Origin: Pirellulales bacterium
GTDB taxonomy: Bacteria > Planctomycetota > Planctomycetia > Pirellulales > JADZDJ01
NCBI GenBank assembly: GCA_035499655.1
Contig: DATJYL010000210.1
Coordinates: forward strand, 1 to 38,678
Direction of reading: 5' to 3'
Length of the DNA stretch: 38,678 nucleotides
In this document: piece after piece, positions 1-38,678 of the stretch
Numbering within the stretch: the first letter of the stretch is position 1
How the letters are laid out: every line of letters starts with the position of its first letter
The notes under the pieces: model-generated
Database searches by the model: none
Told to the model about the DNA's origin: nothing
The model's input: only the letters and a program-made list of their open reading frames with translations
Position numbers and translations under genes: made by a program

Positions 1-1
1 T

Positions 2-727
2 GAAGACAAGCAAGTGTTGGTGATCGGCGCGGGGGAAACGGCGGAGGAAGTGCTGGTATATTTGCGCGAGGAAGGCGTGCGGCACATCACCGTGATCAAC
101 CGGCACGAAGCGGCCGCCGCCCAGTTGGCCGCCAAATACCACGGTCACACCGCGCCGTGGAACGAACTGTCCGCAAAACTGACAGCCGCCGATTTAGTGG
201 TCAGTGCCACTGGGGCCATGCAACCCATTATTACGCTGGAACACTTTCGCCGGATTGAACCGCAGCGATTTCAGAGGCCGTTACTGATCCTGGATTTGGC
301 GGTGCCGCGCGATTTTGAGCCCGCAATCGGCAATCGCTTGGGAGTTTACCTCAATTCTTTGGACGATTTGAAAGAAGTCTGTCGGCAAAATCGGGCCGCC
401 CGCGATCAAGAATTGCCGCTGGCGCTTAGCATTGTCGAGGAAGAAACCCACGGATTCATGCAAGAGCTGTATCATCGTGCCACAGGCCCGATCATTCGGC
501 AACTCCGCCAGGGCTGGCACCAGGTGCGCGACGATGAACTGCGCCGCTTATTTAATAAACTGCCGGAGCTGGACGAGCATTCGCGCCAGGAAATAAGCCA
601 AACCTTCGAGCGCTACGTGAATAAGCTGTTGCATCCCCCCCTGGAATCACTGCGCGACGAATCGCGCACGGGAAGCCCCCACGGCCTGTTGGATGCACTC
701 AAGCGATTGTTTCGTCTCGAGGAATGA
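2..727 (+). CDS. hemA: Glutamyl-tRNA reductase, C-terminal part (cut by window edge)
   Basis: This is the NADPH-binding and dimerisation part of glutamyl-tRNA reductase, which reduces glutamyl-tRNA(Glu) to glutamate-1-semialdehyde, the first committed step of C5 tetrapyrrole synthesis. The reading frame is open from base 2, so the catalytic N-terminal domain lies outside the window. The glycine-rich nucleotide motif VLVIGAGETAEEVLVYL is visible at once, followed by VVSATGA, by ILDLAVPRDFEP, and by a helical C-terminal dimerisation region with RYVNKLLHPPLESLR. The family is about 420-480 residues long, so roughly half is present. The next gene, scpB, is convergent, and the two stop codons are about 45 bp apart. 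Family assignment is firm; the 5' end is unknown. Confidence 0.93.
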   Translation, partial: EDKQVLVIGAGETAEEVLVYLREEGVRHITVINRHEAAAAQLAAKYHGHTAPWNELSAKLTAADLVVSATGAMQPIITLEHFRRIEPQRFQRPLLILDLAVPRDFEPAIGNRLGVYLNSLDDLKEVCRQNRAARDQELPLALSIVEEETHGFMQELYHRATGPIIRQLRQGWHQVRDDELRRLFNKLPELDEHSRQEISQTFERYVNKLLHPPLESLRDESRTGSPHGLLDALKRLFRLEE

Positions 728-771
728 AACGCGCTTCGTAGATTGACCGGCGCTCAGAACCGACGCGGTTG

Positions 772-1959
772 TTACTTCTCTTCCTCTTCCCACTCTTCAT
801 CATCGTCGTCGTCGTCGTCCTCTTCCCAATCGTCGTCGTCTTCGTCATCGTCTTCCCATTCTTCATCGTCGTCTTCTTCGTCATCGTCTTCCTCGTCGTC
901 ATCGACTTCTTCCCACTCTTCATCGACGAAATCATCTTCAGCTTCTTCGTCGTCTTCTTCGTCTTCCCAATCTTCGTCGTCGTCTTCGTCTTCTTCCTCG
1001 TCGTCGATGTCTTCGTCCTCTTCTTCGTTTTCATCTTTGGCCGCCGAGATCGGTTCGTTACCAGATCGCCGGCGCGCGGCCCAAGAAACTGCCTCAAGAG
1101 GCTCCTCGATGATATCGGCGGGGATGTTCGCGGGGCGAATACTCGTCGTCACAGATTTTTCCTCCAGGGTTGGATCGATGGTTGATTTATGATCTCCCCG
1201 GCCGATACCGGGGTTACAGTCGATGCCGTCGTTCGTGGAAATATCGACCTGTCGATTCGATTTCTCCACGGCCGCTTTGAACTCTGCGGCCCATGGCAAT
1301 TCCTCCACATGCCGCAATCCAAATAACTCTAAGAAACGCTTTGTCGTACCATATAACAAGGGGCGGCCCAAGTCCTCCGCCCGACCCACAATTCGTACCA
1401 AATCACGCTCCAGGAGTTGTCGCAGGATTTCGTCGCAATGGACCCCGCGAACGGCTTCAATTTCCACCCGCAAAACCGGCTGCCGATACGCCACCACCGC
1501 CAGGGTTTCCAGGGCCGGGGCGGAAAGCCGAGTTTCCACCGATGTTTGCAATAATCGCCGCAACCAGGGAGCTAACCTGGGTCGGGTGAATAATTGGTAT
1601 CCGCCGGCCACTTCCTCCACCTGGAAGGCGGTGAAACTGGCATCGTACAACCTTCGCAGCCGGCGGACTAATGTACGCGCTACATTGCCGTCCGCCAAGT
1701 TGGCTAATTGTGCTATTTTTCGGCTGGATAAGGGCTCCCGGGCAAGAAAAAGAACCGCTTCGACCCGGGCCAGCCGCGGTTCACGCCCTAATGAACCTTG
1801 CTGTGGGGGGGGCAAAACAGTGAATTCGCCCGCATTTCGGAACTGCCACAGCCGAACAAATCCTCGACTCGACACCGTCGGCCAGCCAGACAATCGTTTC
1901 TGCTTAATCCTTCCGCTAAGCCGATGAGCGGCCTGGATGTGCCAGTGTTGCCAAGACAT
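772..1959 (-). CDS. scpB: Segregation and condensation protein B with hyperacidic C-terminal tail
   Basis: ScpB is the kleisin-associated winged-helix subunit of the SMC-ScpAB condensin that helps fold and segregate the chromosome. The core runs from RLARVEAVLFLAREPLSSRKIAQLANL through ALETLAVVAYRQPVLRVEIEAVRGV and RDLVRIVGRAEDLGRPLLYGTTKRFLELFGL, a typical double winged-helix ScpB signature. After about 300 residues comes a tail of roughly 90 residues that is nearly all Asp/Glu with regularly placed Trp, encoded by imperfect tcgtcttcc-type repeats at 776-1035. I chose the ATG at 1959. A longer frame, open to 2142, would overlap the upstream gene ending at 2120 and adds no recognisable sequence. 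The family normally has about 180-250 residues, so both the N-terminal extension and the tail are unusual. No scpA is visible in the window. Confidence 0.85.
   Translation of the reverse strand: MSWQHWHIQAAHRLSGRIKQKRLSGWPTVSSRGFVRLWQFRNAGEFTVLPPPQQGSLGREPRLARVEAVLFLAREPLSSRKIAQLANLADGNVARTLVRRLRRLYDASFTAFQVEEVAGGYQLFTRPRLAPWLRRLLQTSVETRLSAPALETLAVVAYRQPVLRVEIEAVRGVHCDEILRQLLERDLVRIVGRAEDLGRPLLYGTTKRFLELFGLRHVEELPWAAEFKAAVEKSNRQVDISTNDGIDCNPGIGRGDHKSTIDPTLEEKSVTTSIRPANIPADIIEEPLEAVSWAARRRSGNEPISAAKDENEEEDEDIDDEEEDEDDDEDWEDEEDDEEAEDDFVDEEWEEVDDDEEDDDEEDDDEEWEDDDEDDDDWEEDDDDDDDEEWEEEEK
776..1035. repeat. Imperfect trinucleotide-rich repeat tract in scpB
   Basis: This low-complexity tract is built from tcgtcg, tcttcc and tcatcg units on the + strand. 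On the coding - strand it reads as runs of GAC/GAT/GAA/GAG with interspersed TGG codons. It encodes the acidic tail of ScpB. Such tracts are prone to slippage, so length may vary between strains. Confidence 0.75.
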
Positions 1960-2119
1960 GCGATGTGAATAACCTGTCAATAATGTGCTGCGCCCCAACC
2001 CGATTTTCGGATATGCAAGCTCCGCGAGCAATGGCAACCAAGTCGCGCGCAAAGAATAACGCGCAAGAAAGCAAATGCGCGGGGGCATTGCAACTGCACA
2101 CGGGCTCGGCGACCGCGTA

Positions 2120-3091
2120 TTACTGCGGCTGCGGTCGAGCACGCCACTCTTCCACCTGCCGCAAGACGGTGCCCATGGCTTGCCACGGATCGTCGCCGAA
2201 GGCTTGAAAAACTCGGCTCACCTCCGCATTGTCGCCGACGGCCATTTTGCACACGAAGTGGTAGCGGTTATTGTCCGGTCCCCACGTTTCCAACATGTAG
2301 TGAGTGGCCCCCAATTCGCGCAAGCGAGTTTCTGCCTGGCGAAATTTTTCGTCGCTGGTGCTGGCCGCGGGGTTCGCACTTGCCCCGCAGCCAGAAGCGT
2401 TTTTGGGACTATAGGGCGATTCGCTTGGAGAACCAGCACTTAACGAATCGCGGGATGAAAAATCTGACGGGGTCATCGCCGTTGCTTCGGGCGGCGATTG
2501 AAAACTTGCTGGCTGCGCAGTAGATGTCGGCGCAGGAATATGCCAATCCTTCGGCTCACTCAAACCTGCGACGGTCGATGCAGCAGGCATGGCGCTCGGC
2601 ACAGCGCTGCTTGGCGCAAGGGTTCCCAATGGAAAATTACCACCAGGAACGGCGGCGATGCCAGCTTGTGGGGATATCAATCGATCTCCGCCCAGCACCG
2701 CGGGTGTTTTCCCGTTGGCCGGACCGGCGTTGTCAGGCCCTGTATTACCAGGTGGAAACGTGTTGCTTGCTGAAACTAAGCTGCCAGGCGCACCGGCATT
2801 GGGAACAGCGGGCGTGGCGGGAGTGGACACCGTAGAAATCGAAGAACCGGACTCGGCCGCCGCACGGTACGAAGTGGGCTGGCCAAATGGATTGTTCGCC
2901 ACTGGCAGTGATGTGGGTGTGGGCGAATTCGTCGTGGCTTCCGGCGCCGGGCCCAATATCAATCCACGACCTTCGAGCAGGCCTTTGACTACATCGGGCA
3001 AATTTTTGCCGAATATGGCAAACAACGGCACGCTGATCAGCACGATCAGCATGAGCAATGCCCGAAACGCTATGGCGGTCGATGACTGCAT
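2120..3091 (-). CDS. Membrane-anchored protein of unknown function, Pro/Ala/Ser-rich
   Basis: I do not recognise a named family. From the chosen ATG at 3091 the product has about 323 residues. An N-terminal hydrophobic helix (AFRALLMLIVLISVPLFAIFG) is followed by a long low-complexity linker rich in Pro, Ala, Ser, Gly and Asn. The globular C-terminus of about 75 residues contains RLRELGATHYMLETWGPDNNRYHFVCKMA and FQAFGDDPWQAMGTVLRQVEEW. The upstream GGAGGGAG sequence supports the start at 3091 over the longer frame from 3166. The layout suggests a single-pass protein with the C-terminal domain outside the cytoplasm. The gene lies just upstream of scpB on the same strand and may be co-transcribed with it. 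Confidence 0.6.
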   Translation of the reverse strand: MQSSTAIAFRALLMLIVLISVPLFAIFGKNLPDVVKGLLEGRGLILGPAPEATTNSPTPTSLPVANNPFGQPTSYRAAAESGSSISTVSTPATPAVPNAGAPGSLVSASNTFPPGNTGPDNAGPANGKTPAVLGGDRLISPQAGIAAVPGGNFPLGTLAPSSAVPSAMPAASTVAGLSEPKDWHIPAPTSTAQPASFQSPPEATAMTPSDFSSRDSLSAGSPSESPYSPKNASGCGASANPAASTSDEKFRQAETRLRELGATHYMLETWGPDNNRYHFVCKMAVGDNAEVSRVFQAFGDDPWQAMGTVLRQVEEWRARPQPQ

Positions 3092-3289
3092 CGGCCGAAC
3101 GGCTCCCTCCAAAACTTTCCCCGTCAATGGCGACGTGCCTGGGCAGCACGTTCTGGGTGGATCCAACGGGGCGGCGGATCATAAATGATGGTTCTCAACC
3201 ACACAATGCCAATCGCCGGGGCGGAATGACTTTCGATTCGAAGTTTTCGTATAATTTGCACCATCGCATCTTTTGCCCTTTGACAGCAC

Positions 3290-4492
3290 ATGCGCCCGAT
3301 TTATCTCGATTTCAATTCGACCTCACCGCTTTTGCCGGAGACTGCCGCCGCACTGGCTGAAGCAAATGCCGCAGGCTACGCCAACCCAGCCAGCCAGCAC
3401 TCCGCCGGACGCCGCGCACACGGTGCGTTGGAAGACGCACGGGAAGAAATCGCGCGGCTACTGGGGGCCAATCTAACCGATCGCACTGCCGACCGATTGA
3501 TTTTCACCAGCGGCGGGACCGAGGCCAACAATTTGGCCGTCTTGGGTTTAACATCGTTTGCACAGGCTGGCGTCGATTTATTTTCCCACAATCATCCCCC
3601 AGGCCGAATCATCATTTCCAGCATCGAACACTCCAGCGTTACCGCCGCGGCCAACTTTTTATCGCAGCGCGGTTGGCAGATCGATCGGTTGGCGGTCAGC
3701 CGTGACGGGGTGGTTCAACTGGAGCATTTGGACGAATTGCTGACTGCTGCTTCGCCGCTGGGACCGCCACGGTTGGTTAGCGTGATGCTGGCCAATAACG
3801 AAACCGGCGTGCTGCAACCAATTGCCGAAATTGTCCGCCACTGTTCGCGGCTCACCCGGACCGCTGTGCCCGTCCATACCGATGCCGTGCAGGCCGTCGG
3901 AAAAATACCGGTCGATTTCCGTAAACTCGGTGTGGCAGCCATGTCGGTCGCTCCGCACAAGTTCGGTGGCCCGCGCGGCACCGGCGCGCTACTGGTGCGG
4001 CAGGGAATCAATCTGCTGCCGATCTTGCATGGCGCGTCGCAACAACTTGGGTTGCGCCCCGGCACCGAATCGGTGTCGCTGGCCCTGGGATTTCTCGCCG
4101 CGCTCCGGGCCTGGCAGCAGGACCACGATCATCGTCCGCATCGACTGGCCGCTTTGCGCGATCGATTTGAGGCCGGTCTACATGCAATTTATCCGCAGAC
4201 CATCGTCAACGGGCAAAACGCGCAGCGGCTGCCGCACACCTCGAATGTGGCCTTCATCGGGTACGATCGGCAGGCCCTGTTCATGGCGCTGGATATGGCG
4301 GGCGTGTGCTGCTCGACCGGTTCAGCCTGCGCCAGTGGTTCCAGCGAACCGTCGCCGACCCTTCTGGCAATGCACTTGCCTTGCGATGTAGTCGACTCCA
4401 GCCTCCGCTTCAGCCTGGGCGCCACGACCACAGCGGACGAAATTGACGATGCTTTGCAACGCATTGAAGCAGTGTTGAAAGGCCGCCGTTAA
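3290..4492 (+). CDS. Cysteine desulfurase (NifS/IscS family)
   Basis: A PLP-dependent class V aminotransferase-fold enzyme that takes sulfur from L-cysteine as a persulfide for Fe-S cluster assembly or thiolation of other targets. The product has 400 residues. Visible family marks are YLDFNSTSPLLP at the start, TSGGTEANNLAV, the SSIEHSSV histidine motif, VMLANNETGVLQP, the TDAVQAVGK segment, the PLP-lysine motif SVAPHKFGGPRG, and the catalytic cysteine loop STGSACASGSSEPS near residue 345. The long active-site loop with the SACASG motif is of the NifS/IscS type rather than the SufS type. The gene stands alone between the divergent upstream gene and dnaA, with no iscU or nifU beside it, so the precise pathway is unclear. 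Confidence 0.93.
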   Translation: MRPIYLDFNSTSPLLPETAAALAEANAAGYANPASQHSAGRRAHGALEDAREEIARLLGANLTDRTADRLIFTSGGTEANNLAVLGLTSFAQAGVDLFSHNHPPGRIIISSIEHSSVTAAANFLSQRGWQIDRLAVSRDGVVQLEHLDELLTAASPLGPPRLVSVMLANNETGVLQPIAEIVRHCSRLTRTAVPVHTDAVQAVGKIPVDFRKLGVAAMSVAPHKFGGPRGTGALLVRQGINLLPILHGASQQLGLRPGTESVSLALGFLAALRAWQQDHDHRPHRLAALRDRFEAGLHAIYPQTIVNGQNAQRLPHTSNVAFIGYDRQALFMALDMAGVCCSTGSACASGSSEPSPTLLAMHLPCDVVDSSLRFSLGATTTADEIDDALQRIEAVLKGRR

Positions 4493-4725
4493 ACACATTT
4501 TCAAGCGTCTAGAACGGCGGAATCTGTCCTGCCTGTGGCCGCTGGGCCCAGGAGCGCAAAAAACCTGGTTTTTCTCGGGAAATAGCGGTTTTCTTGGCGG
4601 CCAAAAATCTATTCGCTGTGGATACCTAAGGGGCTGCAAATTTGATAGAATTCGGGATGCGAATTTGAGCGTTTTTTTGTTGTCAATTCTTGGCCGTTTG
4701 CACGCTGGTAATCATCTTTTCAGGA
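4493..4725. promoter_or_regulatory. dnaA upstream region with a DnaA-box-like site
   Basis: This non-coding gap lies before dnaA. It contains TGTGGATAC at 4617-4625, whose complement GTATCCACA differs at one position from the classical DnaA box TTATCCACA. AT-rich sequence and a T7 run follow. A single box upstream of dnaA would fit autoregulation of dnaA or an outlying origin element. No experimental or comparative support is available here. Confidence 0.35.
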
Positions 4726-5865
4726 ATGGACGGAGCCACGGTGGAACACGAAGTTTTCGCCATTTCGTTTCCTGCTGGCACGGGACGCAGCATGGCCCAA
4801 AATGTCTCCAAGCAGGCCCCGCCAAACAACCCCGAATTTATTGTCGGGCCGGAAAACCACCTGGCCGCGTCTGTCGTCGGCTGGTTGTGCAAGCGCGAAC
4901 GGCATTATAGCCCGCTGGTGTTGTGCGGGCCGTCGGGCGCAGGAAAATCGCACTTGGCGCATAGCCTGGTCCAATCGCGCAACGATGCGGTGTATACCCG
5001 CGGAGCTGATTTTGCCCGTGAATTGGCCACTGCCGTGGAAAAAGACGCGGCCTCGGATTTTCGCAACCGCTTCCGCGCTGCCGGCATGTTGGTGTTGGAC
5101 GACTTTCCGCAAATGCTGGGGCGTCCTGCGGCTTTGCAGGAATTTCAGCATACGCTGGATGCTTTGGAAGCCCGCGAGGCCTCGGTGATAATTACCGCTC
5201 GCCGGACGCCGCAAGAAATGGCGGATTTGCCCCCTCCGCTTCGCAGTCGCTTGAGCAGCGGATTGGTGGTAAAGATTTCGCCCCCCGGAATTGCCGCGCG
5301 ACAGCGAATTTTGGAGCGTTTTGCGGTAGCTCGCGGCATTGCATTATCCCCGGAGGCCGCAAAACTGTTGGCGGAGCAATTCAATGTAACCGCAACCGAG
5401 CTGCGCGGTCACCTTGCAAAAATAGAGATGGAAGCTCGTTCGAAGCGCGTCACAAATAAAGGGGGGGTCGTAAACGCCGACTCGTCGGACCGTGATCGTT
5501 TGAATGATCCTTTGACGATTGAATCGCCGGATATACGCCGATATCTCTCGCACCATCGTCTCCTGCTGCGCCCCAGCCTGGAGCAAGTTACGACAGCGGT
5601 GGCAAAGTTTTACGGTCTGAAGCCGGCGGCAATGAGCAGCCCTTCGCGGCGTCGACAAGTCGTTTTTGCTCGAGGAATGGCCATTTATCTGGGACGTACA
5701 CTCTGCGGCGCCAGCTTGAAGACCTTGGGCAAGCACTTTGGCGGTCGCGACCACACCACGGTGTTGCATAGCTTCCGTCAATTGCAAAGCCGCTTGTCTT
5801 CTGATTCCGAATTAAACAACGCGGTCGATCATTTACAGCAAGTGCTGACCAAACGTGCGTCATAA
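4726..5865 (+). CDS. dnaA: Chromosomal replication initiator DnaA-like protein lacking domain I
   Basis: AAA+ initiator that binds origin DNA and melts it in its ATP form. Visible features are the Walker A motif GPSGAGKSHL, Walker B MLVLDDFPQM, the box VII region LPPPLRSRLSSGLVVKI, and a complete domain IV with the DNA-binding signature LGKHFGGRDHTTVLHSF. The AAA+ part begins within about 40 residues of the start, so the usual N-terminal domain I (DnaB and regulator contacts) and most of the linker are missing; the product is about 380 residues against a usual 440-500. Start choice is uncertain: ATG 4726 is used, but GTG 4741 has a better-placed GGAG, and TTG 4690 and ATG 4792 are also possible. 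A run of G within the gene gives GGV near residue 250, just before the linker to domain IV. Its position next to dnaN, a DUF721 gene and gyrB supports the initiator role over a Hda-like regulator, which would also lack domain IV. Confidence 0.88.
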   Translation: MDGATVEHEVFAISFPAGTGRSMAQNVSKQAPPNNPEFIVGPENHLAASVVGWLCKRERHYSPLVLCGPSGAGKSHLAHSLVQSRNDAVYTRGADFARELATAVEKDAASDFRNRFRAAGMLVLDDFPQMLGRPAALQEFQHTLDALEAREASVIITARRTPQEMADLPPPLRSRLSSGLVVKISPPGIAARQRILERFAVARGIALSPEAAKLLAEQFNVTATELRGHLAKIEMEARSKRVTNKGGVVNADSSDRDRLNDPLTIESPDIRRYLSHHRLLLRPSLEQVTTAVAKFYGLKPAAMSSPSRRRQVVFARGMAIYLGRTLCGASLKTLGKHFGGRDHTTVLHSFRQLQSRLSSDSELNNAVDHLQQVLTKRAS

Positions 5866-6231
5866 TCTGATTTTGGTTTTGAACAATTGGGGATAATTGG
5901 TTGGATAGTTGTCGACGGTAAAGATGACATCGTGCGTCATCGACCTCCAAAACCTTCGCGATAAATTTTTGTTTAGAACCTTTGGTCGATACAACATTCG
6001 ACCAACACAAAATCTACATGCTTTCAACATCGTCGAGATGACGCCTGATTCGCGGTTTCCTTCGATCACCACAACCAACTGTCTTCCAATTGCACACGCG
6101 TATCAACACTCTCGTTTATCTACCTACTAGTTCTACTGATTGAAAAGAATCCTTAAACTGATAAAACACATGGTTCAACTCACTCCATAAAGTCGAATCC
6201 CTAGAAGTACAAAGTTACAGGCGGCACGAGT
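5866..6231. other. Candidate replication origin region between dnaA and dnaN
   Basis: This is a 366-bp gap without a credible gene and clearly richer in A and T than its neighbours. It holds the complement of TTATCCCCA at 5888-5896 (one mismatch to TTATCCACA) and TTATCTACC at 6116-6124 (two mismatches), plus AT-rich stretches such as gataaatttttgttt near 5960. In many bacteria oriC lies beside dnaA and dnaN, which is the reason for the call. The boxes are few and imperfect, so the assignment stays tentative. The dnaN promoter must also lie here. Confidence 0.4.
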
Positions 6232-7347
6232 ATGAAAATCAGCTTTGAACGGGAAAAACTTCACGCTGCGTTCCAAACAGCGGCTAGCGTGGCCCCAGCC
6301 CGCAGTCCTAAGCCCATATTGCAAAATATAAAGCTGGAAGTTGCCGGCGATGCTGCGACCATCATGGCCACAGACCTGGAAGTGGGCATTCGTATCAGCG
6401 TGCCGGGAGTCACTGTGGATACACCCGGCAGCACAGTGTTGCCCATAGCTCGCTTTGGCCCAATTTTGCGTGAATGCACGGATGAAAAACTGCACTTGGA
6501 AAGCGATCCGCAAGGCACCTTAGTTCGCGGCGACCGGAGTGAATGGAAATTGCCGGGCGAAAATCCCGACGAGTTTCCCAATGTCACCTCCTTTAAGGAG
6601 GAAAAATTTCACGAATTGGCGGCGCGGTTGTTTCGAGAAATGGTGCGACGCACGGTTTTCGCTACCGACAACGAAAGCAGCCGCTACGCGCTGGGCGGCG
6701 TGCTGTTGGAAATGGAGGGAGACAAAATCATCGCCGTCGGCACCGATGGCCGCCGGCTGGCTAAAATGGAAGGGCCGGCACACGCGGTAAACGGCCATCA
6801 AACCGCCAACCAAACCACCATCGTGCCCACCCGGGCTATGAATTTGCTGGAGCGGGCCATCGTCGATGGTGATGGCGAAGTGCAAATTTCGGCCCGCGCA
6901 AACGATATTTTAGTCCGCAGTCCGCGCTTCACAATTTATTCGCGGTTGGTGGAAGGGCGTTTTCCCAAATGGCGCGATGTCTTTCCACGCCGCAGCGATG
7001 TCGTAAAAACCGAATTGGCCGTGGGCCCGTTTTACGCGGCAGTTCGCCAGGCGGCCATCGCCACCAGTGAGGAAAGCCGCGGCATTGATTTTTGCTTCGA
7101 AAACGGTTTGTTGGTCCTGGCCGGCCGTGCCGCCGACGTAGGGCAATCCCGCGTCGAATTGCCCATCGCCTACAACGGACCGAAAATTTCCATCACGCTG
7201 GATCCGCGCTTTGTGACCGATTTCCTCCGCGTGCTCGATCCGGAAAAAACATTCACCCTGGAGTTGAAGGATTCCGACAGCGCGGCCGTGTGCACCACCA
7301 GCGATGGCTACGGTTACGTCATCATGCCGCTGGCGCGCGATCGGTAA
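6232..7347 (+). CDS. dnaN: DNA polymerase III subunit beta (sliding clamp)
   Basis: Ring-shaped processivity clamp that holds DNA polymerase III and other enzymes on DNA. The 371-residue product matches the usual length and three-domain plan: MKISFEREKLHAAFQTAASVAPARSPKPILQNIKLEV opens domain 1, RYALGGVLLEMEGDKIIAVGTDGRRLAKME marks domain 2, and the C-terminus YVIMPLARDR is the typical end of the family (PM.L motif). It lies between dnaA and the DUF721 gene, with only a 9-bp gap to the latter, suggesting co-transcription. Confidence 0.96.
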   Translation: MKISFEREKLHAAFQTAASVAPARSPKPILQNIKLEVAGDAATIMATDLEVGIRISVPGVTVDTPGSTVLPIARFGPILRECTDEKLHLESDPQGTLVRGDRSEWKLPGENPDEFPNVTSFKEEKFHELAARLFREMVRRTVFATDNESSRYALGGVLLEMEGDKIIAVGTDGRRLAKMEGPAHAVNGHQTANQTTIVPTRAMNLLERAIVDGDGEVQISARANDILVRSPRFTIYSRLVEGRFPKWRDVFPRRSDVVKTELAVGPFYAAVRQAAIATSEESRGIDFCFENGLLVLAGRAADVGQSRVELPIAYNGPKISITLDPRFVTDFLRVLDPEKTFTLELKDSDSAAVCTTSDGYGYVIMPLARDR

Positions 7348-7355
7348 CGCACCGC

Positions 7356-7655
7356 ATGGCTCAGCCCAAGCAAATTGGCGACGTGTTGGCGCAGTTGATT
7401 GCCCGACGCGGCTATGCTCGGGAGCAGTCGACGGCGGCGCTGGAAGCAGCGTGGCGCGAGGCTGCCGGCGGGCAATTTGCCGCCGTCACCAGGGCCGGCA
7501 TCGTGCGGCGCGGCACGTTGGAGGTGATCGTATCCAATAACTTATTGGCCCAAGAGTTGGGCTTTCGAGAGGACGAGCTGATCGGTCGGCTACGGCAACT
7601 TTCGCCGGAAACAAAAATCATCAAAATCCGTTTTCGCGTAGGGAGCGTTCGTTAA
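7356..7655 (+). CDS. DUF721 (DciA-like) protein, probable helicase loader
   Basis: A 99-residue protein of the DUF721 family. Members called DciA help load the replicative helicase in bacteria that lack DnaC or DnaI. Family features are the start IGDVLAQLIARRGYA, the central WREAAGGQFAAVTRAGIVRRGTLEVIVSNNLLAQELGF, and the closing I.IRFRVG strand. I chose the ATG at 7356, 9 bp after the dnaN stop; the open frame extends further upstream only as a shadow of dnaN. In many actinobacteria and other phyla this gene sits between dnaN/recF and gyrB, exactly as here, although recF is absent from this stretch. The helicase-loading role is inferred from the family. Confidence 0.8.
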   Translation: MAQPKQIGDVLAQLIARRGYAREQSTAALEAAWREAAGGQFAAVTRAGIVRRGTLEVIVSNNLLAQELGFREDELIGRLRQLSPETKIIKIRFRVGSVR

Positions 7656-10426
<2,771 letters not shown>

Positions 10427-10520
10427 TATTTCAGTTCCTTCTCGGAGAAAATCCTGATGGCAATTTGAGATAAGACATTCAATCTCACAGAAACACTCAA
10501 GTACAAATTCGATCAACCAC

Positions 10521-10550
10521 AGTGAACTGTGGCTTGCACGTAATCACCGC
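10521..10550 (+). repeat. Degenerate inverted CRISPR-repeat-like (anti-repeat-like) copy, left side
   Basis: The sequence agtgaactg…ggcttgc…aatcaccgc resembles the reverse complement of the CRISPR repeat (agtgtaaccg…ggcctgc…aatccgc) with a deletion of about 5 bp and scattered substitutions. It lies 11 bp before the first repeat. It could be a relic of an inverted array unit or of an anti-repeat. The similarity is partial and was judged by eye. Confidence 0.3.
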
Positions 10551-10561
10551 GCGATGTCAGC

Positions 10562-10662
10562 GTTGCGGATTGCTCGCAGGCCGGGATCGGTTACACTAAA
10601 AATATCGTGCTCCGCACTGCTGACGGGTTGCGGATTGCTCGCAGGCCGGGATCGGTTACACT
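10562..10662 (+). CRISPR. Minimal CRISPR array: two identical 36-bp repeats, one 29-bp spacer
   Basis: Two perfect copies of a 36-bp repeat (beginning GTTGCGG, ending TTACACT) lie at 10562-10597 and 10627-10662. They enclose a 29-bp spacer at 10598-10626. Repeat and spacer lengths are typical for type II. The + strand orientation is chosen because both tracrRNA anti-repeats near 16.5 and 17.0 kb are complementary to this strand and end with the complement of the GTTGCGG half, as required for crRNA:tracrRNA pairing. The array would be transcribed toward cas2, convergent with the cas genes. The 135 bp after gyrB (10427-10561) is the presumed leader. With only one spacer the array is either ancestral-minimal, decayed, or collapsed in assembly. 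Confidence 0.9.
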
Positions 10663-10691
10663 ACTCCGGCGCTAACCGGCTTTCCGCACAC

Positions 10692-10712
10692 GGCTTGCGA
10701 GCAATCCGCAAT
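10692..10712 (-). repeat. Inverted half-repeat downstream of the array
   Basis: These 21 bp are the reverse complement of the first 21 bp of the CRISPR repeat with two mismatches. They begin 29 bp after the second repeat, which is exactly one spacer length, and run into the cas2 stop codon at 10712-10714. Together with the second repeat they could form a stem of about 20 bp in a transcript of either strand. It may be a decayed inverted terminal repeat, an anti-repeat-like element, or a processing/termination hairpin for cas2 or the array. Confidence 0.6.
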
Positions 10713-11041
10713 CAAAAAAGTTCCAATTGGCATGGCGCTGGCTCGGGCGGTTTGCGTAGTTTTCCCCAAAAAACGCGCATTCGTTCAAACTGTTTGTCGG
10801 TAATCGTCAGCAGCCGCACTTCTCCGTCAGGCGGCACGTGTTTCTCTATGCGCTGCGCATGCACCACAGCGCTTTCCTCGCTGGCGCAATGCCGAGCATA
10901 TACCGAAAATTGCATCTTCGTAAAGCCGTCGCGCAGCAGCACCTTCCGAAATTGCGCGTAAGCCCGTCGGGCCTTCTTTGTGTCCACCGGCAAATCGAAC
11001 ATGGCCAAAACCCACATGCAGCGATATCCGCTAATGAACAC
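10712..11041 (-). CDS. cas2: CRISPR-associated endoribonuclease-fold protein Cas2
   Basis: Cas2 is the dimeric scaffold of the Cas1-Cas2 integrase that inserts new spacers. The 109-residue frame contains the ferredoxin-fold start WVLAMFDLPVDTKKARRAYAQFRKVLLRDGFTKMQFSVYARHC, with the conserved Asp of the first strand, and VRLLTITDKQFERM. The length is normal. The start may be the ATG at 11041 or the internal ATG at 11017 just before WVLAMF. It begins about 11 bp after the cas1 stop, so the two are surely one transcript. It is the last cas gene of the locus; the array lies about 50 bp beyond its stop in convergent orientation. Confidence 0.93.
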   Translation of the reverse strand: MFISGYRCMWVLAMFDLPVDTKKARRAYAQFRKVLLRDGFTKMQFSVYARHCASEESAVVHAQRIEKHVPPDGEVRLLTITDKQFERMRVFWGKLRKPPEPAPCQLELF

Positions 11042-11052
11042 GGCAAAGAAGA

Positions 11053-12060
11053 TTAGGGAGTAGGGGTCAGGGGCGAGGAAGCCGTCGGCAGATTTTCTCT
11101 CGGCGCAAAGTCAAGCTCCGACTGCGATTTGCCGCGGAATGCCACCGTGGGGATTTCGAGCTGTTTGGCGGCTCCATCGTAACAACGCACCAGCGACGCT
11201 ACATAACGATGCAAATTCACCAGCAGCGGTCCGCGCTGCTCACCCAGTTCGACCGGCTCGGACAGCAGCTCCAGTAATTTTGCCTTCACCGCTGGCGTCA
11301 ATTCGCACGCGCCGCCGGCGAAAATGGTCCGCACCCGCGCATCCACCAGCGGCCGCAGCGGCTCAATCAAATCGTCCGCCAAACTGAAAGCGTTGGAGCG
11401 ATTGGAATGCTTCAGTCCCAGCGCCGGCAGCAAGCCCGCCGCCACAATTGCCCGGGCCAGCGCGGCCCGCACCACGGCATAGCCATAATTCAGCAAATTG
11501 TTCGGTGGCGCCCCGTCCGGATCGCGCCGAAAAACTGTTTCTCCCTCGCCCTTTGGGAGAGGGCTGGGGTGAGGATGCCGCGCAAATAGCGCCGGCCAAT
11601 AAAATCGCCCCGCCTGCCCCTCGGCATTTTCAGGATCGCCCGACCGCACCTCGCGGGCAATCGCCAATAGCCGGGTTCGCGCGGGCCCGGCGAGAAGATT
11701 ATCAGCCTGCCCGCGAATTTTTGCCTGAATCAACTGCTTCCACAGCTGCTTCTTCAGCGGCTTGGGCACATCCACTTGCAGTTGCACCCGCCACACCACC
11801 TGCGAGTGATCGGCCAGCGGCAGTAAAATTCCGGCCGGCAAATGATTCCGCCCGCACACCACCACGGCGGCGTCGAATTCCATCAGCCGGGCCAGCGCGG
11901 CATGCGAATACGTGACCTGTGGCTGATCGACCAACAGCACGCCCAAATCTTCGCAGGGAATTCGGCCGACCGTTTCGCGATCGCGCTGAATTAAGAGCTG
12001 GTCCAAATGCACCGTCAAATAGGCGGCGTTCTGCGAGATTTCGACTGTGCGTTTAATCAT
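11053..12060 (-). CDS. cas1: CRISPR integrase Cas1 with an in-frame repeat insertion
   Basis: Metal-dependent DNA integrase of spacer acquisition. The 335-residue product has the Cas1 plan: N-terminal beta domain (MIKRTVEIS…AYLTVHLDQLLIQ), then the catalytic helical domain with the three metal-ligand candidates Glu147 in NAEGQAGRFYWPAL, His218 in LKHSNRSNAF and Asp229/230 in SLADDLIEPLRPLVD. Between FYWPALF and FRRDPDGAPPNNLLNYGYAV an extra segment of about 16 residues (around 160-175, including HPHPSPLPKGEGE) is encoded by a copy of the dispersed palindromic repeat at 11541-11575. Relatives normally pass straight from the PALF motif to FRRD. The frame and the catalytic residues survive, so the protein may still work. 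The proline-rich C-terminal tail is also unusual. Its own promoter is proposed at 12193-12220. Confidence 0.94.
   Translation of the reverse strand: MIKRTVEISQNAAYLTVHLDQLLIQRDRETVGRIPCEDLGVLLVDQPQVTYSHAALARLMEFDAAVVVCGRNHLPAGILLPLADHSQVVWRVQLQVDVPKPLKKQLWKQLIQAKIRGQADNLLAGPARTRLLAIAREVRSGDPENAEGQAGRFYWPALFARHPHPSPLPKGEGETVFRRDPDGAPPNNLLNYGYAVVRAALARAIVAAGLLPALGLKHSNRSNAFSLADDLIEPLRPLVDARVRTIFAGGACELTPAVKAKLLELLSEPVELGEQRGPLLVNLHRYVASLVRCYDGAAKQLEIPTVAFRGKSQSELDFAPRENLPTASSPLTPTP
11541..11575 (+). repeat. Dispersed palindromic repeat copy inside cas1
   Basis: The copy has the form ctccctcgcc…ttgggagagggctggggtgagg, matching four other copies in this window (12084, 26215, 27318, 27829). The core is an inverted repeat of CCCTC…GAGGG followed by a (g)ggtgagg tail. 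This copy lies inside the cas1 coding frame and is translated as part of HPHPSPLPKGEGE. Confidence 0.85.
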
Positions 12061-12083
12061 CGGCCGGAGCGCCTTCCCGGGTT

Positions 12084-12120
12084 CCCTCTCCCCTTGCGAG
12101 AGAGGGTTAGGGTGAGGGGT
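12084..12120 (+). repeat. Dispersed palindromic repeat copy between cas9 and cas1
   Basis: Same family as the copies at 11541 and 26215: ccctctccccttgcgagagagg followed by gttagggtgagggg. It sits in the cas1 5' leader region. It could form a hairpin in the cas1 mRNA. A separate small hairpin, gtctttcaaagac, follows at 12122-12134. Confidence 0.8.
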
Positions 12121-12192
12121 CGTCTTTCAAAGACGGGGCACTACGACCGTCCATGGCGAAACCACGGGCTTCCAAGCTAAACTGCGCAGATT

Positions 12193-12220
12193 AGTATATC
12201 TGGGTGGATCACTGTGTCAA
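12193..12220 (-). promoter_or_regulatory. Sigma-70-type promoter for cas1-cas2
   Basis: Read on the - strand, TTGACA (12220-12215) and TATACT (12198-12193) are separated by 16 bp. The -35 hexamer overlaps the cas9 stop codon (12217-12219). Transcription would start near 12186 and run into cas1, giving the adaptation genes a promoter independent of cas9. This is a near-consensus match; activity is not shown. Confidence 0.6.
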
Positions 12221-15200
12221 TCGTTCGCCCACCGAATTTTACCGAGGGGACTGACCTGGATTTTGACCGCGTGTGGATGTTCGGGAGGCGCCAGTTCCTT
12301 TAAATCACTGGGAGTTATAGTGAATTGTTCGCGCTCGGAATCGGGAACTTTCTTGCCTTCTGCATCCTTCCGCTGCGTGGCGGAGCGAGCATCCCAATGG
12401 GGAACGAGTACGATGCCCTGCGGTTTATCCAGCTTGGCCACCACGAAATAACCAACTTCACCCGATCCATTTTTGTGTTTCATGAGCAGCATTTCTCCTT
12501 CGCAAATGGACATGACGAATTTGCCTCCTTTTTCGTCGTTATCGGAACGGTCGACTATCGGATGCGCATTTTCAATTTCGCGAAGCAGAGGTTTGAATTT
12601 TTCACGCTCCGGCTTGGAAAATTTCCGTAATGCGGCAGGCGTGGGGATGCCCGTTTCCCGCATTGCTTGAAGCCGAGCTAGCTTCCGCTGGTTTGCTTCA
12701 AAGGTTGTTACGATTTTCCCCGACCAAACCTCTTGGCCTTTTTTATTTCTTGAAACTCGAATTTCAATGTGATGGTTGTTCCCGCCTACATAGGCGCGCG
12801 CCGCAGAAGCGTCTCCTTTACCTGTCAATCCATCATAGAGTTTGAATCGATTACCCGTGGTATGTTCGGTTGCCCATCTCGATATCACGACGGGATCAGA
12901 CATTGCGCGCAGCAGAACGATCGATCGAATAGGTACTCCCGATTTATGACAAATCGCTCCAGCTTCGTAAGCTTGCTTGATTTCATTCTGCGTGAAATCA
13001 TCCGGATTAATGTGTGTGGGTTCGCCAATCGTCTCGCCGCTTTTGTTCTTTTTGGCGTAAGAAAATGCACTCAAACATTCGCGGATCCGTTTCCGCAGTG
13101 CCAAATCGCGAACCAAGCCGCTCTTTCCCACCGCTGGATCAATTTTCCGAGGCGTGTATGCCTTTGACGAAACGATTGCCTTGGCCCGCTTTCGAGCCGG
13201 ACGAATATCAGTATCAAGTTTTTGATTCAGATAGCGTTGTGCCAGCCGTTCAATTGCTTCGGCAGGCGTTTCATCTCTGGGAAGCCTTAAATGATTTGGA
13301 TCGAGTTGCAGAACACTTTTTTTGGCAGAATAATTTTCGGTCAGTTTTCCCTGTCGGTCGACGACTGGCCCGAAAAGAGTTTCCTCGTGCAACGCACCGA
13401 TCAGTTTGCGTTTTACTGGCCGATGGCAAATAGGGCGTTCGAGTTGGCCATCGCCGAATACGGCACATCGAACTGCTTCACGGAATTCATCACGAGTTTT
13501 ATAAGGTTTGGGTGGATCAAGAGGGTGGAGGCGACGATAGTTTTCCATCTGCTGCTCATCCGCCGTGTTTAGTCCTTCGCAGTCGGCTTGTTCCTCACGC
13601 ATTCTCCATGCGCCCTGGACCTCAACAGTGCAGTATCCGATGACAATAGCGTCGATGGCATGATGGCGGTGATCGCCGCGATTTTTTTCCTTCCTTTCGC
13701 GCTCAACTTGGTCCGTAAGCCCCTTGGCTTCGAAGTGATGCGGATCGAAAAATAGACCCCATTCGCGGCGCAATCGCGCTGTCCATATGCCATCGGTGGC
13801 AAAAATTCGCCGTTCTCCACCTCGCTCAGGAAGACCGTTGCCGTCGAAAAGTGCATCGGCCAAATAGGCCATGACTTGGCGCGTTGCGTATTTGGTGGCC
13901 GCATCCTGCCGTGCCGTCATGCCTTGAATATCTTTGATGTCTTTCTTGAATTGCGAAATCTTGGCTAAATCGTCCAGCCGATTGAAGTAGCACAACCAAA
14001 GCGAATTTCCTTCAGCAGTTTTAATTTCCGAGGGCTTAGGCCGCTCGATGCTTGCATACATTTTTTCAATCCATGCCATGCCATCGTCAAAACCTCCTGG
14101 AACAGCTTCTTCCCAAAACTGACGCGGCGTGCGACGGCCCATTTTGCGGTTACATTCATCGTGCGCCAAAACAATGTTCTTCCAACCGTTGTCGCCCCCG
14201 CCGCCTCGGGGCAGAATGTGTGCAATTTCGCAACCAGACCCCCTAGCGGCCAAGTTAGGGGTAAGCCCCCCTTTTCCACACAATGGACAAACTTGATCCT
14301 GCTGAATTGCTAAGACAACTCTTTCAAACGCCGCGCGCTGCTGTGTCGATGATACCGAGTCGAGTTTAAAACTGATTAAAATGTCATTTTTGATTCGACT
14401 TCGCAGGCGATTTTTGAACAGCAATTCATCCGCCTGTTTTTTGCCCATCCGCGCTTCGCGGGAAAGTTCAATCCGAACTTCGTCCGGCTTTCGCTCAAAC
14501 GTAATCATGTATTCAATTAGATGCCGGCGCACCTCGTGAATGGCCTTCCGAACGACCGGATTGCTGATCAGCGGGGCTGGCGGCGGCTCGCTCAATGGCT
14601 TTCCATCGAAACCAATGATCGGCTTGCCATTTTTTTTGAGAATATGCTTTCGTAAATAGTGACGATCTCGCTTCGTAGCTCCCTTGGCGCCGGTTGCATA
14701 GCGCCGGCGAGTGTGGCAGTCCAAGGGCTTACCGGTAGTGGCATCCAGAAAATCGTTCATCTTGGCGATCATTTTGCGCGCCGCAATCTGCGTCAGCCAT
14801 TGTGGTTGGCCGTTTGTACTGGCATCGATCCAAGGTTCTTTACGATCCATGACCGTTAGGATATTGCGCACTGCACGGCGGCTCATGTTTAGCCGTTTGG
14901 CGTCGGGCCGAGGCCGCTTTTTCCAGGCAGCAATCAAGGCGTCGGCTTGACCTTCCTTAAGCGCTGCCCAATCCATGATGCCTGCTTTCAATTTGGCGGT
15001 ATCCTTTTCCTCGTCCGGGTCGAATTTCAAAATTGCGTGATTGATGCCCTGTTGAACTCGCTCCGACAGCGCCGTCCATTTTTCGATGCCAACTGCACCG
15101 TGAATGATTTCCCTGCTGAACCAGTCGGTATTGATATTACGATTTTCATCAGATTCAATGTTGAAGCGAAATGGACTTGTACTCGTAGCACGACCCCAGT

Positions 15201-16425
15201 CCATCAACTCGCGCAAATCCGAAACGGTGACCGAGCGCTTGGATTGGCCTTTCGACTTTCCTTTCGCCTGCAATCCTAACGGCCCACAAAGATAGGCCTG
15301 GATTTTATTGCGTTCAGTAGCCGTGAGCGGCCGAGCCTCTCGTCCGCGTTCGATGATTTTTAGATTATTCACTGTCTCCACGACTAAATAGCGAGAAGCA
15401 TACATGTCGGCATGAGGGGCACAGCGTTCCGACGGCTCAAGCACGCATCTTCCTAAAGTGCCCAAATCCCACGATTGTTTTCGCTGGCCAAATAGCAACC
15501 CTTGGTGTCGCCACTGGGCATCTCCTTGTTCGTTATCAAGCCCCGTCCGCAATTCAGCACTCAATTTTTGCGCCAGCGGACCACCGTAATTCTTTTGTTT
15601 GTTCCACAGTTTCGCAAATTCGTCGCGAATCATTGCCCGATCGGCGTGAAAGCGAAATTCTCCCGCTCGATTGCGTACCGGTTTCCGCCATTCGCGCGGG
15701 CCGGCTTTTTTCTTTCGCCGGTCGGAAGTAGTGATCGGCGTGCGCCATTCATCGCGCAGGTCAGCAATTAACCGACCAAAGGTGACCGTGGGATCTTCTA
15801 AGAGTTGATGGCAGTGCTGCTTGAGTTTTTCTTGAGCCTGCTCAAGCTCATCGCTTTCTTGGTCGGTTCGGTTTTTCTTCTTGTTGAGCGTTTCCATTAA
15901 TACTTGGATGCCATGTGAATCGGCCTTGGCCTCCGCAGATCCATATCGATCTAACATCGCCAAATGCGTCTTCGTGATCGCCGATTTTACTTTTCCCTTA
16001 TCGCCGACTTCAGCGTCGAATCCTAACGCCCCGCGACGTTGGGCCAGATGAAGCAGCAAGCGACCGAATTCATGCGGTTCCAATTCCCGAGAAAGCCCTT
16101 CTCGTCGAAGCAGCCACGGATCGGTTTCGCCTAGCTGCCGATCAAATTGCACGGGATCAGCCGGCAGCAATCCAACAGAAATTAGTTTCTGTCGCAATAA
16201 TCGCTTGCGCTGCGCCCGACGTGCTAGGGTAATGCGTGTTCGACGAGTTGATCTGCGCTTGGCGTTCTTGGGATCGCCGCGTTTATCGTCCGATTCATCG
16301 ACACCGGCAGGAAATATGCTAACGCCAGCGTGAAGTTCCTGGCTGTCCGAATCAATCCACCCGCTTCCTACGGAATTACTGCCGATATCTAAACTTAAAA
16401 AGACCCTGCCCTTTTGTGGTTCCAT
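12217..16425 (-). CDS. cas9: Large Cas9 effector nuclease of a type II-C-like locus
   Basis: RNA-guided DNA nuclease. From the ATG at 16425, preceded by CAGGGG at a suitable distance, the product has 1402 residues; an upstream in-frame ATG at 16473 would run into the tracrRNA promoter and is less likely. RuvC-I is LSLDIGSNSVGSGWID (Asp13), the arginine-rich bridge helix is at about 56-82, and RuvC-II is EVRIELSREARMGKKQADE (Glu653). HNH spans about 705-765 with CPLCG (Cys713/716), CEIAHILPR (His736) and NIVLAHDECNRKMG (Asn750, Asn759). RuvC-III is RGDHRHHAIDAIVIGY (His922, Asp925). A C-terminal part of nearly 480 residues would hold the WED and PAM-interacting regions. The length is that of type II-A SpCas9, although neither csn2 nor cas4 is present. 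The position before the HNH His, usually Asp, is Ala735. Divergent twin tracrRNA genes lie immediately upstream. Confidence 0.97.
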   Translation of the reverse strand: MEPQKGRVFLSLDIGSNSVGSGWIDSDSQELHAGVSIFPAGVDESDDKRGDPKNAKRRSTRRTRITLARRAQRKRLLRQKLISVGLLPADPVQFDRQLGETDPWLLRREGLSRELEPHEFGRLLLHLAQRRGALGFDAEVGDKGKVKSAITKTHLAMLDRYGSAEAKADSHGIQVLMETLNKKKNRTDQESDELEQAQEKLKQHCHQLLEDPTVTFGRLIADLRDEWRTPITTSDRRKKKAGPREWRKPVRNRAGEFRFHADRAMIRDEFAKLWNKQKNYGGPLAQKLSAELRTGLDNEQGDAQWRHQGLLFGQRKQSWDLGTLGRCVLEPSERCAPHADMYASRYLVVETVNNLKIIERGREARPLTATERNKIQAYLCGPLGLQAKGKSKGQSKRSVTVSDLRELMDWGRATSTSPFRFNIESDENRNINTDWFSREIIHGAVGIEKWTALSERVQQGINHAILKFDPDEEKDTAKLKAGIMDWAALKEGQADALIAAWKKRPRPDAKRLNMSRRAVRNILTVMDRKEPWIDASTNGQPQWLTQIAARKMIAKMNDFLDATTGKPLDCHTRRRYATGAKGATKRDRHYLRKHILKKNGKPIIGFDGKPLSEPPPAPLISNPVVRKAIHEVRRHLIEYMITFERKPDEVRIELSREARMGKKQADELLFKNRLRSRIKNDILISFKLDSVSSTQQRAAFERVVLAIQQDQVCPLCGKGGLTPNLAARGSGCEIAHILPRGGGGDNGWKNIVLAHDECNRKMGRRTPRQFWEEAVPGGFDDGMAWIEKMYASIERPKPSEIKTAEGNSLWLCYFNRLDDLAKISQFKKDIKDIQGMTARQDAATKYATRQVMAYLADALFDGNGLPERGGERRIFATDGIWTARLRREWGLFFDPHHFEAKGLTDQVERERKEKNRGDHRHHAIDAIVIGYCTVEVQGAWRMREEQADCEGLNTADEQQMENYRRLHPLDPPKPYKTRDEFREAVRCAVFGDGQLERPICHRPVKRKLIGALHEETLFGPVVDRQGKLTENYSAKKSVLQLDPNHLRLPRDETPAEAIERLAQRYLNQKLDTDIRPARKRAKAIVSSKAYTPRKIDPAVGKSGLVRDLALRKRIRECLSAFSYAKKNKSGETIGEPTHINPDDFTQNEIKQAYEAGAICHKSGVPIRSIVLLRAMSDPVVISRWATEHTTGNRFKLYDGLTGKGDASAARAYVGGNNHHIEIRVSRNKKGQEVWSGKIVTTFEANQRKLARLQAMRETGIPTPAALRKFSKPEREKFKPLLREIENAHPIVDRSDNDEKGGKFVMSICEGEMLLMKHKNGSGEVGYFVVAKLDKPQGIVLVPHWDARSATQRKDAEGKKVPDSEREQFTITPSDLKELAPPEHPHAVKIQVSPLGKIRWAND

Positions 16426-16461
16426 TGTGTTTGCCCCTGATCGACAATGTTCAAAAAGTAT

Positions 16462-16489
16462 TTGACTCCCCACCGATAGCGGTTATGAT
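16462..16489 (+). promoter_or_regulatory. Promoter of tracrRNA gene A
   Basis: TTGACT (16462-16467) and TATGAT (16484-16489) are separated by 16 bp. The predicted start is near 16496, right at the first base of the anti-repeat. The -35 lies only 37 bp from the cas9 start codon on the other strand, so the two divergent transcription units share this short region. Confidence 0.75.
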
Positions 16490-16495
16490 AGCACA

Positions 16496-16600
16496 AAGTG
16501 TAACTGATCTCAGCCTGCTGTTTTCCGCAACAAGTGTAAAACACAGGCACCGCCTTCGGGCGACCAACCGCAGCTCGCACAAACGACCTGCGGTTTTTTA
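16496..16600 (+). ncRNA. tracrRNA, copy A
   Basis: The RNA would be about 105 nt. Its first 36 nt (agtgtaactgatctc…ttttccgcaac) are a full-length anti-repeat: the 5' part matches the complement of the repeat 3' half with about three substitutions, and the 3' part TCCGCAAC pairs perfectly with the first 8 bases of the repeat, GTTGCGGA. The middle is mispaired, which would give the usual bulge. It is followed by a nexus-type hairpin, cgcc-ttcg-ggcg, at 16551-16562, and a terminator hairpin with a T run at 16567-16599. It has its own promoter. Of the two copies it has the better lower stem, so it is the more likely main tracrRNA. Confidence 0.88.
16567..16599 (+). terminator. Rho-independent terminator of tracrRNA A
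   Basis: accgcag (16567-16573) pairs with ctgcggt (16588-16594), and a run of six T ends at 16599. The hairpin also serves as the 3' hairpin of the tracrRNA. hicB starts 19 bp further on, so any read-through would produce a tracrRNA-hicB transcript. Confidence 0.8.
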
Positions 16601-16617
16601 CTTTTGGGAACTAACAG

Positions 16618-16866
16618 ATGAGTGAAGCAGCAATTCGCCTCCATATCGAACCTTTAGATGCAGGCGGTTATGTGGCTACCAGCCCCGACGTTCCCGGTTT
16701 GGTTGCCGAAGGCCGCAGCATTGTAGAGGTGGCGGAAATCGCCCGTGATGTGGCGCGCAAAATTGCTGAAATGTGCCGCGAGAATGGTGATCCTTTGCCG
16801 CCGGCCCTCGCAACATTCGATGATACGAAACCGTTTGATCTGACAATTCCCGTGGGAGTCGGGTAA
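16618..16866 (+). CDS. hicB: HicB-family antitoxin
   Basis: An 82-residue protein of the HicB antitoxin family, with the partial RNase H-like fold: IRLHIEPLDAGGYVATSPDVPGLVAEGRSIVEVAEIARDVARKIAEMCRENGDPLPPAL. In intact modules HicB binds and inhibits the mRNA interferase HicA. Here it lies between the two tracrRNA genes in the same direction and starts directly after the terminator of copy A, with no clear promoter of its own. The stop codon overlaps the start of the truncated hicA by one base (taATG), the usual translational coupling. Because the toxin is broken it may be an orphan. HicB of this short form has no obvious DNA-binding tail, so autoregulation cannot be assumed. Confidence 0.85.
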   Translation: MSEAAIRLHIEPLDAGGYVATSPDVPGLVAEGRSIVEVAEIARDVARKIAEMCRENGDPLPPALATFDDTKPFDLTIPVGVG

Positions 16867-16940
16867 TGGGGCGCTTGGCGGGTTTCAAGTACACGGAAGT
16901 CACCCGCAAGTTGCGAACGCTGGGATTTCAAAAGGCTTGA
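16866..16940 (+). pseudogene. hicA: hicA toxin remnant (24 codons)
   Basis: This short frame starts MGRLAGFKYTEVTRKLRTLGF, which is the typical beginning of HicA toxins (MG.L.G..Y.EV.RRL..LGF). It stops after 24 codons, where a normal toxin of about 60-80 residues would continue with the catalytic GSH motif. The catalytic histidine is therefore missing. The homology ends 11 bp before the -35 box of tracrRNA B, which suggests that the recombination event that placed copy B here removed the rest of the toxin. Confidence 0.8.
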
Positions 16941-16950
16941 AGCGAAATGC

Positions 16951-16979
16951 TTGACAGTCGCCAATCACTCATTTATGAT
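16951..16979 (+). promoter_or_regulatory. Promoter of tracrRNA gene B
   Basis: A consensus -35 TTGACA (16951-16956) and TATGAT (16974-16979) are separated by the ideal 17 bp. The predicted start is near 16986, the first base of the second anti-repeat. It is closer to consensus than the copy A promoter. Confidence 0.8.
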
Positions 16980-16985
16980 TCGGGC

Positions 16986-17097
16986 AGTGTAACTGATCTC
17001 GGCCTGCTGAGTCTTTTCGCAAACAAGAAGAAGAATTCGCAGGCAACGCTCTACGGAGCGACCAGCCGCAATGCCTAACCGCAGGGCGGCTTTTTTA
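16986..17097 (+). ncRNA. tracrRNA, copy B
   Basis: A second tracrRNA gene of about 112 nt. The anti-repeat agtgtaactgatctc…cctgctg matches the 3' half of the repeat slightly better than copy A, but its 3' part (ttttcgcaaac) pairs with GTTGCGGA only with a bulge. The nexus is cgctc-tacg-gagcg at 17047-17060. Compared with copy A (cgcc-ttcg-ggcg) both strands of this stem changed together, which is compensatory variation and argues that the RNA structure was kept by selection. The terminator hairpin is at 17064-17096. It could be a second guide scaffold, a regulator, or a diverging duplicate. Confidence 0.82.
17064..17096 (+). terminator. Rho-independent terminator of tracrRNA B
   Basis: agccgc (17064-17069) pairs with gcggct (17086-17091), followed by a T run ending at 17096. 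It corresponds in position to the terminator of copy A but has a different loop. Confidence 0.7.
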
Positions 17098-17553
17098 TTG
17101 CGCCGATGGATGCCTTCCCAGGTTTTTCTCCCCCTGGCCCAAAAGTTCTCTCGCTTTTCTCGCAGGCTATCTGTATAGTGAACCAATGTTCATGTAACGA
17201 TTCTGCGCGCCAGCCGTACAGCATCCGGCGTAGAGCGGTGGAAATTGCGTCGGCATAGGGCGGTAGCCGCCGTTTGCCCAGACCCCCCAACACTTTGACT
17301 TTATGACTCTTCGACTTTTAGACCCTCCGAACCATCCCGCCTCGTGTTTCACGGTTTTCCCCCGTTTACGGACCGTTAATCTACCGTTTTCAGTCCGTTT
17401 TTTACCGTTTTTACGGTTTTTCACCGCTTCGTTGATAACTCCTCACTCACAACTCAACCACAACCCCAGACCATCAGTCACCAGATAGCAAACACATGAC
17501 AACCAGACGCCAGGCCACCCCCCCCCCCCCAAAGAAAAAGCTAGGCTTGCCAT
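17098..17553. other. Intergenic region with periodic CCGTT array and C13 tract
   Basis: These 456 bp show no credible gene. Two things stand out. Five direct copies of CCGTT(T/A) start at 17362, 17373, 17384, 17395 and 17405, spaced 11, 11, 11 and 10 bp, about one helical turn. A run of 13 C lies at 17518-17530, 23 bp before the thioredoxin-like start codon. The first part, after tracrRNA B, is featureless to my eye. Confidence 0.5.
17362..17410 (+). repeat. Five helically phased CCGTT direct repeats
   Basis: The units are ccgtttacgga, ccgttaatcta, ccgttttcagt, ccgtttttta and ccgttt. Spacing near one turn of DNA would put all copies on one face of the helix, as in cooperative operator or iteron arrays. 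The region lies about 145-190 bp upstream of the next gene. Function is not known. Confidence 0.55.
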
Positions 17554-17925
17554 ATGTCTACATTTACTCCCAGGATGTTTGCACTTTGCGTGGCGCTGAC
17601 CATTGGCCCGCCAATTTTGATGGTGGCGGTCAACTACCATGCGTGGTTTGCACCCAAGCCGATTTATCCCTGGCTGGTTCAAGGCGAAGTGCTGGCTTTT
17701 GAAACCGACTGGTGCGGTGTCTGCAAGGCCATGAAGCCGGTGGTTCGCCAGTTGCAGGCCGAAGGGTTCGACATTCGCACCATCGACGCCGACACGCATC
17801 AGGACGAGGCGATGCAGTATGGAATTCATGCCGTGCCGACCTTCGTGTTGGTGCGCGACGGCGAGGAAGTGCGCCGCACCAGCGGGTACATTTCGCCGGA
17901 GGAGCTCAAGCAACTGTGGCGGTAG
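17554..17925 (+). CDS. Membrane-anchored thioredoxin-like protein
   Basis: A 123-residue protein with an N-terminal hydrophobic helix at about residues 8-27 and a thioredoxin fold. The redox motif is WCGVC (Cys54 and Cys57) in FETDWCGVCKAMKPVVRQL, followed by the cis-proline region AVPTFVLVRDGEEV and a closing GYISPEELKQLW helix. The domain is placed after the membrane segment, so it probably works outside the cytoplasmic membrane as a thiol-disulfide oxidoreductase or reductant of a partner. No partner gene is adjacent. A C13 tract lies just upstream of the start, so expression could vary if the tract slips. The upstream ATG at 17496 is in another frame and is not used. Confidence 0.85.
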   Translation: MSTFTPRMFALCVALTIGPPILMVAVNYHAWFAPKPIYPWLVQGEVLAFETDWCGVCKAMKPVVRQLQAEGFDIRTIDADTHQDEAMQYGIHAVPTFVLVRDGEEVRRTSGYISPEELKQLWR

Positions 17926-18063
17926 CGGGGCGATTTTGAACCGCAGAGGCGCGGAGACGCAGAGCAGCAGACAAGATCAGCCGCACAGGCGCGAAGAAGA
18001 AGGGCGGCGCTAGGAAAGCAATTTCAACACACAGATACGGAGGACACGGAGCAGCAGGAGGAT
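17926..18063. repeat. Dispersed CGGAG-type repeats between convergent genes
   Basis: This short gap contains ccgcagaggcgcggagacgcagag at 17941-17964 (imperfect purine-rich copies) and a diverged copy cacagatacggaggacacggag at 18031-18052. It belongs to the same family as the inverted copy upstream of gyrB at 7768-7799. No gene or terminator is evident. Confidence 0.5.
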
Positions 18064-18717
18064 TCACTGGCCGGCGATTTTGGCGGCGCCCAATTTCTGC
18101 TGAATATCGGTCAATTCTTTGATGGCTTGCCGATGTACGTCGCTGGCGGCGCCGGATTGGCTCGCGGCGGATTGAAAGTAAAGCTTCGCCACGCCGAAGC
18201 GGTGTTGGGCCAATAATTGGCGGCCGCGCTCCAGATCGGCGGTGGCTTGTTGATCGCCGGCGGCCGCCTCCGCCGCTTGTTGGGCTTTCAAGGCGGCCAC
18301 GCTGGGCACGGGCGATTGACGCACGGCAAGCAATGATGCCGCGCTGCCGGTTTGCGGCGTCGGCGGGCCGATCAGCGCTTCTTCCATCACGTCAAAATCG
18401 TGAATTTGGACGCTGACGCTCACATTGCCGGCGCCAGTGCTGGAGCCGGTGGCGTTATTCGTGAACGGCCGGCTGGGCAGGCCCGGTATGCCGCGCTGGC
18501 TGTTGCCGGCAGCCGCGGCGTTGAAGCCGCCTAAAAATGCATCGCCCCCGTCAGGCGCCAGCACGGAAGTGTTGGTGGTGAAGTAATGGAATGCCGGCAA
18601 TTGGACGACGACGGGGGTTTGGGCCAGCGCCGCACTGGCGCAGCAGTGGGTGATCGCAAATCCCAGGATCATGCCCAATGCTGACCGACTGCGGCTTGCA
18701 ATAAAAAAGCACTTCAT
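18064..18717 (-). CDS. Exported protein of unknown function
   Basis: I recognise no named family. The 217-residue product starts with a signal peptide (ALGMILGFAITHCCASAALAQ) with a likely cleavage after ALA-Q. The middle is Gly/Ala/Asn-rich, with SVSVQIHDFDVMEEALIG. The C-terminal 80 residues are alpha-helical (AALKAQQAAEAAAGDQQATADLERGRQLLAQHRFGVAKLYFQSAA) and resemble a TPR-like helical pair. It probably acts in the periplasm or cell envelope. It lies convergent to the thioredoxin-like gene and downstream of the kinase gene on the same strand, with a 189-bp gap. Confidence 0.65.
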   Translation of the reverse strand: MKCFFIASRSRSALGMILGFAITHCCASAALAQTPVVVQLPAFHYFTTNTSVLAPDGGDAFLGGFNAAAAGNSQRGIPGLPSRPFTNNATGSSTGAGNVSVSVQIHDFDVMEEALIGPPTPQTGSAASLLAVRQSPVPSVAALKAQQAAEAAAGDQQATADLERGRQLLAQHRFGVAKLYFQSAASQSGAASDVHRQAIKELTDIQQKLGAAKIAGQ

Positions 18718-18906
18718 CTCGGCGATATCCTGAACACAAACAGCGGCCTTCGGCGATCTACGGGAATTTTAGGTGGTGGGACAATTTGAAATTCCGACAG
18801 CCGCTTTTCCCGACTGACACAGTCGGGCTATGTTCAAATTGGCCCACTACCGAATTCTACCGCTTGGCAACCCGGAAAGACAATCTTTTTGCAGACGCAC
18901 GGTTAG

Positions 18907-21234
18907 CTAGCGTGTGCCTGTCCAGAGCGAATCGACGGTGTCGGTGCTGACGCTGGTGGCATCGCGGCTGGGGTCGATGGCTACTTCCAAAGCAGCCAGA
19001 TCGGTGCGAATCAACTGCAAGATATAATAGGACAACAACGTCACTCCCAAGCCGATGATGGCCAGTGCCCCCATCCAAATTTTCTGTGAATCTTCCTTTA
19101 ATCCGGAAACTGCCAGCAAACCAACGGCGCAAAAGGGGGCGGCAAGAGTCAAATATAAGCCCCACCCACAACGGCGTCCGACGCGCTCCAAATGGTCCAC
19201 TTCGCTCGGATTGGTTTGTTCGGGCCGCACCAGCACGGGGTAAAAGGCTCGGACGAACATGAAGGTGAGCAGATAGAACGTGAGCGTGGAGGAAATCCAA
19301 CCGCAAACGATTTGTGAGGCCAAAAAATTTCGATATTGATCGAAGCCAATGCCTTCGATGTCGCCGAAGTGTAAATGCTGCCAGGCGGGAAATACGATGC
19401 CGGAAATCACCCACAGCGCCATTCCGACCCAGGCCGCCGAATCGCCCACCCACAAGGCCCGGCGGCGTAAGCGACTATGTTCTTCCGGCGGAATTTGTTT
19501 TCCAGAACCGACGCGGCCCACGGCAATCAGCACCGGCCAGGCAACATAAAAGACCAGCAGCACGGCAATCGGGAACGAAACAGCGTTGACCACGGGCACT
19601 TCGACATCCCAAAAGAAATCGTGAATGGCTGTGTTCGAGGGGGAGTCTGGGAGCGGAATGAATTCGATGGAATTGAACCGCAGATTCAGCCCGCTGAAAA
19701 TCACGCTGGGCATTAGCCCGACGCACACGAAAAACCAAAACGGCCAGCGGCGCAAGCGTTGGCGGAGCGAGCCGGGACTGGGACGCAACAGTCGTTGCAC
19801 GCGGGGCTTGAGGCACAGTTCCAATTGACGCTGCAGAAGGCCGGCCGAGGCGGGCCGATCTTTCACATTCGGTGATAGACAAGCGGTGAGGACCGATTGC
19901 AGGCCGGGGGGCAGATCGGGGGGCAACGTGGCCAGGGTGACGGCGGTAAGGCCGGCCTGGCGGCGCTGGGTTAAGCGGGCGAGGAGTTTGGGCGTGTCGT
20001 TGATGCAATCTTCCGGACGATCGTCGACAAATGGCCGGCTGCCGGTCAGCATTTCCCACAACACGACGCCGAGCGAATAGACGTCGCTGCGACCGTCGAG
20101 TTCATCGGGCTTGCGATCATGGTCGGGGTTGTAGGCTTCGATTTGCTCCGGCGACATGTAAGCGGGCGAACCACCGAAGAAAGCCGCGGCCGTGGCCCCT
20201 TCCAATTTTGAGCCGTAGCTGACGTTGAAATCGACCAGCTTGGGCGCGCCGTCGGCGGCCAGCAGCACGTTGGCCGGCTTCACATCGCGGTGCAGCACGC
20301 CGCGTTGATGGGCGTACTCCAGCGCCGCGGCCAACCGCGCCCCGAGCCAACACACGGCCTCCGGCCAGGTCATGGCGTTCATGCGCCGCCGCGCGCCGGA
20401 CTCGCTGGGGGGCGATTCGCCATGCCGCTCCAACGCTTGATCGATCGATTGCACCACCGTTTTGCCGCTGCGCAAGGCGGGCGCTTGTTGCCGGGCCAAT
20501 TCCAGCACGTCTTGCAAGGTGCCGCCGGGAATGTGCTGCATGTACATCAGTTGCATGCGCTTATCAGGCAGCAAGCGCTGATCGTACACGCGGACAATGT
20601 GCGGATGATCCAGTTGTGCCAGTGTTTGCGGTTCCGCCCCTTTGTTGCGGGAAATTTTGAGCGCCACCAGTCGCTGCATGGAGCGTTGCCGAGCCAGAAA
20701 CACCAGGCCGAACGAGCCCTTTCCCAAGCGGACCAGCAAATCGAAATCGTCAATTTGTTGGCCAACTTCAAAATCAGGATCGCGCGCCCCGGTCAGCAGC
20801 GTGGTGCTGGCGGTCCGATTTGGGTCGATGGCCAGCATGCGTTTCAACCGGTTGGCTTGCCGCGGGAAGCGGGTGTAATATTCGTCAGACCGGGGTGGAT
20901 CGGCGGTTAGTCGCCGAACGCGATATTCTTCGCAAATCAATTCGCAGGGAATTTCGCCGGCGGAGGCCAGTTCGGGAAATTCCTCGACGTATTCTTCCAC
21001 TTGCTTGGGCAGCTCGTGATGTTGCCAGCGATATTCCAGATCGATTTTGATCAATTCGATCAGCGTTAGGCTGCGCAGGGCCGGCGGTTCGGCGGGGAGG
21101 AATTGAGATAAATCGGGGGGCAAATCGTCCCCTTGCCAGGCGGCCAACAGCGCGTCGGCCCGTTCCACCAGGGCGTTCAAAGCCACGGTGGCGGGTTCCG
21201 CGGGCGGCAAGCTGGGACGCGAGCTTTCGATCAT
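18907..21234 (-). CDS. Membrane-bound Ser/Thr protein kinase with C-terminal six-helix domain
   Basis: A 775-residue Hanks-type kinase. The kinase domain shows the glycine loop RLGKGSFGLVFLA (171-176), the lysine VALKISR (Lys193), the catalytic loop LHRDVKPANVLL (315-317), the metal-binding motif VDFNVS (DFN at 335-337 in place of DFG), and the activation segment GGSPAYMSPEQ. A 40-residue insert lies before the catalytic loop. After residue 500 come six hydrophobic helices, beginning with WPFWFFVCVGLMPSVIFSGLNL and ending with IWMGALAIIGLGVTLLSYYI, so the kinase is anchored with the catalytic domain in the cytoplasm. The about 150-residue N-terminal region (LIELIKIDLEYRWQHHELPKQVEEYVEEFP) is common in planctomycete kinases. 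Substrates are unknown. Confidence 0.9.
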   Translation of the reverse strand: MIESSRPSLPPAEPATVALNALVERADALLAAWQGDDLPPDLSQFLPAEPPALRSLTLIELIKIDLEYRWQHHELPKQVEEYVEEFPELASAGEIPCELICEEYRVRRLTADPPRSDEYYTRFPRQANRLKRMLAIDPNRTASTTLLTGARDPDFEVGQQIDDFDLLVRLGKGSFGLVFLARQRSMQRLVALKISRNKGAEPQTLAQLDHPHIVRVYDQRLLPDKRMQLMYMQHIPGGTLQDVLELARQQAPALRSGKTVVQSIDQALERHGESPPSESGARRRMNAMTWPEAVCWLGARLAAALEYAHQRGVLHRDVKPANVLLAADGAPKLVDFNVSYGSKLEGATAAAFFGGSPAYMSPEQIEAYNPDHDRKPDELDGRSDVYSLGVVLWEMLTGSRPFVDDRPEDCINDTPKLLARLTQRRQAGLTAVTLATLPPDLPPGLQSVLTACLSPNVKDRPASAGLLQRQLELCLKPRVQRLLRPSPGSLRQRLRRWPFWFFVCVGLMPSVIFSGLNLRFNSIEFIPLPDSPSNTAIHDFFWDVEVPVVNAVSFPIAVLLVFYVAWPVLIAVGRVGSGKQIPPEEHSRLRRRALWVGDSAAWVGMALWVISGIVFPAWQHLHFGDIEGIGFDQYRNFLASQIVCGWISSTLTFYLLTFMFVRAFYPVLVRPEQTNPSEVDHLERVGRRCGWGLYLTLAAPFCAVGLLAVSGLKEDSQKIWMGALAIIGLGVTLLSYYILQLIRTDLAALEVAIDPSRDATSVSTDTVDSLWTGTR

Positions 21235-21512
21235 GGCGAAAGTCTGAAAATCACGGAGGGTGCGTTCAGCTCCGGCAATTCAGACCGGCGAAGCTGCCGG
21301 AACCCTTCTGTTTTAGCACACTTGCGGGCCCGATTCATGGTTAATTTTGCTAGCAGTGCCGCAGCGTGGGCGGAAACGGTTTGATCCGGCGATCCACGAG
21401 ATCAATTTTGGCAGTCGCCGGCACTGAACCAATCACTGGACACGCGTTCACATCTTGTTACAATAATAGTGAACAAACAATCAGTATCAGGACTGTTCTG
21501 GGAATAGATTTT

Positions 21513-21830
21513 ATGATTGCTCCAATTCGCACCTCGCCGAATGTCGCCGCCCGTAGGCCTTCCGGTCCGCACCATGTAGGGCAATTGTTGCCGCAAGTTT
21601 TAGCGCGATACGGCATTGTCCTGACGGCTGCCGAGCTGGCGGCTTTTCGCCCGGCGACGGGTAAAACTTCATTGACGGAAAAGGCTTTATCGCCAGAAAA
21701 AGCGACGTTGCCGCGGCGGTCGCGTCGCCAACCGTTGGAACGAGGCACGACGGCTCGTGACAGGAAAGTGCAACTGCCGCTGTTTTCGTCGTCTGAGCGT
21801 TCCTCGGTCAATGCGCTGGCGACACGGTAA
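21513..21830 (+). CDS. Small basic protein of unknown function
   Basis: A 105-residue protein beginning MIAPIRTSPNVAARRPSGPHH, followed by HHVGQLLPQVLARYGI, a short helical segment that looks conserved, and a basic, Ser/Arg-rich tail. I chose the ATG at 21513 because the upstream part of the frame is not protein-like. I do not know its function. It is divergent to the kinase gene and convergent with the enoyl-CoA hydratase gene. Confidence 0.5.
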   Translation: MIAPIRTSPNVAARRPSGPHHVGQLLPQVLARYGIVLTAAELAAFRPATGKTSLTEKALSPEKATLPRRSRRQPLERGTTARDRKVQLPLFSSSERSSVNALATR

Positions 21831-21861
21831 CCGCCACGCAATCATCATCACCCGGGCGACA

Positions 21862-22653
21862 TCAGGAAAACTTCGGTTCGCGCTTTTCTAAGAATGCGGC
21901 CAAACCTTCGGCGGCGGCTTCGGTGGTGCGGGCGGTAGCGCTGACGGCGGCGCCGGCGGTCAGCAACGTGTTCAAGTTCTCACCAATAGTTTCGTTCAGC
22001 ATGCGCTTGGTCAGCAGCATGGCCTCCGGCGCGCAGGCGGCAATTTCGCCGGACAGTTGATGGGCCCGGGGCCACAGTTTTTTACCCGGCATCAGTTCAT
22101 GGTAAATGCCGATGCGAAACGCTTCTTCCGCGGAGATGAGTTGGGCGCTTAACAACAGATAGGCGGCGCGGCCTGCGCCCAAGCGAAACGTCAGCAGGGG
22201 TGCGATCAACCCGGCGGCGATGCCCCGCTTGGGTTCCGGCAGACCGAACTTGGCTTCCGGCGAGGCGAGCACAATATCGCAGGCCAACGCCAAGCCGGCG
22301 CCGCCGGCCACGGCGGGTCCGCCAACCGCGGCGACAACGGGCTTGGGCAAACGCAGAATAGCTTCCACCAAGTCGCGGTACAGGGCCGCATCGTCGCGCC
22401 ACAATTCGTGGGCGTTGGGGGCCTGGGCGGTTTCCTGCATTTCGTTCAAATCCATGCCGGCGCAAAAAGCCGAGCCGCTGCCGGCAAGCACAATGGTTCG
22501 CACTCGGCGCTCGCAGCGCAGGTCTTCCAATCCTTGCATTAACTGAGCGATGAGGGCCCGAGTTAGCGCGTTGCGCTTGTCGGGCCGATTCAAAATCAGC
22601 GTGCCGGTATGCTCGTGAATGTGAACTTTAACTAGCGACGCGCCGTTGCTCAT
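21862..22653 (-). CDS. Enoyl-CoA hydratase/isomerase family protein
   Basis: A 263-residue crotonase-fold enzyme that hydrates a 2,3-unsaturated acyl-CoA. Family marks are LILNRPDKRNALTRALIAQL, the oxyanion-hole segment SGSAFCAGMDLNEM, and VAAVGGPAVAGGAGLALACDIVLASPEAKFGLPEPKRGIAAGLIAPLL. The last gene of a four-gene - strand operon, it starts 12 bp after the AtuA C-terminal-like gene. With the carboxyltransferase and AtuA-like genes upstream, a methylglutaconyl-CoA or isohexenylglutaconyl-CoA hydratase (AtuE-like) role is likely. This is based on context, not on residues specific to that substrate. Confidence 0.88.
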   Translation of the reverse strand: MSNGASLVKVHIHEHTGTLILNRPDKRNALTRALIAQLMQGLEDLRCERRVRTIVLAGSGSAFCAGMDLNEMQETAQAPNAHELWRDDAALYRDLVEAILRLPKPVVAAVGGPAVAGGAGLALACDIVLASPEAKFGLPEPKRGIAAGLIAPLLTFRLGAGRAAYLLLSAQLISAEEAFRIGIYHELMPGKKLWPRAHQLSGEIAACAPEAMLLTKRMLNETIGENLNTLLTAGAAVSATARTTEAAAEGLAAFLEKREPKFS

Positions 22654-22665
22654 GAAATTTAGTGG

Positions 22666-23025
22666 TTAAGGGTTTTCGACGGAACGCATCTGCACTAACT
22701 GATTTTCCGGCGGTGCGGGGAGAGGCAAATCGAGAATTGCCGTGCCCAACAGTTTACCTTGGGTATCGATTCGCAAAGATTGACTCGCTCCGCCGGCCAG
22801 TACATTGTGCAATACAAAGTTTAACGCGCCGAGCTTGGGAAGTTCAAAGCGATCTACCTGCGTGACTTCCAAGCTGATGAAAAATTGGGCCACGCGATGG
22901 GCGGTCAGTTCGCGCTGTAAAAATGCGAAACCCATCGGTGTATAAGCCACGACGCCGATATTGGCATGGTTGCCCTTATCACCGCTGCGAGCATGCGCGA
23001 TTTGACCAAGCTGTATGAACGCCAT
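22666..23025 (-). CDS. AtuA C-terminal ferredoxin-fold-like protein
   Basis: A 119-residue protein starting MAFIQLGQIAHARSGDKGNHANIGVVAYTP, which matches the small domain that in AtuA proteins follows the DUF1446 domain. The start at 23025 is chosen because the frame before it is a shadow of the preceding gene. In some relatives the two domains are one protein; here they are separate genes 11 bp apart. AtuA is needed for acyclic terpene use in Pseudomonas but has no proven reaction. The gap to the hydratase gene downstream is 12 bp. Confidence 0.82.
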   Translation of the reverse strand: MAFIQLGQIAHARSGDKGNHANIGVVAYTPMGFAFLQRELTAHRVAQFFISLEVTQVDRFELPKLGALNFVLHNVLAGGASQSLRIDTQGKLLGTAILDLPLPAPPENQLVQMRSVENP

Positions 23026-23036
23026 CGCTGACTCCT

Positions 23037-24437
23037 TCAAACCGCATTGCGCCATTGGTGTGCAACTTGAACGAATACGGTGGGCTGAACAAACCTTTTC
23101 GGTACGAGCGTGGGCCAATACGCGAACACCGGCCGAACTTGCGGACGGCCCGTGGCATAACCGGCCAAGCCCGGCGGCCCGCTGGTGATGAGCGGGGCAA
23201 TTTCTTTGGCGAAGCGTTCGACGGCCTCGCGGCGGGAATCCCTGACCGACACCCGCAGCACCACTTCTCTCGGCTGTGGTTCACTATCCCCTGCCCCCTG
23301 CCCCCTGCCCCCTGTTTTCTGTCCCGGCACGCCGTCGCCAGCACCCAGGCATTCGATCAAGGTCCGTTGCAGTTTGAAACCGGCCCGTTCGACACGCTGC
23401 AAAATGATTTGGCCGCAGGCGCGGGCTTTTTCGACGCAATCTTCACCGTAGGCCAACAACTGCCCGCTGGCGGTGAAGCCGTCTGCATACGCCAGAGACA
23501 CTTTGTAATTTTCCGGCGCTGATCGGCCGGTAGCGCCGCGCACGGCGACCTGATTGGGCTCGATTTCTTCCACATCTATCGTCGTGAAATCGACATCGAC
23601 ATCTGGCGTTAAATAATGGGCCGGGTCGCCGATTTCGTACACCAATTGTTCAATCACCGTGTGTCGGTTGACCGCGCCGTCGGTGCCGGTCGGTTTGGTA
23701 ATTGTGCATGAGCCATCGGTGTGAATTTCCGCGATTGGGTAACCGACATTCGCCAAATCCAAGTTTTGCCAGTGACAATACAGTCCGCCGGTGACTTGCG
23801 CGCCGCATTCAATGAGATGACCGGCGACGCTTGCGCCGGCCAAGAAATTCCAATCGTTCCAGTTGCGTTTCATTTCGTACATGGCCGGGCCGACAGTCAG
23901 CGAGGCATCCGCCACGCGGCCGGTGATGACAATTCGCGCACCGCCGCCCAGCGCTTCGGCAACGGGTCGCGCGCCCAAATAAGCGTTGGCGCAAACCACG
24001 GGATGAGGCAATTTGGAAAGCGGTTGATTTGTTTCGAGATTTTCAAAGCGGCAGCCGGCGGCCTGCAATTCCTGGAGGCGCGGAAGCAAATCGTCGCCGG
24101 TCACTATGCCGATGGCGGTTTCGCCTAAGCCTGCCGCTGCCAGAATTTTTCCAGCCGCAGCGGCACAAGCCAGCGGATTGACGCCGCCGGCGTTCGTGAT
24201 AATTTTCAATTGCGGCTGCGTTTTCAGCGCCGGCAGCAGGCTTTGCAGCACCTGGAGAAAGTCGGTTGCATAACCGGCGGTCGAGTCTTTCTGGCGCTGG
24301 CGGGCCAAAATCGACATCGTCAATTCGGCCAGATATTCCAGCGTGAGATAATCGACCCGTGCGTTTTTCACCAACAGCCGAGGCGCATCGAGATTGTCTC
24401 CCAAAAAACCCGCGCCGTTGGCGATTTTGATGGTCAT
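23037..24437 (-). CDS. DUF1446 / AtuA-like protein with minisatellite insertion
   Basis: A 466-residue protein of the DUF1446 (AtuA) family: IKIANGAGFLGDNLDAPRLLV, LTLEYLAELTMSILARQR, LKIITNAGGVNPLACA, IVITGRVADASLTVGPA, HLIECGAQVTGGLYCHW, and ending near PPGLAGYATGRPQVRPVFAYWP. Around residue 375 lies GVPGQKTGGRGQGAGDSEPQP, encoded in part by a 7-bp minisatellite (gggggca-type) at 23287-23314 that keeps the frame. The family links branched-chain and acyclic terpene catabolism to acyl-CoA carboxylases, and the operon here is consistent with this. The biochemical reaction remains unknown for the family. Confidence 0.88.
   Translation of the reverse strand: MTIKIANGAGFLGDNLDAPRLLVKNARVDYLTLEYLAELTMSILARQRQKDSTAGYATDFLQVLQSLLPALKTQPQLKIITNAGGVNPLACAAAAGKILAAAGLGETAIGIVTGDDLLPRLQELQAAGCRFENLETNQPLSKLPHPVVCANAYLGARPVAEALGGGARIVITGRVADASLTVGPAMYEMKRNWNDWNFLAGASVAGHLIECGAQVTGGLYCHWQNLDLANVGYPIAEIHTDGSCTITKPTGTDGAVNRHTVIEQLVYEIGDPAHYLTPDVDVDFTTIDVEEIEPNQVAVRGATGRSAPENYKVSLAYADGFTASGQLLAYGEDCVEKARACGQIILQRVERAGFKLQRTLIECLGAGDGVPGQKTGGRGQGAGDSEPQPREVVLRVSVRDSRREAVERFAKEIAPLITSGPPGLAGYATGRPQVRPVFAYWPTLVPKRFVQPTVFVQVAHQWRNAV
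23287..23314. repeat. 7-bp minisatellite (cccctgc)n inside the AtuA-like gene
   Basis: Four tandem units of ccctgcc lie in the coding sequence, encoding GGRGQGAG-type residues. The same kind of tract is found in many bacteria as a dispersed intergenic repeat. Its presence here looks like an insertion into a surface loop; unit-number changes not divisible by three would break the frame. Confidence 0.75.
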
Positions 24438-24518
24438 GTCAATCAGTTTGCACGATCCGGACGAAGTAATTGCAACTTACGAATCCGCTGACATTTTATG
24501 TTCCATCCGAAACTTATG

Positions 24519-26144
24519 TCACACCTGAAACACGCCCAGGCGGAATGGCTCAGGTTCCGCATGCCTAGTGGCGCATTGCAAGGCGAAAACTAACGCTTCG
24601 CGGGTGGTGGCGGGATCCAAAATAGCATCGACCCAGCCGTGGGCGGCGGCGTAACGAACATCGGTTTGGCGATCGTAATCGGCTTTCACTGTTTCGCGCA
24701 ATTGTTCCAGTTCGGCGGCGTCGACGGTGCTGCCTTCGCGCTGCAGGCTTTTCACGGCCACATCCAGCAGTGTGTCGGACGCCTGTTCGCCTCCCATCAC
24801 CGCCACATGCGCGGTGGGCCAGGCGAAAATGAATCGCGGATCGAAGGCTTTACCGCACAGGGCGTAATTGCCCGCGCCGTAGGAGCCGCCGGTAATGACG
24901 GTGATTTTCGGCACGCGGCTGTTGCTGATGGCGCTGACTAATTTAGCCCCGGCTTTAATGATGCCGGAGCGTTCGGCATCGCGGCCGACCATGAAGCCGT
25001 TCACGTCTTGCAAAAACAAAATCGGCAGCCAGTCCTGATTGCAATTCATCACGAACCGCGCCGCTTTCTCGGCACTATCGACGTACAGCACGCCGCCGAA
25101 TTGAAACGGACCGTCGGCAGGCCGCACCCGATGATGTTGGTTCGCCACAACGCCCACGGTGAAGCCGCCCAGACGGGCTGTGCCACAGACCACGGTTTGA
25201 CCATATTCCAGCTTGAACTCGTCGAAGGTGCCGGTGTCGAGCAGGCAATCGAGAATCTCGCGCACTTCGTAGTCGCCGTGAGCTTTGTCTGACAAAATGC
25301 GGTGAATTTCGGCGGCAGAACGTCCGGGCGGTTTTGCTTCGTCGCGTCGAAATGGCGGGGCGGGTTGTGCTTCGTCGGGTCGGACTGCAGCGGCCAAACG
25401 GCGCAACCGCTGCAAGCAGGCTTCGTCTGTGGAGTCGCGGTAATCGATGGTGCCGCTGATTTGGGCGTGCATCGCCGCGCCTCCCAACTCTTCGTGCGAC
25501 ACTTCCTGCCCAATGGCGCTACGCACCAATGCCGGCCCGGCCAGGTACAATCCGGAGCCTTCGGTCATGAGTAACTTGTCGCACAGCACGGGCAGATAAC
25601 CGCCGCCAGCCACGCAATTGCCCATGATGGCGGCGGTTTGTTGCAGGCCGAGCGCGGAAATCACCGCGTTGTTGCGGAAGATGCGGCCGAAATCGTCTTC
25701 GTCCGGGAATACGTCTTCCTGAAGCGGGAGGAAAATGCCCGCTGAATCGACTAGGTAAATAATCGGCAGGCGATTTTGCACGGCGATGCGCTGAGCGCGC
25801 AGCACTTTTTTGGCGGTGGCGGGAAAGAACGCGCCGGCTTTCACGGTGGCATCGTTGGCAATAATCATGTGCCGCCGGCCGCTGATCGTGCCAATGCCGG
25901 TGACCACACCCGCCGCTGGCGCGCCGCCCCATTGACTGTACATGCCCCATGCCGCCCACAGGCCGAGTTCGAAGAACGTGCTGTCGGGATCGATGAGTTT
26001 TTCGATTCGCTGGCGCGCCGTGAGCCGATTTTTTTTATGCTGCCGGTCGATAGCCGCTTGCCCGCCGCCCAGGCGAATATCGGCTTCTTGTTCGGCAAGT
26101 TGAGCGATGAGTTCAGCCAAAGATGGTTGAGCGGTCTGGGACAT
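24519..26144 (-). CDS. Acyl-CoA carboxylase carboxyltransferase subunit (methylcrotonyl/geranyl-CoA type)
   Basis: A 541-residue carboxyltransferase of biotin-dependent acyl-CoA carboxylases. It has the N-terminal half with RQHKKNRLTARQRIEKLIDPDSTFFELGLWAAWGM, GVVTGIGTISGRRHMIIANDATVKAGAFFPATAKK and YLVDSAGIFLPLQEDVFPDEDDFGRIFRN, and the C-terminal half with PILFLQDVNGFMVGRDAERSGIIKAGAKL and VITGGSYGAGNYALCGKAFDPRFIFAWPTA. These motifs fit the methylcrotonyl/geranyl-CoA group more than propionyl-CoA. A repeated segment (PAPPFRRDEAKPPGRS, around 260-280) interrupts the spacer between the halves. It is the first gene of the operon. The biotin carboxylase subunit is not in the window. Confidence 0.9.
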   Translation of the reverse strand: MSQTAQPSLAELIAQLAEQEADIRLGGGQAAIDRQHKKNRLTARQRIEKLIDPDSTFFELGLWAAWGMYSQWGGAPAAGVVTGIGTISGRRHMIIANDATVKAGAFFPATAKKVLRAQRIAVQNRLPIIYLVDSAGIFLPLQEDVFPDEDDFGRIFRNNAVISALGLQQTAAIMGNCVAGGGYLPVLCDKLLMTEGSGLYLAGPALVRSAIGQEVSHEELGGAAMHAQISGTIDYRDSTDEACLQRLRRLAAAVRPDEAQPAPPFRRDEAKPPGRSAAEIHRILSDKAHGDYEVREILDCLLDTGTFDEFKLEYGQTVVCGTARLGGFTVGVVANQHHRVRPADGPFQFGGVLYVDSAEKAARFVMNCNQDWLPILFLQDVNGFMVGRDAERSGIIKAGAKLVSAISNSRVPKITVITGGSYGAGNYALCGKAFDPRFIFAWPTAHVAVMGGEQASDTLLDVAVKSLQREGSTVDAAELEQLRETVKADYDRQTDVRYAAAHGWVDAILDPATTREALVFALQCATRHAEPEPFRLGVFQV

Positions 26145-26214
26145 GAGATTGAACGTACGGGATGAATTTAGTGAAGAATTGCGAGAAGTGCTCGATGGAG
26201 GTCAATCATGAATT

Positions 26215-26252
26215 CTCCCTCTCCTCGGGGAGAGGGCCGGGGTGAGGGGGTT
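26215..26252 (-). repeat. Dispersed palindromic repeat copy 3
   Basis: ctccctctcctcggggagag followed by ggccggggtgaggggg. It belongs to the same family as 11541 and 12084, and lies between the acyl-CoA operon and the nuclease-like gene. It marks the left edge of the AT-rich island. Confidence 0.85.
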
Positions 26253-26340
26253 CTTAACATCGCTGACACTTAGCGGATTGTTTATGAGATAATTTGAACC
26301 TACGATATTTACAAATAAACACCAATGGAGGGATACGAGT

Positions 26341-27303
26341 ATGCCCTATAACATCTTTTCTACCTATGCAATCGGTGAAAATCGGGTCACAGCTTCGATT
26401 TTAGCAGTATTGCAGTCACTGTCACTTGAACGAATGACTCGAATTATAGGCGCTTTATTTGAAAGGCCCGAGTTCGAGCTGGTTTCGTTCAAAAATCAGG
26501 TTTCGGGAGGCGCTGACGGCATACCTGATGCTGAGATTTCAAGTAGTTGCCGATTATTGATCGAAACAAAAATAAAACAGAACGCTCTTGATCTAGAACA
26601 ACTGAAACGGCATGTTTCACGATTCAAAGACACGAAAGAGGCAACGAAATTGCTTTTGATTTTGACTCCAGATGATCGGACTCCTGATGTTATCAATGAA
26701 TTTTCTCCCGAGATAGTTACTTGGGCATCATTTGTAAAACTTCACCAAGCAATCGAAGAACTATTAAATGATAGGACGGAGATCATATCAGAGCGTGAAG
26801 CATTTCTTTTGAAGGAATTACAAGTCATGCTTGACCGTGAAGATTTGATTTCGAGTGCAAAAGATGTAGTAGTGGTTGCCGCACGTCGTGCGTGGCCCGA
26901 TTATCAACGCAATCACGCATATGTTTGTCAGCCGGGGCGTCAGTTTCAGCGGACAGATCGAATGGCCTTTTATGCAAATAATCAGATTTACCAATTAGTT
27001 CCTCGGATTCTAGATGTGCATGATCCCGTCGAGTTTATTCCGGATCGACATGGCGAAAAGTTGGATAATCTCATCAAAAAAATAATTCAGGAAACACCTC
27101 AGCGAAAAAACGAACAGCATAAGGTCGTCTTTCTTTCGGCACCCGACTCGCCTGATACAGTCATTTTGAGCAAGCCGATACCAAATGATCTAAAAACAAA
27201 AACAGGTCGTGCCGCAGCATACACAATGGGACAAAGGTACACGACTACGATTCTTCTACAAAAAGCGAAGTCGACAAGTGATTTAGACGTTGATGATGAG
27301 TAA
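26341..27303 (+). CDS. PD-(D/E)XK nuclease-like protein of unknown function
   Basis: A 320-residue protein preceded by a strong GGAGGG ribosome-binding site. The start (IFSTYAIGENRVTASILAVLQSL) and GIPDAEISSSCRLLIETKI give Asp63 and the Glu75-x-Lys77 pair in the order and spacing expected of a PD-(D/E)XK nuclease active site. The remainder has no clear motif to my eye. Its codon use is distinctly richer in A/T than the neighbours, which suggests horizontal transfer. Between palindromic repeats, next to a DUF559 gene, it may be a solitary restriction or phage-defence nuclease. Catalysis and function are not shown. Confidence 0.6.
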   Translation: MPYNIFSTYAIGENRVTASILAVLQSLSLERMTRIIGALFERPEFELVSFKNQVSGGADGIPDAEISSSCRLLIETKIKQNALDLEQLKRHVSRFKDTKEATKLLLILTPDDRTPDVINEFSPEIVTWASFVKLHQAIEELLNDRTEIISEREAFLLKELQVMLDREDLISSAKDVVVVAARRAWPDYQRNHAYVCQPGRQFQRTDRMAFYANNQIYQLVPRILDVHDPVEFIPDRHGEKLDNLIKKIIQETPQRKNEQHKVVFLSAPDSPDTVILSKPIPNDLKTKTGRAAAYTMGQRYTTTILLQKAKSTSDLDVDDE

Positions 27304-27317
27304 AATCCGAACAGTCT

Positions 27318-27350
27318 CCTCACCCCAGCCCTCTCCTCGAGGAGAGGGCG
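27318..27350 (+). repeat. Dispersed palindromic repeat copy 4
   Basis: cctcaccccagccctctcctc followed by gaggagagggcg, in the opposite orientation to copy 3. It separates the nuclease-like gene from the DUF559 gene. Confidence 0.85.
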
Positions 27351-27372
27351 ACAAAAATCACACCAATATTCC

Positions 27373-27780
27373 ATGCCACTTCGCCGCATTCCTAAATCGA
27401 GGCAAGCTTTTCAACACGCTCGGCGATTACGGCGCACGATGACCAAGCCGGAGCGGGCTCTGTGGCAGTTGTTGCGAGATCGGAGGCTTGCGCAACTTAA
27501 ATTTCGTCGGCAGCAACCGATTGGAAATTACATCGTGGATTTTTTCTGTGAAGCCGTTGGATTGCTGATCGAATTAGATGGTTCCAGTCATGATGGACAT
27601 GCTGGTTACGATCTGCAGCGGCAAGCGTGGTTGGAATCGCAAGGGTTGCGACTACTGCGAATTGCAAATGACGATGTCGTTGGTGATCCCGAAGCAGTTG
27701 TAATGGGCATTGCGCAGGCAGCGAGGATTGATGTTACTGGATGGTTGCAGAACGGACAAAATCTCGTCGAGATCGAGTGA
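27373..27780 (+). CDS. DUF559 (Vsr-like endonuclease fold) protein
   Basis: A 135-residue protein of the DUF559 family: [58 protein letters not shown]. The Asp residues of YIVDFFC and LIELDG correspond to the catalytic pattern of very-short-patch-repair-like endonuclease folds. The biological role of DUF559 proteins is unknown. It lies between two copies of the palindromic repeat, an arrangement often seen for this family, and may travel with them. Confidence 0.8.
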
Positions 27781-27828
27781 GACAAACATTGACGAACCAT
27801 CGAAATCCGGACCGTGAATTTTTCGCAG

Positions 27829-27863
27829 CCCCCTCACCCCGGCCCTCTCCCCGAGGAGAGGGA
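27829..27863 (+). repeat. Dispersed palindromic repeat copy 5
   Basis: ccctcaccccggccctctcc followed by ccgaggagagggag and a T run. It lies 48 bp after the DUF559 stop and could act as its terminator hairpin, since TTTTTC follows at 27864. Confidence 0.8.
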
Positions 27864-27928
27864 GTTTTTCTTTCTGAATCTATCCCAATCAAAGCTTCTC
27901 GATTCACTTATTAAATCCGCCAGCCACT

Positions 27929-29788
27929 TTAAAAACCGCCGTCGACGGCTTTGCTGGAATACAGGGGCAGGTAGCGGTAGTAAACTTCCAGCGTGAGAAT
28001 GGCCAGCGAGGTGTTGAGCAGGCGGCCCCCTTTGTCGTCGTGGAAGTCGGGGAAGTACCAACTGCCGTTTTCGTGCCCTTCGGTGGCTTGTGTGGCAATC
28101 AGGTAATCGCGCATGACTTTGTTCCAGCGCTCCCATTGCGAACCGCCGTGATGGTACATCACTTGGGTGGCATAGTAATTGAAGTACATGTTGGTGTCGG
28201 AGGGGCCGAGCTTTTCCAGCGCCGTAACGCCGGCATTCAGCGCCGGATGATTGCGGCTCCAGCCCAGATACATGCGGCATAATAGGCCAACCGAAGTAGT
28301 TGTTGCGCCGCCGTTGCTGGGGAGCGTGTAACCGTAGTAGGCGCCTTTTTCGTTCTGGACGCTGTCCAAGAATTTATTGGCCAGGAAGAACGCGGGCGAA
28401 GAAACATCTAAGCCGGCCATTTGGGCGCTTTTCAGCGCCATGAGTTGCCAACCGGTGACGCTGGTGTCGCCCACCTGGCCGGGAAAGTATCGCCAGCCAC
28501 CGCCATGACGGTCTTGGGCGTAGAGGATGAAATTTACCGCCTGCTGGGCGTAGGGGCGGAGATTGGAATCTTTGGACATGGCGTAGGCTTCGCACAGCAC
28601 GATGGTCGCCAAGCCTTGGGCGTACATCGAGCCCTCTTGCAAGTCGCCGCCTTGCGGGGTGGCGAGCATTCTGGTGCCCAAATAATACAATCCGCGATTC
28701 ACCTGCTCGGTGTAGGGTCCTTCCTTGTGCGTGTATCCGGCGCCATAAAACGGCAACAGAGCCAGCGCGGTGGCGGCGGTCGTGGAAGTTTCGCGGCCCG
28801 GGTTGCGGCACAAATTGTCGCACGGCGGGCCGTCGAAATTGAAACGCCAACCGCCGTCATCGTGTTGATGAGCCAAGAGCCATTTCAGGCCGCGCTCCAC
28901 GGCGGCCTCGCTGGCTGCTGACCCGCCGCCAGAGCCGACTAATTGAGCGCGTCGCTCCGGCGAACGGCCACCCAACCCGCCGCCTCCTTTGCCCATGCTT
29001 TGTCCCCAGGGCACACCGCCGCCATCGCTGGAAAGCGTGGCTGCCAGCGGATCGACCTCGGTGTGCGGGTCGAGCCGGGCTCCCACCTTTCGCGAGGGGC
29101 CCAGCTCGGGCACGCCCAGGGGTGTGTCGTCCAGCGCGGAGCCAAACAAATCGCCATTGGGGGAAGCGGTTGCCGCCCCCGCCGGGCCGGGTCGCGTATG
29201 GTCCGCGGGCCCGTTATCGGTGGGCAAATTTTCCAGCAATGGCTCGTCGCTGGAGACGGTGTGCACGTTCAAGTGGACGGGGGCGATTTCCTTGATGACG
29301 TGCCGCACCAGCAAGCCGAGAATTACCAGCAGAGTGGCATGTACGATGGCACTGGTGAACCACGCGCCGGCTTGCTGATGAAACGGCCACATGCGGCGCC
29401 AGGGCGACAGCCCGACTTCGACGGGCGCCGGTAGTGGTTCGACCGGGGCGGATGAAGTTTCGGAGGTGCCGGCGTCGGCCGAGGTTGGGGTGTTAGCTTC
29501 CGAGACCGCCGCCGCGGGCTCGGTTGTGGCCGCCGGTTCAGCCACGGCATCTGTTACTGGAACAGTGGCGGCGGGTTCGGAAGTGGCTGGTTTGGGTTCG
29601 GTTGGTTTTTCGTTCGAAGGCAGCTCGTCGCCCAGGCGTGGTTCATTGCGCCAGCCGCGGCTGCCGGGCTGTTTGGAGTTCGTTGAGCTGGAGGTCGATC
29701 CCTCGATTCCCAATTCTGGAGGCGAGAGAGGGGCGTTCGCAGAAAGTGGCGTTTCACGAGGCATCGCTGAATTTTGCGGCTTAGCCAT
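27929..29788 (-). CDS. Membrane protein with squalene-cyclase/prenyltransferase-like repeat domain
   Basis: The frame is open to a TTG at 29845; I prefer the ATG at 29788 (MAKPQNSAMPRETPLS), giving about 619 residues. The first about 130 residues are Pro/Ala/Thr/Glu-rich, then a membrane helix (AGAWFTSAIVHATLLVILGLLV). After a Gly-rich linker comes an alpha/alpha-toroid domain of the squalene-hopene cyclase type: LKWLLAHQHDDGGWRF, TATALALLPFYGAGYTHKEG, RHGGGWRYFPGQVGDTSVTGWQLMALKSA, TTSVGLLCRMYLGW and GSWYFPDFHDDKGGRLLNTSLAILTLEVYYRYLPLY. The DxDD catalytic motif of cyclases is not evident, so it is probably a non-cyclase prenyltransferase-fold protein of the kind common in Planctomycetota. 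Its role is unknown. Confidence 0.82.
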   Translation of the reverse strand: MAKPQNSAMPRETPLSANAPLSPPELGIEGSTSSSTNSKQPGSRGWRNEPRLGDELPSNEKPTEPKPATSEPAATVPVTDAVAEPAATTEPAAAVSEANTPTSADAGTSETSSAPVEPLPAPVEVGLSPWRRMWPFHQQAGAWFTSAIVHATLLVILGLLVRHVIKEIAPVHLNVHTVSSDEPLLENLPTDNGPADHTRPGPAGAATASPNGDLFGSALDDTPLGVPELGPSRKVGARLDPHTEVDPLAATLSSDGGGVPWGQSMGKGGGGLGGRSPERRAQLVGSGGGSAASEAAVERGLKWLLAHQHDDGGWRFNFDGPPCDNLCRNPGRETSTTAATALALLPFYGAGYTHKEGPYTEQVNRGLYYLGTRMLATPQGGDLQEGSMYAQGLATIVLCEAYAMSKDSNLRPYAQQAVNFILYAQDRHGGGWRYFPGQVGDTSVTGWQLMALKSAQMAGLDVSSPAFFLANKFLDSVQNEKGAYYGYTLPSNGGATTTSVGLLCRMYLGWSRNHPALNAGVTALEKLGPSDTNMYFNYYATQVMYHHGGSQWERWNKVMRDYLIATQATEGHENGSWYFPDFHDDKGGRLLNTSLAILTLEVYYRYLPLYSSKAVDGGF

Positions 29789-29940
29789 TGCCGGCAGTTC
29801 CGCTGCGCCGGCACGTGAATGGGGGAAGGGGACAACCTCCCTCAATTATAACCCGTGCCCCTTACGAAAAACGGCTTACCCACGGTAGAATTGGCGCTTC
29901 AGCACGATGGATTTAACAGTTTTGGCGATAGGAGAAAACC

Positions 29941-30105
29941 GTGGGAAAAAGCAAAAAGAAAGCAGAAACCGTGTTTTTGGTGTGCGACGAGACCGGCGAT
30001 TACAACTACACCCTGCGGCGCAAGCCCGGCGGCGAAAAATTGAAACTGAGCAAGTACAGCGCTCGGCTGCGCAAGCACACGATGCATTCTGAGAAGAAAA
30101 AGTAA
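29941..30105 (+). CDS. rpmG: 50S ribosomal protein L33 (bL33)
   Basis: A 54-residue ribosomal protein with a GTG start at 29941 preceded by GGAG at 29931-29934. The sequence (M)GKSKKKAETVFLVCDETGDYNYTLRRKPGGEKLKLSKYSARLRKHTMHSEKKK matches bL33: LVC.ETG..NY, R.K.G..KL.L.KYSP..RKHT.H.E.K. Only one of the usual zinc-binding cysteines is present, so this is the Zn-free (C-) form. It is 31 bp upstream of recJ and probably co-transcribed with it. Confidence 0.9.
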   Translation: MGKSKKKAETVFLVCDETGDYNYTLRRKPGGEKLKLSKYSARLRKHTMHSEKKK

Positions 30106-30136
30106 AACTGCGCGCACCGCGTCAGGAGGACGGAAC

Positions 30137-31900
30137 ATGCCCAAGCGCTGGCTCATTCGCGAACATGACCCGGCTCAAATTGTTCGCCTGGAGCGCGAAG
30201 CCGGCGTGTCGGCCGTGGTGGCGCAATTGCTCATCGGTCGCGGCATTGGCGATCCTTTGGCGGCGCGCACGTTTCTCGATCCGAAGCTGAACGGCTTGCG
30301 CGATCCGGACGAATTGCCGGGAATTCCGGCCGCTGCCGAGCGACTGATCGCCGCTATTGCGGCCGGCCGACCGATTGTGGTGTACGGCGATTACGATGCC
30401 GACGGCATGACGGCCACGGCCATTCTGCTGGGCTGCCTGCAATTGCTGGGAGCCAAAGCCAGCTTTTACGTGCCCAACCGCATTGACGAAGGTTACGGCC
30501 TGAACGACGAGGCCCTGCGCACGTTGGCCGAAAGGGGAACCGCAGTTATCGTCACGGTGGATTGCGGAATTACCAGCGTGGGCGAGGCGCAAACGGCCCG
30601 CGAGTTGGGCTTGGAACTCATTATTACTGATCATCATGAAATGGCGGCCGAGTTGCCCGTCACCGCGGCAATTGTGCATCCACGATTGCCGGGCCATCAG
30701 TATCCGTTTGCCGGTTTGAGCGGCGCGGGAGTGGCGTTCAAATTAGCCTGGGCTTTGTGCCAACGCGCCTGCCAAGCCAAACGCGTGACCGACGCCATGC
30801 GGTCGTTTTTGTTGCAGGCCGTGGGGATTGCCGCGATTGGCACCGTGGCCGACGTCGTGCCGCTGGTGGACGAAAATCGGATATTGGTGCATCACGGTTT
30901 GCAGAGCTTGAAGTTCCGTCCGACGGCGGGCTTAGCCGCGCTGATGCAGTTGACCAAGCTCGATCAAAAACCGGCGCTCGATTGCGAAGACATCGGCTTC
31001 ACGCTGGCTCCGCGACTGAATGCAGCGGGCCGCTTGGGGCAGGCACAGTTGGGTGTCGAATTACTCACCACCACGGCGACCGATCGGGCCAGCGCTTTGG
31101 CAGAATATTTGCACGAATTGAACAATAGCCGCGACAGCCTAGAGCGCAGCATTTATTTGGCGGCCAATAAGCAATTGCAAGAGCAGTTCGATGCCGAAAG
31201 CGATACGGCACTGGTGTTGGCCGGCCGTGGTTGGCATCCGGGCGTGATCGGCATTGTGGCGGGGCGGCTGGCTGAAAAGCATCATCGGCCGGTGGTACTG
31301 ATTGCCCAGGACGATTTGGGGGTGAAGCCTGGCATTGGCTCCGTGCGCGGGGTGCCGGGTTTTCACGTGCATCAAGCCCTGGCCGCATGCACCCAGTGGC
31401 TGGTGAGCCACGGGGGCCATGCGGCGGCCGGGGGTTTGAAAATTGAAGACGCCCACCTCGACGCCTTTCGCGAGGCATTTTGCGAATTCGCCGCTGAACA
31501 AATCCAGACCGAGCAGCGGGTGGCCGATTTGTGGATTGACGGCGAAACGGCGTTGGCTTCGCTCACCTTGGCGGCCGTGCAGCAGATCGAGCGATTGGCC
31601 CCCTTCGGCCACGGAAACCAGCGACCGCTATTGTGCGCCAGCGGGTTGCGTTTGGCGGAGCCGCCTAAACGCATCGGGAACGGCAGACACTTATCGATGT
31701 GGTTGGAGCAACATGGCGTACGGCTGCGCGGTGTGGCTTTTGGCGGCGGCGATTGGATGGACGAGTTGGCCGAAATCACTGGTCCACTAAATGTTGCGTT
31801 TCGCCCCGTGATCAACACCTTCAATGGCCGTCGGACGGTAGAATTGCACATTACCGACTGGCGCTTGGCCGAGCCTGCGGCCGTTGCCAAAACCGGTTGA
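30137..31900 (+). CDS. recJ: Single-stranded-DNA-specific 5'-3' exonuclease RecJ
   Basis: A DHH-family exonuclease acting in recombination and mismatch repair. The 587-residue product has motif I VVYGDYDADGMTATAIL, VIVTVDCGI, motif III LIITDHHE, then LSGAGVAFKLAWAL, GTVADVVPLVDENR, and in the DHHA1 half SHGGHAAAGGLKI with the GHAxAxG type motif. The C-terminal OB-like part contains VQQIERLAPFGHGNQRPLL and VAFGGGDW. The length is typical. The start ATG at 30137 follows aggagga at a good distance. Confidence 0.95.
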   Translation: MPKRWLIREHDPAQIVRLEREAGVSAVVAQLLIGRGIGDPLAARTFLDPKLNGLRDPDELPGIPAAAERLIAAIAAGRPIVVYGDYDADGMTATAILLGCLQLLGAKASFYVPNRIDEGYGLNDEALRTLAERGTAVIVTVDCGITSVGEAQTARELGLELIITDHHEMAAELPVTAAIVHPRLPGHQYPFAGLSGAGVAFKLAWALCQRACQAKRVTDAMRSFLLQAVGIAAIGTVADVVPLVDENRILVHHGLQSLKFRPTAGLAALMQLTKLDQKPALDCEDIGFTLAPRLNAAGRLGQAQLGVELLTTTATDRASALAEYLHELNNSRDSLERSIYLAANKQLQEQFDAESDTALVLAGRGWHPGVIGIVAGRLAEKHHRPVVLIAQDDLGVKPGIGSVRGVPGFHVHQALAACTQWLVSHGGHAAAGGLKIEDAHLDAFREAFCEFAAEQIQTEQRVADLWIDGETALASLTLAAVQQIERLAPFGHGNQRPLLCASGLRLAEPPKRIGNGRHLSMWLEQHGVRLRGVAFGGGDWMDELAEITGPLNVAFRPVINTFNGRRTVELHITDWRLAEPAAVAKTG

Positions 31901-31970
31901 ACCGCACCGTAGTTCGTCTGCATCTTTGCTTCTCTGCGATTTGTTCGTCTCCAGTTCAAAAAAGTGCCCT

Positions 31971-32621
31971 ATGTCGCCGGAGCAACTTCATTCCGCACGG
32001 CTGCAAATGGTAACCGAGCAGCTCCAGCGCCGCGGCATTTGTGATGCTCGCGTGTTGGCGGCCATGGGAAAAGTGCGACGTGACGCATTTGTGCCGCCGG
32101 AAGAAAAGGCGGACTCCTACGCTGACCGAGCGCTGACGCTGGATCATGGTCAAACCATCAGCCAGCCCTACATTGTGGCGCTGATGACCGAGGCGTTGGA
32201 ATTAACCGGTGCTGAATCGGTTTTGGAAATCGGCACCGGCAGCGGCTATCAATGTGCGGTGCTGTGTGAGCTGGCGCGATGGGTGACCAGCGTGGAAAGG
32301 CATGCCGAGCTTTCGGCTCGGGCCAACGCCACGCTCAAAATGCTGGGTTACACCAATTACACGCTTGTCGTGGGCGATGGCACCTACGGCTGGCCGGATC
32401 TTGCTCCGTACGACAGGATTATCGTCACCGCCGCCGCGCAGCGCTTGCCGCAAGCGTTGTTCGATCAACTGTGCGAGTCAGGCACGTTGGTCATTCCGCT
32501 GGGGCCCAGTGAAGCGCAATCGCTGCAAGCCATTAAAAAAGTGTACGGTCAGGGCGTGGCTCGCGAACTTTCCGGCTGCCGGTTCGTACCGCTTGTTGGG
32601 AGTGAAGAGCCGCGCTGGTGA
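31971..32621 (+). CDS. pcm: Protein-L-isoaspartate O-methyltransferase
   Basis: Methylates abnormal L-isoaspartyl residues so that they can be repaired. I chose the ATG at 31971 (MSPEQLHSARLQMVTEQLQRRGI), giving 216 residues, the normal size. Motifs are VRRDAFVPPEEKADSYADRALTLDHGQTISQPYIVALMTEAL, the SAM site VLEIGTGSGYQCAVLCEL, and VVGDGTYGWPDLAPYDRIIVTAAA. It follows recJ by 70 bp on the same strand. Confidence 0.94.
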   Translation: MSPEQLHSARLQMVTEQLQRRGICDARVLAAMGKVRRDAFVPPEEKADSYADRALTLDHGQTISQPYIVALMTEALELTGAESVLEIGTGSGYQCAVLCELARWVTSVERHAELSARANATLKMLGYTNYTLVVGDGTYGWPDLAPYDRIIVTAAAQRLPQALFDQLCESGTLVIPLGPSEAQSLQAIKKVYGQGVARELSGCRFVPLVGSEEPRW

Positions 32622-33196
32622 TTTGACGGAAATTCCGTTTTTCAATCCATCCTGCCAGCACTGGATTGTGGCCGACTGGCCCAGGCCAAAGAGGGCCAAA
32701 AACCGCGTTAAATCTGCATAAAAACCGCTCTTGACCGGTCCTGAAAATTGCCCTAATCTTCTCGCCTCACGACGGTCGATTAGGGCGGGACGACCAACAC
32801 TTTTCGTCCGGCGCATTCGGCCGCCAAGCAAGACACAGAATTTCGCATGATCCACTCGTGGATGGGTCTGCACCGGGATGGATGGCGGCACGGGCCGGTT
32901 TTATCCTGCGGACCAGCGGAGCGATTTCGGCAGCATGGATGCGGCCGAACGCTTCGATACACCGACCGACGACGTGCCACCAACACGTCCAGCCTGCAAG
33001 CGCCAAACGCGCGATCCAAAAAAACTGCACGGAGGCAATTCTTTCCCACCACGCGGCCATCTCGTCCTTCTAGCGCCGCGTCAACAACCTGCCGAATCGT
33101 CCAATCGCTCCCGGAAACGGATGGAGTCCTTTGCCCCCCTGGGACCCGGCCTTTCCGGGAGCTTTTTTGCGCGCGGCGTGAATGCAATGCCGCGAG
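32622..33196. other. Long intergenic region with two strong hairpins
   Basis: These 575 bp lie between the convergent pcm and DUF421 genes. There is no protein with recognisable features; frames on both strands are open because of the high GC. A perfect 9-bp stem lies at 32750-32758/32778-32786 (gccctaatc/gattagggc). An 11-bp stem with a T6 run on the + strand ends the region at 33107-33168. This layout is compatible with a + strand non-coding RNA or with a long 3' untranslated region of pcm. No RNase P, tmRNA or SRP RNA signature was found. Confidence 0.45.
33107..33168 (+). terminator. Terminator-like hairpin with T6 on the + strand
   Basis: gctcccggaaa (33107-33117) pairs perfectly with tttccgggagc (33152-33162), followed directly by six T. 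The 34-nt loop holds a second, smaller stem (gtcc/ggac). The strand of the T run shows that it ends a transcript coming from the pcm side. Confidence 0.7.
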
Positions 33197-33796
33197 TTAC
33201 GCGGGCTGGCTTTTCGGCGGCGGCGTGGTCAGTTTGCGAACTTCGTTCAGCACTTCTTCCAGCCGCATGACAATTTCTCCGTGGCGCATTTCGTCCGGGG
33301 CGGGCTTGCGGGCCACCAGCGAAATGGTGCCGCCTGGTTCCAGGATGGCCTGATCGACATCCTGGAGCGAACCAAAACCTTGCCGGCGGGCCGCAGCTTC
33401 CAATTCAGATTCGGTGATGAGCTCTTTCCGGAGCCGGTCGCGGCGGATTTTGCCGCCCGAGATCAACACGTCGGCATCGCCTTCGATCAGATGATCTAAT
33501 TTTTGATGGCCGTACAGGTACCACACGACTACATAATTCACCAGCAGCAGCGTGGCAGCGCCGACCAGGCCGCCGGTGACCGAATTATCGTCGCCGATAA
33601 TGGCGTTTTGCACCGTGTTGGAAAGAGTCAATAGAACGACCAGGTCGAAGGCGTTCAATTGCGCCAATTGCCGTTTGCCCGCCAAACGAACGCCCAATAT
33701 CAAAAACACGTAGACGACAATCGAACGCAGAATTTTTTCCGCGACCGGCAAAGCCAGATAAAACATATCGTGCCACATGCTGTCGGCTAAAAGCAT
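33197..33796 (-). CDS. DUF421 (YetF-like) membrane protein
   Basis: A 199-residue protein from the ATG at 33796, preceded by GGAG; the longer frame to 34000 overlaps the NAD synthetase gene and has no protein-like character. It has membrane helices in VAEKILRSIVVYVFLILGVRLAG, FDLVVLLTLSNTVQNAIIG and LVGAATLLLVNYVVVWYLYG. A cytoplasmic domain typical of DUF421 follows: GDADVLISGGKIRRDRLRKELITESELEAAARRQGFGSLQDVDQAILEPGGTISLV. The function of the family is unknown; in Bacillus members are linked to sporulation and stress. It lies 38 bp after the nadE stop and may share its transcript. Confidence 0.85.
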   Translation of the reverse strand: MLLADSMWHDMFYLALPVAEKILRSIVVYVFLILGVRLAGKRQLAQLNAFDLVVLLTLSNTVQNAIIGDDNSVTGGLVGAATLLLVNYVVVWYLYGHQKLDHLIEGDADVLISGGKIRRDRLRKELITESELEAAARRQGFGSLQDVDQAILEPGGTISLVARKPAPDEMRHGEIVMRLEEVLNEVRKLTTPPPKSQPA

Positions 33797-33834
33797 AAAA
33801 TGATCTCCGTCAACGAGGAGTAGAAGTTGCGGAA

Positions 33835-35835
33835 CTAGCGGAGTTTGGGTTTTAACACAAAGTCGCGCAGTTCGGCCAGTTCTCGTTCGTAGCCGCCCGA
33901 GAGAATCGGAAAACGGCACCAGGTTTTGGGGTCCAAGTTTTCGTCGTCCACGTGGAACGAAGGCGCGTAGCGTTCCCGCTTCCATTGATTGCGGCACCAC
34001 AAGCGGAAAAATCGTTCCACCCAGGCCAGCATTTGCTCGACCGTATATTGCGTGAACTGCGTGTGCATGAGCTTGTAGATTTCCATGGGGCTGTGCTTAT
34101 CGCGGATGGCGGCCCGCTCGATCCAATCGAGCACGTCGTAGGGCATTAAATCGGCTTCGTCGGTTTGGCCGGCTTCGGGCGGGCGGAGTTCCGCCGTGGG
34201 CGCTTGGACGTTGACGGCGTGCAAGGCCGGAAGGGGGCCAAAACCTTCGGGGCCGGTGGTTTCCAACCAACACAACCAGCGGCGCAAAAAGGCTTTGTCG
34301 ATGCCGGCAATGGGGCTGATGCCGCCGCTGGTGTCGCCATCCATCGTGGCATAACCCACGGCCGCCTCGGAGCGATTACTGGTCGAAGCCAACAGCGCGC
34401 CACGCAAATTCGCCAGGAGCCACACGCTGGGAGCCCGGGCCCGGGCCTGAATGTTCTGCAGCGCCAAATCGTCAGTTTTCCAATCTAAATTGCGGCTCAG
34501 TGCGCGTGACACCAGGCCGATGTAATCTTGCACAATGGGGTCGACGTCGAACCGGAAAAATTCCGCGCCAATGGCCTGGGCCACGCCGCGCGCCGCGTTG
34601 AGCGTGACTTCGCCGCTGTGGCGCGTGGACTGATACACGCAGGCCAGCAAGCGGCGCACCATTTCTGGTTCGTCGCCGGCCGTTTGAATATCGACAAAGT
34701 ATTGCAGCTTGGCCAGAAATGCTTCGCGGCCTAATTCCGCCACGCCAATTTTCACCAGCATCGCCACCAGGCAGGAAACAGCCGCCGAATCGGCTCCGCC
34801 GCTAATCGATACCACAAACCCGCGCAAACGGCTTTTGCGCATGTAATCGAACAGCGCCAGAGAAATGGCCCGGGTAAATTCTTCTTCCTTGACGTGGGGG
34901 CCGCTTTCCCAAGCGGCGCGCACCAGCGCCTGCGGCGCGGGATCACAATTCGGATAAGCAAACGGCACGTGAATGCAATCCTGGGCGTCGCCGGTCAATT
35001 CTGGCGTGAAGCTGCCAGTGCGAGCGCGGCTGAGCCGTGCCGCATCGACATCGACCAGGGCCGACGTCAAACCCCAATCGGCGAACGAGAAGCGCGGTCC
35101 CTGGGTGACCATTTTTCCGACCGAGGCAATCAAGGCGCCGCCGTCGTAAATGGCGCGGCCGGCCTCGTTGCCCACAAGGTTGGAATACACGTAATGCACG
35201 CCGAAAGCCCGCGAACCCTCCAGCACGAACCGCTCGCGGACGGCCATTTTGCCAAAGGCGAAATGGCTGGCGCTGGGGTTCAAAATAATATCGACCCCGC
35301 GCTGCGAGAGTTCCACACCCGGCCGGCCGGCGACCCACGCATCTTCGCAAATTTCGAAGCCCAGGCGCACGCCGCCACAATCGTAGTAAATATCGCCCAG
35401 CGGATATTCCTGTCCGTCGATGCTCACTTGCACCCGGCGGCCCAACGGCCAGGGCTTGAACCAGCGGGGCTCGTAATGAATTCCGTCGCCCGCTAAATAC
35501 CGCTTGGCCGTGAATCCGGCGATGCGGCCGTCGACTGCCAGGCAGGCCACATCGTACAGCGCGTTTTGATACAACAAAGGCAGGCCCAGCGAAACAACCA
35601 GGCCCTTGGTTTCGGGCAGCACTTCCTGCAACACCCGCCACGACATCCGCGGCACACCGTGCGAAAGAAAGGCATCTTCGCAGCCATAGCCGCTAATGCA
35701 CAACTCGGGCAAGCACAAAATGCTGACGCCTTGGCGACGGGCCTGGGCAATGGCGGCCAAAATATTCGCCCGATTGGCATCCCAAGCCAAGGGCGTTTGA
35801 TTCAGCACCGCCGCGCCGACGTGAAGAAGTTGCAT
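33835..35835 (-). CDS. nadE: Glutamine-dependent NAD+ synthetase
   Basis: Makes NAD+ from deamido-NAD+, ATP and glutamine. The 666-residue product has an N-terminal glutaminase (nitrilase) domain with the triad Glu44 (LPELCISGYG), Lys111 (FTAKRYLAGDG) and Cys163 (FEICEDAW). The C-terminal synthetase domain has the ATP-PP loop VSISGGADSAAVSCLVAML and the NAD-synthetase motif GALLASTSNRSEAAVGYATMDGDTSGGISPIAGIDKAFLRRWL, with a helical C-terminus. The length and two-domain plan match the large glutamine-hydrolysing form. Confidence 0.95.
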   Translation of the reverse strand: MQLLHVGAAVLNQTPLAWDANRANILAAIAQARRQGVSILCLPELCISGYGCEDAFLSHGVPRMSWRVLQEVLPETKGLVVSLGLPLLYQNALYDVACLAVDGRIAGFTAKRYLAGDGIHYEPRWFKPWPLGRRVQVSIDGQEYPLGDIYYDCGGVRLGFEICEDAWVAGRPGVELSQRGVDIILNPSASHFAFGKMAVRERFVLEGSRAFGVHYVYSNLVGNEAGRAIYDGGALIASVGKMVTQGPRFSFADWGLTSALVDVDAARLSRARTGSFTPELTGDAQDCIHVPFAYPNCDPAPQALVRAAWESGPHVKEEEFTRAISLALFDYMRKSRLRGFVVSISGGADSAAVSCLVAMLVKIGVAELGREAFLAKLQYFVDIQTAGDEPEMVRRLLACVYQSTRHSGEVTLNAARGVAQAIGAEFFRFDVDPIVQDYIGLVSRALSRNLDWKTDDLALQNIQARARAPSVWLLANLRGALLASTSNRSEAAVGYATMDGDTSGGISPIAGIDKAFLRRWLCWLETTGPEGFGPLPALHAVNVQAPTAELRPPEAGQTDEADLMPYDVLDWIERAAIRDKHSPMEIYKLMHTQFTQYTVEQMLAWVERFFRLWCRNQWKRERYAPSFHVDDENLDPKTWCRFPILSGGYERELAELRDFVLKPKLR

Positions 35836-35884
35836 GGCGCAAAGTAATAAGTTCGAAATGGAAATGCCGAAAGACGGGCTAAAA

Positions 35885-36127
35885 TTATTTCCGTTTTCGG
35901 CGACCAGCGCCGTTGGTGCCAGGCTGGAATTCGAGGTCCGTGACTAGCAGCAAATCGATCAAATTCAATGTGTCATCGGGCTGGCAGATCACCACGGTGC
36001 GGCCGCTTGGAACCGTTAAAATAAATTCGCGGCTCAGCACTGGAATTTCACGCCCGTCGGCCAAGTGCAGCACAAAGGGTCTAAATGGCCGAGATTCATA
36101 AACATTACGTAGCTGCTCAATCGTCAT
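35885..36127 (-). CDS. Small conserved protein of unknown function
   Basis: An 80-residue protein, MTIEQLRNVYESRPFRPFVLHLADGREIPVLSREFILTVPSGRTVVICQPDDTLNLIDLLLVTDLEFQPGT. This is the pattern of a family of small proteins common in Planctomycetota and other phyla (F.PF.I.LADGR.I.V..PEF....SGRTVVV). I chose ATG 36127, since the frame before it adds only eight residues. The function is unknown. Confidence 0.7.
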   Translation of the reverse strand: MTIEQLRNVYESRPFRPFVLHLADGREIPVLSREFILTVPSGRTVVICQPDDTLNLIDLLLVTDLEFQPGTNGAGRRKRK

Positions 36128-36212
36128 GTCTGAATACCATTTGGACAACACGCATTATAGCAACTCGCCGATCAACAAAAAACTGAGGCCTGATCACCGG
36201 CAGCAGGTCAAT

Positions 36213-38651
36213 TCATTTTCCGTCGCCGCTGAAGCGGTCGTCAAGCTGCCCACAGCCTTGTTGAATGTAATAGCTGACCAATTCGTTGCGCACGCCGCGA
36301 GACGATATTTGGCGCTGATCCCAGCGCATGGCCAGATCGGCATGCCGGGCGCGGTAACGTTCGATGTCCGCGCGCTGCTCGGGGGTAAGCTGACGCTGAT
36401 CGGGGGTGGCCGCCGCGTTTCCGTCGGGCGCCGGTTGTGAAGCGTCGACCGCGGGGGGCGGTCCGTTGGTAATGGCCTCATAGGCGGCTTGGAATTCGCG
36501 GCCGGCGCCGTAAGCCACGTCATCCAACGTTTCCACAACGGCCTGGGTTTTGGCGGCCGAAACCAAATCCATTTGCGCGCTGACGTTGGCGCTGGCCGCC
36601 AGGGCTTTGGCCAATAGCTCGTTGCCTTTGGACGCTTCCGCCACTTTTAGCCGCAAGGTTTGAAACAAATCGGGCGTGGGTCGCAGCACTTGTTTTTCCA
36701 TCAACTCGGCAAAATGGTCGTAAATGGCCTCTTGAACTTGACGCTGTGGGTCGTACAAGAGCTGGCTGCGCCCGACGATTTCCAGCCGGGACGAAAACAG
36801 CGCTCCCGTGGGCGACACGAAACCGTTGCCCAGCGATAAACCCAAGGTGGCGATATTTTCTTGCGTGTGGCCGCCGGAAGCGGTCTCGGTGATGGGGAAG
36901 AACACTTCGCGCGGCACGCCGGTCTGCTGGGCACACAACAGCAGTAATCCGGCACAATAGGTGTGGATTTTTTGTCCCCGCAAATCCACATTCTTCAAGT
37001 CTGCGATGCGGTCGGTGCGAAAGTTCAGGTCGAATTCCGCCGGATTGCCGATGATGGCCGCCGCCGCTTGTCCCATTTTTTGCGCGACCGCCGGATCAGG
37101 ATGGCGCAAGAACACGTAATTCAACGTGCGCTGCAGAAAAATATCGACATTGGTGGCGGGAATGCTGGCGCCACGTTCTTCCAAATCGACAACGACCATG
37201 CGTCGCTTGCCGTCGCTGGCGGTTTCCGTGGCAACCACGCCCACGTGCGTGAACAGCCCGGGCGATAAATCGGTGAATAAATTGTAGGGGGAAGGATTGC
37301 GCATGAGCAGCCAATCGCCGGGCTGCACTTCGAATTGTCCCAGGCGATACGTGTTGCCTTCCAGTCCGTGCAAATCGCGATCGGAAAGCCAGGCGAGCAA
37401 GGTTTCGGCCCGGCGCCGCTCCTCCGGTCTCCATTGCGATGGTTCAATTTTCAGTAATCGTTCGCGGAGCTTTCCGGCGGTGATGGCAGGAGCGGGGAGC
37501 GATGCATCCTGGCCGGGCCGGGGATCTTGCGGAAGTCCTAACGCGCGAATGGCTTCGGCCGCCGCTAAAACCAACGTAGGAGGCGTGGAATCGTCTTTGA
37601 TAAAATCGGCCAGGTCGTAAATCGAGCTAGCGGTTCCGGCCGCGGCCATCAGTTGAATGATTTTCAGTTTTTGTTCCGGCGATAGCGCGGCGGCGGAAGC
37701 AGGCGCCATATTCAGGCCGCTCGTGCTTATGCCGGCGGCGCCTTTCAGGCCGGCGGCATTCGGTCCACCGGGGCCATTCATGCCGCCGGCCATCATGGCG
37801 CGCATGGCTAAACGCCGCTGCATGGGAGACATTGCCGCGATTTGACTAGCTTGCATTTTCGCTGGGTTGGAATCGCCGTTGTTGGAATCGGCGGGCGTCG
37901 GGGAAGGATCGATTAAATCGACCGACATGACCTCGGCGCCGAGGTTGCTTTGCCGCTGGACCAGGAATTCCAGCAACCGCTGGCGCAGCGGGGAAATATC
38001 GGCAAATCGATCCGCCATATCGTCTAGAATGTCGATCAAATCGGCGTGCAAACGGCCGGAAAGATCAACCAGTTTCGCAGCGGCCAACAGGTAATTCCGC
38101 AGTGCGGCATGACGTTGATCGTTATCTGGCAGCGCGGCAAATTGAACGCGCGTGGCCAATAAGCTGTCGAGTTCTCGATCGATTTGTCCTTGTGCATCGA
38201 GCAACCGGCCCAAGATGTTCACTTGTTCCGGCGGAGGCTGCCCCGCCGCCACGCGGCCCCACAAGTTAATCCACTGCTCCACCGCGGCAGTGGCTTGACC
38301 CAGCGCGGCGGCGTCCAAAGTGTTAAACTCCTCCGCGGATTGTGGAACGCTTTCGTGAAAGCGCCGCAGCCACGGATTAAGTCCGTCAACTTCCGGCGGG
38401 GCCGGCGCATTGGGGTCAACCGGCTGAGCGCGTTCTTGCTGTTGCTGTTCCTGTTCCAGCATTCGCTCCAGGCGCGGATTCATCCGCATCAGGCGGCCTT
38501 GTGCCCAGATGCTTGGGCCACTTGCGATGAGCCAGATTGCCGCCAGCGCGGCGCCAAGAATTTTGCATCGGTAAGACACTTTCGGCTTGCAATGCTGCGC
38601 GCTAACCACGGCTTGGACTCGCGTAAATTCGGGAAATATCGATGCTTTCAA
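36213..38651 (-). CDS. Large exported protein with YiiX-like (permuted papain/NlpC-P60) hydrolase domain
   Basis: The open frame begins at a TTG (38651); a GTG at 38579 (residue 25) would give a cleaner signal peptide, VSYRCKILGAALAAIWLIASGPSIWAQ. An 812-residue product is therefore an upper limit. The N-terminal 400 residues are helical and of unknown role, with Gly/Ala/Met-rich stretches (MRAMMAGGMNGPGGPNAAGLKGAAG). At about 455-600 lies a hydrolase domain with VQPGDWLLMRN, a His in LFTHVGVVATE and a Cys in IHTYCAGLLLLCAQQTGV, in the order of the YiiX/YaeF C92 amidase family. The C-terminal part is helical and ends with a Gln/Asp-rich segment. It is likely periplasmic, acting on peptidoglycan or lipids. 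It is next to the right window edge but complete. Confidence 0.78.
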   Translation of the reverse strand: MKASIFPEFTRVQAVVSAQHCKPKVSYRCKILGAALAAIWLIASGPSIWAQGRLMRMNPRLERMLEQEQQQQERAQPVDPNAPAPPEVDGLNPWLRRFHESVPQSAEEFNTLDAAALGQATAAVEQWINLWGRVAAGQPPPEQVNILGRLLDAQGQIDRELDSLLATRVQFAALPDNDQRHAALRNYLLAAAKLVDLSGRLHADLIDILDDMADRFADISPLRQRLLEFLVQRQSNLGAEVMSVDLIDPSPTPADSNNGDSNPAKMQASQIAAMSPMQRRLAMRAMMAGGMNGPGGPNAAGLKGAAGISTSGLNMAPASAAALSPEQKLKIIQLMAAAGTASSIYDLADFIKDDSTPPTLVLAAAEAIRALGLPQDPRPGQDASLPAPAITAGKLRERLLKIEPSQWRPEERRRAETLLAWLSDRDLHGLEGNTYRLGQFEVQPGDWLLMRNPSPYNLFTDLSPGLFTHVGVVATETASDGKRRMVVVDLEERGASIPATNVDIFLQRTLNYVFLRHPDPAVAQKMGQAAAAIIGNPAEFDLNFRTDRIADLKNVDLRGQKIHTYCAGLLLLCAQQTGVPREVFFPITETASGGHTQENIATLGLSLGNGFVSPTGALFSSRLEIVGRSQLLYDPQRQVQEAIYDHFAELMEKQVLRPTPDLFQTLRLKVAEASKGNELLAKALAASANVSAQMDLVSAAKTQAVVETLDDVAYGAGREFQAAYEAITNGPPPAVDASQPAPDGNAAATPDQRQLTPEQRADIERYRARHADLAMRWDQRQISSRGVRNELVSYYIQQGCGQLDDRFSGDGK

Positions 38652-38678
38652 TCTTATTAACTATTAACTTGCTGTCGG

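Follow-up and report, generated by a model that had tools for sequence, protein, structure and literature searches.

A II-C-like CRISPR-Cas9 locus with a one-spacer array, a leader predicted to compete with the tracrRNA for the last repeat, and two tracrRNA-like genes

Results

The CRISPR locus described here is II-C-like and has a minimal array, and the sequence of its leader is almost fully complementary to that half of the last repeat which binds the tracrRNA. In the model which we prefer, and to which a probability of about 0.55 is assigned, this complementarity would weaken or silence the only crRNA of the system. The window, i.e. the whole stretch of 38,678 nucleotides that was analysed, corresponds to contig C210. 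The genome comprises 4.54 Mb in 244 contigs, its completeness is 97%, and its named relatives are mostly Planctomycetota. The features of the array and of its surroundings are the following (the Cas9 classes are defined below).

7739-10426, + strand: gyrB
10562-10597, + strand: CRISPR repeat 1, 36 nt (GTTGCGG...TTACACT), orientation from the tracrRNA anti-repeats and the relatives
10598-10626, + strand: the sole spacer, 29 nt
10627-10662, + strand: CRISPR repeat 2, the final one, adjoining the leader; would form the 5' arm of the hairpin
10663-10711, + strand: leader, 49 nt, from the last repeat to the cas2 stop
10684-10711, + strand: inverted half-repeat, 28 nt, 86% identity, outer 20 nt 19/20; 3' arm of the predicted leader-repeat hairpin
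10712-11041, - strand: cas2, 109 aa, TIGR01573
11053-12060, - strand: cas1, 335 aa, type II model TIGR03639
12217-16473, - strand: cas9, 1418 aa, BIG class

The RuvC and HNH domains were both found in Cas9 (matches to RuvC_III, HNH_4 and HNH), and the protein scored 347 bits with TIGR01865, the cut-off being 100. There is no gene between cas2 and the array, and neither Csn2 nor Cas4 was detected at 18064-18717 and 18907-21234, the genes beyond 17.1 kb being typed in part.

The original prediction had described two perfect 36-bp repeats with one 29-bp spacer, and this was confirmed. Since the spacer and the leader both start with A, the identity of the repeats even extends to 37 bases. The 21-bp inverted half-repeat, said to run into the cas2 stop, was found as well: positions 10692-10712 differ from the inverted first 21 bases of the repeat by 2 mismatches, and the copy adjoins the stop codon (the complement of 10712-10714). 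When the alignment was kept in register, the half-repeat comprised the 28 nt listed above. Its local alignment score was 40, and the highest score reached by 2000 shuffled versions of the flank was 30. No further copy of the first 21 bases of the repeat was found in the genome at up to 3 mismatches. In case of the weaker inverted copy reported at 10521-10550, the score was only 17, which was equalled by 16% of the shuffles (P 0.16). This upstream copy is a chance match, and the idea of an array framed by a pair of inverted copies had to be abandoned with it. The gap of exactly one spacer length (29 bp) before the downstream copy is also a coincidence, being the 49-nt leader minus the 20-nt arm. 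With up to 3 mismatches allowed, the spacer matched nothing but itself in its own genome; viral contigs, searched for exact matches, and phage records gave no match either.

The relatives of Cas2 were collected, which resulted in 84 loci including the window, and the leader could be parsed in 75 of them. A first scan of the genome contigs with Cas9 had found no relative, and a search for the same locus in genomes of the same family covered 3 genomes, cas2 being present in G000 and G002 only. In the 75 parsed loci 47-52 nt separated the cas2 stop from the first repeat, a range which is narrow partly by construction, as the parser took repeat ends only at 80-92 nt from the stop (a gap of approx. 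44-56 nt). A wider search revealed one true exception, L105 with 125 nt, which had been mis-parsed and was carried through the later counts, and found no repeat for L070 and L109. The 9 loci left out of the leader counts had contig ends, N or a repeat end that was not recognised; L073, L077, L090 and L129 among them showed ordinary gaps of 50, 51, 50 and 48 nt, respectively, in the wider search.

In the 27 uncut arrays with at least five repeats, the cas2-side repeat was mutated in none and the far repeat in 12. By this count the array is youngest next to cas2, and the stretch found there is the leader. The same repeat mutations in the relatives served as a proxy for spacer uptake at the last, cas2-side repeat. 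The assignment agrees with the II-C literature, as PMC12080349 and PMC13187072 describe II-C systems with a promoter of its own in each repeat and spacer entry at the last repeat. By its position, the inverted arm makes up the outer 20 nt of the cas2-side leader, the length of which is normal.

The match between this leader and its repeat is exceptional. Among the 75 loci the inverted score of the leader against its own repeat was 40 in the window and 23 in the next locus; scores of P<0.05 were obtained in 10 loci, the window included. Positions 1-20 of the window leader match positions 2-21 of the repeat at 19 of 20 sites, and the other 74 leaders match their own repeats at 11 of 20 positions at most. 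None of the close relatives has the same arm. The nearest leader, that of L049 in the sister-genus genome G002, matches the repeat of the window at 11 of 20 positions; the arms of the window and of L049 differ at 8 sites, and at all 8 of them it is the window that matches the repeat. The sequence of the arm, its uniqueness and its place in the leader are direct observations, and so are the two tracrRNA-like genes described below.

When the window was excluded, own leader-repeat pairs still exceeded swapped pairs (permutation z 5.1 for the RNA duplex energy and 3.8 for the inverted score), but the direct and complement controls were also raised (z 2.9 and 2.6 for all loci, 1.7 and 2.9 for the CGCAAC type). 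With composition controlled, the pairing of leaders with their own repeats was small (mean z -0.38 ± 0.12, p<0.05 in 6/74). A family-wide leader-repeat hairpin is not claimed, the pairing being weak and the controls raised too. Palindromes internal to the leader reached p<0.05 in 8/75 loci, and internal leader structure did not appear as a trend of the group (mean z -0.26 ± 0.20, array strand). The leaders of L107, L084, L122, L086, L121 and L102 carry long internal palindromes, which are unrelated to each other and differ by lineage.

On the array strand the region 10598-10730 was computed to fold into one long hairpin of the last repeat and the leader (-60.1 kcal/mol, z -5.6), and none of 200 shuffles was as stable. 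The suggestion that the inverted partner could fold the array transcript into a long hairpin was therefore borne out as a prediction. The cas strand also folds well (-54.4 kcal/mol, z -3.9). The duplex energy computed for the whole repeat was -51.6 with the leader, and -53.2 and -56.2 with the two tracrRNAs described below; when only nucleotides 1-24 of the repeat were taken, the energy was -43.4 with the leader, and -31.1 and -34.1 with the tracrRNAs.

The competition was computed by cofolding the spacer-repeat-leader RNA with the tracrRNA in the window and in 62 relatives, the 12 of the 74 without a usable anti-repeat being left out. In the minimum free energy structure of the window, nucleotides 1-24 of the repeat paired with the leader at all 24 positions, whichever tracrRNA was added, and they were leader-paired in none of the 62 relatives. 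The cis-minus-trans sum of the window was -0.8 kcal/mol with tracr2 and +1.7 kcal/mol with tracr1, while in the relatives trans pairing was favoured by 25.9 ± 7.8 kcal/mol, with a minimum of 11.7. The leader hairpin is predicted to be able to displace the tracrRNA from repeat 2. In the sum-of-parts comparison the cis and trans energies of the window are almost tied, although the minimum free energy cofold picks the cis form; since they are nearly tied, the tracrRNA could still win in time. A transcript ending before the leader could be another way out of the predicted sequestration. Neither a promoter nor a terminator was found at 10400-10760. The putative repeat-internal promoters are based on the 3' TACACT, conserved in 54/75 repeats, and on the literature, since the scan for sigma-70-like promoters gave no hit within the array.

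A search for anti-repeats disclosed two tracrRNA-like genes, which are encoded on the + strand ahead of cas9, approx. 6 kb from the array. They and their neighbours are the following.

16462-16489, + strand: promoter-like TTGACT-16-TATGAT, before tracr1
16497-16600, + strand: tracr1, anti-repeat 16497-16531, tail of the BIG-associated class
16618-16866, + strand: HicB-like antitoxin ORF, 82 aa
16866-16940, + strand: hicA remnant, 24 codons, the remainder missing as compared with L049
16951-16979, + strand: promoter-like TTGACA-17-TATGAT, before tracr2
16986-17096, + strand: tracr2, anti-repeat 16986-17022, tail of the SMALL-associated class; an orphan in this locus

At the sequence level both genes have an anti-repeat, a strong promoter-like element, a structured tail and a terminator. 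The terminator scan matched only the 3' end of tracr2 (17072-17088, + strand); that of tracr1, a stem with a T-run, was read from the predicted fold. Since Rfam gave no match in the window at the gathering thresholds, neither gene is covered by a listed Rfam family.

BIG and SMALL denote the Cas9 proteins that are closer to the 1418-aa Cas9 of the window or to the 1054-aa Cas9 of G002, respectively. The tails were classified in the 41 cases only which scored at least 40 against either window tail. Tail A occurred with BIG Cas9 in 12 cases and with SMALL Cas9 in none, tail B with SMALL Cas9 in 27 cases and with BIG Cas9 in 2, both near ties. By this comparison tracr1 (tail A) fits the resident BIG Cas9, and tracr2 (tail B) fits the smaller Cas9 class, which is absent from the genome: one Cas9 only scored above the family cut-off there, and no second one was found.

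The tracr2 stretch together with the HicB-like gene is syntenic to L049, where the SMALL Cas9 is accompanied by a tracrRNA-B, hicB and an intact hicA (PF07927, E 1e-18), and the gene order of this L049 stretch is also seen in L059 and L061. The truncation of hicA in the window lies just ahead of tracr2; the HicB-like gene is intact, and the HicA of L049 is full-length. The Cas1 tree had 52 rows (the 51 of the 75 loci with a Cas1 hit, and the window), and the Cas9 tree omitted 3 of those 51 loci (L053, L101 and L096), counting relatives only. The Cas1 of the window was sister to that of L049 (support 100/100, 84% identity), while its Cas9 fell inside the BIG clade; BIG and SMALL each formed one clade in the Cas9 tree. 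On the Cas1 tree the Cas9 class changed 15 times, as compared with a mean of 15.5 for shuffled labels (243 of 500 shuffles were as low), and at least 8 changes were forced by well-supported branches. In these mostly planctomycete systems the Cas9 class is unrelated to the Cas1 phylogeny.

Cas9 replacement is usually inferred from tree conflict. The tail classes, the synteny with L049 and the conflict of the Cas1 and Cas9 trees together point to a swap of Cas9 and tracrRNA: most simply, a cassette of the BIG cas9 and tracr1 would have replaced a SMALL cas9, and tracr2 and the broken hicA would have been left behind. L076, a Ca. Hydrogenedentota MAG, has a BIG Cas9 and two tracrRNA-like genes, one of them with tail A. 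The other shares 93% identity over 42 nt with the sequence that immediately precedes the SMALL cas9 in L097, which is the Cas1 sister of L076 (100/99). The tracrRNA-like sites of L076 lie at 5364-5402 and 5544-5577 on the array strand, and the L097 counterpart at 6041-6080. Judged from these matches, L076 is a second, independent case of a leftover tracrRNA after Cas9 replacement. With two loci that appear to keep the tracrRNA of a lost Cas9, such a replacement would be readable from the scars in single loci. Chylinski 2014 and Faure 2019 are reportedly relevant to the evolution of type II systems and tracrRNAs.

Discussion

According to the preferred model, an RNA would start inside repeat 1, as is inferred from the II-C literature, and would read through the spacer, repeat 2 and, as we infer, the leader. 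The transcript would fold back and the leader would take the place of the tracrRNA on repeat 2. Since the array has a single spacer, which is served by repeat 2 alone, the predicted hairpin would sequester the only crRNA and would weaken or silence it in the cell. The insertion of a new spacer would move repeat 2 off the leader, and the silencing would be lifted. Most likely, a leader that was weakly palindromic was homogenised in place, from a template, and so gave rise to the arm. Should the prediction for the hairpin hold, the locus would be a natural example of a CRISPR array that shuts off its latest guide, and would offer a clean test of the competition between leader, repeat and tracrRNA. 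As a speculation, the silencing of the newest crRNA would leave little to gain from uptake, and the array may stay short.

A serious rival of this model is a neutral one, in which a template-switch (quasi-palindrome) mutation produced a palindrome of no effect, either as the tracrRNA wins or as the locus is hardly expressed. We give it an appreciable, though minority, chance. Template switching is described as a source of hairpins in PMC8794818, all 8 arm changes relative to L049 go toward the repeat, and the sporadic, unrelated long palindromes in other leaders of the family, those of the six loci named above being the top ones, are of the kind to be expected. However, the changes relative to L049 may have run in either direction, and neutrality alone leaves the extreme predicted competition with the tracrRNA unexplained.

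It is rather unlikely that the assembly collapsed an array which has more repeats in the cell, an explanation which bears on the one-spacer claim only. The fragmentation of the genome into 244 contigs would allow it, and 37 of the 75 arrays reach or approach a contig end, but this contig runs through into gyrB and no extra repeat copies were found on any contig. Furthermore, arrays of one repeat make up 7 of the 38 uncut arrays; of the others one has two repeats (the window), 3 have three to five and 27 have more. Since one-repeat arrays recur among the uncut arrays, small arrays are real or commonly produced. In L056/L050, L042, L052, L055, L071, L086, L115 and L133, cas2 and the leader are followed by a single repeat with no spacer.

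A regulatory hairpin under selection, locking the newest crRNA as a II-C counterpart of the leader-repeat hairpins of types II-A and VI, is unlikely. The strength of the hairpin would suit such a lock, and so would the precedents in II-A and VI (PMC12080349, PMC13187072) and the slight tendency, across the family, of leaders to pair better with their own repeat than with a swapped one. However, hairpins of comparable strength occur in none of the 74 other parsed leaders, and the raised controls show that composition or kinship accounts for part of the family signal. Moreover, the II-A and VI hairpins block a useless extra repeat, while here a useful one would be blocked. A slightly less probable form of the idea is a cis-acting lock in which the anti-repeat built into a II-C-like leader denies the newest, here the only, crRNA access to tracrRNA and Cas9 as long as no further spacer is added; this would be the mirror image of the II-A hairpin and may have arisen when a Cas9-tracrRNA cassette was replaced on an old cas1-cas2-array chassis.

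Insulation of the convergent cas and array transcripts by the hairpin, through termination or 3'-end stability, seems improbable. The convergent layout, the stable fold of the cas strand and the internal leader palindromes of some relatives are in line with it, but no T-run terminator was found at the hairpin and the leaders as a group are unstructured. The order and strand of the parts would also fit another tracrRNA, which would be the third, or a single-guide RNA of natural origin (spacer, repeat, loop, anti-repeat and tail in one transcript). Both are most improbable, as no promoter or terminator was found around the arm at 10684-10711, the sequence after it is cas2 antisense conserved as protein and no tracrRNA tail, and two tracrRNA-like genes lie elsewhere. 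Thus the earlier suggestion of a natural anti-repeat holds in part: the arm is predicted to rival the anti-repeat of the tracrRNA in cis, but it is no tracrRNA. Decay or inversion of an array unit, which had been offered to explain the arm, was rejected on leader length and array polarity: the arm looks like a reversed repeat about one spacer length off, but it sits within a normal-length leader on the side where repeats are not mutated.

The preferred model can be compared with several known systems. In II-A a leader-repeat hairpin blocks an extraneous crRNA (Liao et al. 2022, as described in PMC12080349 and PMC13187072). There too, the leader pairs with the adjoining repeat and would mask its tracrRNA-binding part; however, in II-A it is the first, guide-less repeat, and in the window it is the last repeat, that of the only spacer, with no guide-less extra repeat involved. 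In type VI-B the leader RNA and the adjoining repeat likewise form an inhibitory stem, but the effector is Cas13, the first repeat is blocked, and the stem is experimental there and predicted here (PMC13187072). The II-C survey in PMC12080349 reportedly found no leader-repeat hairpin; it examined the upstream side of the arrays, whereas the hairpin of the window belongs to the cas2-side leader.

The II-C systems with reversed arrays described in PMC12080349 share with the window the order cas9-cas1-cas2, an array transcribed toward cas2, uptake at the last repeat and a tracrRNA. The window differs by its large 1418-aa Cas9, by two tracrRNA-like genes of two classes with a HicB-like gene and a hicA remnant between them, and by the palindromic leader-repeat junction. 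According to PMC3936727, a Cas9 accepts no dual-RNA other than that of closely related systems, and these exchangeability groups fit a joint cas9-tracrRNA cassette; the window would add a natural replacement on a fixed cas1-cas2 chassis, with the tracrRNA of the replaced Cas9 still in place. Among open-licence PMC papers, judged mostly by title and the start of the abstract, we found none that describes a II-C hairpin in which the last repeat pairs with the leader on the cas2 side, nor one on an orphan tracrRNA left by Cas9 replacement.

Two minor observations concern the neighbourhood of these loci. The CRISPR locus adjoins gyrB, and by DNA matches this is also the case in G010 (L056, 10455-11367) and G006 (L042, 4426-5246), the neighbourhood common to the three being near dnaA-dnaN-gyrB. 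In L049 (5634-5669) and L061 (5509-5543) a solitary CRISPR repeat lies between cas9 and the tracrRNA, upstream of the intact hicB-hicA; it is placed as if it were the promoter of the toxin-antitoxin pair, which may be compared with Cas-regulated toxin-antitoxins.

Follow-up and report, generated by a model that had tools for sequence, protein, structure and literature searches.

Why should a CRISPR-Cas locus with a single cas9 gene and a single type of repeat carry two tracrRNA genes? This question is raised by a type II-C locus on a contig of 38,678 nt from a bacterium of the Pirellulales, the whole of which is referred to here as the window. The answer that we consider highly probable, based on comparison of gene order and sequence with related loci, is an exchange of cas9 in situ, in which a large cas9 would have arrived together with its own tracrRNA (A), while the tracrRNA of the resident system (B) would have been left in place.

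Two tracrRNA genes fitted to one repeat

The cas genes lie on the minus strand, cas9 being followed by cas1, cas2 and an array of two repeats, with gyrB and the hicBA and tracrRNA genes as neighbours. The set of cas9, cas1 (TIGR03639) and cas2, with csn2 and cas4 absent, is that of type II-C, in agreement with the initial annotation. The features of the locus are as follows.

10562..10662, plus strand: CRISPR array in crRNA orientation, repeats at 10562-10597 and 10627-10662
10664..10712, plus strand: degenerate inverted repeat adjoining the cas2 stop, forming a long hairpin with repeat 2
10712..11041, minus strand: cas2, probably resident, 88% identical to that of G035
11053..12060, minus strand: cas1, probably resident, nearest to cas1 of the compact-Cas9 locus of G035
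12217..12255, minus strand: putative 3′ swap junction, the final cas9 codons (PLG/KIRWAND and stop) being of compact-Cas9 type; the presumed resident cas9-cas1 spacer adjoins it beyond the cas9 stop
12217..16425, minus strand: cas9 of the large type, 1402 aa, probably incoming
16462..16489, plus strand: promoter of tracrRNA A, TTGACT-16-TATGAT, 10/12
16497..16603, plus strand: tracrRNA A, A-type, putatively cognate to the large Cas9 clade
16618..16866, plus strand: hicB-like antitoxin gene, sharing 89% identity with the hicB in the corresponding position of G035
16866..16940, plus strand: hicA remnant, shortened by an internal deletion that spared the tracrB promoter
16951..16979, plus strand: promoter of tracrRNA B, TTGACA-17-TATGAT, 11/12
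16986..17094, plus strand: tracrRNA B, B-type, putatively cognate to the compact Cas9 clade and left after the cas9 swap

Cas9 keeps the catalytic RuvC and HNH residues D13, E653, H736 and H919 at invariant columns. Genome-wide, there is one Cas9 and one array, which consists of two 36-bp repeats and one 29-nt spacer, with no further repeat of the same type. A second repeat type or a second Cas9 served by B was therefore rejected.

The two tracrRNA genes lie upstream of the single cas9, separated by the hicB-like gene and the truncated hicA. Both have a sigma-70-type promoter with a −10 box that ends about 7 nt ahead of the anti-repeat, and these promoters are two of the three promoter-like sites found in a scan of the tracr stretch, compared to 0.3 sites in shuffled sequences. 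The anti-repeats begin AGTGTAACTGATCTC at 16497 (A) and 16986 (B) and pair with the repeat from end to end (A, −53.2 kcal/mol, z −8.7; B, −56.2 kcal/mol, z −9.6; no shuffle equals either value). Moreover, among eight repeats tested, each RNA pairs best with the repeat of its own genome. The nexus stems are CGCC/GGCG in A and CGCTC/GAGCG in B, the latter with covariation, and both RNAs have a 3′ hairpin with a T-run. Two complete plus-strand tracrRNA genes fitted to the same repeat, with promoters of the form TTGACW-(16/17)-TATGAT, anti-repeats complementing the whole repeat, nexus stems and terminators, had been described from the letters alone, and their positions and signals are confirmed; the concern that B might fail to pair with the repeat did not materialize. 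A had also been credited with the better lower stem. This is true of the stem base, since the spacer-proximal end of the lower stem has an additional A in B (CGCAAAC; A reads CGCAAC, and almost every relative CGYAAC), whereas the total duplex is stronger in B.

In the free RNAs of the window, the anti-repeat GCCTG(C) pairs with a downstream (G)CAGGC ahead of the nexus (16512-16550 and 17002-17044), and the same pairing is present in both copies of G182; it is possibly an apo-tracrRNA fold that must open for the crRNA. On the opposite strand, a cas9-directed promoter-like site with an extended −10 box TATCAT (16485-16513) overlaps the −10 box of tracrA, with a similar overlap in L018. An Rfam search of the window gave no match.

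Repeat 2 and the degenerate inverted repeat (10627-10712) form a hairpin of −51.7 kcal/mol (z −7), and no such inverted repeat by the cas2 stop was found in the relatives checked. Near-empty arrays beside cas genes, with either two repeats or a single repeat without spacer, occur in the window (10562-10662), in G182 (L079:1501-1536) and in G004 (L016:5751-5786); by contrast, large-Cas9 relatives such as L029 and L075 have 29 and 57 repeats. Elsewhere in the window, perfect 36-nt inverted repeats (26215-26250 and 27829-27864) surround a gene pair (26341-27303 and 27373-27780), and a third related copy is located at 27318-27351.

Two tracrRNA families and two Cas9 clades

Relatives with a large Cas9 (about 1,200-1,500 aa) were collected from whole genomes and named contigs; nearly all are MAGs of Planctomycetota, and nearly all relatives compared are draft genomes. 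With a Cas9 alignment as query, 49 loci were recovered, and with a single Cas9 sequence none; a blanket duplex-energy scan for anti-repeats was too noisy at −33 kcal/mol. An A-type tracrRNA adjoins cas9 in nearly all of these relatives. A second, B-type tracrRNA, whole or in large part, is located distal to A at about 11 of about 50 large-Cas9 loci: the window, G182 (L018/L074), G926 (L049), L041, G072 (L065), L052, L057, L058, L061, L064 and L072. The view that two tracrRNAs at such a locus are uncommon thus needs to be qualified. In addition, L071 has a degenerate B copy and L016 a B remnant. A B covariance model separates B from A (48-83 versus 20-42 bits), with the exception of the B of L058, which scores 26. 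Three loci, those of the window, G182 and L058, have a B gene with a separate promoter and a complete anti-repeat that matches the repeat of the respective genome. At most other dual loci B lies directly 3′ of the A terminator, without a promoter and with an anti-repeat that is shortened or missing (L052, L061 and L072 lack both elements), so B was not always kept in full. Two loci have a single, hybrid tracrRNA with a B-type nexus and an A-type terminator, one with a large Cas9 (L056:7516-7601) and one with a compact Cas9 (L112:4736-4808).

A genome search with the B model placed B beside compact Cas9 proteins in G507 (contig C96, 1066 aa) and in G035 (1046 aa), a genome from the window's own family; because of this placement, an origin of B as an ancient paralogue within the large-Cas9 clade was dropped. 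Compact Cas9 proteins (about 1,050 aa) are frequent in the order, being encoded in 58 of 394 genomes. The compact-Cas9 loci examined (L085, L086 and L091-L119) come mostly from one order, and at 24 of about 30 of them a B-type RNA is found (49-82 bits), usually as the sole tracrRNA; in L099, B is interrupted by the contig end. This association indicates that B-type RNAs are the cognate tracrRNAs of compact Cas9 proteins. Large and compact Cas9 proteins form separate clades (support 100) and, judged by these sequence comparisons, the A-type is cognate to the large clade and the B-type to the compact one.

The RNA trees, which are based on about 72 columns and have moderate support, place the A-type RNAs on one side (92/90, 1 change), and the B RNAs of dual loci are dispersed among those of compact loci (9 changes). 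The A RNAs of the window, G182, L041 and L049 group together (96/88), as do their Cas9 proteins (97). The B of the window is nearest to that of G035, and the B of G182 is nearest to that of G115, which belongs to the genus of G182. Since A clusters in the same way as Cas9, and B with relatives of the host, A and cas9 would move as a unit while B stays behind.

Evidence for a proposed exchange of cas9

The gene order array-cas2-cas1-cas9-hicB-hicA-tracrB is common to the window and G035, but G035 encodes a compact Cas9 and has tracrRNA B alone, with no A. Between the two loci, cas2 is 88%, cas1 77% and HicB 89% identical, compared to 28% for Cas9, so that close cas1 and cas2 genes accompany a distant cas9 at the same locus. 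In the cas1 tree, the window and G035 are sisters (99). G182, which has the same arrangement as the window (large Cas9, A, hicBA and B), is sister to the compact-Cas9 genome G186 (95), and L016 groups with the compact locus L127 (99). Among large-Cas9 loci, the nearest neighbour of cas1 is of compact type in 6 of 10 dual loci compared to 3 of 32 others (p = 0.002).

Further evidence comes from the 3′ end of cas9. The large Cas9 of the window ends in PLGKIRWAND, and PLGxIRWAND is found in most of the 19 compact Cas9 proteins read; none of the other large Cas9 proteins read to their true end has a tail of this type. When the spacer between cas9 and cas1 is compared with that of G035, the identity is 68%; the spacers of two further large-Cas9 loci give 42% and 37%. 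The compact-type tail and the likeness of the spacer to G035 place the 3′ junction within the last cas9 codons, which is the kind of boundary expected from an in situ exchange; the 5′ boundary can be placed only between tracrA and hicB. From the comparison with G035 and the tail, the resident compact cas9 would have been replaced nearly to its last codons, with B remaining. No compact Cas9 was found in the genomes of the window, G182 and G926. A chimeric assembly of the window contig is unlikely given the parallel arrangement in G182.

The initial annotation had read the matched difference in the two nexus arms as a change selected in both, which implied that the genes arose by duplication within the locus. 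A local duplication of one tracrRNA followed by compensatory nexus change would agree with the 5′ part of the anti-repeat, where A and B are 96% identical over 24 nt. However, this likeness can be ascribed to the shared repeat, and the cores belong to two old families, of which one tracks the Cas9 clade and the other the host lineage. The nexus difference separates these families, B groups with the tracrRNAs of compact loci, and cas1, cas2 and hicB point to an earlier compact Cas9. Contradicted by both the trees and G035, a duplication is very improbable.

We instead favor the cas9 exchange, for which the following history is proposed. The ancestor would have been a type II-C locus with a compact cas9 in the gene order given above, which is still present in G035. 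The compact cas9 would have been lost, and a large cas9 would have come in on a cassette together with the tracrRNA belonging to it (A), the exchanged stretch reaching from the last cas9 codons to just upstream of hicB. The resident B would have stayed, together with its near-consensus promoter, its terminator and an anti-repeat suited to the resident repeat. The window and G182 appear to have undergone this swap independently, and the Cas1 and RNA trees indicate several such events; for the deeper dual loci L057, L058, L061, L064 and L072, no close compact donor locus was found in our sample.

A reverse chimera is seen in G186 (L122:6410-7199), where a compact Cas9 adjoins an A-type tracrRNA, followed by hicB-hicA and B, an arrangement that points to repeated swaps of cas9 at this locus. 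In G018, from the window's genus, a single repeat is fused to the terminator-containing 3′ part of tracrB (L087:9740-9861); no Cas9 of either kind was found in this genome, and the fused sequence is probably the scar of a deleted CRISPR-Cas locus. At least six genomes (window 16618-16940, L018, L086, L120, L122 and L125) have the hicBA pair in the same position, with cas9 or tracrA on one side and tracrB on the other; in L121 only hicB was detected.

Is the resident tracrRNA still in use?

In the present locus, A and B would both be transcribed and both pair with pre-crRNA from the one array, RNase III would cleave both duplexes, and A would be the main scaffold for the present Cas9. B would compete with A for crRNA and could in addition load this Cas9; whether the large Cas9 uses B is, in our estimate, about an even bet.

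In one version of the exchange model, B is nothing more than a relic: the incoming Cas9 would be unable to use it, and the orphan tracrRNA would be undergoing decay. The extra A in the lower stem of the window's B is unusual and could represent early decay; we counted it against the exchange model, and it would fit a relic, as would the B copies without anti-repeat and promoter in L052, L061 and L072. On the other hand, the B of the window has an 11/12 promoter and forms its best duplex with its own repeat, and the deletion in hicA, which is intact in G182 (L018), full length in G035 (L086) and reduced to about 24 codons next to an intact hicB in the window, spared the B promoter. The sister loci L041 and L049, whose Cas9 proteins are 66% identical, share 96% identity in B and 97% in A, compared to 63% in the downstream sequence (p = 5e-10); L049 belongs to G926, where no compact Cas9 was found. 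This conservation of B appears to argue against pure relic status there. Overall, we rate a pure relic as a serious possibility, of somewhat less than even probability.

Alternatively, B could be kept as a second scaffold or regulator of the large Cas9, either adding to the tracrRNA supply from its own promoter or acting as a competitor that reduces Cas9 activity. Its conservation after the swap in L041/L049, its own promoters in the window, G182 and L058, and the fit of the anti-repeat to the genome's own repeat in the window and G182 are in line with such a role. Moreover, the hybrid of L056 stands with a large Cas9, which suggests that a B nexus is compatible with the large clade. However, B is missing from most large-Cas9 loci and therefore dispensable, and tracrRNA and Cas9 have been reported to be exchangeable only between close systems (PMC3936727). 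Furthermore, the B scaffold is 86% identical between the window and G182, with flanks at 53-59%, but this conservation may largely predate the swaps and is not taken as proof of function. A retained role for B comes close to an even chance without quite reaching it, and the odds between co-option and relic are near even. The wider proposal, that a tracrRNA-cas9 cassette repeatedly replaces the effectors of unrelated type II-C loci and that the incoming, 28%-identical Cas9 co-opts the resident tracrRNA, is tentative, and we lean slightly against it.

Comparison with known systems

Like other type II tracrRNAs, A and B have a promoter, a full anti-repeat, a nexus and a terminator and are located beside cas9; unlike the usual case, they come from two families at a locus with a single repeat type and a single Cas9. 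The S. pyogenes locus likewise yields more than one form of tracrRNA, but tracr-L and tracr-S originate from two start sites of one gene (PMC11417352, PMC8730458), whereas A and B are encoded by separate genes and belong to different families, and a 5′ guide, present in tracr-L, is missing from B. Francisella similarly encodes a second small RNA, scaRNA, in addition to tracrRNA at its type II locus; yet scaRNA resembles the repeat and has tracrRNA as its partner, while B carries the anti-repeat and its partner is crRNA (PMC8730458, PMC6199352).

B could nevertheless be imagined as a self-guided RNA similar to tracr-L or scaRNA that steers Cas9 to its own promoter, since the tracr-L of Streptococcus is an example of such an RNA encoded at a tracr locus (PMC11417352). 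However, the −10 box of B ends 7 nt before the anti-repeat, which leaves no room for a 5′ guide, and the suggested analogy to tracr-L does not hold. B shows neither the 5′ guide and repeat mimic upstream of the anti-repeat that characterize tracr-L nor the combination of a guide with a degenerate, crRNA-sense repeat that characterizes scaRNA, its orientation being that of an anti-repeat. Tested guides taken from the array and the inverted repeat lack a seed match at any other place in the window. On these grounds, B and the array guides were rejected as autoregulators, and a self-guided B is scarcely credible.

Between cas9 and hicB, compact-Cas9 loci with hicBA have a lone crRNA-sense repeat (L086:5565-6005 in G035, L120:4883-5303 in G111, L121:6776-7231 in G115 and L125:2802-3135 in G123). 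In L086, L120 and L121, the approximately 20 nt ahead of this repeat match a site 40-75 bp upstream (16-20/20, p <= 0.005 in shuffles), which is followed by AGGATACAT, AGAATACAT or AGAGGACAT; L125 has a weaker match of 13 nt on the opposite strand. This lone repeat has the appearance of a scaRNA/CreR-like crRNA, self-targeting and autoregulatory, of a type II-C Cas9. In the window it is lost, at the place of tracrA.

In situ exchange of cas9 with retention of cas1 is known from type II-C loci of Flavobacteriales (PMC12669027, Extended Data Fig. 9), and a general exchange of effector modules has been described (PMC6452270). As far as the portions of these articles available to us go, the window resembles the shuffling in Flavobacteriales in its close cas1 and distant cas9, with the adaptation module staying and the effector being exchanged; it differs in three respects: a tracrRNA would arrive with the cassette, the earlier tracrRNA is still present, and the 3′ junction is traceable to the last cas9 codons. 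These portions contain no mention of the part of tracrRNA in the exchange. In the literature that was accessible, partly in excerpts, we found no account of a tracrRNA moving with cas9 or of an old one staying, and a search that omits several key tracrRNA surveys yielded no paper on two tracrRNA genes per locus. While cas9 exchange itself is known, the joint movement of the tracrRNA and the retention of the old one were not found described in these sources.

Implications

Overall, the dual-tracrRNA loci would show a route by which Cas9 effectors can be exchanged despite the co-adaptation of tracrRNA and Cas9: the tracrRNA travels along, and the shared interface in the swap is the repeat, which is recognised by both anti-repeats. 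For annotation, they call for caution, as an anti-repeat beside cas9 is not necessarily that of the cognate tracrRNA. Moreover, such loci would be a readable scar of past Cas9 swaps that allows their dating and counting, and they represent natural test pairs for the question of whether a Cas9 accepts a foreign scaffold. If co-option is true, they would be natural systems with one Cas9 and two scaffolds, the old RNA serving to tune or back up the new enzyme.
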